This document shows positions 1 to 63,473 of a stretch of 63,473 bases of DNA, piece by piece. The notes under the pieces were generated by a model. The model did no database searches. It was not told the DNA's origin and saw nothing but the letters and a program-made list of their open reading frames with translations. The stretch is from contig NZ_JALFLA010000056.1 in the NCBI RefSeq assembly GCF_022775115.1, positions 1-63,473 on the forward strand, in the 5' to 3' direction. The DNA comes from Agathobaculum sp. (lineage in GTDB: Bacteria > Bacillota > Clostridia > Oscillospirales > Butyricicoccaceae). Position 1 is the first letter of the stretch. Every line of letters starts with the position of its first letter. The translations under genes were made by a program, and so were the position numbers.

Positions 1-42
1 GAACCTTAATAATTTCATATCGAACCGGAGGGAATAACCAGC

Positions 43-231
43 TTGGACCGCAGGAAAAAGCTCATCAACAATTCCGGTATTCCGCAACACGAAATCGAGT
101 ACATCGCCCGGTGCATTCTCCCTGACATCCTAGCCTACTACGACAGCGAAGAAGGTCAGCGGGAGTTCCGGGAGTGGCTGACTCAGCGTGAAACGGAACA
201 GACGGAAAGAAAGGTAGGGAAAAGCAAGTAA
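43..231 (+). CDS. small mobile-element-type protein (62 aa), TTG start
   Basis: A 62-residue polar protein. The TTG start is chosen because a GGAGGG ribosome site ends about ten bases upstream and no ATG is well placed. The N-terminus is basic, the middle is hydrophobic/acidic and the C-terminus is charged and rich in Glu/Lys/Arg; no catalytic motif is seen. It resembles small accessory proteins that lie beside recombinases in clostridial conjugative elements, a resemblance from memory only. A hairpin terminator follows directly. With the DUF6061-like gene downstream it probably marks the edge of a mobile element that extends left of the window. Function unknown. Confidence 0.5.
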   Translation: MDRRKKLINNSGIPQHEIEYIARCILPDILAYYDSEEGQREFREWLTQRETEQTERKVGKSK

Positions 232-243
232 GTGACCACATAG

Positions 244-270
244 GGTGCCGCAAGTTTGGCGGCACCTTTT
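244..270 (+). terminator. intrinsic terminator of the small ORF
   Basis: An 8-bp GGTGCCGC/GCGGCACC stem with a 7-base loop is followed by TTTT, 13 bases after the stop of the 62-aa gene. Confidence 0.75.
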
Positions 271-620
271 CTCATGCAAAAGGCACTTCCACTCACGCAT
301 TTCGGAGGTGAAATAGCGGCTAATAGCAAGGCTTCTTGGACACATTTTTGATCTGGGAATACAATTACCTTTGGATGTCCAAAACAGGTGTTCTATATGC
401 GTGAATCCTCAAATTCTGTCCGCCGTTCTTTCCGCATCCCTCTTGATAGAATGAATGATTGATAGATCAGTATTTGATTATTCTTTATTTGATTGTTTAG
501 TATTTATTGTGTGCTATTTTCCAGTTTAAGCTTTTCCAATCTTGGATTTTCCAGTATTGGATTATCCAAGATTGGAAAACAGCATTTAGGTCTCTTGCGA
601 TATCCCTCTGGAATACGATA
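271..620. repeat. AT-richer gene-free stretch with a 15-bp perfect inverted repeat (532-546 / 565-579)
   Basis: No gene is recognised here. The sequence is more AT-rich than the rest of the window and carries short near-repeats of a TATTTGATT-like word around 460-505. At 532-546 and 565-579 lie two perfectly complementary 15-base arms separated by 18 bases. The arms are not followed by a T-run, so this is more likely a recombinase or regulator binding site, or a mobile-element end, than a terminator. Confidence 0.55.
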
Positions 621-872
621 TCAGTTCTCAAAGGGATGGTACTCCGTCACATTCCTCAAATACTCCCGAACATCCCCGTGGAGCAGCAGGTTCACATATT
701 CAATCGGTACATTATTCACCAACCATTCCAGCTCGTTGCTCTCGAATATATTCCGTGCAACCTCAGCTTCCACCAGAATACAGTCGATGGAGATCATACT
801 GCCATCTGCATACTTGGCCTCCACACAGGCGGTGTCGATATTAAACGCACAAGAAATAACTTTCTTCTCCAT
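621..872 (-). CDS. DUF6061-like small protein of conjugative elements (83 aa)
   Basis: An 83-residue protein beginning MEKKVISCAFNIDTACVEAK, which I recognise as the DUF6061-type pattern (a short beta-rich N-terminus with an 'ADGSMISID' core, then an acidic helical tail). The ATG start is preceded by AGGAGG at the right distance on the minus strand. Such proteins are typical passengers of integrative conjugative elements in gut Clostridia; no biochemical role is known to me. Neighbours are the inverted repeat on one side and a tRNA-Leu on the other, which supports a degraded or truncated integrated element. Confidence 0.6.
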   Translation of the reverse strand: MEKKVISCAFNIDTACVEAKYADGSMISIDCILVEAEVARNIFESNELEWLVNNVPIEYVNLLLHGDVREYLRNVTEYHPFEN

Positions 873-985
873 AACAGTATCCTCCTAAATCTGTTTCTTT
901 TTTCTCGGGCCTCTGGGCTTTGATTCTGGCCGTTTGATGACACCGTTTCGGAAATGGGTTTCCTCGAATCTTCCGAAGAAAACAA

Positions 986-1030
986 ATAATCCGAACCCAT
1001 CTCCCACAGGGAAGATCTGGTTCGGATTAT
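986..1030 (-). terminator. intrinsic terminator downstream of tRNA-Leu
   Basis: Perfect 12-bp arms (986-997 and 1019-1030) flank a 21-base loop immediately after the tRNA 3' end when read on the minus strand, and are followed by a T-rich run. Confidence 0.7.
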
Positions 1031-1037
1031 ATTGGTT

Positions 1038-1120
1038 TGGTGCGGGTAACAGGACTCGAACCTGCACGGTTTCCCAATGGAACCTAAATCCATCGTGTCT
1101 GCCAATTCCACCATACCCGC
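1038..1120 (-). tRNA. tRNA-Leu (anticodon TAG), CCA encoded
   Basis: On the minus strand the sequence folds as a class II tRNA: acceptor GCGGGTA/TACCCGC, D-arm with TGGTGGAATTGGCAGACACG, a 5-bp anticodon stem around the loop TTTAGGT (anticodon TAG), a variable arm, and a T-arm containing GGTTCGAGTCC. The CCA end is genomically encoded at 1038-1040. The mobile-element remnants lie on its 3' side, the usual side for tRNA-targeting integration. Confidence 0.95.
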
Positions 1121-1413
1121 AAATATGGAAGCAGATGCTGCTTTTTTTAATCACAAACGCACGTCTCAAGGCGAGCCCGGCTGCATCCGCCGGCGCCGGC
1201 CTCTCGCATATCAACCAGTATACCCGCTGGCGCGGAGTTTGTCAATAATCAGCGGGCGGCGGAATGACTGTCCGCTTCAATGCCCGGTCCCCGCGTGCCA
1301 ACTGGTAAAATAGCTGTAAACTCTGCAAATTAGAGTACCAAACGCAAAAGCTTTGTGCTATACTTAAAATCGTATCAGTATTTGTTGTTAGCCACGCGCA
1401 GGAGCATGATATC

Positions 1414-2754
1414 ATGAAAGCATTCCGATGTATTGCCGCGCAGCTTGCGTTGCTTTTGGGGCTGTCCGGCTGCGCGCTCCCAACGGGAGATGAGCTGTTG
1501 GCCGCGCCCAGACCCTCATCCAACTACCAAACGATGCAGGCCGAGCTGGATCAGCTGCTTGCCTCGGGCGTCACCTACACCGCGCCCACGCAGGGGGACA
1601 ACCGCTCGACCGTGCAGCTGGTCGACCTCGACGGCGACGGCGTGGACGAGGCCATCGCCTTTTTCCGCGGCACGACCGCGGCCACGAGCAACGTCTTCAA
1701 AGTGTATATTTATAAAAAGAAGGACGACCGCTTTGTCTGCACCGGCTCGATCGACGGCAAGGGCACGGCGGCCATCCTGTCGGTCGATTATCCGGCCATC
1801 ACGCCCGACGGCCGGCGCGGCATGGTGATCACTTGGCGGCTTTTGGGTGACCGGGTAGACGCGCTGACCATGTGCGATTTTGATATAAACTGCGCGCCCG
1901 GCATCCTGCTGGAAACCGAGTTTTCCGCGATGGAGCTGACCGATCTCGACCGGGACGGCGCGCGCGACCTGCTGCTGCTGACCAATAACCCGGTGGGCAA
2001 GCGCGTGGCGCGGCTGTACCGCTACGCGGGCGGTGCGCTCACGCTGATAGGCGAGGCGCCGACCAGCGCCGAGGCCGTCTCGGTCGAGCGCATCAGCAGC
2101 GGCCGCGTGACCGATGAACTGCCCGCCGTGCTGGTCGAGCAAAAGACCACGGGCGGCGTCGGCCTGACGACCGATATCTTTGTCTATACCGACGGCGGGC
2201 TGCACAATATCGCGCTCGACGGTGAGGATTCAGTCACACGCGGCACCTACCGCCCGGTGTCGGTCTACGCGACCGATATCAACGGCGACGGCGTGACCGA
2301 GCTGCCCAGCGCCGTGCTGATGGCCGGCTATACGGACGCGGCTGCGGCGGACGCTATTTTCATGCTCGATTGGTACGCCTACGGCGTGAGCAGCGCGCCC
2401 CGGCTGGCCGAGACAACCTATAACAACGTATCCGACGGCTGGCTGCTTCGGCTTGATGACACATGGCACGACCGCATCACCGCCGCAAAAAGCAGCGACA
2501 GCGGTCTGAGCTGTGTGCAGTTCTTGGAATATACGGGAAACGGCTACCGGATGCCGCTCTTTACCATCTGCTGCGCCACCGGCGCGCTGCGTGACGGCTA
2601 TGCCGAGCGCAGCGACCTGATCCAGCTTGGGCAGACGCCCAAGGCGGTCTATTTCGCCCGTTTGGATGAGGGCGCGCAGCAGGGCGCGATACGCATCGAC
2701 GCGGACGGGCTGAAAAGCCGCTTCTCGCTTGTCACGCAGGACTGGGACAACTGA
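1414..2754 (+). CDS. FG-GAP/VCBS-like lipoprotein upstream of a two-component system
   Basis: A 446-residue predicted lipoprotein. A signal peptide ends in the lipobox LSGC with the lipidated cysteine at residue 20. Three Ca-binding-like loops are visible (DLDGDGVDE near 71, DLDRDGARD near 178, DINGDGVTE near 290), the pattern of FG-GAP/VCBS beta-propeller repeats, so a surface-exposed propeller tethered to the membrane is likely. An AGGAG sits just before the ATG. It ends 24 bases before the response regulator, so it is probably co-transcribed with the PhoB/PhoR-like pair and could act as an extracytoplasmic accessory sensor; that role is inference. Substrate unknown. Confidence 0.75.
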   Translation: MKAFRCIAAQLALLLGLSGCALPTGDELLAAPRPSSNYQTMQAELDQLLASGVTYTAPTQGDNRSTVQLVDLDGDGVDEAIAFFRGTTAATSNVFKVYIYKKKDDRFVCTGSIDGKGTAAILSVDYPAITPDGRRGMVITWRLLGDRVDALTMCDFDINCAPGILLETEFSAMELTDLDRDGARDLLLLTNNPVGKRVARLYRYAGGALTLIGEAPTSAEAVSVERISSGRVTDELPAVLVEQKTTGGVGLTTDIFVYTDGGLHNIALDGEDSVTRGTYRPVSVYATDINGDGVTELPSAVLMAGYTDAAAADAIFMLDWYAYGVSSAPRLAETTYNNVSDGWLLRLDDTWHDRITAAKSSDSGLSCVQFLEYTGNGYRMPLFTICCATGALRDGYAERSDLIQLGQTPKAVYFARLDEGAQQGAIRIDADGLKSRFSLVTQDWDN

Positions 2755-2778
2755 TAGGATAGATGAAGGAGGAACATC

Positions 2779-3468
2779 ATGAAGCGCAAGATCCTTGTGT
2801 TGGAGGATGAAGAGAATATCCGCTCGTTTCTGGTACTCAACCTCAAGCGCGGCGGTTACGAGGTGATAGAGGCCGAGACCGGTGAAATGGCGCTGGAAAA
2901 ATACCACGAAAATCAGGATATCGCCGTGGCCGTGCTCGATGTGATGCTGCCCGGCATCGACGGCTACGAGGTCTGCCGCGCGATGCGCGCCGCGGGCTAC
3001 GCCGCAGGCGTCATCATGCTGACCGCCCGCACGCAGGAGGCCGATAAGGTGACCGGCCTGATGAACGGCGCGGACGATTATGTGACCAAGCCCTTTTCGG
3101 TCATCGAGCTGGCCGCGCGGGTCGACGCACTCTACCGCCGTGTCTCCGGCGCGCCCTTTGCCGAGGAGGATGTTATCAAGTCCGGCCCGTTCAAGCTCAA
3201 TCTGCGCGCGCGCGAGGTGCTCAAAAACGGCATCAAGATCGAGCTGACGCAGATCGAATACGGCCTGCTCAAGGCGTTTATGGAGAATATCGGTAAGGCG
3301 CTCTCGCGCGATGAGCTGCTTGAGATGGTGTGGGGGCATCATTTTGTGGGTGAGCTGAAGATCGTTGACGTCAACATCCGACGCCTGCGCATCAAGATCG
3401 AGGACGACCCGGCCAATCCTTCGCACATCGTCACCGTGCGCGGCTATGGCTATATGTGGGAGGGGTGA
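2779..3468 (+). CDS. OmpR/PhoB-family response regulator
   Basis: A 229-residue regulator. The receiver domain (about 1-120) shows the acidic pair D10/E11, the phospho-acceptor D54 in AVLDVMLPG, the conserved Thr in MLTART and Lys104 in YVTKPF. The C-terminal winged-helix domain (about 130-229) ends with the typical VRGYGYMWEG. AAGGAGG precedes the ATG. It lies directly upstream of a membrane histidine kinase and is its likely partner. The signal and regulon cannot be read from sequence; PhoP/PhoB, WalR and VanR-like subfamilies share this architecture. Confidence 0.93.
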   Translation: MKRKILVLEDEENIRSFLVLNLKRGGYEVIEAETGEMALEKYHENQDIAVAVLDVMLPGIDGYEVCRAMRAAGYAAGVIMLTARTQEADKVTGLMNGADDYVTKPFSVIELAARVDALYRRVSGAPFAEEDVIKSGPFKLNLRAREVLKNGIKIELTQIEYGLLKAFMENIGKALSRDELLEMVWGHHFVGELKIVDVNIRRLRIKIEDDPANPSHIVTVRGYGYMWEG

Positions 3469-3508
3469 GCCGCCCCGCGCGAAGCCCCGGCAGGGAAAGG
3501 TAGTTTCT

Positions 3509-5065
3509 ATGAATGATCGCAAACCCAAAAAGCAGCCGTCCGCGCCGCCGCAGCCGTCCGCGCCTAAGGTGCTGCATTCCCCGGGCGGCATCCGGGGGCG
3601 CTGGATGCGCAACTCGCTTTCCTTTGTGCTCGTCATCCTGGCGGCCGTGGTGATTTTGGTGTCGGTGGGTGTGTCGGGCTATTATTACGCCTCTGTGCGG
3701 GATAATCTGCTCGCCCGCGCCACGCAGACGGCCGATATCTACCGCAAATATTTCACCGAGACTTACGACCAGTTCTATACGCAGGCCGAGTCCTCGGTCA
3801 CTACCTATGAGCAGAAGGACAAGGTAGAGATGCAGTTTCTCGACCGCAACGGCCGTATCCTGCTGTCCACCTCAGGGCTGACGGGTGGCGGCATGGCCTC
3901 GACCGAGGAGGCCGTGCAGGCGCTGGCCATGCAGAAGGCCAGCGTGTTCACCGGGCGCGACCCGCTCTCGGACGAGCGGGTGATGAGCGTGACCGCGCCG
4001 CTGCTGTCCTCGCGGGGCGAGCTGATCGGCGGTGTGCGCGTCATCTCGTCGCTGCGCATTGCGGAAAAGCAGATATGGCTCATCATCGGCACGGTCATCC
4101 TGGTCTGCCTGCTGTTTTTGATGCTGGTCGTCGCCTCGAACAGCTACTTTATCCGCTCGATCATCGAGCCGGTGCTGCGCATCAACACGATTGCAAAGGA
4201 GATCGCCGCCGGCCGCTACGGCGTGCGCCTGCAAAAAACCTATGACGACGAAATAGGCGAGCTGTGCGACACCATCAACTACATGTCCGACGAGATCAGC
4301 CGCGCCGAGCGCATGAAGAACGACTTTATCTCGTCCGTTTCGCATGAGCTGCGCACCCCGCTCACCGCCATCGGCGGCTGGAGCGAAACGCTGCTCGCCG
4401 GCGGGGGAGAGGACCCCGAGGAGGTCATGCAGGGGCTGACCATCATCCAGAAGGAGGCCGGGCGGCTGACCCGCATGGTCGAGGAGCTTTTGGACTTTGC
4501 GCGCATCGAATCCGGCCGCATGAAGCTTGAGGTCGAGCTGTTCGACCTGTCGGTCGAGCTGTACGAGGCCGTTTATATGTATGAAAACCTGCTGCAAAAA
4601 ACCGGTATGCAGCTGCATTATGACGAGGATGTGGACGCCAATTATTACATCAACGGCGACCGCCACCGCATGAAGCAGGTGTTCCTCAATATTCTGGACA
4701 ACGCGGCCAAATACGGCGCGGATGGCAAGCAGATCGAGATCACGCTGCGCCGCGCCGGGGGCAGGATCGTCGCGGTCGTGCGCGACCACGGCGCGGGCAT
4801 CCCCGAGGCCGAACTGCCCTTTGTCAAGGAGAAGTTCTACAAAGGCTCGTCCAAGCAGCGCGGCAGCGGCATCGGCCTTGCCGTGACCGAGGAGATCGTC
4901 AGTCTGCACGGCGGCACGCTCGATATCGCCTCGACGGTGGGCGAGGGCACGACGGTGACCGTCACCCTGCCTGCGGCCGACGCTGAGGAGGCGCTCGGCA
5001 TCACGGGCGCGCTGCCCAAAATAGCCGACGCGCCGCCTATCCCCGAACCCGAAGGAGACGGATAA
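3509..5065 (+). CDS. membrane sensor histidine kinase (HAMP-HisKA-HATPase)
   Basis: A 518-residue kinase. A proline-rich cytoplasmic N-terminus is followed by TM1 (about 35-60), an extracytoplasmic sensor of about 130 residues, TM2 (about 190-215), HAMP (about 216-268), HisKA with the phospho-acceptor His in SSVSHELRTPLT near 279, and a HATPase_c domain with N, G1 (DHGAGI) and G2 (GSGIGLAV) boxes. The ATG at 3509 is chosen because GGAAAGG precedes it and upstream in-frame sequence overlaps the regulator gene without signal-like features. The stop codon abuts the ATG of the DUF1385 gene. PhoR/VicK-like by architecture; signal unknown. Confidence 0.92.
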   Translation: MNDRKPKKQPSAPPQPSAPKVLHSPGGIRGRWMRNSLSFVLVILAAVVILVSVGVSGYYYASVRDNLLARATQTADIYRKYFTETYDQFYTQAESSVTTYEQKDKVEMQFLDRNGRILLSTSGLTGGGMASTEEAVQALAMQKASVFTGRDPLSDERVMSVTAPLLSSRGELIGGVRVISSLRIAEKQIWLIIGTVILVCLLFLMLVVASNSYFIRSIIEPVLRINTIAKEIAAGRYGVRLQKTYDDEIGELCDTINYMSDEISRAERMKNDFISSVSHELRTPLTAIGGWSETLLAGGGEDPEEVMQGLTIIQKEAGRLTRMVEELLDFARIESGRMKLEVELFDLSVELYEAVYMYENLLQKTGMQLHYDEDVDANYYINGDRHRMKQVFLNILDNAAKYGADGKQIEITLRRAGGRIVAVVRDHGAGIPEAELPFVKEKFYKGSSKQRGSGIGLAVTEEIVSLHGGTLDIASTVGEGTTVTVTLPAADAEEALGITGALPKIADAPPIPEPEGDG

Positions 5066-6001
5066 ATGACAACACAGAAAAAAACCACCATCGGCGGTCA
5101 GGCCATCATCGAGGGTATTGTGATGAAAGGCCCGAAGAAGTCCTGCACCGTCGTGCGCAAGGCGGACGGTGAGCTGATCTCTAAAGAAGAGCCGGCGCAC
5201 ACGCCCGCGCCCCTGTGGAAGCTGCCTGTTTTTCGCGGGGCCTACGGCCTGTTCACCGCCATGAAGGACGGGGTACAGGCCATCAACTACTCGGCCACCT
5301 TCTTTGAGGACGAGCAGGCCGACGTGCCGCCCTCCAAATTTGAAGCGTGGCTCGAGCGCAAGCTCGGCTCTGCGGGCATCGAAAAGTGCATCCTCGGCCT
5401 GTCGACCGCGCTGGGCATCGCGCTGCCGGTCGGGCTGTTCATGCTGCTGCCCAGCTTTCTGGGCGGCTTCGTGCCGGAAAATTGGGGCGTGCTGGCGCGC
5501 AACGCGCTCGAAGGCTGCGTGCGCGTTGTGATTTTCCTGCTTTTTATGTGGTCGGTATCCCATATGAAGGATATCCGCCGCACATTTTCCTACCACGGCG
5601 CTGAGCACAAGACCATCTTCTGCTATGAAGCGGGCGAGGCGCTGACTGTCGACAACGTCCGCCGCCAGCCGCGCTTTCACCCGCGCTGCGGCACGAGCTT
5701 TATGTTCGTGCTCATCATCGTGATGACCATTGTCTCATCCATCGTGTTTTCGCTGGTCGATATCGTCAATCCCGTGCTGCGTATGCTTGCCCATCTGCTG
5801 CTGCTACCGCTGGTCGTCGGCATCAGCTATGAGTTTAACCGCTACGCCGGCCGGTCGGACAGCCTTGTTTCCCGTGTGCTGCGCTGGCCGGGGCTGATGA
5901 TCCAGCGGCTGACCGTGTTCGAGCCGGATGACAGCATGATCGAGCTTGCCATCACGGCGATGCAGGCAGTCATCCCGGCGGACGGCTCGGATAACTGGTA
6001 A
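5066..6001 (+). CDS. DUF1385 (YqhQ-like) membrane protein
   Basis: A 311-residue protein with the hallmark N-terminus IGGQAIIEGIVMKGP, several transmembrane segments (about 120-170 and 212-255), and the conserved FSYHGAEHKTIFCYE and HPRCGTSFM motifs of DUF1385. In Firmicutes this family is regularly found next to prmC, as here. Its function is not established; the conserved His/Glu/Cys pattern suggests metal binding, which is inference. The GAAGGAGA ribosome site lies inside the end of the kinase gene, implying translational coupling. Confidence 0.9.
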   Translation: MTTQKKTTIGGQAIIEGIVMKGPKKSCTVVRKADGELISKEEPAHTPAPLWKLPVFRGAYGLFTAMKDGVQAINYSATFFEDEQADVPPSKFEAWLERKLGSAGIEKCILGLSTALGIALPVGLFMLLPSFLGGFVPENWGVLARNALEGCVRVVIFLLFMWSVSHMKDIRRTFSYHGAEHKTIFCYEAGEALTVDNVRRQPRFHPRCGTSFMFVLIIVMTIVSSIVFSLVDIVNPVLRMLAHLLLLPLVVGISYEFNRYAGRSDSLVSRVLRWPGLMIQRLTVFEPDDSMIELAITAMQAVIPADGSDNW

Positions 6002-6031
6002 GGCAAAGGCGATACGATACGAAAGGCGGGT

Positions 6032-6913
6032 GTGACCCCTGTGACCAAGACGATCAACGATGTGTATATCGAGCTGTTCAAGCGCTTTAAGGAGGCGGGT
6101 GACCCGCAGCCGTCGCTGTCCGCGCGGGAGCTGACGGCCTACGCCTGCAAGGCGGACAAGCGCCGCACAGCCGAGTGGGCGCACGCCTATCTGGACGACG
6201 CGACGGTCGATTACGCACAGCTGCTGTGCGACCGCTGTCTGGATGGTGAGCCGCTGGCCTATATCCTCGGCGAGTGGGACTTTTACGGCCTGACCTTTCA
6301 GCTTGACCGGTCGGTGCTCATTCCCCGTGCGGACACGGAGCGCCTGTGCGAGCTGGTCATCGAGCGGGCGCGCGCCAAGGTCGCGCCGCGCGTGCTCGAC
6401 CTGTGCTGCGGCTCGGGCTGCATCGGCATCGCCGTCGCCCACGCGGTCGAGCAGGCGCGTGTGGCGGGCGTCGATCTGTCGGACGGCGCACTGCGCGTCA
6501 CGCGCGAGAACGCGCGGCGGCTGGGCGTGCAAAACCGCTATATCGCGCTCAAGGCCGATGTGCGCTTCCGCCCGCCCGCAGGCATGGGCGAGTTTGATAT
6601 CATCGTGTCCAATCCGCCCTATATCACGCGCGCCGAGATGAGCCGGCTCGACCGGAGCGTATACGACTACGAGCCGCACGAAGCGCTTTTCGGCGGCGAG
6701 GACGGGCTGGATTTCTACCATGCGATCTGCGCCAAATGGGGTGGCCTGCTCGCGCCGGACGGGATGCTGCTGTTCGAGTGCGGCTACCGGCAGGCCACGC
6801 AGGTGGCGGCCATCATGGAGGAGAACGGCTTTGCCGGCATCGGCGTGACAGAGGATTTGTCCGGCGTGCCGCGCATCGTGTACGGCTGTCCCGCCGCCGC
6901 GCAGGAGATATGA
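6032..6913 (+). CDS. prmC: peptide chain release factor N5-glutamine methyltransferase
   Basis: A 293-residue PrmC/HemK. It transfers a methyl group from SAM to the Gln of the GGQ loop of release factors. An N-terminal helical RF-recognition domain is followed by a Rossmann methyltransferase with motif I VLDLCCGSGCIGI (near 122-134) and the catalytic NPPY motif near residue 195. The start is GTG at 6032 or the in-frame GTG at 6041; both sit behind AAAGGCGGG. One substrate, RF2 (prfB), is encoded at 11015-12139. prfA, its usual neighbour, is not in the window. Confidence 0.92.
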   Translation: MTPVTKTINDVYIELFKRFKEAGDPQPSLSARELTAYACKADKRRTAEWAHAYLDDATVDYAQLLCDRCLDGEPLAYILGEWDFYGLTFQLDRSVLIPRADTERLCELVIERARAKVAPRVLDLCCGSGCIGIAVAHAVEQARVAGVDLSDGALRVTRENARRLGVQNRYIALKADVRFRPPAGMGEFDIIVSNPPYITRAEMSRLDRSVYDYEPHEALFGGEDGLDFYHAICAKWGGLLAPDGMLLFECGYRQATQVAAIMEENGFAGIGVTEDLSGVPRIVYGCPAAAQEI

Positions 6914-7040
6914 CACTACCCGCCGCACCGGTGAGAGCGGATGAAAACCGCGGTGCGATACAGCAGGACATAAACGGCGCAGCCCTTGAGCTGCGGATAA
7001 GTTGGACTTGCTGAAAAATCCAGCTCCAAAGCGAGGAAGT

Positions 7041-7244
7041 ATGATGGAATGTATAAAATGCAGCGAGAAAATGATTCAAGCAAAGTTGAGAGGAGATGCA
7101 GTTGGTACAGTTGTTTATCTGACAAACAAAAGGAAAGGTGTTTTTGAAACAGAAAAGAGAAGCTCTGTTGCGTGTTATGTATGTCCGAGTTGTGGATACA
7201 TTGAGCTTAATGCGTGCGATGCAAAGCAATTGATTTTAGAGTGA
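7041..7244 (+). CDS. small zinc-ribbon-like protein (67 aa)
   Basis: A 67-residue protein with two Cys pairs, CIKC near the N-terminus and CPSC near residue 47 followed by GYIE, the pattern of a minimal zinc ribbon similar to PF20097-type nucleic-acid-binding proteins. GAGGAAG precedes the ATG at 7041. Its codons are clearly more AT-rich than those of prmC and recA on either side, which suggests recent acquisition. No partner is evident; a Rho-independent terminator follows about 90 bases later. Specific function unknown. Confidence 0.6.
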
Positions 7245-7335
7245 TGCTTTCACAAATTCCAGTTTGTCGAGGAGATAGCAAGGCCAGCCGAGCGAGTCAA
7301 CAGCGGCGCATACATATACCGCCGTTCAAAGTCCC

Positions 7336-7374
7336 GCCCGCCTTTGCCGATAGGCAATCAAGGCGGGTATTTTT
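7336..7374 (+). terminator. intrinsic terminator upstream of recA
   Basis: The outer stem CCCGCC/GGCGGG encloses an inner TTGCC/GGCAA stem and is followed by TATTTTTTTA. Confidence 0.8.
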
Positions 7375-7388
7375 TTATGCAAAAATAA

Positions 7389-7440
7389 CGAACAAATTTT
7401 CGATAAAATTCTTGCAATTAAACGGACACCCTGTTATAAT
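7389..7440 (+). promoter_or_regulatory. recA promoter with LexA (SOS) box
   Basis: A sigma-A promoter TTGCAA (7412-7417), 17-base spacer, TATAAT (7435-7440). Just upstream, 7389-7402 reads CGAACAAATTTTCG, close to the Firmicutes LexA/DinR box (CGAAC-N4-GTTCG; one mismatch in the right half). Damage-inducible control of recA-recX is therefore likely. Confidence 0.8.
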
Positions 7441-7474
7441 AAGGCTATCGCATCAAAAGCAGGAGGCTGTCAAC

Positions 7475-8656
7475 ATGGCTACCAAAAAGCAACTGGAAAC
7501 GGTCGCGCCCGCGGCCGATAAGAAAAAAGCGCTGGCCAAGGCGCTGGGCGAGATCGAAAAGAACTTCGGCAAAGGCTCGGTCATGCGCCTTGGCGAAAAC
7601 ACCGGCATGGCCATCGAGCATATCCCGACCGGCTCGATCGGCATCGACCTTGCGCTTGGCATCGGCGGCCTGCCGCGCGGCCGCATCATCGAGATATACG
7701 GGCCGGAATCCTCCGGCAAGACGACGGTCGCGCTGCACTGCGTGGCCGAGGCGCAAAAGCTCGGCGGCACGGCTGCATTTATCGACGCAGAGCACGCGCT
7801 CGACCCGGTGTACGCCAAAGCGCTTGGCGTTGACATCGACAGCCTGCTGGTCTCCCAGCCCGATACCGGCGAGCAGGGACTGGATATCGCCGAGGCGCTT
7901 GTGCGCTCGGGCGCGATCGACATCGTGGTCATCGACTCGGTTGCCGCGCTCACGCCCCGCGCCGAGATCGAGGGCGAGATGAGCGACTCGTTCGTCGGCC
8001 TGCACGCCCGCATGATGAGCCAAGCCATGCGCAAGCTGGCCGGCTCGATCGCCAAGAGCCAGTGCGTGGCCATCTTCATCAACCAGCTGCGCGAAAAGGT
8101 CGGCGTGATCTACGGCAGCCCGGAGGTGACGACCGGCGGGCGCGCGCTCAAGTTCTACGCTTCCGTTCGGCTGGATGTGCGCCGCACCGAGCATCTGAAG
8201 GAGGGCGGCGTCAGCTACGGCAGCCATACCCGCGTCAAGGTGGTCAAAAACAAGGTCGCGCCCCCGTTCCGCGAGGCCGAGTTCGATATTATTTACGGCG
8301 AGGGTATTTCCCGCACGAGCGAGCTGGTCGATCTGGGTGTGCAGTATGGCATTATCAACAAATCGGGCGCATGGTTCTCGATGGGGGACAAGCGGCTCGG
8401 CCAGGGACGCGACGCGGCCAAGCGGTATTTCAAGGAGCACCCAGACGAGGCCGACGCGGTGCAAAAGCAGATCATGGCGGCGGTCGAGGAGGAGCGCAGC
8501 AAGCAGTATCAGGCGGCGGGCGCCAAGGCGGCAAGCGCCAAGGGCGAGGCCGCGCCCGAGGATGTGCCTGCTGCCAAGCCGGTCGCACCCAAGGCAAGCT
8601 CGGCCAAGGCGGTCAGCATCGACGCGGACGACTTTGACGATCTGGACGAGGTATGA
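7475..8656 (+). CDS. recA: recombinase A
   Basis: A 393-residue RecA, the ATP-dependent strand-exchange protein and LexA co-protease. Walker A GPESSGKT lies near residue 77; the family signature around [14 protein letters not shown] is intact. The tail after about 330 is long and Ala/Lys-rich and ends in the usual acidic stretch ([11 protein letters not shown]). The ATG is preceded by CAGGAGG. Its stop overlaps the start of recX in an ATGA junction, so the two are translationally coupled. Confidence 0.98.
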
Positions 8657-9117
8657 GCGAGGACAAATACCACGCGGCGCTTGACGCAGCGGCAAAGCAG
8701 CTTTCCTATCGCGCACTGAGCACGGCTATGCTGCGTCAAAAGCTGCTGGACAAGGGACACGACGAGCAGGCGGCTGATTACGCCCTTGCGTGGCTGAGCG
8801 AGCGCGGTCTGCTGAGCGACGCGGCCTACGCCGAGGCTGTCGTGCGCTCCTATGCCCACCGGGGCTACGGCGCGCAGCGTATCCGGCAGGAGCTGACCGC
8901 GCGCGGCCTTGACCGGGACACCGCCGCCGCCGCGCTGGAGGGCTTCGCACCCGACCGCGCATTGCTGCTGAAGCTGCTGGACAAGCGGCTCAAGGGCGAT
9001 ACGAGCGACCGGAAGCAGGTCGACAAGGCGGTCGCCTTTTTGCAGCGGCGGGGCTTTTCGTGGGGGCAGATCAAGGAAGCGCTCACCGCATACGCGCAGG
9101 ACGGCGCGCCCGAATAA
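8653..9117 (+). CDS. recX: RecX family regulator of RecA
   Basis: A 154-residue, helix-rich protein with three tandem RecX repeats, including [24 protein letters not shown] and [18 protein letters not shown]. It binds RecA filaments and limits RecA activity. It overlaps recA by four bases and is usual in length for short RecX proteins. Confidence 0.93.
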
Positions 9118-9136
9118 GGACGAGTGAGGGTTGCCC

Positions 9137-10105
9137 ATGAAGTATTACTTCGCCCCGATGGAGGGTGTGACGGGTGCGGTCTACCGCCGCGCGCACCAGA
9201 AATATTTCCCGGGTGTGGATAAGTATTTTATGCCCTTTTTTACGCCGACCGCGGCCGCGCGCTTTACGCCGCGCCAAAAGCGGGAGCTTGCGCCCGCGCT
9301 GGACGCGGGTGTGCCGACCGTGCCGCAGCTGCTGACCAAGAACGCCGCCGACTTCATTTGGGCGGCGAACGCGCTGTTCGACATGGGCTTTGACGAGGTC
9401 AACCTCAATCTGGGCTGCCCCTCGGGCACGGTGACGGCCAAGGGCAAGGGCGCGGGTTTTCTGGCGCAGCCGGACGCGCTCGACCGCTTTTTTGACGCGG
9501 TGTTTGCCGTCTGCGCGGGACGCATTTCGGTCAAGACACGGCTGGGGATGCACGACCCGGCTGAGTTTGACCGCGTTTTGGCGGTTTACGACCGCTATCC
9601 CATCGCCGAGCTGACCATCCACCCGCGCGTGCGGCAGGATTTTTACAAGGGCAGCGTGCGGCATGGGGCCTTCGCCGCCGCGCTGCCGCGTTGCGCTATG
9701 CCAGTGTGCTATAACGGCGATATCGTCACCGAGCGGGACGCGTGCGCGGTGCAGGCGCGGTATCCGTCGGTCGGCGCGCTGATGATCGGCCGCGGGCTGA
9801 TTGCCGATCCGTCGCTGGTCACGCGGCTGCGCGGCGGCGCGCGGGCCGACAAAAGCACGCTTGAAGCCTTTCACCACGACCTGTTTGACGGCTACACAGC
9901 GGCGTTCGGCGACCGCCGCACCGCCATACTGCGGATGAAGGAGGTTTGGTTCTACCATCTGGGGCTGTTTGCGGACAGCGAAAAGCACGGCAAACGGCTG
10001 CGAAAGGCCGTCTCTCCGCAGGAGTATGAAGCCGCCGCTGCCGCGATCTTCCACGAGCTTGCCCTGCTGGACGATGCCGCGCCCCGCTGGTTCCAGCCCG
10101 CGTGA
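9137..10105 (+). CDS. dus: tRNA-dihydrouridine synthase
   Basis: A 322-residue FMN-dependent TIM-barrel enzyme reducing uridine to dihydrouridine in tRNA D-loops. Visible motifs are APMEGVT at the N-terminus, the catalytic-Cys motif LNLGCPS near 95-101, KTRLG, TIHPR, and NGDI with GRGLI for FMN phosphate binding. The ATG at 9137 is preferred over the TTG six bases earlier because GAGGG is spaced correctly for it. It follows recX by 19 bases, so it may belong to the recA operon. Confidence 0.92.
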   Translation: MKYYFAPMEGVTGAVYRRAHQKYFPGVDKYFMPFFTPTAAARFTPRQKRELAPALDAGVPTVPQLLTKNAADFIWAANALFDMGFDEVNLNLGCPSGTVTAKGKGAGFLAQPDALDRFFDAVFAVCAGRISVKTRLGMHDPAEFDRVLAVYDRYPIAELTIHPRVRQDFYKGSVRHGAFAAALPRCAMPVCYNGDIVTERDACAVQARYPSVGALMIGRGLIADPSLVTRLRGGARADKSTLEAFHHDLFDGYTAAFGDRRTAILRMKEVWFYHLGLFADSEKHGKRLRKAVSPQEYEAAAAAIFHELALLDDAAPRWFQPA

Positions 10106-10136
10106 GCCGCGCCGCGCAGCCTGCGCGCATACGGAA

Positions 10137-10171
10137 AAGTCCGCTGACGCGGTGTTTGCGTCAGCGGACTT
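10137..10171. terminator. bidirectional intrinsic terminator between dus and the TauE pair
   Basis: A perfect 14-bp stem (10137-10150 / 10158-10171) with a 7-base loop lies between convergent genes. Its right arm overlaps the last codons of the minus-strand gene. Confidence 0.8.
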
Positions 10172-10541
10172 GCTTGTTTTTGCCCTGCTTACGGCCTGCA
10201 AGCAGCTCTTTGATGCCGATATAGAGCAGGAACATACCGAAGGCGCGGCGCAGCCAATCGGTGTCCATGCGCGCAGCGGCCAGCGCGGCCAGCACGGACG
10301 CGGGTATGCCCGCCAGTACGCACCAGCCCACCGCCGCGCCCCGCACCAGTCCATTTCGGATGTGCGAGACTAGCGCGGCGGGCGCGCAGGCGATGAAATA
10401 CAGCAGGTTGATCCCGCCCGCCTGATATTGGTCCAGTCCGGCGGCCAGCGTCAAATAGAGCAGCAGCAGCGAGCCGCCGCCCACGCCAAAGCCGGACAGG
10501 ATGCCGGTCAGCAGACCGGCCAGCATGGCGAGCAGGCTCAT
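10161..10541 (-). CDS. TauE/SafE-type exporter, second half-size subunit
   Basis: A 126-residue protein with about four transmembrane segments and the TauE/SafE repeat signature (GLLTGILSGFGVGGGSLLLLYL near the start). Family members are normally about 250 residues with two such repeats; here each repeat is a separate gene. It overlaps the stop of the upstream half by four bases (ATGA) and so is translationally coupled, as expected for a heteromeric pair. Substrate (sulfite, sulfonate or another anion) cannot be told from sequence. Confidence 0.85.
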   Translation of the reverse strand: MSLLAMLAGLLTGILSGFGVGGGSLLLLYLTLAAGLDQYQAGGINLLYFIACAPAALVSHIRNGLVRGAAVGWCVLAGIPASVLAALAAARMDTDWLRRAFGMFLLYIGIKELLAGRKQGKNKQVR

Positions 10542-10897
10542 AGCAGCAGCACCGCCCGCACGCCGCCGTACAGGATGAGCAGGCCGAACACCCGGCGCAG
10601 CCACAGCAGCTTGACCTTGCCGAAAACGCGCCCTGCGATCAGCCCGCCCGCCGCGCCGCCAAGCAGATAAGGCCATGCGGCGGTCAGGTCAAGGCCGCCC
10701 TTGAGCCAGTAGATCGCCGCCGACACCGCACTCAGCGGCAAAATGACCGCGACCGAGGTTGCGAACGCCTGCCGCTCGTCCATTTTGACCCATGAGACGA
10801 GCAGCGGCACCAGAAACAGTCCGCCGCCCGCGCCGAAAAAGCCGTTGGCCGCGCCGGCCAGCGCGCCGGTGGCCGCGTATTTGACGTTGGTTTTCAT
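10538..10897 (-). CDS. TauE/SafE-type exporter, first half-size subunit
   Basis: A 119-residue membrane protein with the repeat motif GALAGAANGFFGAGGGLFLVPLL and about four hydrophobic segments. The ATG at 10897 follows GGAGGGG. It is coupled to the second half-gene; together they equal one full-length TauE/SafE transporter. The pair lies downstream of prfB on the same strand but beyond the prfB terminator. Confidence 0.85.
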   Translation of the reverse strand: MKTNVKYAATGALAGAANGFFGAGGGLFLVPLLVSWVKMDERQAFATSVAVILPLSAVSAAIYWLKGGLDLTAAWPYLLGGAAGGLIAGRVFGKVKLLWLRRVFGLLILYGGVRAVLLL

Positions 10898-10966
10898 AGC
10901 ACCCCTCCGCCGGATAGCATTTGCCGGCCGGCGGGGGTTTATGTGCCAAAGGCAGGCTGGGCGCAC

Positions 10967-10999
10967 AAAAAAGGGGGAAAGCATCGCTTTCCCCTTTGA
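10967..10999 (-). terminator. prfB terminator
   Basis: The stem AAGGGGAAAGC/GCTTTCCCCC (one bulged G) is followed on the minus strand by TTTTTTG, 16 bases after the prfB stop. Confidence 0.8.
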
Positions 11000-11014
11000 T
11001 GTTTTCGCGGCGGC

Positions 11015-12139
11015 TTATTTGGTCGCCCAGTTGCCGGTTGCCAGCGCAGACAGGTAAGCATTGATGAAGCCGTCGATATCGCCGTCCATCACGGCGTTGA
11101 TGTTGGCGTTTTCGTAGGCCGTGCGGGTGTCCTTGGCCAAGGTGTAGGGCATGAAGACGTAGGAGCGGATCTGGCTGCCCCATTCGATCTTCTTCTGGTC
11201 GCCCTTGATGTCGGATATCTTCTCGAGGTGCTCGCGCTCCTTGATCTCGACCAGCTTGCTGCGCAGCATGCGCAGGCAGTTGTCCTTGTTCTGGAACTGG
11301 CTGCGCTCGGTCTGGCAGGAGACGACGATGCCGGTCGCCTTGTGGATCAGGCGCACAGCCGACGAGGTCTTGTTGATATGCTGGCCGCCCGCGCCCGACG
11401 AGCGGAACACCTGCATCTCATAATCGTCAGGCTTGATCTCGAAATCGGCCGAATCGTCCGGGATATCCGGGATGACCTCGACCGCGGAAAAGGAGGTGTG
11501 GCGGCGGCCGGAGGCATCAAACGGCGAGATGCGCACCAGACGGTGCACGCCCGATTCGCCCTTGAGAAAGCCGTAGGCGTTCTCGCCCTCAATGATGATA
11601 TCGGCGCTCTTCAGGCCGGCTTCTTCGCCGTCCTGATAGTCCATGATCTTATAGGTATAACCGTGCCGCTCGGCCCAGCGGGTGTACATGCGGTAGAGCA
11701 TTTCGCACCAGTCCTGCGCCTCGGTGCCGCCCGCACCCGCGTGGAAGGAGACGAGCGCGTTGTTCTTGTCGTATTCGCCGGTCAGCAGGGTGGACAGCTT
11801 TTGCTCGGCCACACCGTCCTCCAGCTCTTTATAGCCGCTCTCCAGCTCGCCGAGCATGGACTCGTCGTTTTCCTCAATGGCCATCTCGCAGATGGTCAGC
11901 AGGTCGTCACACAGCTCGGTCAGGTGGGCGTAGGCTTCGATCTTGCCCTTGAGCGCGCCCATGCGCGAGACGATCTTCTGGCTGGACGCGGGATCGTCCC
12001 AGAAGCCGGGCTGCGAGGACTTGAGCTCCAGCTCCTCGACCTCGCGCTTTGCCTTTTCCAGGCCGAGCGCGGTGTAAAGCTCGGTCAGCGCGGGCTTTAA
12101 GTTGTTCAGCTTGACCTTGTATTCCTCAAATTGCAGCAT
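11015..12139 (-). CDS. prfB: peptide chain release factor 2, no programmed frameshift
   Basis: A 374-residue RF2 that terminates translation at UAA/UGA. The stop-codon reading motif SPF (ISPFDASGRRHTSF, near 210) and the peptidyl-transferase motif GAGGQHINKT are intact. Many bacterial prfB genes carry an in-frame UGA near codon 25 and need +1 frameshifting; here the whole protein lies in one frame. PrmC, which methylates the GGQ Gln, is encoded about 4 kb upstream. A MITE-like repeat lies just upstream of the start and could carry promoter or leader sequence. Confidence 0.97.
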   Translation of the reverse strand: MLQFEEYKVKLNNLKPALTELYTALGLEKAKREVEELELKSSQPGFWDDPASSQKIVSRMGALKGKIEAYAHLTELCDDLLTICEMAIEENDESMLGELESGYKELEDGVAEQKLSTLLTGEYDKNNALVSFHAGAGGTEAQDWCEMLYRMYTRWAERHGYTYKIMDYQDGEEAGLKSADIIIEGENAYGFLKGESGVHRLVRISPFDASGRRHTSFSAVEVIPDIPDDSADFEIKPDDYEMQVFRSSGAGGQHINKTSSAVRLIHKATGIVVSCQTERSQFQNKDNCLRMLRSKLVEIKEREHLEKISDIKGDQKKIEWGSQIRSYVFMPYTLAKDTRTAYENANINAVMDGDIDGFINAYLSALATGNWATK

Positions 12140-12172
12140 GAAAATGCTCCTTCACGTATTTTTCATTATCTT

Positions 12173-12335
12173 AGGCAACACCGCATAATTCGGCAAAAGC
12201 GGCTTGCGAGAAAATTCTGCGCACTGATGAGGCACAATTGTACAGCAATACTTGATGTATTGCAAGCAATTACAACAAAATCAGAGCGAAAAATTGCCGC
12301 AAAGCGCCGAAGACATAATTGTGCGGTATTGCCTT
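12173..12335. mobile_element. MITE-like repeat, about 163 bp with 18-bp terminal inverted repeats
   Basis: The ends (12173-12190 and 12318-12335) are inverted copies matching at 16 of 18 positions (type GGCAAYACCGCAYAATT). The interior is imperfectly palindromic and has no gene. A diverged relative occurs near 40733-40830 (shared GCGGCTTGCG...CTGAT.AGGCAC block), and a left-end fragment (AAGGCAACACCGC) occurs at 34869. This looks like a non-autonomous, dispersed repeat family sitting in the prfB 5' region. Confidence 0.7.
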
Positions 12336-12385
12336 TATAGTATACGCATAAAACGGCCGCTTGTAAAGTTTTTTCGCAGTTTTGC

Positions 12386-12415
12386 TTGACAGCGCGGCGC
12401 GCCTTGCTGTATAGT
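12386..12415 (+). promoter_or_regulatory. sigma-A promoter of the riboswitch transcript
   Basis: TTGACA at 12386-12391, 18-base spacer, TATAGT at 12410-12415, ending about ten bases before the riboswitch. Confidence 0.8.
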
Positions 12416-12424
12416 ATACGCAAG

Positions 12425-12562
12425 TAAAAGGGAGTAGCTCACGCGCGGGCCGCGCGTGGTCGACGTCGTCAAACCCGGCGCAGCCTTTGGGGCGCGCCCG
12501 GCGTCCACCGGACAGCAGCGAGACTTTTATTGCGCCAGCCGCAATAAAAGTCTCTTTTTTTT
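12425..12562 (+). ncRNA. yybP-ykoY-type (Mn2+) riboswitch with terminator platform
   Basis: The leader starts TAAAAGGGAGTAGCTC, contains the second conserved block GTCGTCA, and closes with CAGCGAGACTTTTA, the pattern of the yybP-ykoY family. P1 pairs TAAAAG (12425-12430) with CTTTTA (12523-12528). The same 3' strand can instead form a 14-bp terminator stem (12520-12533 / 12541-12554) followed by TTTTTTTT. Known members sense Mn2+ and stop terminator formation on binding, so the exchanger downstream is predicted to be induced by Mn2+. The motif match is by eye. Confidence 0.82.
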
Positions 12563-12601
12563 ACGCCCGATGCTGTATTCTTTCTGTAAGAGGTGTTTTT
12601 T

Positions 12602-13531
12602 ATGTTGTCAGTCGTTCTTCTTGTCATCGGTTTCATGCTGCTTGTCTGGGGGGCGGATAAGTTCGTGGCGGGTGCGGCCTCGGCCGCGCGCCGCATGGGC
12701 GTGTCCGAGCTGCTGGTCGGCCTGACCATCGTCTCGTTCGGCACATCCGCGCCCGAACTGGCCGTCAGCGTGACGGCGGCGCTCAAGGGTGCAAACGAGA
12801 TCGCGGTCGGCAACGTGCTCGGCTCAAACCTGTTTAACCTGCTGGTGGTGGCAGGGCTGTCGGCCGTGCTGTGCCCGCTGACGCTTGACCGTGCGCTGCT
12901 GCGGCGGGACTGGCCGCTCTCGTTCGGCGCGGCGGTCATGCTGGGCGCGATGCTGTTTGTCGGCGGGGGGCTGTCCCGCGTGGACGGGTTTATCCTGCTC
13001 GCCTGCTTTGCGGCGGTCATGGTCTCGCAGATACGCCCTGCGCTGCACACCCGCGCCGTGCGGACAGAGGGAGACGATGACTCGGCCATGCCGGTGTGGC
13101 TGACGCTTGTCAATATTGTGCTGGGCATCGGCTGCATCGTGCTGGGCGGCCAGCTTTCGGTAAACGGCGCGACCGGCATCGCGCGCATGTTCGGCCTGTC
13201 GGAAACGCTCATCGGCCTGACTATCGTGGCCGTCGGCACCAGCCTGCCCGAGCTGGTCACCTCGCTCGTGGCCGCGCGCAAGGGCGAGAACGACATCGCC
13301 ATGGGCAACGTGATCGGCTCGAACCTGTTCAATATCCTGCTGATCCTCGGCGTGTCCGCGGCGATCACGCCCATCCCGGTGCAGCCCACCGCGCCGGTCG
13401 ACTGCCTGATTCTGATCGCGGCGAGTGCGATATGCTATCTGCCCGCCCGTAAGGGCGTGCTCGGGCGCGCGCCCGGCGCGCTGATGGCGCTCGGCTACGC
13501 GGCGTATATGGTCTATCTCATCGGGCGGTAA
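12602..13531 (+). CDS. Ca2+/Na+ (cation) antiporter, YrbG/CaxA-like
   Basis: A 309-residue membrane antiporter with two inverted repeats of about five helices. Each has an alpha-repeat: GLTIVSFGTSAPELAVS with GNVLGSNLFN, and GLTIVAVGTSLPELVTS with GNVIGSNLFN, the ion-binding signatures of the NCX superfamily. ATG at 12602 follows AGAGGTG. It is directly downstream of a yybP-ykoY riboswitch, so in this organism it may export Mn2+ (or Ca2+ in response to Mn2+); the transported ion is inference. Confidence 0.9.
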   Translation: MLSVVLLVIGFMLLVWGADKFVAGAASAARRMGVSELLVGLTIVSFGTSAPELAVSVTAALKGANEIAVGNVLGSNLFNLLVVAGLSAVLCPLTLDRALLRRDWPLSFGAAVMLGAMLFVGGGLSRVDGFILLACFAAVMVSQIRPALHTRAVRTEGDDDSAMPVWLTLVNIVLGIGCIVLGGQLSVNGATGIARMFGLSETLIGLTIVAVGTSLPELVTSLVAARKGENDIAMGNVIGSNLFNILLILGVSAAITPIPVQPTAPVDCLILIAASAICYLPARKGVLGRAPGALMALGYAAYMVYLIGR

Positions 13532-13593
13532 GGCCGCAGAGGGCAGAACTGGAATGCCCATCCAGAATATACAAAAGCATGGGGGTTGATTTG

Positions 13594-13813
13594 GTGAATT
13601 TCCCAAAATTCACATTGTAAATTTCATAATACTTGACAATACAGACAAGAGTCGTTTATCATATAAGCAGAAAACAAACGGATGAAGGATTCCATCAAAA
13701 AAGTGGATGAAATGCATCCAGTTTGCAGCATTCACCCTTATCCCGTTGTCCTTCTGCGTTGGCCAGAATAAGGGCGGATGAAAACAGCAAATTTAAGATA
13801 AGGACAAAGGAGG
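13594..13813 (+). promoter_or_regulatory. operator, promoter and structured leader of the dehydrogenase-rubredoxin fusion
   Basis: A perfect 8-bp palindrome (13594-13601 / 13606-13613, arm GTGAATTT) lies upstream of a promoter TTGACA (13633-13638), 18 bases, TATCAT (13657-13662). The leader of about 150 bases contains CCCTTAT/ATAAGGG arms (13736/13768), three GGATGAA words, and TTGTCCTT (13746-13753), which is complementary to AAGGACAA (13800-13807) next to the AAGGAGG ribosome site. Regulated transcription and possibly translation are suggested; the regulator is unknown. Confidence 0.6.
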
Positions 13814-13820
13814 TAACGGT

Positions 13821-15734
13821 ATGTTGTTCCAAACCACGCCGGCGCATGAAGAATTGCGCGCCAAGCTGCGCGCTTTCGCGGAGGAGGAGATCAAGCCCAT
13901 TGCATTTGAGCTTGATCAAAACAATGAGTTCCCCGAGGAAGCGGTGCAGAAGCTTGGCAAGCTGGGCTTCATGGGCCTGCCCTATCCCAAGGAGTATGGC
14001 GGCGCAGGACTGGATATCATGAGCTACGCGATCGCTGTCGAGGAGCTTGCACGCGTCGACGGCGGCGCGGGCGTTATTCTGTCCGCACACGTCTCTCTGG
14101 GTTCGTTCCCCATCTTCGCCTTCGGTACGGAGGAGCAGAAGAAAAAGTACCTGACCCCACTGGCTCGCGGCGAGAAGATCGCGGCCTTCGGCCTGACTGA
14201 GCCCAACGCAGGCTCGGACGCCGGCGGCACGGAGACCACCGCCATCGACAAGGGCGACTACTGGCTGCTCAACGGCGGCAAGATCTTCATCACCAACGCG
14301 CCCCGTGCGGATACATATGTTGTTTTTGCCGTTACGACGCCCGACATCGGCACGCGCGGCATCTCGGCCTTTATCGTAGAGAAGGGCTGGCCGGGCTTTG
14401 AGTTCGGCGACCACTACGACAAGATGGGCATCCGCTCCTCGACGACCGCCGAGCTGATCTTCAATGACGTCAAGGTTCCCAAGGAGAACCTGCTGGGCAA
14501 GGAAGGCCAGGGCTTCAAGATCGCCATGGCTACGCTCGACGGCGGCCGTATCGGCATCGCGGCGCAGGCGCTCGGTATTGCGCAGGGTGCGTTCGAGCAC
14601 GCGCTCGAGTACTCCAAGGAGCGCATCCAGTTCGGCAAGCCGATCGCGGCGCAGCAGGGCGTGTCCTTCAAGCTGGCCGACATGGCGACCAAGCTGCGCT
14701 GCGCGCGCATGCTGGTCTACTCCGCTGCTGAGATGAAGGAGCATCACCAGCCTTACGGCATGGAAGCGGCGATGGCCAAGCTGTACGCTTCCGATATCTC
14801 GTTGGAAGTCTGCAACGACGCGCTGCAGATCTTCGGCGGCTCGGGCTTCCTCAAGGGCATGGAGGTCGAGCGCGCTTACCGCGACGCGAAGATCACCACC
14901 ATCTACGAGGGCACCAACGAAGTCCAGCGCGTGGTTATCGCGGCCTCGCTGGTCGGCAAGCTGGGTAAGGAGGCCGGCGGTTCGAGCCGTTCGGTCATGA
15001 AGAAGCCCGCGCCGGTAACCGGTGTGCGCAAGAAGAACATCTTCCGCGAGGGCGACGCCAAGGAGCGCGTAGAGGCGCTGGTGGCCGCGCTGAAGAAGGA
15101 CGGCCACGACTTCTCGGTCGGCATCCCGATCGATACGCCCATCGCGCAGGCTGAGCGCGTGGTTTCCGCCGGTAAGGGCATTGGCTCGAAGGAGAACATG
15201 GCGCTGATCGAAAAGGTGGCTGCGGCGGCCGGTGCGGCGATCGGCTCGTCCCGTCCGGTGGCGGAGACGCTCAAGTATGTGCCGCTCAACCGCTATGTAG
15301 GTATGTCCGGCCAGAAGTTCCGCGGCAACCTGTACATCGCCTGCGGTATTTCGGGCGCGGTACAGCACCTGAAGGGCATCAAGGATGCCTCCACCATCGT
15401 TGCCATCAACAAGAACGGCAACGCACCCATCTTCAAGAACTGCGACTACGGCATTGTAGGCGATCTCAACGAGATCCTGCCGCTGCTGGCCGAGGCGCTT
15501 GACTGCGGCGAGAAGGCTCCCGCCCCGCCGATGATCAAGATGAAGCGCCCGCAGCCGCCCAAGCCGACCCCGATCGGTAAGAGCTATGTGTGCAACGGCT
15601 GCGGCTACGAATACAACCCCGAGGTGGGCGACGAGGACAGCGAGATCGCGCCCGGCACCCTGTTTGAAAAGCTGCCCGAGGATTGGGTATGCCCCAAATG
15701 TGCTGAGGAAAAAGATCAGTTTATCGAAGCCTGA
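13821..15734 (+). CDS. acyl-CoA dehydrogenase / EtfA FAD-domain / rubredoxin fusion
   Basis: A 637-residue three-part fusion. Residues 1-380 are a complete acyl-CoA dehydrogenase with the butyryl-CoA-dehydrogenase-type catalytic Glu363 in [10 protein letters not shown]. About 440-560 matches only the C-terminal FAD domain of ETF-alpha ([45 protein letters not shown]); the EtfA N-terminal domain and EtfB are absent. About 586-637 is a rubredoxin with CNGCGY and CPKC iron ligands. Electrons could pass acyl-CoA to FAD to FAD to Fe within one chain, and then to the flavodiiron protein encoded 21 bases downstream. The QVGQTG motif of EtfA is changed to YVGMSG. A separate conventional bcd-etfBA lies at 51854-54956. 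Confidence 0.93.
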
Positions 15735-15755
15735 CGGCTGGAAGGAGGAAAAACG

Positions 15756-16976
15756 ATGTATTGTGTACGCAATGTAACTGAAGACCTGTATTGGGTTGGT
15801 GCGAACGACCGTCGTCTGACCCTGTTTGAAAACATCCATCCCATCCCCAAGGGCGTATCCTACAACGCATATCTGCTGATGGATGAGTCCACCGTACTGT
15901 TTGACACCGTAGACTGGTCGGCCTGCCGCCAGCTGCTGGAGAACCTCTACCACGTGCTGGGCGACCGCCCGCTCGACTATCTGGTCGTCAACCACATGGA
16001 GCCTGACCACGGCGCCTCGGTCGAGGAGATCCTGCTCCGCTGGCCGGATGTCAAGGTCATCAGCACCGAGAAGTCCTTCATGCTGATGCGTCAGTTTGGC
16101 TTCGAGATCGACGGCCACGAGCTGATCGAGGTCGTTGAGGGCGATACCTACAGCTTCGGCAAGCACGAGGTCATGTTCGTGGGCGCGCCCATGGTACACT
16201 GGCCGGAGGCTATGGTCACCTTTGACACCACCAACGGCGTACTCTTCTCGGCAGACGCTTTCGGTTCTTTCATCGCGCTCGACGGCAAGCTCTTTGCCGA
16301 CGAAGTCAACTTTGACCGCGACTGGATCGACGAGGCGCGCCGTTATCTGACCAACATCGTTGGCAAGTACGGCCCCCACGTGCAGCTGCTGCTGGGCAAG
16401 GCCGCGCCCATCCTTGACAAGATCAAGTACATCTGCCCGCTGCATGGTCCGGTCTGGCGCAAGGATCTGGGCTACTTCATCGACAAGTACGACAAGTGGA
16501 GCCGCTACGAGCCGGAAGAGCAGGGCGTCATGATCGTCTACGCTTCCATGTACGGCAACACCGAGTCTGCGGCCAACGCGCTGGCTACCCGCCTGTGCGA
16601 GAAGGGCATGACCAACGTGGTTATGTACGACGTGTCTAACACCCACGTTTCCTACCTGATCTCGGAGAGCTTCCGTCTGTCCCACATCGTGCTCGCTTCG
16701 GTGACCTATAACCTGGGCATCTATCCGGTTATGCACGACTACCTGATGGATATGAAGGCGCTCAACCTGCAGAACCGCACCTTTGCGATCGTCGAGAACG
16801 GCTCGTGGGCTTGCGAGTCGGGCGATCTGATGCAGAAGTTCGTCGACGAGGAGCTGAAGAACATGACTGTGCTCAACGAGCGCCTGTCGATGTCCTCCGC
16901 GCTCAAGGGCGACAAGGAGACCGAGCTTGATGCGCTGGCCGATGCGATCATCGAGTCCATGAAGGTCGAGAAGTAA
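15756..16976 (+). CDS. fprA: flavodiiron protein (FprA-type O2/NO reductase)
   Basis: A 406-residue class A flavodiiron protein reducing O2 to water (or NO to N2O). The metallo-beta-lactamase-like diiron domain (1-250) shows the ligand motif HMEPDH near 80-85, a His in VHWPEAM, Asp in SADAFGSF and His in CPLHGP. The flavodoxin domain (from about 260) has the FMN loop YASMYGNTESAA. It has no fused rubredoxin, so it needs an external electron donor; the rubredoxin domain of the upstream fusion is the obvious candidate. GGAGGAAAAACG precedes ATG. A terminator follows, making a two-gene operon. Confidence 0.95.
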   Translation: MYCVRNVTEDLYWVGANDRRLTLFENIHPIPKGVSYNAYLLMDESTVLFDTVDWSACRQLLENLYHVLGDRPLDYLVVNHMEPDHGASVEEILLRWPDVKVISTEKSFMLMRQFGFEIDGHELIEVVEGDTYSFGKHEVMFVGAPMVHWPEAMVTFDTTNGVLFSADAFGSFIALDGKLFADEVNFDRDWIDEARRYLTNIVGKYGPHVQLLLGKAAPILDKIKYICPLHGPVWRKDLGYFIDKYDKWSRYEPEEQGVMIVYASMYGNTESAANALATRLCEKGMTNVVMYDVSNTHVSYLISESFRLSHIVLASVTYNLGIYPVMHDYLMDMKALNLQNRTFAIVENGSWACESGDLMQKFVDEELKNMTVLNERLSMSSALKGDKETELDALADAIIESMKVEK

Positions 16977-17007
16977 GCCTCTCACCTATCCAATCCCAAC
17001 CGCTTAC

Positions 17008-17048
17008 AAGCGCCGGAAAGCTGGCATACGCCGCTTTCCGGCGCTTTT
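17008..17048 (+). terminator. terminator of the fusion-fprA operon
   Basis: A 13-14 bp stem AAGCGCCGGAAAGC/GCTTTCCGGCGCTT followed by TTGC. Confidence 0.85.
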
Positions 17049-17109
17049 GCGCGCACGGAGAAAGGTTTTTGCAGTTTACAAAAAATATGTTTGTTTCCCC
17101 CTTCGCCTG

Positions 17110-17218
17110 TGATATAATAGCCGAAGATTGACTATTATATCAATTATTGCACAGTTATATTACCAGCGGCGCAGTGTGGATGATTTGACTTCACAAGCGC
17201 TCGCCTTTGTGATATAAT
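17110..17218 (+). promoter_or_regulatory. secA upstream region: perfect 11-bp inverted repeat and promoters
   Basis: Arms TGATATAATAG (17110-17120) and its complement (17132-17142) are perfect and enclose 11 bases; a TATAAT lies inside each arm, so the palindrome overlaps possible -10 boxes on both strands. The likely secA promoter is TTCACA (17190-17195), 17 bases, TATAAT (17213-17218). The words CGCCTGTGATATAATA and CGCCTTTGTGATATAATA occur twice, 98 bases apart, suggesting a duplicated promoter. Confidence 0.6.
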
Positions 17219-17281
17219 ACATCTAACTATGATGAAAACGAGGGGTGCTTTATGTCCCCTTTGAAAGGCTGAACAAACAAA

Positions 17282-20038
17282 ATGGCTAATTTTCTCACCA
17301 AACTTTTCGGCACACATTCGTCACACGAGCTGAAGAAAATAAACCCCATCGCAGATAAGGTGGACGCGCTTGAGGAGCAATACAAGCAGCTGTCCGACAC
17401 CGACCTGCGCGCCAAGACCAATGAATTTAAGCAGCGCTACCAGAACGGCGAAACACTCGACCAGCTTCTGCCTGAGGCCTTTGCCGCCTGCCGGGAGGCC
17501 GCGTGGCGCGTGCTTGGTATGCGCCACTACCGCGTGCAGGTGATCGGCGGCATCGTGCTGCATCAGGGGCGCATCGCGGAGATGAAGACCGGCGAGGGCA
17601 AGACGCTCGTCGCCACCCTGCCTGCCTATCTGAACGCGCTGACCGGCAAGGGTGTGCACATCATCACGGTGAACGATTACCTCGCCAAGCGCGACAGCGA
17701 GTGGATGGGCAAGGTCTACCGCTTCCTCGGCCTGTCGGTCGGCTTGATTATTCATGATATCGAGCCGAACCAGCGCAAGGCGATGTACGCGGCCGATATC
17801 ACCTACGGCACGAACAACGAGTTCGGCTTTGACTACCTGCGCGACAATATGGCCATCTATAAGGAAGCCATGGTGCAGCGCGGCCACGCCTTTGCCATCG
17901 TCGACGAGGTCGACTCCATCCTGATCGACGAGGCGCGCACCCCGCTCATCATCTCCGGCCAAGGGGAGAAATCCTCCCAGCTTTATGAGCTGGCCGACCG
18001 CTTTGCCGCCGGGCTGAAGTGCCTGCGCGTCAAGGAGGTCGACGCCAAGGAGGAGCAGGACGAGATCGACGCGGACTATATCGTCGACGAAAAGGCGCGC
18101 ACCGCTACACTCACACCCAAGGGACAAGCGCGCGCGGAGAGCTACTTCAAGGTCGAAAACCTGTCCGACCCGGCCAACACCACCCTTCAGCACCACATCA
18201 ATCAGGCGATCAAGGCGCGCGGCGTGATGCAGCGCGATGTGGACTATGTTGTGCGCGACGGGCAGGTCATCATCGTCGACGAGTTCACCGGCCGTTTGAT
18301 GTTTGGCCGCCGCTATAACGAGGGGCTGCATCAGGCCATCGAGGCCAAGGAGGGCGTCAAGGTCGAGCATGAGTCCAAGACGCTGGCCACCATCACCTTC
18401 CAGAACTACTTTCGCCTGTACGGCAAGCTGTCCGGCATGACCGGCACGGCCTTGACCGAGGAGGAGGAGTTCCGCCACATTTATAAGCTTGACGTGATCG
18501 AGATACCGACCAACAAGCCGGTCGCCCGTAAGGACAACCCGGACGCGGTCTATAAAAACGAGCGCGGCAAGCTCAGCGCGACCATCGCGCGCATCGAGGA
18601 ATGCCACGCCAAGGGGCAGCCCATTCTGGTCGGTACGGTGTCCATCGAAAAATCCGAGGAGCTTTCCGCGCTGCTCAAACGCAAGGGCATCAAGCATACC
18701 GTGCTCAACGCCAAGTACCATGAGCGCGAAGCCGATATCGTCGCGCAGGCGGGCAAGTCGGGCGCGGTGACGATCGCAACCAACATGGCCGGCCGCGGCA
18801 CGGATATCATGCTCGGCGGCAACGCCGAGACGATGGCGCTTGACGAGCTGAAAAAGGGTGATTACACGCCCGAGCTGCTCTATGAGGCCAACGGCCACGC
18901 GGAGACCGATGACCCCGAGGTGCTGGCCATCCGCGCGAAGTTTGACGAGCTGTACAAAAAGTTCAAGGCCGAGACCGATGCGGATGCCGCCAAGGTGCGC
19001 GCGGCGGGCGGCCTGTATATCCTCGGCACCGAGCGGCACGAGTCCCGCCGCATCGACAACCAGCTGCGCGGCCGCGCCGGCCGTCAGGGCGACCCGGGCG
19101 AGTCGAGCTTCTATATTTCGCTCGAGGATGACCTGATGCGACTGTTCGGCTCGGAGCGCATCCAGAACATGATGGACAGCCTCGGCATCGCAGACGATGA
19201 GCCGATCGACCAGAAGATTCTGTCGGGCGCGATCGAAAACGCGCAGAAGAAGATCGAAAGCCGTAACTTTGCCACTCGTAAGCATGTGCTCGAATATGAC
19301 GATGTGCTCAACACCCAGCGCCAGACCATTTATAGCCAGCGCTTGCAGGTGCTTGAGGGCAAGGATGTTAAGGACAGCATCCTGCGTATGATCGACGATA
19401 CTGTTGCCAACGCAGTGCACGCCGCCATTGGTGAGCACACGGTCATCGAGCCGTCGATGGTCGAGCAGGCGCGCCGCCCGTTTATCGGCGTGTTCCTGCG
19501 ACCGGAGGACTGCACCTTCACGCCGGAGGAGTGCGACGATCTGACCGCCGAGCGGCTGACCGAATGCCTTGCCGCGCAGGCGCACCGGGTGTATGAAGCC
19601 AAGGAGCAGGCGCTCACGCCTGCCATCATGCGCGAGCTGGAGCGCGTGGTGCTGCTCAAGAACGTTGACAGCAAGTGGATGGATCACATCGACGCGATGA
19701 CCGAGCTGCGCAGCGGCATTGGCCTGCGCGCCTACGGTCAGCATGACCCGGTGGTCGAGTATAAGCGCGAAGGCTTTGATATGTTCGACGCGATGATCGA
19801 CTCCATCCGGGAGGACACCGTGCGCATGATCTTCTTGGCGCAGGTGCGCACCCGCGAAGAGCCCAAGCGCGAGCAGGTCGCCAAGGAGACCGCCGCGGCG
19901 GGCGCGGACGACGGCACGGTGCAGAAGCAGCCCAAGCGCGTGGGCAAAAAGGTCGGCCCGAACGACCCGTGCCCGTGCGGCAGCGGCAAAAAATATAAGA
20001 AATGCTGCTATCTGAAGGCGGATAACCCGTACAAATAA
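17282..20038 (+). CDS. secA: preprotein translocase ATPase SecA
   Basis: A 918-residue SecA motor that drives proteins through SecYEG. Walker A MKTGEGKT lies near 101-108 and the DEAD-like [16 protein letters not shown] near 205; the helicase motif region [25 protein letters not shown] is complete. The C-terminal SEC-C zinc motif [13 protein letters not shown] is present. Its partner SecE is encoded at 20967-21197. In many Firmicutes secA is followed by prfB; here prfB is 5 kb away on the other strand. Confidence 0.98.
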
Positions 20039-20123
20039 GCGGATAGCCTACGAAAAGCAGAGAATAAGCCGCCGCGCACCGGGTGATACCGGCGCGCGGC
20101 GGCTGTCATGTAGGGCGACATGG

Positions 20124-20543
20124 TCATCCCCGGCTGCGCTTGTAGTCCAGATAGCCTTGTAAAATCAGAGCGGCGGCCACCGCGTCGACCGTCTGGCGGT
20201 GCTTGCGGGTTTTCTTGCCGGCTTGATGCAGAATATCGTGCGCGGCTACCGTGGTGCGGCGCTCGTCCCACAGCACGACCGGCACGCCCGTGCGCGCCCG
20301 CAGGGTTTCGGCAAGGGCCTCGCATTGCTGCGCGCGCGCGCCCACCGTGCCGTCCATGTTTTTCGGATAGCCCAGCACAATCTTTTCGATCCGCTCCTCG
20401 GTGACGACGGCGCAGAGCTTGTCCACCAGCTTGTCTCGGTTCCACTCGTGGATGACGCGCGGCGAGCCGGCCAGAAAGCCCGACGGATCGGATATGGACA
20501 GCCCGGTGCGCGCATCCCCGTAATCAATACCCAAAATACGCAT
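20124..20543 (-). CDS. ruvX: RuvX/YqgF family RNase H-fold nuclease
   Basis: A 139-residue protein with the signature MRILGIDYGDARTGLS, VLGYPKNMDGTVG, WDERRTT and a C-terminal AVAAALILQGYLD, matching YqgF/RuvX (16S rRNA 5'-end processing; Holliday-junction resolvase-like fold). The ATG at 20543 follows GGAG; upstream in-frame sequence is AT-rich promoter DNA. It is convergent with secA. Confidence 0.92.
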   Translation of the reverse strand: MRILGIDYGDARTGLSISDPSGFLAGSPRVIHEWNRDKLVDKLCAVVTEERIEKIVLGYPKNMDGTVGARAQQCEALAETLRARTGVPVVLWDERRTTVAAHDILHQAGKKTRKHRQTVDAVAAALILQGYLDYKRSRG

Positions 20544-20624
20544 ATCTACACTCCTATATCTTGTGGTTTGCCATAGTATAGCATAGATACGCAAAAAAAT
20601 CAGCACTTTTTTCACAAAAACTAC

Positions 20625-20653
20625 TTGACCGCCAAACATGGCCATGCTATACT
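20625..20653 (+). promoter_or_regulatory. promoter of the rpmG-secE-nusG-rplK-rplA operon
   Basis: TTGACC (20625-20630), 17-base spacer, TATACT (20648-20653). About 145 bases of leader with a GC-rich hairpin-forming stretch precede rpmG. Confidence 0.75.
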
Positions 20654-20798
20654 TTAAGAACCTATGCGGGTTCTTTTTTTTGCGCGCATTTTTCGTGTGT
20701 CCGGAAAACGCGCGCCGGAACACCGGCAAAGGGAGGCAAACAGTCCCGCGCCCCGCAACAGGGGACGGACGAATTTTAAGAAGGAGGTGCCGTTATTT

Positions 20799-20948
20799 AT
20801 GCGCGTAAAGATCACGCTGGCCTGCACTGAGTGCAAGCAAAGAAACTATGACACGATGAAGAACAAGAAGAACAATCCGGACCGTCTGGAAATGAACAAG
20901 TACTGCCGTTTCTGCCGGAAGCACACGCTGCACCGCGAGACAAAGTAA
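20799..20948 (+). CDS. rpmG: 50S ribosomal protein L33
   Basis: A 49-residue L33 with the zinc-binding form intact: CTEC and CRFC pairs. AAGGAGG precedes ATG at 20799. It begins the standard rpmG-secE-nusG order of Firmicutes. Confidence 0.97.
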
Positions 20949-20966
20949 GAGAAAGGAAGTAGCCCC

Positions 20967-21197
20967 ATGGCTGAAGAATCCAAGGTTAAGAAGCCCGGTT
21001 TCTTTGCTCGAATCGGCAAGTGGTTCCGCGAGCTGAAGGGTGAGTGCCGCAAGATCGTGTGGCCGACCCGCCAGCAGACGACCAACAACACGCTGGTCGT
21101 ATTCGCCTGCGTCATCGTTGTCGGCATCTTTATCTGGGTGCTCGATATCGTCTTTGGCTTTGGCATACAGGCGCTGCTCACAAGTTTTGCCGCCTAA
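20967..21197 (+). CDS. secE: preprotein translocase subunit SecE
   Basis: A 76-residue single-span SecE. The amphipathic region FFARIGKWFRELKGECRKIVWPTRQQ precedes one transmembrane helix (about 44-66). It stabilises SecY in the translocon. Spacing to rpmG (18 bases) and nusG (18 bases) fits one operon. Confidence 0.96.
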   Translation: MAEESKVKKPGFFARIGKWFRELKGECRKIVWPTRQQTTNNTLVVFACVIVVGIFIWVLDIVFGFGIQALLTSFAA

Positions 21198-21215
21198 CCG
21201 ATAAAGGAGGCATTT

Positions 21216-21752
21216 ATGGCAGACACTGCAAAATGGTATGTGGTGCACACATACTCCGGCTATGAGAACAAAGTGGCTTCTTCGATCGAAAAAGCGGTCG
21301 AAAACCGCAGGCTGCATGACCTGATCACAGCCGTCAACATCCCGACCGAGACCGTCACCGAGGTGAAGGATGGCAAAAGCCGGGAGGTTGAGCGCAAGCT
21401 GTTCCCGGGTTATGTGCTGGTCAAAATGGTGATGACCGATGAGACTTGGTATCTCGTGCGCAACACGCGCGGCTGCACCGGCTTTGTCGGGCAGGACAAG
21501 TCCGGCGGCTCCAAGCCGATCCCGCTGACCGAAGAGGAGATCGCCGCGATGGGCGTGGAAAAGCGCGAGATCGAGGTCAATTACGCAGTGGGAGACAGCG
21601 TGCGCGTCATCGACGGGGCGCTGGCCGGCTTTATCGGCGTCGTTTCGGCTGTTGAGCCGGAGAAGAACAGTGTGAATGTCGTCGTTTCCATGTTCGGACG
21701 CGAGACCCCGGTCGAGCTGGAGCTCGATCAGGTGGAGACACTCGACGAATAA
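21216..21752 (+). CDS. nusG: transcription termination/antitermination factor NusG
   Basis: A 178-residue NusG. The NGN domain (KWYVVHTYSGYENKVASSIEK, FPGYVLVKMVM, LVRNTRGCTGFVG) binds RNA polymerase. The KOW domain (VGDSVRVIDGALAGFIGVV) couples to the ribosome or Rho. AAGGAGG precedes ATG. Confidence 0.97.
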   Translation: MADTAKWYVVHTYSGYENKVASSIEKAVENRRLHDLITAVNIPTETVTEVKDGKSREVERKLFPGYVLVKMVMTDETWYLVRNTRGCTGFVGQDKSGGSKPIPLTEEEIAAMGVEKREIEVNYAVGDSVRVIDGALAGFIGVVSAVEPEKNSVNVVVSMFGRETPVELELDQVETLDE

Positions 21753-21838
21753 ATCACCGGAGCACACCGCCAAAGGGTGCGCTCCGTCCGGAAAAGTCCC
21801 CCCGCGCAGCGGGCGGGCGGGCGGCTGCGGCCGCCGAA

Positions 21839-21870
21839 GTGGGAGAGCGCCCACCGCGCTCGCCAACCAC
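21839..21870 (+). promoter_or_regulatory. structured leader of rplK, candidate L1/L11-type autoregulatory element
   Basis: The leader GTGGGAG...AACCAC resembles the one before rplA (22374-22404): both begin GTGGGAGR and end AACCAC some 25 bases later, just upstream of the ribosome site. A second hairpin (21758-21788, arms CGGAGC/GCTCCG) lies between nusG and this element. A binding site for ribosomal protein L1 is plausible but unproven. Confidence 0.45.
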
Positions 21871-21899
21871 CACATTTATTGAAGGAGGAACCTTTCAAC

Positions 21900-22325
21900 A
21901 TGGCACAGAAAGTAGTAGGTTATATCAAGCTCCAGATTCCCGCCGGCAAGGCGACCCCCGCGCCCCCGGTAGGCCCGGCGCTCGGCCAGCATGGCGTGAA
22001 CATCATGGCCTTTACCAAGGAATTTAACGAGCGCACCAAGAATGAGGCCGGCATGATCATCCCGGTCATCATCACAGTCTACGCTGACCGCTCGTTCAGC
22101 TTCATCACCAAGACGCCCCCGGCGCCTGTGCTGATCAAGAAGGCCTGCGGTATTGAGTCCGGCTCGGCCGTACCGAACAAGACCAAGGTTGCCAAGCTGT
22201 CCAAGGCGGACTGCCAGAAGATCGCGGAGACTAAGATGCCCGATCTGAACGCCGCCTCGCTCGAGGCCGCGATGAGCATGATCGCCGGCACGGCGCGCTC
22301 GATGGGCATTACCGTCGAGGAGTAA
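21900..22325 (+). CDS. rplK: 50S ribosomal protein L11
   Basis: A 141-residue L11. The N-terminal proline-rich thiostrepton-site segment ([26 protein letters not shown]) and the C-terminal RNA-binding domain ([28 protein letters not shown]) are typical. GAAGGAGG precedes ATG at 21900. Confidence 0.98.
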
Positions 22326-22373
22326 GCCCCAGCGCCGCTGGCCAAACCAAGCTGCGGCATACCGCCGCATACA

Positions 22374-22404
22374 GTGGGAGGGTTTTAAGTTCCCGCTTAA
22401 CCAC
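22374..22404 (+). promoter_or_regulatory. structured leader of rplA, sister of the rplK leader
   Basis: GTGGGAGGG with a CCCGC-containing right side ending AACCAC is placed directly before AAGGAGG of rplA. It shares flanking words with the element at 21839-21870. Likely ribosomal-protein feedback site; inferred from the repetition only. Confidence 0.45.
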
Positions 22405-22420
22405 TTAAGGAGGATTTATT

Positions 22421-23116
22421 GTGCATAAAGGTAAAAAATATGTAGACAGCGCGAAGACCATCGACCGCACCAAGCTGTACGATACCGCCGACGCGCTTTC
22501 CACCGTGATTTCGACCGCCAAGGCCAAGTTCGATGAGACCATCGAGCTGCACGTCAAGCTGGGTGTAGACTCCCGCCACGCCGACCAGCAGGTGCGCGGC
22601 GCGATCGTATTGCCGCACGGCACCGGCAAGCAGGTGCGCGTGGCGGTGTTCGCCAAGGGCCCGAAGGCCGATGAGGCGCTGGCCGCCGGCGCGGACATTG
22701 TCGGCGCGGAGGATCTGATGGAGCGCATCCAGAAGGAGAACTTCTTTGAGTTCGACGTGGTCATTGCCACGCCCGATATGATGGGTGTTGTCGGCCGTCT
22801 GGGCCGCGTGCTCGGCCCCAAGGGCCTGATGCCCAACCCCAAGGCCGGCACGGTCTCTATGGACGTTGCCAAGGCTGTGCAGGAGTCCAAGGCCGGTAAG
22901 ATCGAGTACCGTCTGGACAAGACCAACATCATTCACTGCCCGATCGGCAAGGCGTCCTTCGGCCCGGAAAAGCTGCAGGACAACTTTGACGCGCTGATGG
23001 GCGCGATCATCAAGGCTAAGCCGGCTGCTGCCAAGGGTCAGTATATCCGCTCCTGCGTCGTTGCGTCCACCATGGGCCCCGGCGTCAAGGTGAACGCGGC
23101 CAAGCTCATGGGTTAA
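22421..23116 (+). CDS. rplA: 50S ribosomal protein L1
   Basis: A 231-residue L1 with a GTG start behind AAGGAGG. The conserved [42 protein letters not shown] and GTVSMDV blocks are present. The usual next genes rplJ-rplL are missing; a terminator follows instead. Confidence 0.98.
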
Positions 23117-23145
23117 GGCTGGTTTCGCGGTAAAACAAAATAAAA

Positions 23146-23170
23146 AAAGGCGCATGATGCGCCTTTTTTT
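23146..23170 (+). terminator. terminator after rplA
   Basis: Stem AAAGGCGCA/TGCGCCTTT with a 3-base loop followed by a run of T. Confidence 0.85.
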
Positions 23171-23253
23171 CATGCCGTCCGCCGGGACAGCACAAAAAAG
23201 CAGGGGAGGAACGGTCAGGTTCCTCCCCGTTTGGTTTTGCGGCAGGGCCGTGC

Positions 23254-24564
23254 TTACATCAGATCAAGCAGCTTATAGCAGCGGGTCTTGGTGTAGCTCT
23301 GCTTAAAGCTGGCGGCGGCGAGCTGGGCGGAAATCTCGTCCTCGCTCTCCCGCGAGGCGCTCTTCGCGCCCTCGTCACGCTCCTCGACCCATTGCTGGTA
23401 GCTGGCCTCCTCGGCTGCGTACTGGTCGGCGTTGAGCACGGTGGCCAGATGATCGTACATGTTGCTCAGCAGCTGATCCCACGCCTCGAACGAGGCGGCG
23501 GTCAGATCGAAGGCCTGCTCAGTCGTTTCGGCCTCGGCGATCTGGCGGTCGTTTTGCTCAAGCTGCTCGATTTGCGCGCTGAAGGCCTGCTTTTTCGCGG
23601 CGGCTTCCTGCGCGTTCTGCTCCTGCCGCTGCGCGGCCTCCTGCGCCTCAGTAAGCTGCGTGCGCAGCTGCTCGACCTGCCGCTTCTGCTCGGCGCTCAG
23701 CGTGTCGTCCGCGGCGAGCGCGTCCAGCTTGCCCGCGGCCGCATCGTACTTCTTATCATCAAAATAGGCCTGCGCTTCAGCGATATCGGCGGCAAACTCG
23801 TTTTCCGCCTGCCCGGCGGTTGCCTGCTCGATGAGCGCGTCCACGGCCTCGCCCAGCGGGGCGGTCTTGTCGAGCAAACGGCCGCGCAGGTCGTTGAGCG
23901 TAGCCAGCGCGGCGGTATAGTCGCCGCTCTCAACCAGGCTGCGCGCCTGCTGGAAGCTCTTGAGCTGGTCGATCTGAAGCTGGATGGCAGCAGGATCCTT
24001 GGCTTCGGCCAGTGCGGCCTCAAAGGCGATGAGTGCGTCATCAAACTTGCTGCGCTCCATATATTTCTCGGCAAGGGTCAGGTTTTCATCCGGCCGGCGG
24101 CTGAGCGCGAACCACACGCCGCCGCCGATCAGCCCAAGGATGAGCAGAAGGATAAGCACGACCGTCACACCGCGCTGCGCCTTAGAGGGGCGGCGGTAAG
24201 GCTCGTCGGCCGGGGCGCCTGCATCGAAATATGTAGTGTGGGGCGCGGACTGCGCGGATGACTGAGGTGCGCCCGCAGGGCGGCGCGTGGACGGCCGCTC
24301 ACCGGCGGTGGGCATACGCGGATCGGTCACGGTGAGCGGGTCACCGGTGGTCACGCCCGCCTTACCGGAAAGGGAGGCGCCAGGATGGCTGTCCTCCATC
24401 GCGGCGTCAAACGCGGAAAGATCGATTGGTGTGTTCAACTCGTCCGGCAGGCCGGTGAATACGGCGGTCTCATCGTTTGCGCCCGTCTGCTCGACGGTCG
24501 CGCCGCAAAAGGGGCAGAATTTGCCGGAAATAGGCAGCTCCCTGCCGCAATTTTTGCAAAGCAT
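23254..24564 (-). CDS. zinc-ribbon, single-span membrane protein with LprI/DUF1311-like C-terminus
   Basis: A 436-residue protein. An N-terminal zinc ribbon (CKNCGREL...CFPFCGA-type, residues 3-22) is followed by a low-complexity cytoplasmic linker, one transmembrane helix (about 135-157), TPR-like helices (about 165-250), an Ala/Gln/Glu-rich coiled coil (about 255-340), and a C-terminal LprI/DUF1311-like domain with WDQLLSNMYDHL and QQWVEERDEGA. LprI-like domains are linked to lysozyme inhibition in other bacteria. ATG at 24564 follows GAGGAGG. A cell-envelope role is likely; the precise function is unknown. Confidence 0.75.
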   Translation of the reverse strand: MLCKNCGRELPISGKFCPFCGATVEQTGANDETAVFTGLPDELNTPIDLSAFDAAMEDSHPGASLSGKAGVTTGDPLTVTDPRMPTAGERPSTRRPAGAPQSSAQSAPHTTYFDAGAPADEPYRRPSKAQRGVTVVLILLLILGLIGGGVWFALSRRPDENLTLAEKYMERSKFDDALIAFEAALAEAKDPAAIQLQIDQLKSFQQARSLVESGDYTAALATLNDLRGRLLDKTAPLGEAVDALIEQATAGQAENEFAADIAEAQAYFDDKKYDAAAGKLDALAADDTLSAEQKRQVEQLRTQLTEAQEAAQRQEQNAQEAAAKKQAFSAQIEQLEQNDRQIAEAETTEQAFDLTAASFEAWDQLLSNMYDHLATVLNADQYAAEEASYQQWVEERDEGAKSASRESEDEISAQLAAASFKQSYTKTRCYKLLDLM

Positions 24565-24698
24565 GGGTGGTTTCCTCCTCGATTTGTCCATCATAAAGGT
24601 CTGAGTTTAAGTATAGCACATAGTTGCGCGATTGTAAACCTTTGCTTGATTTTGGCGGGAAAACACGGGGAATCGTTTGCAAAGCAGTTTGATTATGC

Positions 24699-24727
24699 TT
24701 GACAAGCCTATCCGCCGACCGTACAAT
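24699..24727 (+). promoter_or_regulatory. promoter of the SLH/L,D-transpeptidase gene
   Basis: TTGACA (24699-24704), 17 bases, TACAAT (24722-24727). Confidence 0.8.
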
Positions 24728-24761
24728 ATAAATACTATGGAACACAGGGGGAAGAGAGACC

Positions 24762-27446
24762 TTGAAAAAGAGAATGCTCAGTGGTCTGCTGGCCGCGCTG
24801 ATGCTGTTCACGGCCGCGGCTGTCAACGAAGGTGTATCGGCCGAACAGAAAAATGAGGGTATAACTGTCGAACAGGCGCAGCAGGCGGCGTTTCAGGCTG
24901 TTTTCCCGGAAAATACCAGCCAACAGGCCGCACAGGACGCGATGGAGCGCGCCGCGCGCGTGTTCGAGATGCAGCTGCCGCAGCTTGGCTATGCGGGCAG
25001 CACGGTAACGCAGCAGGGGGATACGCTGCTGGTTTCGCTGCCCGCCGGGGCGGATGCGGCGGGGCTGCTGGATGCGCTGAATGCCTACACCGGCCTGACC
25101 TTTGCCGATGAGAGCGGCAGGGTGTGGCTGGGCAGCGCGGCGGACTATGGCGCGGCGCGCGTTGTGACCGAGGACGTGGAGGATGCGGTGCTGGGTGCGC
25201 TCCAAGCGCCGCTTGTGCAGGTTGAGCTGACCGAGCAGGGCGCGCGCGCGCTCGCGGAAGCGAGCGAAGCGGGCGGCAGACTGCTGGTCACGCTGGGCGG
25301 TGAGCCGTTGGGCGAGATACCCGGTGGCGCACGGATCGAGACTGACTGCTGGAACATCGCCGCCGGGCTGAGCGAGAGTGATGCGGCCGCGCTGGCCGCG
25401 CGTGTCAATGCCGGTGCGCTGCCGGTGCCTTTCCGGCTGATCGAGCAGGCGGAGGACACGGCGCAAACGCCAGCAGTCCCCGCAGAGCCGGTTTTTGACG
25501 ATATGAGCGGCCACTGGGCCGAGCAGGCGCTGCAAGCCGGTGTGCAGATGGGGCTGCTCAAGGGGATTGACGGCCGGCTTCTGCCGAATAACACGCTGAA
25601 GCGGGCGGAGGCCGTCACCATGCTCGTCCGTGCGCTCGGCGCGACTGAGCAGGCCAACCTTTCCGGTCTCACCCGCGTAACGGGTGAGCAGTGGTACGCG
25701 CCCGAGCTGGCCAAGGGCATCTATCTCGGCCTGATCGACGCGGACGACAGCCGCGACTTTGATGCCGCCGCCACCCGCGGCGAAGCCTTTGTGCTCCTCT
25801 CCCGCGCGTTTGTCTTTGCGCGTGCGGCGGATGAGACGAATGCGCTCGCCGGGTTTACCGACACGGCGGCGATGAGCGTCGAACAAAAGCAGGCGGCTGC
25901 CGCGCTGGCTGTGGCGGGCATCATCAACGGCTCGACGGCGTCCACCCTTTCGCCGGACGCGCCGCTGACGCGCGCCGAATTTGTCACGATGCTGACGCGC
26001 GTGGTGCGCACCAACATTGACGAGGGTGGCGATATGGAGCGGCTGGCGGGCGGTGCGCTGCTGTTCGCGCCCGAAACCACGCTGGCGGACAGCACGGTTG
26101 ACGGCGATTTGGTCTTTCCTGTGTCCGCCGCCAAGGCCACGCTGGACAGCACCAATGTGCCCGGCCGGGTGGTCGTCAAGGGCGCGGCGGATTTCTCGCT
26201 CACCGCGAGCGGCGAGACCGCGATCGGCGTGCTGGCGCTCGACCCGGCGGGCAGCGCGACGGTCAAGCTGAAAAAGGATGCCGCCGCGCACACGCTGCTC
26301 ATTGCAGGACAGGGCGGCAAGGTCTCCTTCTCGGGCGAGGCGGCGAACATTGAGATCACCGCGTCCGGCCGTGAAATCGACCTTGGCGGCATGAAAGCCG
26401 ATACGCTGACCGTCACCGGCAGCGGCAACAGGATCACGCTGGACGGCACGGTGAGTACGCTGCTCGTTGCGGGCCGGGGCACGGTGGTGGACGGCCACGG
26501 CAAGGCGGATGCGGTCGATATCCGCGCGATCGACTGTAAGGTCGGCGTCAAGGCGAACTCGATGGTGGAGAATATCGACTCAGGCCTTGCGGGGGTCGGT
26601 ATCGAGTTCGGCGTGCCGAATAAGGTGTTGCCGGGCGGCGCGCTCAACACGCTGGTCCGCTTCACCGGCGTGGACGAACCAAGGACTGTGCGCGCTGTGT
26701 GGTATCAGGACGGCGCGCCCATCCCGGACTGCGCCAACGACGCATTTGTCATCACGCCGGACAAAACCTCCTACCATACTACATATTTCACTTTCACCAA
26801 GGATATGAAGCCGTCGGTCACGATGGGCTTCCAGCTGCTGTATGAAAACCCCTCGACCGGCCGGACCGAGGAGGTATTTCGGGAGATCACCGTGCCAATC
26901 GAAAACTACTCGGACGATTGGTACTACCAGCGCAGCGCCGAGCGGGTGCTGGGGCTGGTCTCCTCGACCTATCGCGGCAACTTTGCCGCGGCCTATGCTA
27001 TCAACAATGACTACCAGCCCTATGAGAAGGAGATCTGGGTCAATGCCAAGGGATACAGCAGCAAGACCGAGTATCTCGTGTGGATCAACCGTGCCTACCA
27101 GCACGTCAATGTGTTCACCGGCTCAAAGGGCAACTGGAAGCTCGACCGCTCGTTCCTCGTCGGCACGGGCGCAATGAGCTCACCCACGCCGGTCGGTGTG
27201 ACCACGGTAAGCTATAAGTCGGCCGCCGGCTGGACGACCGGGTCGTACACCGTGCGTCCGGTGGTTGGCTTCTATCCAGGCACGGGCTATGCATTCCATT
27301 CGCGCCTGTGCTACCCCGGCACCGACCGGGAATATGACTTCAGCAGCGGCTACCCGGTTTCGCACGGCTGTGTGCGCATGAAAAAGCCCGATATCCAGTG
27401 GATATACGATACCATTCCGGTCGGTACGACGGTTGTGATCCATTGA
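24762..27446 (+). CDS. SLH-domain surface protein with C-terminal L,D-transpeptidase (YkuD)
   Basis: An 894-residue exported protein. The TTG at 24762 is preferred because AGGGGGA is well spaced and it supplies the KKR n-region of the signal peptide. Three SLH motifs follow (about 246-300, 307-350, 365-420; for example GHWAEQALQAGVQMGLLKG and LTRAEFVTMLTRV), then a long beta-rich repeat region (about 430-640), a short Ig-like part, and a YkuD domain ending PVSHGCVRMKKPDIQWIYD with catalytic Cys in HGCVRM. Predicted to bind the wall via SLH and form 3-3 peptidoglycan cross-links or attach proteins. The domain combination is unusual. Confidence 0.88.
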   Translation: MKKRMLSGLLAALMLFTAAAVNEGVSAEQKNEGITVEQAQQAAFQAVFPENTSQQAAQDAMERAARVFEMQLPQLGYAGSTVTQQGDTLLVSLPAGADAAGLLDALNAYTGLTFADESGRVWLGSAADYGAARVVTEDVEDAVLGALQAPLVQVELTEQGARALAEASEAGGRLLVTLGGEPLGEIPGGARIETDCWNIAAGLSESDAAALAARVNAGALPVPFRLIEQAEDTAQTPAVPAEPVFDDMSGHWAEQALQAGVQMGLLKGIDGRLLPNNTLKRAEAVTMLVRALGATEQANLSGLTRVTGEQWYAPELAKGIYLGLIDADDSRDFDAAATRGEAFVLLSRAFVFARAADETNALAGFTDTAAMSVEQKQAAAALAVAGIINGSTASTLSPDAPLTRAEFVTMLTRVVRTNIDEGGDMERLAGGALLFAPETTLADSTVDGDLVFPVSAAKATLDSTNVPGRVVVKGAADFSLTASGETAIGVLALDPAGSATVKLKKDAAAHTLLIAGQGGKVSFSGEAANIEITASGREIDLGGMKADTLTVTGSGNRITLDGTVSTLLVAGRGTVVDGHGKADAVDIRAIDCKVGVKANSMVENIDSGLAGVGIEFGVPNKVLPGGALNTLVRFTGVDEPRTVRAVWYQDGAPIPDCANDAFVITPDKTSYHTTYFTFTKDMKPSVTMGFQLLYENPSTGRTEEVFREITVPIENYSDDWYYQRSAERVLGLVSSTYRGNFAAAYAINNDYQPYEKEIWVNAKGYSSKTEYLVWINRAYQHVNVFTGSKGNWKLDRSFLVGTGAMSSPTPVGVTTVSYKSAAGWTTGSYTVRPVVGFYPGTGYAFHSRLCYPGTDREYDFSSGYPVSHGCVRMKKPDIQWIYDTIPVGTTVVIH

Positions 27447-27484
27447 TTCGCCCGCCGCACCGCCAAAGCCCTGTTTGACAGACC

Positions 27485-27525
27485 AAAGCGCGCAGTCTCT
27501 CGCCGGAGGCTGTGCGCTTTTCTGC
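27485..27525 (+). terminator. terminator of the SLH/YkuD gene
   Basis: Stem AAAGCGCGCAG/CTGTGCGCTTT (one mismatch) followed by TCTGCTTTG. Confidence 0.65.
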
Positions 27526-27641
27526 TTTGCTGTATAAAATTATTTGCATCAATACAAATAAAATCCTGCAAATCGTGGTTTTAATGTAGAATTAAAGTTG
27601 CAAAAAACATGATTTTTGCGTGACTGCGGCCGGTGCGGGGT

Positions 27642-27670
27642 TTGACAATCCTGCAGCCGTGCGGTAAAAT
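27642..27670 (+). promoter_or_regulatory. citrate synthase promoter
   Basis: TTGACA (27642-27647), 17 bases, TAAAAT (27665-27670). Confidence 0.8.
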
Positions 27671-27711
27671 ATATGCATATTCTGCCATTTGCTGCGGAAA
27701 GGAGCACATCC

Positions 27712-29079
27712 ATGACATATGAGGATACTTTTGCAAACGAGACGCTCTTGCAGGAGCTGAGCGAGAGCTTTCGCGCACATAATCAGATACCCGAAGCGCT
27801 GTTCTCCCGGTACGGCATCAAGCGTGGCCTGCGCAATGCGGACGGCACAGGCGTACTGGTCGGCGCGAGCTGGCTGGGCAACGTGCACGGCTATATCGTC
27901 AACGAGGGCGAGCGCGAGCCGATCGAGGGGCGGCTGACCTATCGCGGCTACGACGTGTACGATCTAATCCGCGGGCTGGAGGCGGAAAACCGCTTTGGCT
28001 TTGGGGAGATCGGCTATCTGCTCATGTGCGGCGCGCTGCCCACCCGCCGCCAGCTGTCTGATTTTCAGGCCATGATCGGACAGGAGCGCGCGCTGCCCAA
28101 TAACTTTACCGAGGACATGATCATGCGCGCGCCCAGCCGAGACATTATGAACAAGCTCGCCGGGGCGACGCTCGCGCTCTATTCCTACGACCAAAACCCG
28201 GATGAGACGACGGTCGAAAACGTCATGCGGCAGGGCATCAGCCTGATGGCCAAGTTTCCGGTCATCATCTCACACGCCTATCAGGCCAAGCGCCGCTATT
28301 TTGACGGGGATTCGATGTATCTGCACATGCCCGACCCCGCCCGCTCAACGGCCGAAAACATCCTGCACCTGATCCGGCCGGACGGCAGCTATACCGACGA
28401 TGAGGCCAAGTTGCTCGACCGCTGCCTGATCCTGCACGCCGAGCACGGCGGCGGCAACAACTCCTCGTTTACCGTGCGCGTCGCCACCTCGTCGGGCACG
28501 GATACCTACTCGGCGATCGCGGCGGCGGTGTCCGCGCTCAAGGGGCCGCGGCACGGCGGCGCTAACCTGCGCGTGGTGCGTATGCTCGACGAGATCAAGG
28601 CCAACGTCGGTGATTGGTCGGATGAGGACGAAGTCGCCGCCTATCTGCGCAAGATCATGGACGGGCAAGCGGGGGACGGCTCGGGCCTGATTTACGGCAT
28701 GGGACACGCCGTGTACACGCTGAGCGATCCGCGCGCCGTCGCGCTCAAGGAGGCCGCGCGCCCGCTGGCCGAGCGCAAGGGCTTCTCCCGGGAAATGGCG
28801 ATGATCGAGCTGGTCGAAAAGCTGACGCCCGCCGTCTTTAACGAAAAGAAAAAGCTCGACAAGCCGATGTGTGCCAATGTCGACCTGTATTCAGGCTTTG
28901 TTTACAAGCTGCTCGGCCTGCCCGAATCGTTGTACACGCCGCTGTTTGCCACGGCGCGTATCGTCGGCTGGATGGCGCACCGGCTGGAGGAGCTGACCAC
29001 GGGCGGCAAGATCATCCGCCCGGCGTACAAGCCGCTGGGCAAGGCGATGGAATACCGCAATCTGGACGAGCGGGAATAA
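27712..29079 (+). CDS. gltA: citrate synthase
   Basis: A 455-residue citrate synthase of the Firmicutes type with an N-terminal extension. It condenses acetyl-CoA and oxaloacetate. Active-site segments: LHAEHGGGNNSSF (first His), GPRHGGAN (second His) and ANVDLYSGF (Asp). ATG at 27712 follows GAAAGGAG. It is monocistronic between its own promoter and terminator; in this kind of anaerobe it probably feeds glutamate synthesis rather than a full TCA cycle. Symbol by family; paralogues (citZ) would look alike. Confidence 0.92.
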   Translation: MTYEDTFANETLLQELSESFRAHNQIPEALFSRYGIKRGLRNADGTGVLVGASWLGNVHGYIVNEGEREPIEGRLTYRGYDVYDLIRGLEAENRFGFGEIGYLLMCGALPTRRQLSDFQAMIGQERALPNNFTEDMIMRAPSRDIMNKLAGATLALYSYDQNPDETTVENVMRQGISLMAKFPVIISHAYQAKRRYFDGDSMYLHMPDPARSTAENILHLIRPDGSYTDDEAKLLDRCLILHAEHGGGNNSSFTVRVATSSGTDTYSAIAAAVSALKGPRHGGANLRVVRMLDEIKANVGDWSDEDEVAAYLRKIMDGQAGDGSGLIYGMGHAVYTLSDPRAVALKEAARPLAERKGFSREMAMIELVEKLTPAVFNEKKKLDKPMCANVDLYSGFVYKLLGLPESLYTPLFATARIVGWMAHRLEELTTGGKIIRPAYKPLGKAMEYRNLDERE

Positions 29080-29080
29080 A

Positions 29081-29111
29081 AAAACGGGTCGGGAAATCCC
29101 GACCCGTTTTT
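29081..29111. terminator. bidirectional terminator between citrate synthase and desulfoferrodoxin
   Basis: Stem AAAACGGGTCGGG/CCCGACCCGTTTT with a short AAAT loop; A-run before and T-run after serve both convergent genes. Confidence 0.85.
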
Positions 29112-29125
29112 GTTGTGTTTCTGCC

Positions 29126-29506
29126 TTACAGCGTAGTGCGCCACAGGCCATGCAGGTTGCAGAATTCGTAGACCGCTACGGCCTTTTCGTCCGCCGCAAG
29201 GCGGAAGGTCGCCTCCGGCGCGCCGGTGTGCGGCAGATCGCGGCGGTATACGCCCTTGTCAGTCACCAGCCAGACATGGGCGATGTGGTGCTCGTCCTGC
29301 ATCGGGTGGGTGACCTCGCCCACACAGACGGACACAGTGTCGCCCTCGGCCTTGACGACCGGCAGGTGCTTTTCGGAAGCGCCCTCGGTCTCGCCGGCCT
29401 TGAACTGCTTCATCGGCTCACCGCAGCAGAATACAGGCACGCCCTTGTCGTCAATCATTTCCATGATATTACCACAGTGCATACACTTAAAAATCTTCAG
29501 TTCCAT
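29126..29506 (-). CDS. dfx: desulfoferrodoxin (superoxide reductase)
   Basis: A 126-residue 2Fe superoxide reductase. Centre I is a desulforedoxin-type FeCys4 site (FKCMHCGN and VFCCGEPM). The catalytic centre II ligands are seen in EKHLPV, THPMQDEHHIAH and CNLHGLW. It reduces superoxide to H2O2, usually with rubredoxin as donor. CAAGGAGG precedes ATG. Together with fprA this gives oxygen defence typical of strict anaerobes. Confidence 0.95.
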   Translation of the reverse strand: MELKIFKCMHCGNIMEMIDDKGVPVFCCGEPMKQFKAGETEGASEKHLPVVKAEGDTVSVCVGEVTHPMQDEHHIAHVWLVTDKGVYRRDLPHTGAPEATFRLAADEKAVAVYEFCNLHGLWRTTL

Positions 29507-29581
29507 TGTTGAAGTCCTCCTTGTATTTTGGTATTTTGAAAACGCAGTTTGCGCGTTTTCCAGTGTGAAATGGGTGCGGCG

Positions 29582-30070
29582 TCAGTAGCCGTGCCGGCCG
29601 TCCAGCACATCGTCGCAGGCGACCCATTCGCGCACATCGACCGTGTCGTAAACGTTATGGTCGCGGCGGATGATCACCCGTCCGATACCGGCGTTGATGA
29701 TGAGCCGCTTGCACATGGTGCAGGCATTGGCGTCGGGCATGATTTCGCCCGTGGACATATCGCGGCCGACCAGATAGAGTGTCGCGCCGAGCATCTGCTC
29801 GCGCGGGGCGGCGATGATCGCGTTGGCCTCGGCGTGTACCGAGCGGCAGAACTCATACCGCTCGCCGCGGGGTATGCCCAGCTTTTGGCGGATGCAAAAG
29901 CCGATGTCAATGCAGTTATCCCGTCCGCGCGGCGCACCGGAGTAGCCGGTGGATACGATCACATCATTTTTGACGATCACCGCGCCGAAATTGCGCCGCA
30001 GGCAGGTGCCGCGCTCGAGCGCGACCTCGGCCATATCGAGGTAGTAATTGGCCTTGTCCCGTCGGTTCAT
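29582..30070 (-). CDS. ComEB-type deoxycytidylate deaminase
   Basis: A 162-residue zinc deaminase. Motifs: HAEANAII (zinc His plus catalytic Glu, near 80) and [13 protein letters not shown] (two zinc Cys). The extra Cys/His in the N-terminal half ([12 protein letters not shown]) are typical of dCMP deaminases. It converts dCMP to dUMP for thymidylate synthesis. GGAGGAGG precedes ATG; 26 bases separate it from the upstream ABC ATPase on the same strand. Confidence 0.87.
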
Positions 30071-30096
30071 GGTATGCCTCCTCCGGTATCCGTCCG

Positions 30097-30753
30097 TCAG
30101 CTGGACAGCACACCGTTTTCCAGATACAGCCGCCGCCCGGCGCGCGCGGCCGCGGCCGGGTCGTGCGTGATGAGCACGATAGTGTTGCCGCAGCGGTGCA
30201 GCCGGTCAAACAGGTCGAGCACATCGGTCGCCGACGCGGGGTCGAGACCGGCGGTCGGCTCGTCCGCCAGCAGCACACAGGGGCGCGTGACAAGGGCGCG
30301 CGCGATAGCCACGCGCTGCTGCTGCCCGCCCGAGAGCTGCCCGGGCTTGTGCGCCGCCCGGTGCATCAGGCCAACCGAGGCTAGCGCCTGTTCGGCGCGG
30401 CGCAGCCGCGCGGCGCGTGGTACGCCTTGCAGCGTTAGCGGCAGCGCGACGTTTTCCAGCGCGCTCATCCCGCCAATGAGCTGGAAGTGCTGAAAGATAA
30501 AGCCAATCTGCTCCCCCCGCAGGCGCGCGAGCGCGCGCGGCGGCAGGGCGGATACCTCGTTCCCATCGAGCAGGTAGCGTCCCTCGGTCGGCGTATCGAG
30601 CAGGCCGAGGATGTGCATAAGCGTCGATTTACCGGAGCCGGATGCGCCTGTGATCGAAACGTACTGGCCGCTTTGCACGGTCAGGCTGACGTTGTCGAGC
30701 GCACGCACGCCGCCCCTATCGTATATTTTACTCGCATGAATGAGTTTTAGCAA
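30097..30753 (-). CDS. ABC transporter ATP-binding protein (MacB/LolD-type), orphan
   Basis: A 218-residue ATPase with Walker [11 protein letters not shown]-loop FIFQHFQ, signature LSGGQQQR, Walker [13 protein letters not shown] and H-loop ITHD. It belongs to the LolD/MacB/FtsE-like subfamily that works with FtsX-like permeases. No permease gene is adjacent: upstream is an NhaC antiporter beyond a terminator, downstream a deaminase. It must pair with a permease elsewhere. Confidence 0.9.
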
Positions 30754-30843
30754 GATTTTTCACCTCCTTTTTTTCAGTTTATGGAAAAAGAGGACAAACT
30801 ATACCCGGCGCGCCATGCCCCGGGGAATGAAAGGGCGCGCAAA

Positions 30844-30872
30844 AAAGCTCCTCCGGGGATGGAGGAGCTTTG
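30844..30872 (-). terminator. terminator of the nhaC-like gene
   Basis: Stem AAAGCTCCTCC/GGAGGAGCTTT followed on the minus strand by TTTTTTG. Confidence 0.85.
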
Positions 30873-30885
30873 TAAGCTGTGGTGC

Positions 30886-32370
30886 TCAGGCGCGGCGCGC
30901 GAACTTCGCGCGGATGACCAGCGTGGCGATGACCAGCAGCACCGCGCCGACCGCCAGCGCGACGATGCCGCTGCCGGTGATGCCGCCGGCCAGATAGCCG
31001 AAGAAGCAGAGCACGGCAATCAGCAGCGCATAGGGCATCTGGGTGGAAACATGGTCGATGTGGTTGCACTGCGCGCCCGCCGAGGCGAGAATGGTCGTGT
31101 CCGAGATGGGCGAGATATGGTCGCCGCAGACCGCGCCCGACAGGCAGGCCGCGACGGTCATAATGAGCATGGTGCTGGGCACATCGCCAAACACGGCCAC
31201 CGCGATCGGAATGAGAATACCGAAAGTGCCCCACGAGGTGCCGGTGGCAAAGGCCAGGCCGAGCGCGATCAGGAAGAAGATCGCGGGCATCAGCATGGTG
31301 ACTGTGGTGTTGTTCTGCACGACCGAGGAGACAAAGCCGCCGATGTCCAGATAATCGCCCGAGCAGACGCCGGACAGCGTCCACGCGAGGGTGAGGATCA
31401 GGATGGCGGGCACCATGGCCTTGAAGCCCGCGGTGAAGGACTCGCAGAACTGGTTGAAGGTCAGGATATTACGCGGGATATACAGGATAAAGGTGAAGAT
31501 CAGCGCGAAGAACGAGCCGAGCACCAGCGAGGTCGAGGCCGAGCAGTTGGCAAAGGCTTCGATGATGCCGACGCCGTCCAGAATGCCGCCGGTGTACAGC
31601 ATGGCGGCCACGCACATCACGATCAGCACAACGATCGGCAGCACAAGGTCAGATACCTTGCCCGCGCCGCCGACGACGTGGGTCTCCGCCAGATGGGCGA
31701 GGTCGTCGTTCTTGTGCGCCTGCTCATATTTGCGCATTGGGCCGAAGTCAATATCGGCTGCCATCAGCCAGATGAGAAAGGCCAGCGTCAGCAGGGCATA
31801 CAGGTTCATCGGGATGGTTTGGAGAAAGAGCGAAAAGCCGTCTATCGTGCTGGATTCGGGCAGCGAGGAGCCGACCGCCGCCGCCCACGAGGAGATCGGC
31901 GCGATGATGCAGATCGGCGCAGCAGTCGCGTCAATGATATAGGCGAGCTTAGCCCGGGTGATATTGTACTTATCGGTCACCGGGCGCATGACCGTGCCGA
32001 CGGTCAGGCAGTTGAAGTAGTCATCGACAAAGATGAACATGCCGAGGAACGAGGTCGCAAACGACGCGCCGCGGCGGCTTTTGATCGACTTGACTGCCCA
32101 CTCGCCATAAGCGCGGGACGCGCCCGACTTGGTGACCAGCGAGACAAGGATGCCCAGCAGCACGAGAAAGATACAGATGTTGATGTTGCCGCCGACCTTA
32201 TCGCCCATGATGGTGAAGGTCGTTTCAACGGCGGTGAGCGGATGGAAGCCGGTATACAGCAGCGCGCCCGACAGAATGCCGATCAGCAGCGAGGAGTAGA
32301 CTTCCTTGGTGATAAGCGCCAGCGCGATCGCGATGATCGGCGGGAGCAGCGTCCAAACGGTAGCCGTCAT
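30886..32370 (-). CDS. NhaC-family Na+/H+ antiporter
   Basis: A 494-residue membrane protein with about 12 hydrophobic segments. NhaC-like hallmarks include DYFNCLTVGTVMRPVTDKY, WGTFGILIPIA, and SGAVCGDHISPISDTTILASAGAQCNHIDHVSTQ. It exchanges Na+ (or organic ion pairs, e.g. malate/lactate in MleN) for protons. ATG at 32370 follows AGGGGGAAT; the upstream in-frame part lacks a ribosome site. A terminator lies directly downstream. Confidence 0.9.
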   Translation of the reverse strand: MTATVWTLLPPIIAIALALITKEVYSSLLIGILSGALLYTGFHPLTAVETTFTIMGDKVGGNINICIFLVLLGILVSLVTKSGASRAYGEWAVKSIKSRRGASFATSFLGMFIFVDDYFNCLTVGTVMRPVTDKYNITRAKLAYIIDATAAPICIIAPISSWAAAVGSSLPESSTIDGFSLFLQTIPMNLYALLTLAFLIWLMAADIDFGPMRKYEQAHKNDDLAHLAETHVVGGAGKVSDLVLPIVVLIVMCVAAMLYTGGILDGVGIIEAFANCSASTSLVLGSFFALIFTFILYIPRNILTFNQFCESFTAGFKAMVPAILILTLAWTLSGVCSGDYLDIGGFVSSVVQNNTTVTMLMPAIFFLIALGLAFATGTSWGTFGILIPIAVAVFGDVPSTMLIMTVAACLSGAVCGDHISPISDTTILASAGAQCNHIDHVSTQMPYALLIAVLCFFGYLAGGITGSGIVALAVGAVLLVIATLVIRAKFARRA

Positions 32371-32547
32371 GATTTCTTGATTCCCCCTAAGATTATTTTG
32401 CGGCGCAGCGCGGGCGCTGCACACAAATACATCTCAATTTTACAATTATTCCGCGGGAAATACAAGGACAAAATGCCCGCAAACCCACTCTGCGCTATGG
32501 TTTTGTGCAAATTGCGGGAGGACGGCCGCCGAATATGGCAGATTTTA

Positions 32548-33904
32548 TCAAATATGGTTTGCACGGGCGTAGCGGCGCCATTCGGCCAGCGCCTGACGGC
32601 GCAGACCGAGCACCCCGGCCAGATTGGGCAGCGCCATCAGGCCGTTGAACGTATCCGCCAGCGCCCAGACAGGCTCGAGTCGCATCGTGCTGCCCAGCAC
32701 GACCGCCGCGACGAACAGCGCCCGGTAAACCGGCACAGCGCGTGCGCCGAACAGATACTCCGCCGCGCGCTGGCCGTAGAACGACCAGCCGAGCAGCGTC
32801 GAAAAGGCGAACAGCACCAACGAGAGCGCGACAAACGCCCCGCCCGCCCGGCCGAAGACGGTCGAGAACGCGGCGGCGGTCAGCAGCGCACCGGTGACGC
32901 CGCCCGCGCCTTGGTAAACGCCGCTCGACAAAATGACCAGCGCCGTCACCGTACACATGACGATGGTGTCGAAAAACACCTCGAACACCGCCCACATGCC
33001 CTGCTCACACGGCTCGCTGATCGCGCCCGCAGCATGTACCATCACCGACGAGCCAAGCCCGGCCTCGTTGGAGAACACCCCGCGCGCCACGCCCACGCGC
33101 ACCGCCTGCGCCATGCCGTAGCCCGCAAGGCCGGCCGCGCCTTGCCGCAGGCCAACCGCGCACGCTACGACCTCCCGCAGGACGGGCAGCAGCGCCGTGC
33201 GGTGTACAAACAACACATACACCGCGCCGCCCATGTAAAACAGCGCCATAAACGGCACGAGCATCCCCGTTACGCGGGTGATGCGTGTAAGTCCGCCCGT
33301 CAGCGCCGCCGTCAGCAGCGCCGCCGCCGCCAGCCCGGTGACGAGCGGCGGAACGCCGAACGTGCCCCACAGTCCCTGCGCGATCGAGTTGCACTGAACC
33401 ATATTACCCACGCCGAACGAGGCCGCCGCCGCCAGACCCGCGAACGCCCCTGCCAGAAACGGGCTGCCCAGCCCGTTCTTCAGATACAACATCGGCCCGC
33501 CACGCCACGCGCCGTCCGTGCCGCGCTCGCGGTAGAGGATGCCCAGCACGTTTTCCGCAAAGGCCAGCATCATGCCGAAAAACGCCGAGATCCACATCCA
33601 AAACACGGCCCCCGGCCCGCCGAGCGTCAGCGCGGTCGCAACGCCCGCGATGTTGCCCGTGCCGACTGTTGCGGCAAGCGCGGTGCACATCGTCGCAAAG
33701 GGCGAGGGTGCGCCCGCCGCGCCGCGCCGCGCGCGAAAAACACCCGCCGAGCGTGCGCCGCAGCCACAGCGGCGCGCACCGCAGCTGGAAAAAACCAGTC
33801 TCTATCGTAAAATACATTCCCGCGCCGAGCAGCAGCACCAGCAGCGGCACACCCCACACAAACGCGCGCACCATATCATTCACCAAAAGCAAACGGTCAA
33901 GCAT
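32548..33904 (-). pseudogene. sodium:alanine symporter (AGCS family), frameshifted
   Basis: The coding region is in two frames. The N-terminal part (from 33904: MLDRLLLVNDMVRAFVWGVP..., including the TIETGFFQLR segment) runs out of frame in the GC-rich repeat at about 33711-33740. The remainder (SPFATMCTALAATVGTGNIAGVATAL..., through ARGVFSNEAGLGSS) continues in the next frame to 32548. Joined, it would be about 452 residues, normal for AGCS transporters of Ala/Gly. Everything else is intact, so this is either a very recent inactivation, a phase-variable site, or a sequencing error in the GCGCGGCGCGG run. Confidence 0.8.
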
Positions 33905-33933
33905 CCAAACGCCCCCTTTGCAACAGGATATGC

Positions 33934-34001
33934 TTGACCCGCGCGTATTTTTCCGCTATACTGCGTTTTGGACAGCCACCCCTACCGGTGGCGCTTATTT
34001 T
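33934..34001 (+). promoter_or_regulatory. promoter and attenuator-like hairpin of the radical-SAM-like gene
   Basis: TTGACC (33934-33939), 17 bases, TATACT (33957-33962). The leader carries GCCACC/GGTGGC (33975-33980 / 33987-33992) followed by GCTTATTTTT, resembling a short terminator placed just before the AAGGAGG. Confidence 0.6.
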
Positions 34002-34026
34002 TGCCAAAAAGGAGGCGGGCGCACCC

Positions 34027-34746
34027 ATGCTGACCCGTTATTCAGTCATTCAGGAGAAAAACCCCCGCGAAATCGTGCTGCTGCGCGGGCGGGGCTGCGC
34101 GTGGAAGCGCTGCAAATTCTGCGACTACCATCTGGACGCATCCGGAGACGAGCAGGACAATCTTTCCATCAACCGCGCGGCACTCGCGTGCGTTACCGGA
34201 CGGTTTCATAGGCTGGAGGTCATCAACTCCGGCTCGTTTGCCGAGCTGGACGCATCCACCGTCCGCCTTGTCGAGCGGGTGTGCCGCGAAAAGCGCATCG
34301 CCGACCTGCATATTGAAAGCCACTGGCTTTTTCGCCGCACGCTGCCCGCGCTGCGCGCGCGGTTTGCCGCGCAGGGGGTGCGCCTGCACGTTAAAATCGG
34401 GGTGGAGACCTTCGACGCGGACTACCGCGAGCGCCTGCTCGACAAGGGCATCGACCAGACCGATCCCGCCGCGATCGCTGCGGATTTTGACGAATGCTGC
34501 CTGCTTTTTGGCCTTAGCGGGCAGACAGCCGAGGGCATGATGCGTGATATTGAGATTGGCCTTGCCCATTTTGACCGCGTGTGCGTAAACCTGATGGTGG
34601 AAAACACCACGCCTGTCCGGCCGGATGCCGCCGCGCGCGCCGCCTTTCTGCGGGCGGTGTATCCGCGCTATCGGGACGAGCCGCGCGTTGACATCCTGCT
34701 GGACAACACGGATTTCGGCGTTGGCGGGCAGGGAGAAAAAAGGTAG
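34027..34746 (+). CDS. radical-SAM-like protein with CX4CX2C cluster motif
   Basis: A 239-residue protein. Near the N-terminus it has GCAWKRCKFCDYH, i.e. CX4CX2C instead of the canonical CX3CX2C, followed by alternating beta/alpha segments (VINSGSF, DLHIESHWLF, VRLHVKIGVETFD, CLLFGLSGQTAEGMMRDIE, VCVNLMVENTTP) that fit a partial TIM barrel. AAGGAGG precedes ATG at 34027. The substrate is unknown. The next intact gene downstream is a preQ1-regulated YhhQ transporter, and the two promoters are similar, which hints at a queuosine link; weak inference. Confidence 0.7.
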   Translation: MLTRYSVIQEKNPREIVLLRGRGCAWKRCKFCDYHLDASGDEQDNLSINRAALACVTGRFHRLEVINSGSFAELDASTVRLVERVCREKRIADLHIESHWLFRRTLPALRARFAAQGVRLHVKIGVETFDADYRERLLDKGIDQTDPAAIAADFDECCLLFGLSGQTAEGMMRDIEIGLAHFDRVCVNLMVENTTPVRPDAAARAAFLRAVYPRYRDEPRVDILLDNTDFGVGGQGEKR

Positions 34747-35560
34747 CTTATCCCGCTTCCGGCGGTGCACCGGCTGAAATCGACAAAGCAGGTGTACAGT
34801 GTTTGCCTTCGTTAATGCATAGGCACAAAAAACCACATCTTCCTGTAAATTGTGGAAAAATTATTGTTAAGGCAACACCGCTATTAATAAAAATACAGTA
34901 CAGAATGGCGTGTATTTCAACGCGGCTTTTTCTGAGCCGGAGAAAAACGAGATCGTACCGGTCAGAACGTCTGCCGGTGCGACCGAAGTGTATGGATATG
35001 ACCGGAACAATCGATCTGGTGCGCGATCAATTTGCTAATGCAATGACGCGCCCTGGTATCAAGATCGACCCGAGCGCTCAGCTTCGCCGCAAGCGAATCC
35101 ATCACCGATGAGCTGGAAGCGCCGACAGGACGCGCGTGGGACGGCACCGGCAAGCGTGTGGGGCAAGGTCACCCACAACGCTGACCAATCTAAACGGCAG
35201 CGGCGTGGGGTACGCGGTGCAGGGTCATCCGTACACCACCACACTGCCCAAGCAGGCGGGCGTGAATGATTACGGTCTGCCTGAGACGATTACTGTAAGC
35301 GTGGGCGGCACAACGCTGACAGTGAACAGCGGATACACCTATGATGCGAATAGCGGACTGGTTGCAGTTGACGCTGGCGCGCTCACCGGCGTGATAACGA
35401 TCTCGGCCGTAGGTGTGCAGGATGGCATGTAGCTGAGCGCTCAGGGTCAAGATATGCTGGCGGCGCTCGACTTCGGCACTATAACCTACGGCACGACCAC
35501 GGGCGCGCAGACTGTGACCGCCGATTCCCTTTGTTTTGCCCGCGCGGGTAAAAGCAGGCT
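34747..35560 (+). pseudogene. decayed surface-protein fragments (Ig-like domain) plus MITE end fragment
   Basis: No intact gene. Reading plus-strand frames piecewise gives coherent wall-protein fragments: FNAAFSEPEKNEIVPV (about 34917-34965), LNGSGVGYAVQGHPYTTTLP and GLPETITVSVGGTTLTVNSG with YTYDANSGLVAVDAGALTG (about 35180-35430), and LDFGTITYGTTTGAQTVTA (about 35467-35523). They are interrupted by stops and frameshifts. This is the remnant of a secreted repeat protein. A MITE-type end AAGGCAACACCGC lies at 34869. Confidence 0.65.
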
Positions 35561-35604
35561 TGACTTGACCGCATTTTTCCGCTATACTGGGGCAGTAAAG
35601 CGAA

Positions 35605-35650
35605 GAACAGACAGTTCGTGACCATCCTGTCTCTAAACAAAACTATGGCT
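35605..35650 (+). ncRNA. preQ1-I riboswitch
   Basis: An H-type pseudoknot is readable: stem AGACAG (35609-35614) / CTGTCT (35627-35632), a 12-base loop containing CCAT (35622-35625), then an A-rich tail AAACAAAACTATGG whose ATGG (35645-35648) pairs with the loop CCAT. Size and the ACAAAACTA tail match preQ1 class I. It lies about 20 bases after a promoter (TTGACT at 35562-35567, 17 bases, TATACT at 35583-35588). Confidence 0.8.
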
Positions 35651-35686
35651 CTCCCCGGCCGGACGGCGCGGGGGCTTTGTTGTGAT

Positions 35687-35716
35687 GGCATACCCGGCGG
35701 GTATGCCTTATTTTTT
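35687..35716 (+). terminator. riboswitch-controlled terminator before yhhQ
   Basis: Perfect 9-bp stem GGCATACCC/GGGTATGCC with a 3-base loop and TTATTTTTT, upstream of the yhhQ ribosome site; presumably the expression platform of the preQ1 aptamer. Confidence 0.85.
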
Positions 35717-35755
35717 CGCCGCGGTTTGCCGGGCTAACATGGGAGGAAAAGAAAA

Positions 35756-36463
35756 ATGAATGAATTGCTGCTGACCGGCTCGCTGCTCGTGCTGTACGGC
35801 GCGGTGCTGCTGTGGTTTTACCTGTTCGGTGTGAGCGGGCTGATGGCGTTTACGGTATTTGCCACCATCGCGGCCAACATCGAGGTGATGATATTGGTTG
35901 ACGCCTTCGGCATGGAGATGACGCTGGGCAACATCCTGTTCGCCACGACCTTTCTCGCCACCGATATCCTGAGCGAGACTGCGGGCAAAAAGGCCGCGCA
36001 AAAGGCGGTTTGGGCGGGCATCGCGGCCAATCTGCTGTTCATTCTGGTGTCCCAATCGTGGCTGGTCTATGTCCCGGCGGCGGGGGACTGGGTCATGCCG
36101 GCCATGCGCACGGTTTTTTCCAACACGCCGCGCATGATGCTGTCCTCGCTGGCAGTGTACGCGCTCGCGCAGAGCTTTGATGTGTGGCTGTACCACAAAT
36201 GGTGGACGCTGACCGAGCGGTACACCGGCAGCCGCCGGGCGTGCCTCTGGCTGCGCAATAACGGCTCGACGCTGCTCTCCCAGCTGGTCAACGCTGTGTT
36301 GTTCACCGTCTTTGCGTTTTACGGCACCTATGACATGCCGACGCTGCTGTCGGTCGCGCTGTCAAGCTATGCGATATTCATTGTCACCTCGCTGCTGGAC
36401 ACACCGGTCGTTTATCTCGCGCGGCGGATGCACGACCGGCGCGGCAGCGTGGCGGGGGAATGA
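35756..36463 (+). CDS. yhhQ: queuosine precursor (preQ0/preQ1) transporter, YhhQ family
   Basis: A 235-residue membrane protein with about six helices and the family motif FATTFLATDILSETAGKKAAQKAV plus FDVWLYHKWW. It imports queuosine precursors. The preQ1-I riboswitch directly upstream supports the assignment strongly: high preQ1 would stop its transcription. GGGAGG precedes ATG. It converges with spoVAE 13 bases downstream. Confidence 0.93.
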   Translation: MNELLLTGSLLVLYGAVLLWFYLFGVSGLMAFTVFATIAANIEVMILVDAFGMEMTLGNILFATTFLATDILSETAGKKAAQKAVWAGIAANLLFILVSQSWLVYVPAAGDWVMPAMRTVFSNTPRMMLSSLAVYALAQSFDVWLYHKWWTLTERYTGSRRACLWLRNNGSTLLSQLVNAVLFTVFAFYGTYDMPTLLSVALSSYAIFIVTSLLDTPVVYLARRMHDRRGSVAGE

Positions 36464-36476
36464 GGGAAGCGGACAC

Positions 36477-36842
36477 TCAGCTCTTGGACTTGGGCTTGGC
36501 AAGCAGGGCGAACAGGCAGCCGAACACGATGGCCGCCGCAATGCCGCCCGCCGCGCCAGTCACGCCGCCGGTGAACGCGCCGAGCAGCCCCTTTTCGGCC
36601 ACCGCCTTGGCCACGCCCTTGGACAGCGAGTAGCCAAAGCCCAAAAGCGGCACGGTCGCGCCCGCGCCCGCGTAGTCGACAAGCGGTTGGTACACGCCGA
36701 TGCCCTGTAGGATCACGCCCAGCACGACCAGACTGACCAGAATGCGCGCAGGGGTCAGCTTGGTTTTGTCGATAAACACCTGACATACCGCGCAGATCGC
36801 GCCGCCCACCCAAAAGGCGTTGATATAGTCCATCCAGTTCAT
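36477..36842 (-). CDS. spoVAE: stage V sporulation protein AE
   Basis: A 121-residue small membrane protein with three to four helices and the family sequence NAFWVGGAICAVCQVFIDKTKLTPARILV, VPLLGFGYSLSKG. It is part of the SpoVA channel that moves Ca-DPA into the forespore. ATG overlaps the spoVAD stop (ATGA). Its upstream cistron spoVAD is split by the 8-kb element, so in the vegetative arrangement spoVAE is cut off from the spoVAC promoter. Confidence 0.95.
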   Translation of the reverse strand: MNWMDYINAFWVGGAICAVCQVFIDKTKLTPARILVSLVVLGVILQGIGVYQPLVDYAGAGATVPLLGFGYSLSKGVAKAVAEKGLLGAFTGGVTGAAGGIAAAIVFGCLFALLAKPKSKS

Positions 36843-37228
36843 GTGCCGCTCCTTTCGATCACGACCGCGTGGCAAATGCCCGCGATGGGTTGTCCCTGCT
36901 GCACCGAGGTGGGGCTCATCATCGCGCCCGTGCCTGCGAAGACCAGCCGCCGGATGCGCCCGGCCTGCATATCGCGCAGCAGCGGGCCGCACAGCACGGC
37001 CGCTGAGCAGCCGCAGCCCGACGCGCCCGCGTGCGCGTCCTGCTCGTCGCCGAACAGCAGGCTGCCGCAGTCCGAGTACACCGGCGAAAGGTCGATCTTG
37101 TCCTCGCGCAGCAGCGTCAGCAGCAGATCGGCGCCGACGCGGCCGAGGTCGCCGGTGACGATGCAGTCAAAATCCGACGGCTGCGCGCCCAAATCGCGCA
37201 GCAGCGCGCTAATGGTGTCGTAGGCGGC
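36839..37228 (-). CDS. spoVAD: spoVAD, 3' part (residues 210-338), separated from its 5' part by an 8-kb element
   Basis: 129 codons reading AAYDTISALLRDLG then FDCIVTGDLGRVGADLL, SDCGSLLFGDEQDAHAGASGCGCSAAVLCG and GTGAMMSPTSVQQGQPIAGICHAVVIE, the complete C-terminal half of SpoVAD (thiolase-fold, DPA-binding). It has no start or ribosome site of its own at the junction; an internal ATG at 37192 would give only a fragment. Joined to 45868-45242 it gives a 338-residue protein, the usual SpoVAD length. No stop or frameshift is present, arguing for selection on the joined product. Confidence 0.95.
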   Translation of the reverse strand, partial: AAYDTISALLRDLGAQPSDFDCIVTGDLGRVGADLLLTLLREDKIDLSPVYSDCGSLLFGDEQDAHAGASGCGCSAAVLCGPLLRDMQAGRIRRLVFAGTGAMMSPTSVQQGQPIAGICHAVVIERSGT

Positions 37229-37256
37229 GGGGGATGATGTGATTTTAGGGCAATAC
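37228..37256 (-). other. recombination junction (spoVAD 3' side) and element arm
   Basis: Plus-strand CGGG core at 37228-37231, four spacer bases, then a 21-base arm at 37236-37256 that is an imperfect inverted copy (14 of 21) of 45218-45238 at the other end. In the excised circle the two arms would face each other with a CC/GG dinucleotide at the exact centre, as expected for a serine-recombinase attP. Confidence 0.75.
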
Positions 37257-37267
37257 CGTTCTGCCGC

Positions 37268-38932
37268 TCACGCGGACTGGGTATGACCCGCGATATACGC
37301 CTTGGCTGCGGCGTAGGCGTCCGCGAACTTGAAGCGGATGGTGATGCCGCCGCCCTCGTGGACAAGGATCATGTCGATCAGCTCGACCACGACCTCTCTC
37401 GTCAGCGTTTGCAGGTTGCGGTGCTTGACAAACTGCGTCAGAAAGCAGTTGCTCTCGCCTATGCCGCCCTGTGCGGCGGCAAGCTGGCTGTCGAGCGCCT
37501 TGAGCTGCCCGTCAAGCTGCCCCAGCTTTTGCGTAAAGCGCGCCTTCAGCCGGTGATACTCCTCGCGGGAGATATCGCCTGCCTTCCAGTCGGGATACAG
37601 GTCGAGCATCATGCGCTCCTGCCGCGCGCGCTCGCGCGTCAGCCGCTCCCGTTCGGCAGTCAGCCGCGCGGCAGCGCGGTTGTTGACGCCGCTGCGCTCG
37701 ATCTCTGCGATCAGCGCGTCCATCTCGACGGCCAGCGCGATCTGCTGGCGCAGCGTTTCAAGCACGGCCTGCTCCAAGTGGTCGCTGCGGATGGTATGCT
37801 TGGTGCATGCGCCGCTGTGCTGCTTTTTGAAGGTCGAGCATATATAATAATCATAGTTCCCATACGGCTGGGAGATCTGCTTGCGGTGCATGGCCTTGCC
37901 GCAGTCGGCGCAGCGGATAAAGCCGGAAAACAGATATACCCTGCCGCGCTGCGGGGCGGTGCGGGTGTCCCGTGCGAGCAGGGTCTGCGCCTGCCGGAAC
38001 AGCGCGGGCGGTATGATGGCCTCGTGGGTCGCCTCGACCGCGATCCAGTCCGCCTCGGGCACGGCCTCGCTGACGTGCAGCTTGTGGCTTTTGATGCGGT
38101 TTTTGCCCTGTACCATCGTGCCGGTGTACAGCCGGTTTTTGAGGATACGGCGCACCGAGCTGTCCGGCCAAAGGCCGTCGAGCTTGTCCGAGGCGGGATG
38201 GCGGTAGTTCATACCCTGCGCCCGCTTGTAGGCCGAGGGATTGGGCACGCCCGCCGCGTTGAGCCGCTTGGCAATGCCGAGGATGCTCATACCGCCGACA
38301 AACCACTCAAAAATATCGCGCACGACCGCGGCCGCAGGCTCGTCGACCAGCAGACGGCTGTGGTCGTCCGGGTCTTTGCGGTAGCCGTAGCTGGCAAACG
38401 AGCCGATGAACTTGCCCTGCCGCCGCTTGAGGTCGAGCGAGGCGCGCACCTTGTTGGAGATGTCCCGGGCGTACTCGTCATTGAGAATGTTGCGGAACGG
38501 CACGATCAGGCTGTGCATCGACTGGGGATCAAGATGGCTGTCCACACGGTCGTTGACCGAGATGAAGCGCACGCCGAGCAGCGGAAAAACACGCTCCAAA
38601 TACTCGCCCACACCGACGTAATTGCGCCCAAAGCGGGACAAATCCTTGACGATCACGCAATCGACCGCGCCCGCACGCAGGTCGGCCAGCATCTGCCGGA
38701 AGGCGGGGCGGTCAAAGTCGGTGCCGGTGCAGCCGTCGTCCGTATAGAGCCGGGGCGCGGTCATATCGGTCTGCGCGGCGGTAAATTCGGCCAGCAGCTC
38801 GCGCTGGCTGATAACGCTGTCGCTCTCGTCGCGGTCGCCGTCCTCGCGGGACAGACGGACGTAAAGTGCGGGGTGCCACAGCCGTATCGTGGGAGCGGAT
38901 GTGGCTTGGTCGTATTTACTTTTTCTTGCCAT
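37268..38932 (-). CDS. large serine recombinase (TnpX/SpoIVCA-like), candidate excisase of the spoVAD element
   Basis: A 554-residue large serine recombinase. The resolvase domain (about 20-170) has the nucleophile Ser in YVRLSRED and KDLSRFGRNYVGVGEYL. Then come the recombinase domain (about 195-300), a zinc ribbon (CADCGK...CSTF...C, about 355-395) and a C-terminal coiled coil with LTAERERLTRERARQERMM. ATG at 38932 follows GAGGAGG. Its stop is 40 bases from the spoVAD junction, the position typical of integrases acting on that site. A sigma-A-like promoter lies upstream. Confidence 0.95.
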   Translation of the reverse strand: MARKSKYDQATSAPTIRLWHPALYVRLSREDGDRDESDSVISQRELLAEFTAAQTDMTAPRLYTDDGCTGTDFDRPAFRQMLADLRAGAVDCVIVKDLSRFGRNYVGVGEYLERVFPLLGVRFISVNDRVDSHLDPQSMHSLIVPFRNILNDEYARDISNKVRASLDLKRRQGKFIGSFASYGYRKDPDDHSRLLVDEPAAAVVRDIFEWFVGGMSILGIAKRLNAAGVPNPSAYKRAQGMNYRHPASDKLDGLWPDSSVRRILKNRLYTGTMVQGKNRIKSHKLHVSEAVPEADWIAVEATHEAIIPPALFRQAQTLLARDTRTAPQRGRVYLFSGFIRCADCGKAMHRKQISQPYGNYDYYICSTFKKQHSGACTKHTIRSDHLEQAVLETLRQQIALAVEMDALIAEIERSGVNNRAAARLTAERERLTRERARQERMMLDLYPDWKAGDISREEYHRLKARFTQKLGQLDGQLKALDSQLAAAQGGIGESNCFLTQFVKHRNLQTLTREVVVELIDMILVHEGGGITIRFKFADAYAAAKAYIAGHTQSA

Positions 38933-38956
38933 TTTGTGTGCCTCCTCAAAAAACAG

Positions 38957-39014
38957 GCGGCACGCCGATGACTGTGTTTGTACCTTGATTGTACCACAGC
39001 CGCCGGTGTGCCGC
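38957..39014 (-). promoter_or_regulatory. recombinase upstream region: promoter inside a long imperfect palindrome
   Basis: Minus-strand TTGCGG (39016-39011), 17 bases, TACAAT (38993-38988). The region is an inverted repeat: 38957-38967 pairs with 39004-39014 (10 of 11) with a nested TGTG.TAC/GTA..ACACA stem. The downstream arm is followed by CTGTTTTTT just before the ribosome site, so it could also act as an attenuator for transcripts coming from the small upstream gene. Confidence 0.55.
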
Positions 39015-39042
39015 AAGCGATGCGCGAGGGCGGTTAAATTTG

Positions 39043-39252
39043 TCAGAGACGGCTGCACAGGCCGGTTAAACAGGCTTGCAGGCTGGGTGCGCCGTCATCG
39101 AACAGCACCTGCACCGTGGTTTCACCCACACGGAAGCGGTAGGGGTCGCCTACGGCGGCCGCGAACAGGCGCAGCCGCTCGTCGACCGGCAGGGTGGGGT
39201 CGATGCGGGTGGAGCGGATGTCGGGAAGCGGGCAGTAGGGTGTAGGCTTCAT
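39043..39252 (-). CDS. small conserved protein (69 aa), candidate recombination directionality factor
   Basis: A 69-residue protein (MKPTPYCPLPDIRSTRIDPT..., ...GDPYRFRVGETTVQVLFDDG...) with a beta-rich C-terminal half. AAAGGAGG precedes ATG. It is encoded 110 bases upstream of the recombinase on the same strand. Size and position fit a recombination directionality factor, as shown for the C. difficile skin element where a small adjacent protein is needed for excision. Its promoter resembles sigma-G (39276-39306), which would confine it to the forespore. The function is inferred, not recognised by motif. Confidence 0.6.
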   Translation of the reverse strand: MKPTPYCPLPDIRSTRIDPTLPVDERLRLFAAAVGDPYRFRVGETTVQVLFDDGAPSLQACLTGLCSRL

Positions 39253-39275
39253 GAAAGCTGCCTCCTTTTCAGCTA

Positions 39276-39306
39276 TACTATGCGCGCAAGACGGTCTGCT
39301 TATGCG
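39276..39306 (-). promoter_or_regulatory. sigma-G-like promoter of the candidate directionality factor
   Basis: On the minus strand: CGCATA (39306-39301), 18-base spacer, CATAGTA (39282-39276). The B. subtilis sigma-G consensus is TGMATA, 17-18 bases, CATACTA, so this matches 5/6 and 6/7. Predicted start about 17 bases before the ATG. A weaker sigma-E reading of the same sequence is possible. Confidence 0.55.
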
Positions 39307-39330
39307 GTTTTGCCGCGCGGCAAAAGAAAA

Positions 39331-39362
39331 AAGCCGCTCCTTGCTTCCAAGGAACGGCTTTG
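39331..39362 (-). terminator. terminator of the cyclophilin/GDPD-like pair
   Basis: Stem AAGCCGTTCCTTGG-type (39331-39362, one mismatch) followed by TTTTTTC on the minus strand, 17 bases after the GDPD-like stop. Confidence 0.8.
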
Positions 39363-39379
39363 CAGGGGGCGGCTTGGTA

Positions 39380-40117
39380 TCAATACCGCATCAGCGGGAT
39401 AGGGTGCGGTTCGCTCTCGCCTGCGGGCAGCAGCATGGCGGCGATATCCGGCCGCTGGGTCTCGATGAAGTTGACGCCGCTGTGGATCAGCCCGGCGAGC
39501 GTGCGCTCGCTGCCCGTCGGCAGGCTCATGGTGAACAGGCCGGCGCGGCGGCAGGCCGTGATCAGCTTGGGGGTCAGGTCGCCCGCGGCGGCGCGCAGGC
39601 CGAACAGCCCGGTCGTTTGCGCGGCGCGCACGAGCGCGTCAATGTTATCGGGCAGAGCGGGCAGCTCGCCCATGATGTGCAGGTCGGGGTTGGCAACCGC
39701 GATGCGCGCCGCCTCAACCAGCCCAAGGCCGACAAAGATGGTATTGTCCAGATAGTTCGCGTGGCGCAGCGTCATGCGCAGCTGGGGCAGCAGCGTCTGG
39801 TTGTGCACCGTGATGGCGATCTTGGCGTGGCATGCGCGCGCAAGGTCGATGGCCTGTCCGGCCGGGACAAGCTGCGGCGCTGTCTGATGCAGCTCGGCGT
39901 AAGTATAGTCGGAGATGTTCATGCGCACCCCGTCCGCCGAAACGCAGTATCCGTCCGACGAGAGCACCGCGATGCCGTCCGCCGTCATATCGACCGACAA
40001 ACAGCAGCCCTTCGCGCCCTCCTCGTTGCCGGCAAGGATGGACTCCAGCCCATCCCGTTCGGTATCCATGCAGCCGACCGCGGACAGGACGAAGATATCC
40101 TTATTGGTGTAGTACAA
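39380..40117 (-). CDS. GDPD-fold (glycerophosphodiesterase-like) protein, probably catalytically dead
   Basis: A 245-residue protein with TTG start behind AAGGGGACGG. The order of segments copies glycerophosphodiester phosphodiesterases: a SVDMTADGIAVLSSDG segment where active enzymes have EIDV...PVVFHD, then ISDYTYAEL, AKIAITVHN where LxIEIK is expected, and a closing GVNFIETQRPDIAAMLL. The N-terminal catalytic HRG, the HD pair and the catalytic Glu are missing, so a non-enzymatic or altered role is likely. It lies 17 bases downstream of the cyclophilin gene (same operon), inside the spoVAD element. Confidence 0.6.
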   Translation of the reverse strand: MYYTNKDIFVLSAVGCMDTERDGLESILAGNEEGAKGCCLSVDMTADGIAVLSSDGYCVSADGVRMNISDYTYAELHQTAPQLVPAGQAIDLARACHAKIAITVHNQTLLPQLRMTLRHANYLDNTIFVGLGLVEAARIAVANPDLHIMGELPALPDNIDALVRAAQTTGLFGLRAAAGDLTPKLITACRRAGLFTMSLPTGSERTLAGLIHSGVNFIETQRPDIAAMLLPAGESEPHPIPLMRY

Positions 40118-40134
40118 TACCGTCCCCTTCTTTC

Positions 40135-40653
40135 TTACAGGGTCTCAGGCGGCTCGTATTCCACACCCTGCGTATCGACTGTTACGCGCTTCATCCGCTG
40201 GGTCTCGCGCGGGCGGTCGTGCCAGTCGCGCTTGGTGCTGACGATCGCGTCAACCACATCCATGCCCTCGGTCACCATGCCGAAGGAGGCATACTCGCCG
40301 TCCAGATGCGGCGAATCCTCGACCATAATGAAAAACTGGCTGCCGGCCGAATCGGGCGCCATCGTGCGCGCCATCGAAAGCACGCCGCGGCTGTGAATGA
40401 GGTCGTTCCGGAAGCCGTTGGCGGTGAACTCCCCGCGGATCTCATAGCCGGGGCCGCCCGTGCCCGTGCCGTCCGGGTCGCCGCCCTGTATCATAAAGCC
40501 CGGGATGACGCGGTGGAAGATCGTGCCGTCATAAAAGCCCTTTTGCGCAAGCGCAATAAAATTGCGCACGGTGTTGGGCGCTACCTCAGGGTATAATTCG
40601 GCACGGATCACGCCGCCGTTTTCCATTTCGATGGTGATGACCGGATTGCTCAT
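40135..40653 (-). CDS. cyclophilin-type peptidyl-prolyl isomerase
   Basis: A 172-residue cyclophilin. Core motifs: FHRVIPGFMIQGGDPDGTGTGGPGYEI, GVLSMARTMAPDSAGSQFFI and HLDGEYASFGMVTEGMDV. No signal peptide, so cytoplasmic. It catalyses cis-trans isomerisation of prolyl bonds. GGAG precedes ATG. First gene of a two-gene unit on the spoVAD element. Confidence 0.95.
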   Translation of the reverse strand: MSNPVITIEMENGGVIRAELYPEVAPNTVRNFIALAQKGFYDGTIFHRVIPGFMIQGGDPDGTGTGGPGYEIRGEFTANGFRNDLIHSRGVLSMARTMAPDSAGSQFFIMVEDSPHLDGEYASFGMVTEGMDVVDAIVSTKRDWHDRPRETQRMKRVTVDTQGVEYEPPETL

Positions 40654-40732
40654 CGTTTTTTCACTCCATTATCATAATTCCCGCAATGCACCGGCGGATA
40701 GTAAAGGCAGCGCCGCGGCATTGAGCCGGGGC

Positions 40733-40830
40733 GGCTTGCGTGGAAATTTTCTGTTCTGATAAGGCACGGCGCGCGGCCAAATCAGGGCACAAAATTTCCG
40801 CAATCCGCCGGGGAAAAACATACGCGGCGC
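40733..40830. repeat. diverged copy of the MITE-like repeat
   Basis: The block GGCGGCTTGCGTGGAAATTT...CTGATAAGGCAC aligns with the interior of the element at 12173-12335. The right side (AAAATTTCCGCAATCCGCCG) is its inverted counterpart, so the segment is a degenerate palindromic repeat. The terminal repeats are too eroded to define ends exactly. Confidence 0.5.
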
Positions 40831-40937
40831 TGACTTACTACTATTGTAGCAAATATTTGCGCCAACGGCAAGTCATGTTACCATAATGAAACAATGCCGC
40901 CGCGCCGCCGGGCGGGGGAGGTTGTGCAGCTGTCAAT

Positions 40938-41004
40938 AAATCCACATTATGCACAAAAGTTTCCACAGGATGGCTGGGGATAACCTTGTGTACAAAGTGG
41001 ATAA
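40938..41004. other. cluster of DnaA-box-like 9-mers inside the spoVAD element
   Basis: Within 67 bases: TTATGCACA (40947-40955, perfect TTATNCACA), TGGGGATAA (40975-40983) and AGTGGATAA (40996-41004), each one mismatch from TGTGGATAA, plus two-mismatch copies AAATCCACA (40938) and GTTTCCACA (40959). The density resembles a DnaA-binding cluster. No replication gene is nearby. The rest of 40654-41163 holds the MITE-like repeat and the presumed divergent promoters of the cyclophilin and TepA genes. Confidence 0.5.
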
Positions 41005-41163
41005 CTTCGGGTATTCCCCGGCGGCAGAGCGCGGTGATACCTGTATCTGCCCTTTACGCGCTGTAATATCCGATACAGAAACAGGAAAAATCCCGTATGA
41101 AAGCGGCCGCCGCGCGGCACACTGTTGATACATCCACCTATGTATCAAGAGAGGAGCTTCGCA

Positions 41164-41859
41164 TTGGAGGATATCCAGTCCATCAAAGCGCCGGAGGAAA
41201 ACAGCATCGCGGAAACCGGCTCGATTACCGCCAAGACCGCGCGCGGCACGGTGCACTGTATCACCATCGTCGGCCAGATCGAGGGGCACATGGAGCTGCC
41301 GGCGCAGAACAAAACAACCAAATACGAGCATCTCATCCCGCAGATCACCGCAGTCGAGCAATCCGAGGAGATCGATGGTATGCTGGTGCTGCTCAACACG
41401 GTCGGCGGTGATGTTGAGGCCGGTCTGGCCATCGCCGAGCTGATCGCGGGCATGACAAAGCCGACCGTCTCGCTCGTCCTCGGGGGCGGGCACTCGATCG
41501 GCGTGCCGCTGGCCGTTGCCGCGAAACAGAGCTTTATCGCAGCCTCAGCCGCCATGACCATCCATCCCGTGCGCATGAACGGCACGATCATCGCCGTGCC
41601 GCAGGCCTTTGAATACCTCGTGCGTATTCAAGAGCGCATCGTCGATTTTATCACGGCGCACTCGCACATCACAGCCGAGCGGCTGCAGGCGCTCATGCGC
41701 GAGACCGGGCAGCTGACCGCCGATGTGGGCACGGTCATCTCCGGTCGGCAGGCGGCTGAGCTGGGGCTGATCGGTCAGGTCGGCACGCTGTCCGACGCGC
41801 TGGACGCGCTGTATGAGATGATCGCGGCGGCGCGCGGCAAGGCGGCTGCCGCGCCGTGA
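41164..41859 (+). CDS. tepA: TepA/YmfB-like ClpP-family serine protease
   Basis: A 231-residue ClpP-fold protein. The TTG at 41164 is preferred because GAGGAG is seven bases upstream; an ATG further up has no ribosome site. The active-site pattern is present: [14 protein letters not shown], then Ser in [15 protein letters not shown] and His in [11 protein letters not shown]. subtilis TepA (YmfB) is an ATP-independent relative of ClpP near spoIIIE reported in protein export and degradation of spore SASPs. Here it is cargo on the spoVAD element, with its own terminator, and may be sporulation-linked. Confidence 0.88.
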
Positions 41860-41876
41860 GTGTCCGCGGACAGAAC

Positions 41877-41917
41877 AAAGGCCTCGCCGTATGAGTTGCT
41901 CATCGACGAGGCCTTTT
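41877..41917 (+). terminator. terminator of the TepA-like gene
   Basis: Stem AAAGGCCTCG/CGAGGCCTTT with a 20-base loop and TTTT, 18 bases after the stop. Confidence 0.75.
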
Positions 41918-42899
41918 ATGCCGTCTGTCCCATGGGAATCGTTCCCTTTCCTTGGTGTGTATGCCGCTGCCTTCCATTCCTTTGCGCCATAAGCGAACGA
42001 GTGTGTCATTTTATCCTGCATTCGCGGGGCTGCCCGGCTGCGGTTCTTGATTTTTTCATCGAACCTTTGGATGCTGCTTGCAACCTCACGGATTGATGTT
42101 CGCACCATCGTCATGTTCTCAGCTTTTCACCGAACGCTTTGTACCGTCCGGTCACCTGCAACACGCGCAAACTCTATGTTCCTATGCATGACGCGCCCTT
42201 TACACGGCGGATAACTGTTCGATTCGAATCCGCACCGCCCGGCATCCGGTGTGGTCAAGCCTTGATATCATCGCGGCCTGCCGCCTTGGCTCTGCCTTGT
42301 GCGCACCATACTCATCAGTATGCCCATCGGCCAACGGGTGCGCGTTTGTGCGGCGTATGCGGTCATCGCCCGGTTGTGTTTTTCGCCGGCACGTCGTGTA
42401 TGCCTGATATCCCTGTCCTGTGCGAACCTTGCTGTCCTGCTGCCTCGATCCGCCTTGCCTTCCGGTTTGTTTTACGGACGTTTTTGATTGCTGAGGATAG
42501 CTTCCTCCAAGGCTTCCGTTCCCACGCTTTACAAGCCGATCGCGCTTTTCAGGCAGTTCGTCTGGGGGATGTGAAACTCGCTTTTTCCGATAGCCCTCAC
42601 CTTAGCTTTATCCTGGCGAACGCACCGCGGCGAGCCCCGCGAATGAACAGGATATTTCTTCTGTTACCATTGGACTCACCCCTTTCTCGAGCTTTCCGGC
42701 GGTTCTGCCGCCGCCCGTTCAGATGAGAGACTGGGTTGCCGCCGCGCCGCAGGGTCTGTGTCCTGCGCTTGCGGTGTTTGCCCTTCTCTTTTCTGTGCCT
42801 TTATCATATCATTAACTTTGCACAAGGTCAAGCGTTATTTATTATTTTTATATGGGCATTCTGCACCAAAAAAACGAATCGCTTTCATCGTTTTCCCCC
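41918..42899. other. about 1 kb without a recognisable gene
   Basis: No intact gene found on either strand. On the minus strand there is an open, polar, Arg/Gln/Ser-rich frame from about 42600 to a stop at 42200 without a good start codon, and a second short frame (SIQRFDEKIKNRSRAAPRMQ) around 42020-42110. Both could be debris of an older coding region. A possible mini-frame with GGGGTGA before ATG lies near 42675 (minus). No tRNA, CRISPR or clear hairpin terminator was seen. Confidence 0.4.
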
Positions 42900-42928
42900 T
42901 TTTCACAGGACGCAGAATTTGGTATAAT
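42900..42928 (+). promoter_or_regulatory. promoter of the alcohol dehydrogenase/asparaginase pair
   Basis: TTTTCA (42900-42905), 17 bases, TATAAT (42923-42928). Confidence 0.65.
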
Positions 42929-43000
42929 GGTTACATCTGGCGTGTTATGTCTAAAAGGGGGTCGGGTGACTCCCTTTTTTGGAAAAGGAGGACGATTGAT

Positions 43001-44158
43001 ATGCAGAACTTCAGCTTTTATATGCCCACGCGCCTGTTTTTCGGCGCGGGCGCGGTCGCAAGGCTGTCCAAGGCGCACCTGCCTGAAGGCAAGGGGCTTA
43101 TCATTACGGGCGGCTCATCGACCACGCGCTTCGGCTATGTGGCCAAGGTGGCCGACGCGCTCGCGCAGGGCGGGCATGAGATCATCGTATATGACAAGGT
43201 GCAGCCCAACCCGACCATCGAGGGCGTGCGCGCGTGCGCGGCCATCTGCCGTGAGCAGGGCATCGCGTTTGTCGTCGGTCTGGGCGGCGGCTCGTCGATC
43301 GACACGGCCAAGGCGGTCGCCATCATGGCCACCAACGAGGGAGACTGGTGGGATTACGTCCACGGCGGCACGGGTGGCGGCAAGCGCATCCCGCACGACG
43401 GCCTGCCCATCGTCGCCATACCGACCACGGCGGGCACGGGTACCGAGGCCGATCCCTTCACAGTCATCACCAACGGGGAGGAGAAGATCGGCGGCGGCGG
43501 GGAGAAGTGCTTTCCGGCCATCTCGATCGTCGACCCCGATTTTATGCTGACCGTGCCGCCGCACCTGACCGCCTATCAGGGTTTTGACGCACTGTTTCAC
43601 GCCTGCGAGGGCTATGTCGCCAAGACCGGCAACCCGATGAGCGATATGTTCGCGCTGCGCGCGATCGAGCTGATCGGCCGCGCGCTGCCCACTGCTGTGC
43701 GGGAGGGGGATAACAAGGATGCGCGCGCCGAGGTGGCGCTGGCCAACACGCTGGCCGGCTTTGTCGAAACGCTGTCCAGCTGCACGGGCGAGCACGCCAT
43801 TGAGCACGCGCTGAGCGCGCTCCATCCCGCGCTGCCGCACGGCGCGGGTCTTATCCTGCTCTCTGAGGCGTATTGGAAGCGCTTTTTCGCAGCCGCAGGC
43901 GAGCGGATGACCGCCATGGCGCGCGCGCTTGGTGATGTGTCCGCCGACCGGCCGGAGGCCTTTATCGCCGCGCTCGCCCGGCTCAAGCAAAGCTGCGGCG
44001 TGGATGGGCTGCGCCTTGCCGACTACGGCTTCCGGCCCGAGGACGCGGACTGGATCGCGGACAACGCCATGCAGACCATGGGCGGCCTGTTTAAGGTCGA
44101 CCCCGCGCCGCTCTCGCGTGAGGATATCGTCCAAATCGTACAGGAAAGCTGCCGCTGA
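43001..44158 (+). CDS. iron-containing alcohol dehydrogenase
   Basis: A 385-residue type III (Fe) alcohol dehydrogenase, closest in pattern to NAD(P)H-dependent butanol dehydrogenases. NAD-binding GGGSSIDTAKA (about 93-103) and IPTTAGTGTEADPF are present; Fe ligands are the Asp/His set in GFDALFHACEG and TGEHAIEHALS. AAGGAGG precedes ATG at 43001. It interconverts aldehydes and alcohols, fitting butyrate/butanol metabolism. It is cargo on the spoVAD element, 31 bases upstream of the asparaginase gene. Confidence 0.92.
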   Translation: MQNFSFYMPTRLFFGAGAVARLSKAHLPEGKGLIITGGSSTTRFGYVAKVADALAQGGHEIIVYDKVQPNPTIEGVRACAAICREQGIAFVVGLGGGSSIDTAKAVAIMATNEGDWWDYVHGGTGGGKRIPHDGLPIVAIPTTAGTGTEADPFTVITNGEEKIGGGGEKCFPAISIVDPDFMLTVPPHLTAYQGFDALFHACEGYVAKTGNPMSDMFALRAIELIGRALPTAVREGDNKDARAEVALANTLAGFVETLSSCTGEHAIEHALSALHPALPHGAGLILLSEAYWKRFFAAAGERMTAMARALGDVSADRPEAFIAALARLKQSCGVDGLRLADYGFRPEDADWIADNAMQTMGGLFKVDPAPLSREDIVQIVQESCR

Positions 44159-44189
44159 GCGCGCTTTTCCAGTCATAAGGAGGCATTCG

Positions 44190-45098
44190 ATGAAACACGT
44201 CTTACTGCTGGCCACCGGAGGTACGATCGCCAGCCGCCAAACCGGCCATGGGCTGGCGCCCTCGCTCACCGGCGAGGAGTTGCTGGACTTTCTGCCCGCG
44301 CTGGGCCGTATCTGCAAGGTCGTGGTCGAAAACCCGATGAGCATCGACTCGACCGATATGTGCGCCGAGGACCGCATGAAGCTGGCCACCATCATCTGGC
44401 AGAATTATGACCGCTACGACGGCTTTGTCATCGCGCACGGTACGGATACGCTCAGTTACACGGCCGCGCTGCTCTATCATGTGCTGCGCAACCTGAACAA
44501 GCCGGTCATCATCACCGGTGCGCTGCACCCGGTGGGCGAGCCGGACTCGGACGCCGAGCGCAACCTGCTCGACGCCTTCCGCGTCATCGAGGCCGGTTAC
44601 GTCGGCGTGGCTGCCGTGCTGCACGGGCAGATCATCCGCGGCAATCACGTCGCCAAGGTGCATACGACCGATGTCGACGCTTTCCGCTCGGTCGGCGCGC
44701 CGCTGGCCGGCACGGTGGACGACAGCGGCCGCGTTTGGCTCAAGATCGTGCCGCTGCTGGGCGGCGAGCCGCGGTTTGTCGAGCATGTCGATCCCCGCAT
44801 CGTGCTGCTCAAGCTGGTGCCCGACCTTGACCCCTCTATTCTGGACTTTCTCAGCCGCTATCCCAAGGTCATCATCGAGGGCTTCGGCTCGGGCGGCATT
44901 CCGCAGCGGCTGGAAAAGGTCGTGCAAAAGCTCATCCAGAGCGGCACTAAGGTCTATCTGACCAGCCAGTGCATCGAGGGCGAGACCGATCTGGGCAGGT
45001 ACGAGGTCGGCCGCCGGGCCGAGGCCATGGGCGCGGTTTCGCTCGGCCACCGCACGACCGAGGACGCGCTGGCCGCGATCATGTGCGGGGAGATATAG
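44190..45098 (+). CDS. L-asparaginase (type I/cytoplasmic-like)
   Basis: A 302-residue asparaginase hydrolysing Asn to Asp and ammonia. Both catalytic Thr sites are visible: LLATGGTIASR (Thr near residue 12) and AHGTDTLSYTAALL (Thr near 90, with Asp). No signal peptide. AAGGAGG precedes ATG. Last gene before the right end of the spoVAD element; an asparagine synthetase (asnB) is encoded 4.6 kb downstream outside the element. Confidence 0.93.
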   Translation: MKHVLLLATGGTIASRQTGHGLAPSLTGEELLDFLPALGRICKVVVENPMSIDSTDMCAEDRMKLATIIWQNYDRYDGFVIAHGTDTLSYTAALLYHVLRNLNKPVIITGALHPVGEPDSDAERNLLDAFRVIEAGYVGVAAVLHGQIIRGNHVAKVHTTDVDAFRSVGAPLAGTVDDSGRVWLKIVPLLGGEPRFVEHVDPRIVLLKLVPDLDPSILDFLSRYPKVIIEGFGSGGIPQRLEKVVQKLIQSGTKVYLTSQCIEGETDLGRYEVGRRAEAMGAVSLGHRTTEDALAAIMCGEI

Positions 45099-45142
45099 GG
45101 CGGCGGCGCGCATCACGATATCCAATTATATAATGTATAAGG

Positions 45143-45182
45143 AAAAAGCGATCCCTTGCAGCGCGCAGGGCGATCGCTTTTT
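45143..45182 (+). terminator. terminator at the right end of the spoVAD element
   Basis: Stem AAAAAGCGATC/GATCGCTTTTT, loop about 18 bases with an internal CCT/AGG pairing. Confidence 0.85.
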
Positions 45183-45217
45183 GCTTTCAAACACAGTATT
45201 CCGGCGTGCCGGGGGAT

Positions 45218-45244
45218 GTATGGGTCTATATTGACCTCTTCGGG
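45218..45244 (-). other. recombination junction (spoVAD 5' side) and element arm
   Basis: Arm at 45218-45238 (imperfect inverted copy of 37236-37256), two spacer bases, then the CGGG core at 45241-45244, where spoVAD codon 209 (Pro) ends. Past the core the reading frame runs on into non-SpoVAD sequence for 42 codons. Confidence 0.75.
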
Positions 45245-45868
45245 TGCCATCGCCGCCCCCATGTTGTTAGCGTCGGTCACGCCCAGCTCGACCATGCGCC
45301 CAAACAGCGCATGGGTGACGCGGATGCGCCCCGTGCCCTTGGCGGAGAGCACGGCCGCGCCTGCGGCGGTCGCCGTCCACTGGGCGGTGGGGGTGCGCTG
45401 CCCGCCATAGGCCAGTGGAAAGCGGTACTGCCGCTCGGCTGAGCAGAAGTGCGACGAGGCTGCCGCAAGCAGGTGGCGCGCCGCGCCGCCCTCGACCAGA
45501 CACGCGCCGAGCGCCAGTCCCTGCGCCATGGTAGAGCACGCGCCGTACTGGCCGAGATAGGGTACACCCGAATCGACCGAGGCCAAAAACGAGCTGATGC
45601 ATTGGTTGAGTAGGTCGCCCGCGAGGATGACATCCAGCTCGTCCTTTTGCAAATTGCCCTTTTTCAGCGCCGCGTCAATTGCAGTCTGCTGCAGGCGGCT
45701 TTCGGCTAGCTCCCACGATTTTTCGCCCATGCGGTCGTTTTCGGCCACATAGTCAAACAGCGCGCCGAGCGGGCCCGCTCCTTCCTTTTGACCGACGGCC
45801 GATGCGTGGGCGAGCAGGTAGGGCTGTGCGGCAAAGCGCAGCGTGCGTTGTCCAATGCGTTCGATCAT
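45242..45868 (-). CDS. spoVAD: spoVAD, 5' part (residues 1-209)
   Basis: 209 codons of SpoVAD: PYLLAHASAVGQKEGAGPLG, SWELAESRLQ, ILAGDLLNQC, YGACSTMAQGLALGACLVEGG and LGVTDANNMGAAMAP. The last motif is followed in other SpoVAD proteins by AAxDTI, which is exactly how the other half (37228 downward) begins. In the present arrangement translation continues 42 codons into the element and stops at 45113, giving a truncated 251-residue protein without the DPA-site half. ATG overlaps the spoVAC stop (ATGA). Confidence 0.95.
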
Positions 45869-46317
45869 GCCGCGCCGCCTCCTCCCAGCAGAACGAGTAT
45901 CAGGCCGTAGAGCACGCTGGCCGAGATGCCGTAAACCAGCACCGGCCCCGCGATGACGAACAGCTTCGCGCCCAGACCGAGCACCAGCCCCTCGCTTTTG
46001 AACTCCATCGCGGGCGAGACGATCGCGTTGGCAAAGCCGGTGATCGGCACGATCGTGCCCGCGCCCGCGTGCTTGGCCATCTTGTCATACAGGTGCAGGC
46101 AGGTCAGCAGCGCGCCGAGAAAGACCATCGTGATCGCGGTCGCGGCGGCGGCGTCCGTCGTCTCCAGCCCGCGGCCTTGATAAAAATTGCTCACCGCCTC
46201 GCCCACCGTGCAGATAGCCCCACCGAACAGGAATGCCATCAGGCAGTCCCGCCACAGGGGCGAGTTCGGGCTTTTCTGCGCCAGCAGCTGCTGATAGCGC
46301 TGTTTATCCAGTTGCAT
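45865..46317 (-). CDS. spoVAC: stage V sporulation protein AC
   Basis: A 150-residue membrane protein with about four helices: CLMAFLFGGAICTVGEAVSNFYQ, FLGALLTCLHLYDKMAKHAGAGTIVPITGFANAIVSPAMEFKSEGLVLGLG. SpoVAC is the mechanosensitive channel-like component of the DPA channel. ATG at 46317 follows AGGGGAG. First gene of the operon, with a sigma-G-like promoter 28 bases upstream. Confidence 0.96.
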   Translation of the reverse strand: MQLDKQRYQQLLAQKSPNSPLWRDCLMAFLFGGAICTVGEAVSNFYQGRGLETTDAAAATAITMVFLGALLTCLHLYDKMAKHAGAGTIVPITGFANAIVSPAMEFKSEGLVLGLGAKLFVIAGPVLVYGISASVLYGLILVLLGGGGAA

Positions 46318-46344
46318 GGATGTTCTCCCCTTCCGTTTTTCCCA

Positions 46345-46374
46345 TAGCATGTGCGGCGCGTGCGCCATTATCCA
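46345..46374 (-). promoter_or_regulatory. sigma-G-like promoter of spoVACDE
   Basis: On the minus strand: TGGATA (46374-46369), 17-base spacer, CATGCTA (46351-46345), close to the sigma-G consensus TGMATA / CATACTA. This fits the established sigma-G (forespore) control of spoVA in B. subtilis. Confidence 0.65.
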
Positions 46375-46478
46375 TCTGGCATTATAAAATAAATATAAAT
46401 TGACCATTTCAAACAGGTCATATTTGCGGTATGATAGGGAAAACCAATTCTACATCTCAGAAAGAGGGGGAATCCTGC

Positions 46479-47072
46479 ATGGAAACCAAAAAGAGCAAGC
46501 TTACCCTGTATGACATTGTCGCGGTCGCGCTGATGGCGGCGGTCGTGTTCGTCGTCACCATGTTTTTGTCCATCCGCATTCCGACCCCGACCGGCACGAC
46601 CATGATCAAGCTGGCAAACGCCTTCGTGCTGCTGTGCGGCCTGCTGCTCGGGCCGGTGCGCGGCGGTCTGGCCGCCGGACTCGGCTCGATGTTCTTCGAC
46701 CTGATGACGCCCGAATATGTGCCCGAGGCATGGATCACCTTTGTCCGCTTCTTCCTGATGGCGTGGCTGTGCGGCGTGATCGCCCACTGGGCGGGCGCGC
46801 GCGCCAAGAGCTTCCGTCGCAACCTGTGCGCGACCATTATCGCCGCGGTGTTCTCAAGCGTGTTTTATATGTTCAAGGGCATCATCACGCTGATGCTCGG
46901 CGGCAGCGCGTTCGTGCCGGCGTTTGTGGCCAATCTGCCCAAAATGCTGACCTCGCCGCCGAACACGATCATCGCGGTCGTCGTGTCGCTGGCGCTGCTG
47001 CCCGCGCTGCAAAAGGCCATGCAGTCGACCTCGTTCGGACAGCGCATGGAGCAGGCGGGAAACCGGTCGTAA
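46479..47072 (+). CDS. ECF transporter S component (substrate unknown)
   Basis: A 197-residue membrane protein with six helices and the S-component start DIVAVALMAAVVFVVT, followed by IKLANAFVLLCGLLLGPVRGGLAAGLGSMFFDLM. It would bind a vitamin-like substrate and share an energising EcfAAT module encoded elsewhere. AGAGGGGG precedes ATG at 46479. The region upstream holds a TGACC/GGTCA inverted pair (46400-46419) that may be an operator. No riboswitch was recognised. Confidence 0.85.
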   Translation: METKKSKLTLYDIVAVALMAAVVFVVTMFLSIRIPTPTGTTMIKLANAFVLLCGLLLGPVRGGLAAGLGSMFFDLMTPEYVPEAWITFVRFFLMAWLCGVIAHWAGARAKSFRRNLCATIIAAVFSSVFYMFKGIITLMLGGSAFVPAFVANLPKMLTSPPNTIIAVVVSLALLPALQKAMQSTSFGQRMEQAGNRS

Positions 47073-47169
47073 GCCATTTTAAGCGGGAAAGACGAAGCGC
47101 TGTTCTCGGTTGACCAAAACCTCTCGGTGCTGCCGGGGTAAGGACGACCGCCGTTTTCCACAAGCGCAG

Positions 47170-47208
47170 CAAGCCTTGCGAGCCACCGGCCCGCAAGGCT
47201 TGTTTTTG
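47170..47208 (+). terminator. terminator of the ECF S-component gene
   Basis: Stem CAAGCCTTGCG/CGCAAGGCTTG followed by TTTTTG. Confidence 0.85.
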
Positions 47209-47214
47209 TGTCGA

Positions 47215-47763
47215 TCATTGCTCACCGAGCAGCCAAGGCAGTGGCGTGCGGTAGGCAAAGCTGTTGTGGAAGAGTGCGAGCGCCTCCCATGTGGCGCGCT
47301 CGGTCACGCCGGTGACCGGCAGCAGGAACACGGCCTGCGCGCGGCGAACGGCTGCGGTCGTGTCCGCGTCGTACACGCCGGTCAACGGCACGGGCGGCAC
47401 GCTGGAAAAATGCGGTGCGGCGGTGTTCAGCATCATCTGCACCGCAAGCACAGCCGCGCCCCGCGCGCCGGGAGACAGGCAGGCGTCCGCGCTGGGCGGA
47501 AAGACCACGGCGGCGGTGGGCAGCACATCGCCCACGATCAGTGGCAGATACTGCGCGTAAATGCGCGTCCAAGTGTCGTAATCGGCTGTGCCGGTCACGG
47601 GAAGACCGTTTTGGCGCTGAAAATCACGCACGGCGGCCGCGGTCTCGGTGCCAAAGAGACCGTCTGGCGCAAGCGGCTGCAGATGCCCCTGCGCGCGTTG
47701 GATGCGGCGCAGAAAGCGCTGCAAATTGTCAATATGGGCGCGGCGCTGCGCTTCGGTATACAT
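47215..47763 (-). CDS. peptidoglycan-binding protein with two PG_binding_1 domains
   Basis: A 182-residue protein. Two PG_binding_1 repeats are visible: LQRFLRRIQRAQ...PDGLFGTETAAAVRDFQRQNGLPVTGTADYDTW (about 14-68) and VLAVQMMLNTA...TGVYDADTTAAVRRAQAVFLLPVTGVTERATW (about 105-160). No signal peptide. It directly follows (one-base stop/start overlap) the SpoIID-like gene, with which it is surely co-translated. A spore-cortex or forespore-wall role is inferred from domain content. Confidence 0.85.
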   Translation of the reverse strand: MYTEAQRRAHIDNLQRFLRRIQRAQGHLQPLAPDGLFGTETAAAVRDFQRQNGLPVTGTADYDTWTRIYAQYLPLIVGDVLPTAAVVFPPSADACLSPGARGAAVLAVQMMLNTAAPHFSSVPPVPLTGVYDADTTAAVRRAQAVFLLPVTGVTERATWEALALFHNSFAYRTPLPWLLGEQ

Positions 47764-49202
47764 CAGCCTTCGCCCTCCTCTCCGACCGGATAGCCCGGAT
47801 ACTGCCCCTCGGCGGTCTGGCTGCCGGCCAGCACGTCATTGGCCAGCGCGGCGAGGTCTTCCCAAGTCAGCGGGCCGACCGCGCCGGTCGCGGGCAGGCC
47901 GAACATGGCCTGCAAGACCGAAACCGCGTCGCGCGTGGCCGGGCCGAACACGCCGTCGACCGCCACCGTTGGCACATTGGGATAGGCGCGCGCGATGGTG
48001 TTGATGGCAAGCTGCAGCTCGCGTACCGGCTCGCCGCGCATGCCCTCGACCAGGAAAATGCCGCCGGGCAGGTTCAGCCCGACCGCGCCGGGCAGCCATT
48101 CCTCGATCGGACGGGCGCGCAGCACCGATTGATAGGTCGAGACGAGCGCGTTCCACGTCACCCGGTCGACGATGCCGTTGACTGGCAGCCCCATCATGCG
48201 CTGATAGGCCTCGACGGCCTCGCGCGTTTTGGAGCCGAACACGCCGTCGATCTCGTTGACGTTCCACTCGGGCAGCTGGTCGTAATACGCGCCGACCACG
48301 GCAAGGAAGTATTGCAGCAGCTGCACGCCCGGGCCGGACGCGCCCGTTTGCAGCGTTTCGGGGAACTGGCGGGACACGTCCTCCAGCCGCAGCCCCTCGC
48401 TGTCCAGCTCGGAAAGGCGCTTGACGTTGTTGTAAATAAAGGCGATGCGGTACCAGGTCGCCTTGCCGACCAGCCCGTCGGGTGTCAGGTTGAACTGCTG
48501 CTGGAAGGCGCGCACGGCGCGCTCGGTGTCCGCGTCAAACACACCGTCGGCGGGGTATATCTTGGGGATGCTGGGATAGTTGGACGAGATGCGGTTGAGA
48601 CGGCGCTGGATGGTGCGCACGTCCTCGTCCACGTCGCCCAAGCGGTATACCACGCCCGGCCACGAGCCGCCGACGTTGGGCGAGACCGGCGCGTTCATGA
48701 CGAAGTTGATATCGTCGCCGAAAAAGTGGCGCACGATCTGCTGGGCGTCCATGCCCTGCTCGGCCAGCGGCACGGTGCCCCACTGGCTCAGCCCGCCCGG
48801 GCAGGTGACCGTCGTGCCGTTGCAGTACTGCGCAAAGAGCGGCTCGATCGCGTCGTCGCGCACGAGGTAGTTGTTGAACATATCGTCGACGATCGTCGAG
48901 ATGTTCTCAAAAATATCGCGGCCGGGCACAAAGGACTGGTCGTAGCGGGTCGAATTGGTGATGTCAAAGTCATAGCCCTGCGCGCGATACCATTCGGTGA
49001 ACACGCGGTTGAGTGCATAGGACACCTGCGCATAGATGTTGGCGCGGATGGCCTCCTCCGGCCAAGTGGGGTATATCTCGCTCGAGGCGACGTTCTTGAT
49101 GTACTCGGCAAAGGGCACGGTGATGTTCTCCGCGTTGGACGAGGGCGGGCCGAGATGCACGGTGATGGTCTCGGGGATAGTAACCGGTGGTGTTTCGGGC
49201 AT
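47763..49202 (-). CDS. SpoIID-like/peptidoglycan-binding multi-domain protein
   Basis: A 479-residue protein. The N-terminal third (about 20-170: VPFAEYIKNVASSEIYPTWPEEAIRANIYAQVSYAL...YCNGTTVTCPGGLSQWG) matches the SpoIID/LytB amidase-enhancer domain pattern. Three or four PG_binding_1 repeats follow (for example PADGVFDADTERAVRAFQQQFNLTPDG near 215, IDGVFGSKTREAVEAYQRMMGLPVNG near 320, VDGVFGPATRDAVSVLQAMFGLPATG near 425). No signal peptide is seen, so it may act inside the mother cell or forespore. Probably helps cortex or coat peptidoglycan remodelling; function inferred. Confidence 0.85.
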   Translation of the reverse strand: MPETPPVTIPETITVHLGPPSSNAENITVPFAEYIKNVASSEIYPTWPEEAIRANIYAQVSYALNRVFTEWYRAQGYDFDITNSTRYDQSFVPGRDIFENISTIVDDMFNNYLVRDDAIEPLFAQYCNGTTVTCPGGLSQWGTVPLAEQGMDAQQIVRHFFGDDINFVMNAPVSPNVGGSWPGVVYRLGDVDEDVRTIQRRLNRISSNYPSIPKIYPADGVFDADTERAVRAFQQQFNLTPDGLVGKATWYRIAFIYNNVKRLSELDSEGLRLEDVSRQFPETLQTGASGPGVQLLQYFLAVVGAYYDQLPEWNVNEIDGVFGSKTREAVEAYQRMMGLPVNGIVDRVTWNALVSTYQSVLRARPIEEWLPGAVGLNLPGGIFLVEGMRGEPVRELQLAINTIARAYPNVPTVAVDGVFGPATRDAVSVLQAMFGLPATGAVGPLTWEDLAALANDVLAGSQTAEGQYPGYPVGEEGEG

Positions 49203-49208
49203 GGCGGC

Positions 49209-49640
49209 TCACTCCTCTCCGGGGTAGCGGCCGAGATACAGCGCCTGCGGCTCGCCGGTGGCGGTCAGGTCGGTCTCGCCGGTCGGCTGGTTTTCGGCAA
49301 GCGGCACCATCGTGACGGGCAGCACTGCGGGCACGCCCTCGAACATGGTCACGCGCAGCGCGGTGACTGGGTTAAAGCCCTCGTGCGCGACCTCGACCGT
49401 GTAGACCGAAAAGGGCGTGCCGCCATCCGGCGTCATCGAGTTTGCGCGCGGCGGGGTGGCAAGCGCAAGGGGCGGCGTCATGCCGCTGCTGTTGGTGCGC
49501 ACCGAGTAGAGCAGCGTGCGCGCGCCGTTCTGGTCGGCTTCGGTGGACACGGTGACCGACGCGCCCTCGATCGGGACGGCGCCGAGCGCGGTCGTGACGA
49601 CCACGCGTAGATCGGCCATGCCGCTGTTGGTTTGTGGCAT
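49209..49640 (-). CDS. beta-sandwich (carboxypeptidase-regulatory-like) protein
   Basis: A 143-residue, beta-rich protein (ADLRVVVTTALGAVPIEGASVTVSTEA..., VYTVEVAHEGFNPVTALRVTMFEGVPAVLPVTMVPL), the pattern of a carboxypeptidase-regulatory or transthyretin-like fold. AAGGAGG precedes ATG. It ends six bases before the SpoIID-like gene, so the three genes form one unit. No catalytic residues; likely structural in the spore envelope, by association only. Confidence 0.75.
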   Translation of the reverse strand: MPQTNSGMADLRVVVTTALGAVPIEGASVTVSTEADQNGARTLLYSVRTNSSGMTPPLALATPPRANSMTPDGGTPFSVYTVEVAHEGFNPVTALRVTMFEGVPAVLPVTMVPLAENQPTGETDLTATGEPQALYLGRYPGEE

Positions 49641-49681
49641 AAAAACCTCCTTATTCGGTCAGCGGGGTGAGGGTGCGCGGC

Positions 49682-51511
49682 CTACACCAGCCGCACATGG
49701 TACTGCTTGAACCAGCAGTCGAGCTGGATGATATAGGCGAGGATCTGCGGTGCGCGCATGAGCTGGCCGAACCACGGCTCGGGCAGGCTGTCGGGCTGCT
49801 CCATCAGCCGCTCGACCGCGCGGTGGTCGAACAGCTGCGCAGCCAGCGAGGTGCTGTCGGCAAAGATGCGGCGCACATAGTCGGCGCACAGGCGGGTGTA
49901 GGCCGGGTGGAAGGTCTTTGGATAGGGGCTTTTCTTGCGCCAAACGATGTCCTCGGGCAGCTCGCGGGCAAACGCGCGGCGCACTACGCCCTTTTCCCGT
50001 CCGTCCAGCGCTTTAATGTGCCACGGCATGTTGTAGGCGTATTCGACGATGCGGTGGTCGCAGAAGGGTACGCGCACCTCAAGGCCGGAGTACATGCTCA
50101 TGCGGTCCTTGCGGTCGAGCAGGGTGGCCATGAACCAGTCGAGGTTGAGCACGAACATCTCGCGCATCCGCGCGTCCTTCGGGCTGTCGGTGGGCAGCTT
50201 GTCGGCGCGGCGGCAGGCGTCCAGATAGTGCGCGCGCACAAATTCCTCGCCGTCCCGCACCACATCGGGCGCGAGCAGCGAGAGCCGCAGATCGACCGAG
50301 CGCGACCACGGAAAGCCCTCGCTGAACAGGATATCCTCCCGGTGGTACCATGGGTAGCCGCCGAACAGCTCGTCGGCGCACTCGCCGGACAGGCACACGG
50401 TCGCCCCGCCCTTTTTGACCGCGGCGCAGAACAGCAGCAGCGAGGAGTCCACGTCGGCCATGCCGGGCAGGTCGCGCGCATCGGTGGCGGGCAGCAGTGC
50501 GGCGCACAGCGCCTCCGGCTCGATGACGACGTTGTGGTGCGCGGTGTGCAGCGTGTCGGCCATCAGCTTGATATACACATCGTCGCTGTTGGGCTGGAAG
50601 GCGCTTTTGGTGAAATACTTGTCGTTGTCCCGGTAATCGACCGACCAAGTGTTGAGCGTTTGGCCGCGCGCGGCGTAGTCGCCCGCCGCCAGCATGGACA
50701 GGATGGACGAGTCCAGCCCACCCGACAGAAAGCAGGCCAGCGGCACATCGCTGACCAGCTGCCGCCGCGCCGCGTCGCAGATCAGCTCGTGCGTGCGTGC
50801 AATGGTGGTTTCCGTGTCGTCCTCGTGCGCGCGCGCCTCCAGCCGCCAATAGGTGTGGTCGGTCAGGCGCTCGGGGGTCAGCACGGCATAATGGCCGGGC
50901 AGCAGCGCGTCGATCTGCCGGAACACGCCCGCAGCCGGCGGACGCGCCGGGCCGAGCAGTAGCAGCGTGCGCAGGCCGTCCTCGTCCACGTCGGGCTCGA
51001 CCTCGGGGTGGCAGAGCACCGTGCCGATCGTCGAGCCGAACGCCAATCCGCCCGGCGTGCGCGCGAAAAACAACGGCTTTACGCCCAGCCGGTCGCGGCA
51101 GAGGATGAGCCGCCGCCGCTCCTTCTGCCAAACGGCAAAGGCAAAGATGCCGTTGAGCCGCCGGAAAGCGTCGGTGTCCCACTCCAAAAAGGCGTGCAGC
51201 AGCACCTCGGTATCCGAGTGCCCTGCAAAGTGATGCCCGCGGGCGAGCAGGTCGCGGCGTATTTCTTCAGTATTATATAACTCTCCGTTATATACAAGCA
51301 CGGTATTACCGTCGGGCGATGACATGGGCTGCCGCCCGCCCGCCGGGTCGATAACGATCAGGCGGCGGTGGACGAGTATGGCGTCCGTGTCGCCGTATTC
51401 GCCCGCCGCGTCCGGCCCGCGCGGGGTCAGCACGCGCTTCATGCGCTGCGCCGCAGGCGCGTAGCGCGCCGCGCCGCGCTGGTAATCGACAAAGCCGCCG
51501 ATTCCACACAT
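49682..51511 (-). CDS. asnB: asparagine synthase (glutamine-hydrolysing)
   Basis: A 609-residue AsnB. The glutaminase domain begins with the nucleophile Cys2 (MCGIGGF) and includes LTPRGPDAAGEY and YNGELYN; the synthetase domain has the PP-loop FLSGGLDSS (near 260). ATP-dependent amidation of Asp. GAAGGAGG precedes ATG. The opposing enzyme asparaginase sits on the spoVAD element. It lies 41 bases upstream of the SpoIID-like cluster on the same strand and may be co-transcribed. Confidence 0.94.
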   Translation of the reverse strand: MCGIGGFVDYQRGAARYAPAAQRMKRVLTPRGPDAAGEYGDTDAILVHRRLIVIDPAGGRQPMSSPDGNTVLVYNGELYNTEEIRRDLLARGHHFAGHSDTEVLLHAFLEWDTDAFRRLNGIFAFAVWQKERRRLILCRDRLGVKPLFFARTPGGLAFGSTIGTVLCHPEVEPDVDEDGLRTLLLLGPARPPAAGVFRQIDALLPGHYAVLTPERLTDHTYWRLEARAHEDDTETTIARTHELICDAARRQLVSDVPLACFLSGGLDSSILSMLAAGDYAARGQTLNTWSVDYRDNDKYFTKSAFQPNSDDVYIKLMADTLHTAHHNVVIEPEALCAALLPATDARDLPGMADVDSSLLLFCAAVKKGGATVCLSGECADELFGGYPWYHREDILFSEGFPWSRSVDLRLSLLAPDVVRDGEEFVRAHYLDACRRADKLPTDSPKDARMREMFVLNLDWFMATLLDRKDRMSMYSGLEVRVPFCDHRIVEYAYNMPWHIKALDGREKGVVRRAFARELPEDIVWRKKSPYPKTFHPAYTRLCADYVRRIFADSTSLAAQLFDHRAVERLMEQPDSLPEPWFGQLMRAPQILAYIIQLDCWFKQYHVRLV

Positions 51512-51853
51512 AGGCTTTTTCCTCCTTCAACTGCAAGCTACGGTCTCCTTTGTTTTTTATGCCGGCGGGACGGCGGATATGCGTGCCGCGTAGATTACAA
51601 AACGGAGACTTTGCAGGCATTTTGACCGCGCGTAAAAGCCCGTGGAACAGGCAGGCGAAAAGTATGCGCAAAAGTTCGGCAAAACTTACCGGCAAGGCAT
51701 GTTAAATCCTTGACATATTTCCACTAAACGATATAATAGAAATAGACATGCTCCAAAGTTGGGTGTCGGCTGGTGCGCTGCCCGGTGCCGGTCAAACGGC
51801 TCCGCACGCGGCGCGCCCTGTTACCCGCGAATTTTTTTTGGGAGGTATATGGC
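51512..51853 (+). promoter_or_regulatory. asnB/bcd intergenic region with the bcd promoter
   Basis: Divergent intergenic region of about 340 bases. The bcd promoter is TTGACA (51710-51715), 16 bases, TATAAT (51732-51737), giving a leader of about 110 bases. No T-box or riboswitch was recognised on the asnB side. Confidence 0.75.
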
Positions 51854-53005
<1,152 letters not shown>

Positions 53006-53026
53006 GAAAAGGAGGAAAACAGAACG

Positions 53027-53827
53027 ATGAAGGCAATTGTTTGTGTAAAGCAGGTTCCGGATACCTCCGGCAAGGTCGCGGTCAACCCGGACGGCACGCT
53101 CAACCGCGCGTCGATGCAGACCATCACCAACCCGGACGACCTGAACGCCGTTGAGGCCGCGCTCCAGCTCAAGGATGCGACCGGCTGCAAGGTGGTCGTG
53201 GTGACCATGGGTCCCCCGCCGGCCGAGGGTATGCTGCGTGAGCTGCTCGCCATGGGCGCGGACGAGGCCGTGCTGGTCTCCTCGCGTGAGTTCGGCGGCT
53301 CGGATACCTACGCTACCTCCCAGATCCTCGCCGCGGCCATCAACAAGATCGGCATCGAGGATGAGGACATCGTGCTCTGCGGCCGTCAGGCGATCGACGG
53401 CGACACCGCACAGGTAGGCTCGCAGATCGCGGAAAAGCTCGAGATCCCGCAGGTCTCCTACGCGGCCGACTTCAAGATCGAGGGCGGCAAGGTGACGGTA
53501 AAGCGTATGCTGGAGGACGGCTACATGACCATCCAGACCAGCACCCCCTGCCTGCTCACCTGCATCAAGGAGCTTAACGCGCCCCGCTACATGTCCCTCA
53601 GCGGCATTATGGACTGCTACGCCAAGCCGCTTAGCGTTTATGATTACAACACCCTGAAGGACGATCCGCTGATCGAGCCCGATACCATTGGCCTGAAGGG
53701 TTCTCCCACCAATATCTTCAAGTCCTTCACTCCCCCGCAGAAGGGCAAGGGCAAGATGCTCGAGGGCGCTGACAAGGCGACCTGCGAGAGCCTCGCAGCC
53801 GAGCTTCTGACCAAGCACATCATCTGA
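53027..53827 (+). CDS. etfB: electron transfer flavoprotein beta subunit
   Basis: A 266-residue EtfB with N-terminal MKAIVCVKQVPDTSGKV and GDTAQVGSQIAEKLEIPQVSYA. In Bcd-Etf complexes this subunit carries the bifurcating FAD. AAGGAGG precedes ATG; 21 bases after bcd. Confidence 0.96.
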   Translation: MKAIVCVKQVPDTSGKVAVNPDGTLNRASMQTITNPDDLNAVEAALQLKDATGCKVVVVTMGPPPAEGMLRELLAMGADEAVLVSSREFGGSDTYATSQILAAAINKIGIEDEDIVLCGRQAIDGDTAQVGSQIAEKLEIPQVSYAADFKIEGGKVTVKRMLEDGYMTIQTSTPCLLTCIKELNAPRYMSLSGIMDCYAKPLSVYDYNTLKDDPLIEPDTIGLKGSPTNIFKSFTPPQKGKGKMLEGADKATCESLAAELLTKHII

Positions 53828-53846
53828 TTGAAAGGAGAAACTACTA

Positions 53847-54956
53847 ATGGCTGAATTCAATAGCACCAAGCTGGAGGATTTTTCCGGCGTTTGGGTATTC
53901 TGCGAGCAGCGTCAGGGCAAGCTGCAGCCGACGGTTCTCGAGCTGCTGGGTGAGGGCCGCAAGCTGGCCAACGATCTGAACACCGAGCTGTGCGGCCTGC
54001 TGCTGGGCAAGGACGTTGACGGCATCGCCAAGGAGCTGGGCGCTTACGGCGCGGACAAGGTATATGTAGCCGACGACGCGCTGCTGGAGACCTACACGAC
54101 CGACGCTTACGCCAAGGTCATCTGCGACATCGTCGCGGACAAGAAGCCCGAGATTATGCTGATCGCGGCGACCAACATCGGCCGCGACCTCGGCCCGCGC
54201 TGCGCCGCACGCCTGCACACCGGCCTGACCGCGGACTGCACCCATCTGGACGTGGATGTGGACAAGTACGCCGACTTCCTGCGTGAAGCGTCCACCCTGC
54301 CGGCGGCGCAGATCGACGCGCTCAACCGCGCCGACCGCAACCTGAAGATGACCCGTCCGGCGTTTGGCGGCCACCTGATGGCCACCATCATCTGCCCGCG
54401 CTTCCGTCCGCAGATCGCCACCGTGCGTCCGGGCGTGTTCAAGAAGGGCGAGTACGACGAGGCCAAGGGCAATGCCGTTGCGGTTGAGAAGATCGCCGTT
54501 TCGCTGAGCGAGGCCGATCTCGAGACCAAGGTGCTCGAGGTCGTCAAGGAGGCCAAGGAGCTGGTCGATCTGGCTGGCGCTGACGTTGTTGTATCGGTTG
54601 GCCGCGGCATTTCCAAGGACGTTGCGGCGGGCATCAAGATCGCTGAGGATCTGGCCGCTGAGCTTGGCGGCGTTGTGGGCGGCTCGCGCGCCGCGACTGA
54701 CGCCGGCTGGCTGACCGCAGACCATCAGGTAGGTCAGACCGGCAAGACCGTACATCCGAGACTGTACATCGCGCTGGGCATTTCGGGCGCTATCCAGCAC
54801 AAGGCTGGTATGCAGGACTCCGAGTGCATCATCGCTGTCAATAAGGCAGACTCCGCGCCGATCTTCGACGTGGCGGACTACGGCATCTGCGGCGACCTGT
54901 TCAAGGTCGGCCCGATGCTGCTGGACGCATTCAAGGCTGCCAAGGCTGGCAAGTAA
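53847..54956 (+). CDS. etfA: electron transfer flavoprotein alpha subunit
   Basis: A 369-residue EtfA with an intact N-terminal alpha/beta domain and the C-terminal FAD domain ([60 protein letters not shown]). No N-terminal ferredoxin extension. It is the full-length counterpart of the EtfA fragment inside the fusion at 13821-15734. AAAGGAG precedes ATG. Confidence 0.96.
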
Positions 54957-54975
54957 GCGAAAACGAAACAAGGCA

Positions 54976-55013
54976 AAGCGCCTGTCCTTTTGGACAGGCG
55001 CTTTTCTTTTTTC
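54976..55013 (+). terminator. terminator of bcd-etfBA
   Basis: Stem AAAGCGCCTGTCC/GGACAGGCGCTTTT with a TTTT loop and a T-rich tail. Confidence 0.9.
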
Positions 55014-55046
55014 AAGCGCGGGGCGGCACGGGGATTTGGGCAAGGT

Positions 55047-55078
55047 CAAAGCGCCCGTCCTTTCGGACAGGCGCTTTG
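55047..55078 (-). terminator. probable clpC terminator, near-copy of the etfA terminator
   Basis: Hairpin AAAGCGCCCGTCC/GGACAGGCGCTTTG, differing from the hairpin at 54976 by very few bases. Tail on the minus strand is only moderately T-rich. Confidence 0.65.
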
Positions 55079-55085
55079 TTACTGT

Positions 55086-57569
55086 TTACTCCGCGGCTTC
55101 GGGCTGCGGCGCAGGCTCTGCCGGGCGCAGCGTGAGCTTGTCGTCCGCCACATCGAGCGTGACATGCTGTCCGGCCTTGATCTCGCCCCGGAGGGAAGTC
55201 TCGGCCACCAGGTCCTCGACCTCGCTCGTCACGGCGCGGCGCAGCGGACGCGCACCGTACACCGGGTCGAAGCCGGCCTTGGCCAGATGCTTTTTGGCCG
55301 CTTCCGTCCAGTCCATCGTGATCTCCATGTCCTTCATGCGGGCGGCGACCTGACGCAGCATATTTTCCGCGATGGCCGCGATCTCGTCTTCATTCAGGCG
55401 GTTGAACACAATGATGTCGTCGATGCGGTTGAGGAACTCTGGCCGCACCGCGTTTTTCAGCTCGCCCAGCACATCTTCTTTGATCTGCTCGAAGGTGCGG
55501 GCGGACTGGTCGGCCTCGCCGTCGGCAAAGCCGAGCGACTTGCGGCCGCTGCCTGTGATCTTGTGCGCACCGATGTTTGAAGTCATAATGATAATGGTGT
55601 TTTTGAAGTCCACATGGCGGCCTTGCCCGTCGGTCAGTACACCGTCCTCCAAGATTTGGAGCAGTAGATTGAACACATCGGGGTGCGCCTTTTCGATCTC
55701 GTCAAACAGCACGACCGAATACGGATGGCGGCGCACCTTTTCCGAGAGCTGGCCACCCTCGTCATAGCCGACATAGCCCGGAGGTGAGCCGATCATGCGG
55801 GAAACCGCGTGTTTTTCCATATACTCGGACATATCAACGCGAATCATGGCGTTTTCGTCACCGAACATGGCCTCAGCCAGCGCCTTGGAAAGCTCGGTCT
55901 TGCCTACGCCGGTCGGGCCGAGGAACAGGAACGAGCCGATGGGGCGTTTGGGGTCGCGCAGGCCGACCCGCCCGCGGCGGATGGCCTTGGAAACGGCTGT
56001 GACGGCCTCGTTCTGCCCGATGACGCGCTGGTGCAGCGTGTCCTCCAGCCGCAGCAGGCGCGCGCCCTCGTCCTCAGTCAGCCGCTGCACGGGTACGCCC
56101 GTCCAGCCGGAGATGACGGCGGCGATATCGGCTTCAGTAACGGTGCCGTGCGCCTTGCTCTGCTGGTCGGCCCACTCCTTTTTGCGAGCCTCCATCGCGT
56201 CGCGCTTGGCTTTTTCCTCGTCGCGCAGTGCGGCGGCATTTTCATAGTCCTGCCCCTTGACGGCTTCCTCCTTCTTGGCCGAAAGGGCGGCAATCTCGTC
56301 CTCCAGCGCCTTCAGGTCGGGCGGCGCGGTCTGCGTGGACAGGCGCACCCGCGAGCAGGCCTCGTCGATCACGTCGATCGCCTTGTCGGGCAGGAAGCGG
56401 CCGGTCACATAGCGGACGGACAGCTTGACCGCGGCTTCGATCGCCTCGTCCGGGATTTTGATGCGGTGGTGCGCTTCGTAGCGGTCGCGCAGCCCCTTGA
56501 GAATGGCGACAGCGTCCTCGGGAGAGGGCTCACCGACCTGCACGGGCTGGAAGCGGCGCTCAAGCGCGGCATCCTTTTCGATGTTCTTGCGGTATTCGTC
56601 CAGCGTGGTCGCGCCGATGACCTGCACCTCGCCCCGGCTGAGCGCGGGCTTGAGGATGTTGGCCGCGTCGGCCGCGCCCTCGGCTGCGCCCGCACCCATC
56701 AGCATGTGCATCTCGTCGACGAACAGAATGGTATTCTTGCCGGAAACCAGCTCCTCGATGACCTTTTTGATGCGCTCCTCAAATTCGCCGCGGTACTTGG
56801 TGCCCGCGATCATGCCGGTCAGGTCAAGCGAGACAACGCGCTTGTCTTTCAGCGTTTCGGGCACATCGCCCGCGACGATTTTCTGCGCCAGCCCCTCGAC
56901 GATGGCGGTCTTGCCCACACCGGGGTCGCCGATCAGCGCGGGGTTGTTCTTGGTGCGGCGGGACAGAATTTGTATGACGCGCTGGATCTCGTCCGCGCGG
57001 CCAACGACCGGGTCGAGCTTGCCCTCGCGGGCGGCGGCGGTCAGGTCGCGGCCATACTGGGCGAGCGCGCCCTCTGCCGTGCCGCCGGATGCGCCGGACG
57101 CACCGGCGGGCGGATACTCACCCTGCCGCGCGCCGCCAAGTGCGTCGGACAGCCTTTCGGCAAGCGTCTGCGTGGAGACCTTGAGGTTGTTCAGCGCGGT
57201 CAGCGCGACGTTCTGCCCCTCCCGCAGGATGCCGAGCAGCAAATGCTCAGTGCCGACATAGCCGCTGCCCATCTGCGCGGCCGACTGGATGGCCAGTTCG
57301 ATGATACGCTTGGTGCGCGGGGTCATGCCCTGCGGGGCGGCCGCATCGGGCGCGCCCCGGCCGGACAGCGCTTCGATCTGCGCCGAGAGCGCCTCGTCGG
57401 TCACACCGGCGGCGGTGAGCGCCTTGGCGGCGGGGCCGCCGCCCTCACGCAGCAGGCCGAGCAGCAAATGCTCCGAGCCGATATAGCTGTGGCCAAACGA
57501 GCACGCGGCTTCCTGCGCCAGCGTCAGCGCCTGCTGCGCGCGCTCGGTAAAACGATTTTTGTAGAACAT
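55086..57569 (-). CDS. clpC: ATP-dependent Clp protease ATP-binding subunit ClpC
   Basis: An 827-residue ClpC (Hsp100). Double Clp-N repeat (1-150; [17 protein letters not shown] and [16 protein letters not shown]), AAA1 Walker A GDPGVGKT (near 225), a UVR-type middle segment [20 protein letters not shown]2 Walker A GPTGVGKT (near 570), and a C-terminal D2-small domain. Unfolds substrates for ClpP and works with the McsB arginine mark. ATG at 57569 follows GGAAGGAG. Last gene of the ctsR operon. Confidence 0.97.
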
Positions 57570-57600
57570 ATACAACACTCCTTCCGGGCGTAAGCGATGG

Positions 57601-58602
57601 TTAAACGATTTGCAGGGATGCGGCGGCTTCGCGAAGCAGTTCGGCGCGCTTGCAGTCGCGCGCGCGGGCATCGCCGGTCAGCATAGCGGGGTGGATGGCC
57701 TGCTCCAGCCGGTACAGCTTTTGCGGGTCGGCGCCGGTCAGCACGCCCATTTGCAGGCCGACCAGCGCGTCCGAGATGCATTGCAGCGCCTCGTCAGTCT
57801 CCATTAGATAGGCCGTGCGCATCACACCGGCCGCGCGGCAGATGCGGTCGCGCAGGCGGAGCTCATCTTGGGCGCGCACCTGCTCGCGCGTTTTCTTTTC
57901 CGCGTCGATGATGGCGGTCGCAGTCTCGACCAGCCGGTCGGTCAGCTCGGCGGCCGAAGATCCCAGTGTGATTTGGTTGGAGATTTGGTAAAATCCGCCG
58001 ACTGCGCCCGAGCCTTCGCCATATGCGCCGCGCACCGCGCAGCCACGGCTGCCGGCGTAGCCGATGATGCGGTCGATACCGCCGGTCAAGGTCAGCATGG
58101 GTAGGTGCAGCATGACCGAGGCGCGCAGGCCGGTGCCGATATTGGTCGGGCAGGCGGTCAGGTAGCCCAGCCGCTCGTCATAGGCAAAGGGCGTTTCGCT
58201 CTCGACCAGCGTGGCGATGCGCTCGGCTGTTTGCAGGCACTCCTTGGGGCACAGCCCCGCGCCGATCGCCTGCAAGCGCAGGTGGTCTTCCTCGCCGACC
58301 ATGATGGACACACCGCCGTCGCGCGAGACGATCAGCCAGCCGCCGTTCTGCGCCAGCTCGGGCGAGATCAGGTGCGCCTGCACAAGACGGGCGGCCTCGG
58401 CTGAGCGGGGGACGATCTGCTTCTGTTCAAACTCCGCGCCGATGGCGGGGTTGGCGCGCAGCGCGGCAAACACCTTGTCCGCGACCTCTTTTTGCTGCGC
58501 TTCGGTCAGGCGGAAGGGGTAGCCTGCAAGGTTGCGCGCCAGCCGCACACGGCTGGACGCGGCAAGGCCGGTAAAGCCGCCGGTTATCGCAAACATGCTC
58601 AT
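57601..58602 (-). CDS. mcsB: protein arginine kinase McsB
   Basis: A 333-residue phosphagen-kinase-fold enzyme that phosphorylates Arg and tags proteins for ClpCP. Visible: SSRVRLARNLAGYPF, SRDGGVSIMVGEEDHLRLQ, YLTACPTNIGTGLRASVMLHLP and RGAYGEGSGAVGGFYQISNQITLG. ATG overlaps the mcsA stop. Order ctsR-mcsA-mcsB-clpC is standard. Confidence 0.96.
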   Translation of the reverse strand: MSMFAITGGFTGLAASSRVRLARNLAGYPFRLTEAQQKEVADKVFAALRANPAIGAEFEQKQIVPRSAEAARLVQAHLISPELAQNGGWLIVSRDGGVSIMVGEEDHLRLQAIGAGLCPKECLQTAERIATLVESETPFAYDERLGYLTACPTNIGTGLRASVMLHLPMLTLTGGIDRIIGYAGSRGCAVRGAYGEGSGAVGGFYQISNQITLGSSAAELTDRLVETATAIIDAEKKTREQVRAQDELRLRDRICRAAGVMRTAYLMETDEALQCISDALVGLQMGVLTGADPQKLYRLEQAIHPAMLTGDARARDCKRAELLREAAASLQIV

Positions 58603-59138
58603 TTTTGCACACCCTCCATTCTGCGGATCTCATCGCGCAGGCGCGCGGCCTGCTCGTATTCTTCTTTTTCGATGGCTTCCTTTAACTGGGCTTTGAGCGC
58701 GTCCACAGGATCGGCCTGCGGCTGCGCGGCCTGCGCTGGTGCGGCGCCGATGTGCCGCGATGCGCCGTGCACCTTTTGCACATAGGGCTGTAGGATATCC
58801 GAAAAGGTCTGGTAGCAGTCGGGGCAGCCGACGCGCCCGGTCTGGCGCAGCTCGCGCTCGGTCATGCCGCAGGTCGGGCATTTGCGTCCGGCGCTCGGCT
58901 GGATGGCCGCAGGCGCGGCCAGCATATCGTTCCACAGGCTGCCAAAGCCGCCGCCGAGCAAGGAGTGGAAGGGATCGCTCCACAGCTGATCCATCGACTG
59001 GAACGCCTGCTCAAACGCGCCGCCGAGGTTTTCCTGCTGCGCGCAGGCGGGGCACAGGTGCATTTCGCGCGCCTTGCCGTTGATGGTTTCCTTATAATAC
59101 ATTGTGGCCTCATTCTTGCCGCATTTTTGGCATTTCAT
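58599..59138 (-). CDS. mcsA: McsA, activator of McsB
   Basis: A 179-residue protein with four CxxC pairs (CQKC, CPAC, CPTC, CPDC) for two zinc sites and a C-terminal UVR motif (LKEAIEKEEYEQAARLRDEIRRME). Activates McsB and modulates CtsR. AAAGGAG precedes ATG. Confidence 0.96.
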   Translation of the reverse strand: MKCQKCGKNEATMYYKETINGKAREMHLCPACAQQENLGGAFEQAFQSMDQLWSDPFHSLLGGGFGSLWNDMLAAPAAIQPSAGRKCPTCGMTERELRQTGRVGCPDCYQTFSDILQPYVQKVHGASRHIGAAPAQAAQPQADPVDALKAQLKEAIEKEEYEQAARLRDEIRRMEGVQK

Positions 59139-59210
59139 AAGTCATTTCTCCTTTCAAAGCGGGGTGTGGAATGGGTTTCGTAAATCGTATGCACGGACGC
59201 GGGCGGGCTT

Positions 59211-59666
59211 TCAGACGGTCGCCACGCCCATGATCGCGCAGCGGAAAATCGCCGCGCGCAGCCGGTCGCGGTCGTTCTTGCCGACCTCAGCCAGCGCGCC
59301 GTCTGAGCAGGCGGAGAGCAAAAGCTGTCCCTCGCGCTGGGTCAGCAGCTCGGCTGAGACGAGTGCGCGCGTCAGCCGCGCCGCGTCCTTTTGGTTCAGC
59401 CGTCCGCCGATGCCGCGCGCCGCCTCGAGCAGCGTGTGCTGCTTGTCGTCCATCAGGCGGACGATGCGGATGTAGCCGCCGCCGCCGCGCTGGCTTTCGA
59501 CCAGATAGCCGTGCTCGGGCGTGAAGCGGGTCTCGATCACATAATTGATTTGGCTGGGCACGCAGTCGAACCGGTCGGCCAGACTTTTGCGCTGCAGCTC
59601 GGCCACGCCGCCGTTGTCGGTCAGCATTTCGCCGATAAAGTCCGCAATCAGGTCGGACATTTTCAT
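59211..59666 (-). CDS. ctsR: transcriptional repressor CtsR
   Basis: A 151-residue repressor of class III heat-shock genes. Winged HTH with CVPSQINYVIETRFTPEHGYLVESQRGGGGYIRI; the Gly-rich wing is the heat sensor and contains an Arg targeted by McsB in the known protein. ATG at 59666 has better spacing from GGAG than the GTG nine bases earlier. First gene of the operon; CtsR-like boxes flank its promoter. Confidence 0.95.
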   Translation of the reverse strand: MKMSDLIADFIGEMLTDNGGVAELQRKSLADRFDCVPSQINYVIETRFTPEHGYLVESQRGGGGYIRIVRLMDDKQHTLLEAARGIGGRLNQKDAARLTRALVSAELLTQREGQLLLSACSDGALAEVGKNDRDRLRAAIFRCAIMGVATV

Positions 59667-59699
59667 GGTTTTCACGCTCCTTCAGGCCGGAGGTCTTTG

Positions 59700-59778
59700 T
59701 CTGACTTTTCCTGACCTTTGTCTCTATTATACAGCCTGCCCGCAAAAATGCAAGCGTATTATTTGACTAAATCTGACC
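59700..59778 (-). promoter_or_regulatory. ctsR promoter with two CtsR-box-like heptad repeats
   Basis: Minus-strand promoter TTGCAT (59753-59748), 16 bases, TATAAT (59731-59726). CtsR boxes (read on the plus strand as TTTGACY-N3-TTTGACY): TCTGACT-TTT-CCTGACC at 59700-59716 and TTTGACT-AAA-TCTGACC at 59762-59778, one on each side of the promoter. Confidence 0.8.
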
Positions 59779-59966
59779 TTTGTGGAGGATAATACAATAA
59801 AAACAGATAAGTTTCTCTTAAAATCTCATGCAATCAAGCGAAATCTCTTTTTTTTGTAATATGCATGACTCAAAAAAGTTACTGGAAGCTAACCAAAAGC
59901 ACGTCTTGTTTTTTGGTTGGATTGTGTTACAATAATAACGTAATCTAATTTGGAGGTGCAATACCA

Positions 59967-60137
59967 ATGGCATACGTAATTTCTGACGCTTGCATCAGCT
60001 GTGGCGCCTGCGTGGGCGAGTGCCCCGTCGGTGCGATTTCTGAGGGCGATGGCAAGTACGAGATCAACCCGGACACCTGCATTGACTGCGGAAGCTGCGC
60101 TGGCGGCTGCCCGGTCGGCGCGATCTCCCAGGGCTAA
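59967..60137 (+). CDS. 2[4Fe-4S] ferredoxin (56 aa)
   Basis: A 56-residue clostridial ferredoxin. Two CxxCxxCxxxCP motifs: CISCGACVGECP and CIDCGSCAGGCP. ATG at 59967 follows TTGGAGG. Low-potential electron carrier for hydrogenases, Rnf and the Bcd/Etf bifurcation reaction. Promoter-like TTGTTT (16 bases) TACAAT upstream and its own terminator downstream, so highly expressed single gene is likely. Confidence 0.97.
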   Translation: MAYVISDACISCGACVGECPVGAISEGDGKYEINPDTCIDCGSCAGGCPVGAISQG

Positions 60138-60158
60138 GCTCCGTACTTAACGGTAATA

Positions 60159-60187
60159 AAAACCCGCTCTGTAAGGGCGGGTTTTTT
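60159..60187 (+). terminator. ferredoxin terminator
   Basis: Stem AACCCGC/GCGGGTT with TTTTTATTTT tail. Confidence 0.9.
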
Positions 60188-60296
60188 ATTTTGTCCGCCC
60201 GCGCGGGGCGGCAAAGCCGCGCAAAATCCTTGCTGGATAGCCCAAGCTGTGGTATACTAAAAATGTATGTCAACGCTTCTTGCTGGAGGGAGTCGA

Positions 60297-61166
60297 ATGA
60301 AATTTTCAAAAGGATTGCCGCTGCTGGCGGTCGGGCTGTGTGTGCCGGGCGTGGCGCTGCGCGCGCTGCATCTGCGCGGCGGTTTTGAGGCGGGCAGCGG
60401 CTTGCCCCTGCCGGGCAATGGCTGGCTGTGGTGCTGCATTGCGCTGTTTGCCGTGTGCGCGGTGCTTTATGCCGGTCTGGCGCGGCCGCTTGCCGCGCGG
60501 AGGGCGCAGCCCTTCGAGCAGCTGCTCGGCACGGACAGCCCATTGTTCCGTGTGGCGGCGGTGATCGCGGGTTTGCTGCTGCTGGTGGGCGGCGTGTTTT
60601 ACCTTTACCTGACGGCGACAACAGTCGAGCAGGACGCGGTCGGCTGGGCGCGCCCGGTGGAATGGGTGTACGCGCTCGTCACGCTGCTGGCCGGTGCGTG
60701 CGCCATCGGCCTTGCCAAAGCGCAGGGGCACGAGATGACAGCCACCTCGGCCAAGCTGACGTTGCCGCCGCTGCTGTGGAGCTGCCTGCATCTGCTGGTC
60801 ACCTACCGCATGACCTGCACTGACCCCAAGCTACCCTCATTCGCGTTTGGACTGGTGGGCGATGTGCTGGTCGTGCTGGCCTTTTATCAGTTGGCGCGGC
60901 TGCTGTATGATAAGCCGCAACCCGCGCTGCTGGCGTTTTTCGCAGCGCTCGCGGCAACGGTCTGCCTGTCTGATCTGGGCGGATACGGACTGGCGTGGCT
61001 GATGGGTGTGCGCACGGTCGTGTGGCCGGCCAAGATGGTTTTGCGCGGTATGCTGTCGGCGGCGGCTTGTCTGCTGCTGCTGGCCGAGCTAAGCGTGCTG
61101 ACGGCGGGGCGCGTGCAGCAGGCTCAAGGCGTATCCGGCGGCGCGCCGGACGACGCAACAATATAA
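60297..61166 (+). CDS. multi-pass membrane protein of unknown function (289 aa)
   Basis: A 289-residue protein with about eight hydrophobic segments (first at 5-25, last near 250-275) and few conserved polar residues. Promoter TTGCTG, 17 bases, TATACT upstream; GGAGGG before the ATG at 60297. I do not recognise a family. It precedes the ArsC/Spx-like gene by 16 bases and is probably co-transcribed with it. Could be a small-molecule sensor or transporter; no evidence decides. Confidence 0.7.
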   Translation: MKFSKGLPLLAVGLCVPGVALRALHLRGGFEAGSGLPLPGNGWLWCCIALFAVCAVLYAGLARPLAARRAQPFEQLLGTDSPLFRVAAVIAGLLLLVGGVFYLYLTATTVEQDAVGWARPVEWVYALVTLLAGACAIGLAKAQGHEMTATSAKLTLPPLLWSCLHLLVTYRMTCTDPKLPSFAFGLVGDVLVVLAFYQLARLLYDKPQPALLAFFAALAATVCLSDLGGYGLAWLMGVRTVVWPAKMVLRGMLSAAACLLLLAELSVLTAGRVQQAQGVSGGAPDDATI

Positions 61167-61182
61167 GAGGGGAGGAAGAAGC

Positions 61183-61536
61183 ATGGTATTTTTATGGTAT
61201 CCGAAGTGCACCACCTGCCAGAAGGCGCGCAAGTGGCTGGACGAGCAGGGCGTTGCCTACGAGGTGCGTGACATCAAGACAGACAACCCAACCGCGGACG
61301 AGCTGCGCGCGTGGCACAAAAGGAGCGGCCTGCCGCTCAAGCGCTTTTTCAACACGAGCGGCCTGCAATACAAGGCGCTCGGCCTGAAGGACAAGCTGCC
61401 TGCAATGAGCGAGGACGAGCAGCTTGCGCTGCTGGCCGGGGACGGTATGCTGGTCAAGCGGCCTATCCTTGTGGGCGAGGATTTTGCGCTGCCTGCCTTT
61501 AAGGAAGCCGAGTGGGTGGCGGCGCTGGGCAAGTAG
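61183..61536 (+). CDS. ArsC/Spx-family thioredoxin-fold protein
   Basis: A 117-residue ArsC-like protein. CTTC redox motif near residue 9-12 (YPKCTTCQKARKWL), YEVRDIKTDNPT and LVKRPILVGEDF. The CxxC and the family usually annotated 'arsenate reductase family' in Firmicutes are closer to YusI/MgsR than to true arsenate reductases, so a thiol-redox or transcriptional regulator role is possible. GGGGAGG precedes ATG. Confidence 0.88.
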   Translation: MVFLWYPKCTTCQKARKWLDEQGVAYEVRDIKTDNPTADELRAWHKRSGLPLKRFFNTSGLQYKALGLKDKLPAMSEDEQLALLAGDGMLVKRPILVGEDFALPAFKEAEWVAALGK

Positions 61537-61614
61537 GGCCGGTCGGACGCGCGCAGGGGGGACTGTGCGCGTCCTGCTGCGGCGGAAAAACAGCGAGAAA
61601 TCCGCGAGAAATGT

Positions 61615-61643
61615 TTGACAAGCACGACGCGGTATGCTATAAT
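61615..61643 (+). promoter_or_regulatory. tRNA-Ser promoter
   Basis: TTGACA (61615-61620), 17 bases, TATAAT (61638-61643): consensus strong promoter ending 25 bases before the tRNA. Confidence 0.9.
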
Positions 61644-61668
61644 TTATTTTGCTTATCGGGCATGAGAT

Positions 61669-61757
61669 GGAGCGGTATCGAAGCGGTCATAACGAGGCGG
61701 TCTTGAAAACCGTTTGCCCGAAAGGGCGCGTGGGTTCGAATCCCACCCGCTCCGCCA
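61669..61757 (+). tRNA. tRNA-Ser (anticodon TGA), CCA encoded
   Basis: Class II tRNA: acceptor GGAGCGG/CCGCTCC, anticodon loop CTTGAAA (anticodon TGA), long variable arm TTGCCCGAAAGGGCGC, T-arm GGGTTCGAATCCC, encoded CCA. Confidence 0.96.
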
Positions 61758-61823
61758 TCAAATCTGGCCGAGCATGGATTGTAATGCAGCCTGATGATAG
61801 CAGAACAATGGCAAATATGGTAT

Positions 61824-61913
61824 GGAGAAGTACCCAAGTGGTGAAGGGGCTCCCCTGCTAAGGGAGTAGGGCTGGAAACGGTCGCGAGGGTTCAAATCCC
61901 TCCTTCTCCGCCA
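61824..61913 (+). tRNA. tRNA-Ser (anticodon GCT), CCA encoded
   Basis: Class II tRNA: acceptor GGAGAAG/CTTCTCC, anticodon GCT in CCTGCTAAGG, variable arm, T-arm GGGTTCAAATCCC, encoded CCA. Shares the promoter and terminator with the preceding tRNA-Ser. Confidence 0.96.
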
Positions 61914-61947
61914 AAAAGACCAAAAGCAATGGCTTTTGGTCTTTTTC
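61914..61947 (+). terminator. terminator of the tRNA-Ser pair
   Basis: Stem AAAAGACCAAAAGC/GCTTTTGGTCTTTT, loop of four, directly after the CCA. Confidence 0.9.
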
Positions 61948-62091
61948 TATGCGCTGCGGTGCTTTTCGTCCGGGGCGGTATGCGCTGCGCTTGCAGACCG
62001 GACAAGCGTGATTGCGCTTTGCCTGCCGCTGTGCTATAATGGTAACAAATACCGCTGAGAGGCCCGGCCTCCGGCTGCGGGAGGACATCCT

Positions 62092-62655
62092 ATGACCCAT
62101 CACACGACGAAAAAACTGACCGTCTCAGCCATGCTCATCGCGCTTGGTCTGCTGCTGCCGCTGCTAACCGGGCAGATCCCGCGCATCGGCAATATGCTGC
62201 TGCCCATGCACCTGCCGGTGTTTTTGTGCGGCCTGCTGTGTGGCTGGAAGCACGGCGCGGCGGTCGGTTTTATGCTGCCGCTGCTGCGCTGCGCACTGTT
62301 TGGGCGGCCGGTGCTCTATCCGACTGCCATCTCGATGGCGTTTGAGCTGCTGACCTATGGATTGATCGCAGGGCTGCTGTATGGCCGCTCGCACTGGCGT
62401 TGCGTGCGCGCGCTGTACCGCGCGCTGGTGGCCGCGATGCTGGCGGGGCGCGTTGTTTGGGGCTGTGCGCAGGTGCTGCTGCTTGGTCTCGGCGGCGAGG
62501 CGTTTACCATGCAGATGTTTGTCGCCGGGGCATTTCTGAATGCTATTCCGGGCATCGCTTTGCAGCTGGTGCTCATCCCCGCGATCATGCTGGCGCTGCG
62601 GCAAACGTCTGCGCCGTGGGCGGACGTGCCCGGGCAAGCGGAGCGCGACGCATGA
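62092..62655 (+). CDS. ECF transporter S component (second, substrate unknown)
   Basis: A 187-residue membrane protein with six helices. VSAMLIALGLLLPLLTGQIPRIGNMLLPMHLPVFLCGLLCGWKHGAAVGFMLPLLR is typical of S components of the folate/pantothenate-like group. GGGAGGACATCCT precedes ATG. Its stop overlaps the start of the P-loop kinase; pairing of an uptake component with a kinase suggests import and phosphorylation of the same metabolite (a vitamin or nucleoside). Inference. Confidence 0.85.
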   Translation: MTHHTTKKLTVSAMLIALGLLLPLLTGQIPRIGNMLLPMHLPVFLCGLLCGWKHGAAVGFMLPLLRCALFGRPVLYPTAISMAFELLTYGLIAGLLYGRSHWRCVRALYRALVAAMLAGRVVWGCAQVLLLGLGGEAFTMQMFVAGAFLNAIPGIALQLVLIPAIMLALRQTSAPWADVPGQAERDA

Positions 62656-63233
62656 CCGGCATACAGGATATTGCCGCGCAGCTGCTGACCTTGTGCGGAC
62701 AACCGGCAGACAGGCCGCGCCCGCTGCTGCTGGCGATCGACGGCCGCTGTGCCGCGGGCAAGACGAGCCTTGCCGCCGCGCTGCAGCAGGCGGCTGGCTG
62801 CAGTGTGCTGCACATGGATCACTTTTTTCTGCGTCCCGCGCAGCGCACGGCCGCGCGGCTGGCCGAGCCGGGCGGCAATATCGACCATGAGCGGTTTCTG
62901 GAGCAGGCGCTGCTGCCGTTGCTGCGGGGGCAGGCCTGCCGCTATCAGCCGTATGACTGCCGGAAGCAGGCGCTGGCCGCGCCTGTGCTGGTCGAGCCAA
63001 CGCCGCTCTGTGTGATTGAGGGCGCGTATGCCTGCCATCCCGCGCTGTGGGAGCATTACGACCATAGGGTGTTTCTGTCGGTCGCGCCGGAGGAGCAAAT
63101 GGCGCGCATCCGCCGCCGCAACGGCGCGGCCGCGGCGGAGCGCTTCCGTACACAGTGGATTCCGCTGGAGGAGCGGTACTTTGCTGCGTTTAGCGTGGTG
63201 GAGCGCTGCGCGCTGCGCTTTGAGACCGGCTGA
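62652..63233 (+). CDS. uridine-kinase-like P-loop kinase
   Basis: A 193-residue kinase with Walker A AIDGRCAAGKTSLA (near 29-42), MDHFFLRPAQR, NIDHERF and PLCVIEGAYACH, the pattern of the uridine kinase/phosphoribulokinase superfamily. Only CTP/ATP-site residues are clear; the nucleoside site is not diagnostic. ATGA overlap with the ECF gene gives strict translational coupling. Confidence 0.85.
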   Translation: MTGIQDIAAQLLTLCGQPADRPRPLLLAIDGRCAAGKTSLAAALQQAAGCSVLHMDHFFLRPAQRTAARLAEPGGNIDHERFLEQALLPLLRGQACRYQPYDCRKQALAAPVLVEPTPLCVIEGAYACHPALWEHYDHRVFLSVAPEEQMARIRRRNGAAAAERFRTQWIPLEERYFAAFSVVERCALRFETG

Positions 63234-63337
63234 GACTGGCCGCGCGCATCAAAAAAGAGACGGCGAACGGTAGCTGCTCATAAAACAGTATCAACCAACA
63301 AACTGAAATAGGGCAGCTGCCATACAGGGTGCGAAGA

Positions 63338-63377
63338 AAGCCGGGTGAAAAGCGATTGCTTTTTGCCCGGCTTTTTT
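63338..63377 (+). terminator. terminator after the ECF/kinase operon
   Basis: Stem AAGCCGGG/CCCGGCTT with an internal AAAAGC/GCTTTT pairing and T-run. The stretch to 63473 shows no further gene. Confidence 0.85.
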
Positions 63378-63473
63378 GTCCCTGTTACGCAGTAGAAACG
63401 CCATTTCGATGATAAAGGTATAAAACCCTTAACTTGCCTTGAACGAGCTATGAAAGCTGCATAAAATCAAGGG

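Follow-up and report, generated by a model that had tools for sequence, protein, structure and literature searches.

Results

An element with its own recombinase divides spoVAD

We report that in the gut bacterium Agathobaculum sp. (assembly GCF_022775115.1) a single proline codon of the sporulation gene spoVAD, whose product is predicted to fill the spore with its protective compound, is interrupted by an element that is probably excised in the forespore by its own large serine recombinase, which would rejoin a working gene. The window, that is the whole stretch of 63,473 nucleotides analyzed here (contig NZ_JALFLA010000056.1), carries the 5′ part of spoVAD at 45868-45242 and the 3′ part at 37228-36839, both on the minus strand. 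The first comprises 209 codons up to the proline codon and translates without stops to 209 aa ending in NNMGAAMAP; the second comprises 129 codons plus the stop and begins AAYDTISALL. Together they give 338 aa, open and in phase, and they match complementary stretches of the Pfam SpoVAD profile (1-206 and 204-329), as expected from the initial annotation, which had rejoined the two parts into a 338-residue SpoVAD. Its further claim that AAYDTISALL continues the NNMGAAMAP motif is borne out by four intact Agathobaculum members, which run through the conserved MAPAA motif uncut as MAPAAYDT. The neighbors had been called intact and coupled by ATGA, and indeed spoVAC (45865-46317, minus strand, start at MQLDKQ picked by eye) and spoVAE of the SpoVAEB type (36477-36842, minus strand, start at MNWMDY picked by eye) both match their Pfam family (PF03862) and each overlaps spoVAD by ATGA.

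A search for a second spoVAD copy in the same assembly (95.7% complete, 88 contigs) returned only these two stretches. Uninterrupted spoVAD was also sought in relatives, and the gene is full length in 18 of the 25 Agathobaculum genomes. The same cut, at the same codon and with matching arms, recurs in A. butyriciproducens DSM 100391 (G054, an isolate) and in G077. Because intact members read MAPAAYDT and this cut recurs with its arms in two other genomes, the cut in the window is not due to chance.

The element consists mostly of relocated host DNA

For the recombinase, the most likely start is at MARKSKY, a revision that yields a 554-aa protein (37268-38932, minus strand) with Pfam resolvase, recombinase and zinc-ribbon domains, a make-up by which we judge it to be of the TnpX type. 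Its stop at 37268 lies 40 bases from the 3′ part at 37228, the distance noted at the outset. Beside it, a DUF6870 protein (39043-39252, minus strand; PF21757, E 2.3e-15) is a candidate recombination directionality factor; its structure model has a pLDDT of 79, and a fold search with it gave no match (best PDB E 3.3). The putative attL (45216-45260, minus strand) combines the core CC at 45243-45244 with the element arm GAAGAGGTCAATATAGACCCATACAT, a pattern found exactly in 3 of the 25 genus genomes (G000, G054 and G077), and attR (37220-37251, minus strand), placed by arm comparison with relatives, combines the element arm GCCCTAAAATCACATCATCC with the core CC at 37230-37231. Counted from core to core, the predicted circle measures 8,013 bp, close to the 8.0 kb initially estimated.

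By gene content and by gene location in relatives, the interior is mostly relocated host DNA and not phage-like. Its majority (39380-45098) is a host gene block located elsewhere in relatives and, by domain matches and those relatives, encodes a weakly GDPD-like protein (39380-40117, minus strand; PF03009, E 0.064, under the cut-off), a cyclophilin (40135-40653, minus strand), a ClpP-like protease (41125-41859, plus strand), an iron-containing alcohol dehydrogenase (42938-44158, plus strand, approximate start) and an asparaginase (44175-45098, plus strand), the sole one found in the assembly. When the element's main frames were scanned against Pfam and NCBIfam, no phage structural or replication gene came out as best match. 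A phage origin was considered and set aside: recombinase scans of viral contigs yielded 6 loci of 38-42% identity, the contigs being 4-6 kb long. Two viral contigs matched the circle-site pattern derived from the groups outside Agathobaculum, which we judge to be chance because the site falls in the same DNA in both and no recombinase was recognized in the fetched stretches; the Agathobaculum pattern had 0 matches in viral contigs.

One recombinase clade goes with the spoVAD codon

Related recombinases occur at the same cut codon in several families. Among the 394 order genomes scored, with at most three candidates taken per genome so that misses are possible, spoVAD is cut in 10/10 genomes whose recombinase reached at least 796 bits (4 of these 10 had rows in the profile) and full length in 6/6 genomes whose recombinase reached at most 682 bits. 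Judged by these scores, one recombinase clade goes with the spoVAD proline codon, and the window element is one member. The recombinase tree, a quick tree, comprises the window and 71 of the 80 loci; 9 loci were left out, and L110 is labelled by genome, not contig. In all 12 paired genomes the att arms form dyads centered on the same CC (shuffle p = 0.0175 for G372 and ≤0.001 for each of the other 11), and joining leaves the spoVAD frame open across the codon in 12/12. Counting against the proposed excision, three genomes hold a full-length spoVAD plus an additional 3′ half, and G100 has a clade recombinase alongside intact spoVAD.

Split genomes are scattered across the SpoVAD tree, so the interruptions may be more recent than one would think from the constraint on the gene. 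A single recent donor for the window, G054 and G077 is unsupported, as the pS of the recombinase (0.46-0.54) is close to the values of the 5′ halves (0.50-0.56), although it exceeds those of the 3′ halves (0.32-0.38). The split genomes may have gained the element repeatedly. G067 was not used, having no recombinase match at E 1e-150 and no attL arm: its 5′ half of spoVAD stops at a contig end, precisely at the proline codon, and a second contig with a 106-base overlap (104 identical) continues intact, a pair in which the assembly might have forked between two states. The halves in G011 and G024 stop at contig ends away from the cut site.

Another sporulation gene, sigG, is also in pieces in Agathobaculum. 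The pieces lie about 112 kb apart in G061, and their pN/pS is 0.05-0.23.

Predicted promoters suggest excision in the forespore

A vegetative-type promoter is predicted for the recombinase (TTGCGG-N17-TACAAT, 38988-39016, minus strand), with identical hexamers and spacing in 5/5 Agathobaculum modules. Using a forespore-type pattern that was loosened after inspection of earlier output, we predict promoters before spoVAC (GGATA-N17-CATGCTA, 46345-46373, minus strand, 0 mismatches) and before DUF6870 (GCATA-N18-CATAGTA, 39276-39305, minus strand, 1 mismatch), the latter 53 bases ahead of the start codon. The match ahead of DUF6870 is found in 4/5 Agathobaculum modules; it is absent at this position from G054 and from 9 upstream regions from other groups. 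These absences count against the model proposed below, as does the lack of any visible DUF6870 frame immediately ahead of the clade recombinase in L119, L123, L159, G144 and G167.

We propose that the recombinase, expressed from its predicted vegetative promoter, would alone hold the element integrated (attP × attB), until one of the forespore sigma factors, F or G, would turn on DUF6870 together with spoVA. DUF6870 would redirect the recombinase to attL × attR, rejoining spoVAD as MAP-AAYD and leaving the circle in the spore. The element may then reintegrate, the recombinase, more speculatively, reinserting the circle at outgrowth. As the host-DNA interior holds the only asparaginase found, excision without reintegration should be costly. 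More tentatively, and with less confidence than we place in excision itself, each spore generation could put its chromosome together from pieces, reversibly and in an inherited genome: spoVAD in Agathobaculum and several related families (and sigG, in up to 3 pieces, in Agathobaculum) would be spliced in the forespore by sigma-triggered serine recombinases and the circles reinserted at outgrowth, many relatives being helped by a circle-only promoter. If true, this forespore assembly cycle would differ from the described rearrangements, which take place in the doomed mother cell.

Alternative explanations

An integrative-mobilizable-type element might instead always target this conserved codon of spoVAD and excise at random, free of developmental control, with sporulation only from cells or lineages rid of it. 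Its presence is patchy, as such an element's would be, and constraint would persist if spoVAD were intact for most of the time. TnpV lies beside attL in several relatives (G093, G095, G099, G441 and G372), with none among the scanned frames of the window, and the predicted circle junction forms a TTGACA-N17-TATAAT-like promoter in 9/9 paired genomes outside Agathobaculum and in 0/3 within it (window, G054 and G077). A promoter formed on the circle was reportedly described for Tn4451 by Lyras and Rood in 2000. Such a promoter also speaks for the model of forespore excision in the relatives that have it, and its absence from the window, G054 and G077 speaks against that model. Against random excision stand the forespore-type match before DUF6870 in four of the five modules, the absence of a full-length second spoVAD from the split genomes (window, G054 and G077) and the cutting of sigG within the same genus, and we regard it as a serious but rather unlikely explanation.

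An ongoing loss of sporulation, with spoVAD as the broken relic of an insertion, is improbable. The host genes between the halves and the distance between the sigG pieces of G061 would fit such decay, but the halves of the window, G054 and G077 are stop-free and the split halves have the same pN/pS as intact genes, with low values for the sigG pieces as well; the pN/pS of the recombinase is 0.13-0.33. Less probable still, the halves, both open and constrained, could be made as separate proteins that assemble while the DNA stays split, yet the cut falls inside the conserved MAPAA motif, and on inspection the 3′ half in the window has neither an ATG nor a ribosome site at the junction, its first listed start being a TTG 12 codons in. 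Although the assembly consists of 88 contigs, of which the window is one, and relatives have the interior of the element at another place, an assembly error is scarcely credible, given that the arms of both junctions recur in the isolate G054 and in G077 and that another family has a second complete element, of 4.7 kb, on a contig of 151 kb.

Comparison with known systems

The clade provides a set of recombinases with one common attachment codon and, in DUF6870, a candidate directionality-factor family. The closest known systems are intervening elements of sporulation genes: skin in sigK (C. difficile and B. subtilis), SPbeta in spsM, vfbin in spoVFB, vrin in spoVR, gin in gerE and yin in yabG. 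As in these, DNA that brings a serine recombinase interrupts a sporulation gene, and a precise join restores the frame. The initial annotation had called the element skin-like, which stands for the site-specific insertion tied to an adjacent large serine recombinase and for the frame-restoring join; it does not extend to the interior, mostly relocated host DNA, or to the target, a probable forespore and not a mother-cell gene. It had also taken spoVAD for an undescribed host gene, and the literature matches listed, all open PMC papers, include no description of a split spoVAD.

In the C. difficile skin, the recombinase is constitutive and the directionality factor developmentally controlled (PMC5025042), and the predicted promoters of our recombinase and, in four of the five Agathobaculum modules, of the candidate factor would give the same layout. 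The host-DNA interior and the candidate partner DUF6870 set the window element apart. Described elements sit nearly all in mother-cell genes (PMC6957869), the hosts of known elements being mother-cell genes and yabG SigK-regulated (PMC4191935, PMC6957869, PMC10747680), and they are said to persist through excision in the mother cell while the spore retains the element (PMC6957869, PMC4191935). In contrast, spoVAD belongs to the sigma-G forespore regulon in C. difficile (PMC3789822); if, by analogy, it is forespore-expressed here, excision would alter the inherited genome. A recombinase clade in a forespore gene, found in several families and a cultured strain, would break the mother-cell rule; either the element reintegrates at outgrowth, one would expect, or something new takes place. 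Sporulation predictors may meanwhile score split spoVAD or sigG as missing.

Among individual systems, gin in gerE of B. cereus ATCC10987 likewise has serine recombinases and no phage genes, but it spans 28.6 kb with three recombinases, and gerE is a mother-cell regulator (PMC5595907). Tn4451-type elements (TnpX, TnpV) share the large serine recombinase, the two-base core and, with our relatives, TnpV (PMC3158075); they differ from an element with one fixed target codon, without TnpV among the scanned frames of the window and without a circle promoter in Agathobaculum. Reversible excision and reintegration, which would be required here, recall the phage regulatory switches of active lysogeny named in PMC10747680, although the window element, unlike those switches, carries no recognized phage genes and is built mostly of its host's own DNA.

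A recurrent, site-specific split of spoVAD

The split of spoVAD is real, recurrent, site-specific and the work of a dedicated recombinase clade. The initial annotation had described two open halves in the window, and translation bears this out. On the minus strand, 45868-45242 encodes the 5' part (209 codons) and 37228-36839 the 3' part (129 codons); the two match complementary stretches of the SpoVAD profile and have spoVAC and spoVAE on their outer sides. A search for a second copy across the 2.19-Mb, 95.7% complete assembly returned these two halves only. Genomes picked up as relatives through the recombinase adjoining the 3' half belong to Agathobaculum. Full-length spoVAD was found in 18 of 25 genomes of the genus, and in uninterrupted relatives the site reads MAPAAYDT straight through. 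Three of the 25 are cut at the same codon: the window's genome (G000), A. butyriciproducens DSM 100391 (G054) and Ca. A. stercoravium (G077). Among the others, G063 carries two overlapping frames (C1:171547-172535), probably a frameshift; the break in G067 coincides with a contig end at the cut site; G076 has a C-terminal fragment alone; and no spoVAD match was found in G032 (97% complete). Ca. A. pullistercoris (G069), one of the 18, has an extra 3' half with recombinase besides its full-length gene. The recombinases adjoining the 3' half in G054, G077 and G069 are 75-77% identical to the window's, and these four were the only matches at E 1e-150 among 87 genomes of the family.

Contig C58 of G067 breaks off precisely at the proline codon of spoVAD, and the end of C68 overlaps it by 106 bases and continues intact. 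Serine recombinases at large are abundant in Agathobaculum (G061, G054, G005 and others), where a single genome can have as many as 20 matches at E 1e-20.

The element ends, attL and attR, have the CC of the proline codon in common. The arms kept among split genomes are CC-[C/G]GAAGAnGTnAATwTAGACCCATACAT for attL and CCTAAAA...TCwTCC-CC-C for attR. When the attL pattern was searched in the 25 genus genomes with up to three mismatches allowed, it occurred with zero mismatches in G000, G054 (twice) and G077; the reversed pattern gave five matches, one apiece in five other genomes. The circle site, the predicted junction on the excised DNA, is a dyad centred on the CC, pairing 17, 18 and 18 of 30 positions in the window, G054 and G077, scores equalled in 0 of 2,000 shuffles. 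Both attL arms of G054 lie at an equal distance from a contig end (C26:246-268 and C30:246-268), as if the assembly forked inside the element. On the element side of attL, two rumen/gut relatives hold frames that by look resemble sugar transferase/polysaccharide genes (L123:11796-21575, L119:13198-16102).

The recombinase clade beyond the genus

A scan of named genomes with the recombinase kept 80 loci, 11 of which had a spoVAD half in the fetched DNA, ending or starting at residues 207-210. Whole-genome searches of 12 such genomes recovered both halves in six (two being G054 and G077 again), a lone 5' half in two and two 5' halves in one; the other three have a 3' half alongside a full-length copy. 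In one of these three, G087, identity to the Agathobaculum protein is 89% for the 3' half and 48% for the full-length copy, so the half is probably on a foreign contig. Both halves are present in Lachnoclostridium sp. MSJ-17 (G099); in G100 spoVAD is intact, and a clade recombinase lies near a contig end. A quick tree placed the 13 labelled recombinases in one 15-member branch (SH-aLRT 92), which the recombinases of G099 and G100 complete.

A profile built from 12 clade members and run on 394 genomes of the order matched 16 at E 1e-190. At 796 bits or more, spoVAD was cut in 10/10 genomes, four of which (G000, G054, G175, G295) had contributed their own recombinase to the profile and six of which were new; eight hold both halves, and G167 and G419 the 3' half only. 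At 682 bits or less, it was full length or nearly so in 6/6. Clade recombinases are 40-77% identical to the window's, yet address the same codon. A second complete element, in G424, has both junctions 4.7 kb apart on one 151-kb contig. Between them, all oriented like spoVAD, lie the gene of a chemotaxis receptor, one resembling the window's DUF6870 (the small gene before the recombinase and candidate directionality factor; 41% identity) and the recombinase, with spoVAE following.

Constraint and age of the split

Median NG86 pN/pS of 5' halves was 0.253 for intact-intact (153 pairs), 0.265 for split-intact (54) and 0.252 for split-split (3) comparisons; for 3' halves the values were 0.184 (153), 0.187 (72) and 0.188 (6). 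This shows no relaxation in split spoVAD and cannot date the split, since the pairs include time before it. The recombinase is itself constrained to 0.13-0.33 (10 pairs). Among the window, G054 and G077, pS is 0.46-0.54 for the recombinase, 0.50-0.56 for 5' halves and 0.32-0.38 for 3' halves. On the SpoVAD tree the three split genomes are scattered (three changes, two forced, not better than shuffles). We read the association of recombinase and spoVAD as old, the element having been cleanly lost, or else gained, more than once.

Candidate promoters on the element and its circle

The forespore promoter consensus is GHATR-N18-CATNHTA. A match spotted by eye 53-57 bases before DUF6870, followed by a scan of 14 upstream regions, has no mismatch in G077, the G069 contig and L105, which are related and hence not independent, and one in the window; G054 gave no match, nor did nine upstream regions from other groups at that position. 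One-mismatch matches lie at other positions in G094 and L123. Over both strands of the window (126,946 nt) no exact match occurs, and 20 sites match with one mismatch. A related site precedes spoVAC in 6/6 genomes, with 0-1 mismatch when scored by a pattern relaxed in the light of these sites. Between DUF6870 and the recombinase, TTGCGG-N17-TACAAT is kept in 5/5 Agathobaculum modules.

Outside Agathobaculum, the joined circle site forms TTGACA, 17 bases and a TATAAT-like hexamer in 9/9 paired genomes, which are kin by descent; the second hexamers are TATAAT (3), TATTAT (2), TATATT, TAAAAT, TATACT or TAAACT. The circle site scores 10-12 of 12, and attL or attR alone 7-9. Such a promoter was absent from the circle sites of the window, G054 and G077. 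The predicted promoter would read the receptor, then DUF6870 and recombinase, in G424, and its first downstream gene in G099 is TnpV; G091 and G090 have their first attL-side genes in the opposite orientation.

sigG in pieces

A sigma-G model search of 18 genomes, with one match only above the model's curated cut-off, found sigG in two or three pieces in Agathobaculum (G000, G061, G048, G077, G070, G054), near other serine recombinases. Site 1, VPM/IIGEIRR, has both pieces in G000, G061, G048 and G077, whereas G070 shows the 3' piece. Beyond the genus, a 3' piece cut there occurs in G095 (C142:6219-6731) and a 5' piece in G099 (C62:6146-6442). In G000 and G061 the 3' piece has a serine recombinase directly ahead of it. 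Site 2, EIHISQ/AQVSRLEK, occurs in G000, G077 and G054, the tail running on from a recombinase frame in G000 and G077. The pieces (C40:3353-3637, C44:19144-19602 and C17:4847-4924 in G000; C2:296939-297223 and 408910-409398, about 112 kb apart, in G061) are stop-free, with pN/pS of 0.05-0.23.

Mechanism and relation to known elements

Of the mechanisms inferred, developmental, probably forespore, excision is the best supported. The C. difficile sigma-G regulon includes spoVAC, spoVAD and spoVAE, according to PMC3789822. The interior of the window's element complicates the picture: asparaginase encoded there is the sole match in the assembly (23/25 genus genomes have one match each), and a circle excised in the forespore can hardly be lost without cost. 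This favours reintegration or infrequent excision, or else speaks against excision in the forespore of this strain.

One possible, though doubtful, extension is a cycle in which spoVAD and sigG are both spliced in the forespore and the circles are kept in the spore and reinserted at outgrowth. Rather unlikely is a mobile element that uses the spoVAD codon as a fixed address and excises at random, free of developmental control. DUF6870 bears on both: it precedes the recombinase by Pfam in the window, L151, L109 and L108, and as DUF6870-like frames in G054, G077, G424, G441, G372 and G419, but none was seen immediately upstream of the clade recombinase in L119, L123, L159, G144 and G167. This patchy presence slightly raises the mobile element and lowers the cycle.

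Developmental excision from spoVAD would concern a gene that the initial annotation took to be undescribed as a host of such elements. The open PMC literature, as distinct from subscription papers and preprints, agrees, with no split spoVAD among the matches listed; 'spoVA' is absent from PMC5595907, PMC10747680, PMC4191935, PMC6957869 and PMC5025042, and 'spoV' from the main text of PMC10083194. Described intervening elements lie nearly all in mother-cell genes, according to PMC6957869; an element in spoVAD would have to leave the inherited genome.

The proposed likeness to skin holds in part: the site-specific split with its own recombinase stands, developmental excision is probable, and the interior does not fit. 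Apart from DUF6870 and the recombinase nothing in it looks foreign. Unlike in skin, most of the interior is a relocated host block, 39380-45098, which G048, G061, G070 and G077 keep together at another place; its distance from spoVAD is 73 kb in G048 and about 140 kb in G061. In the predicted regulation the recombinase would be made constitutively and its partner under developmental control, the layout that PMC5025042 reports for CD1231 and CD1234.
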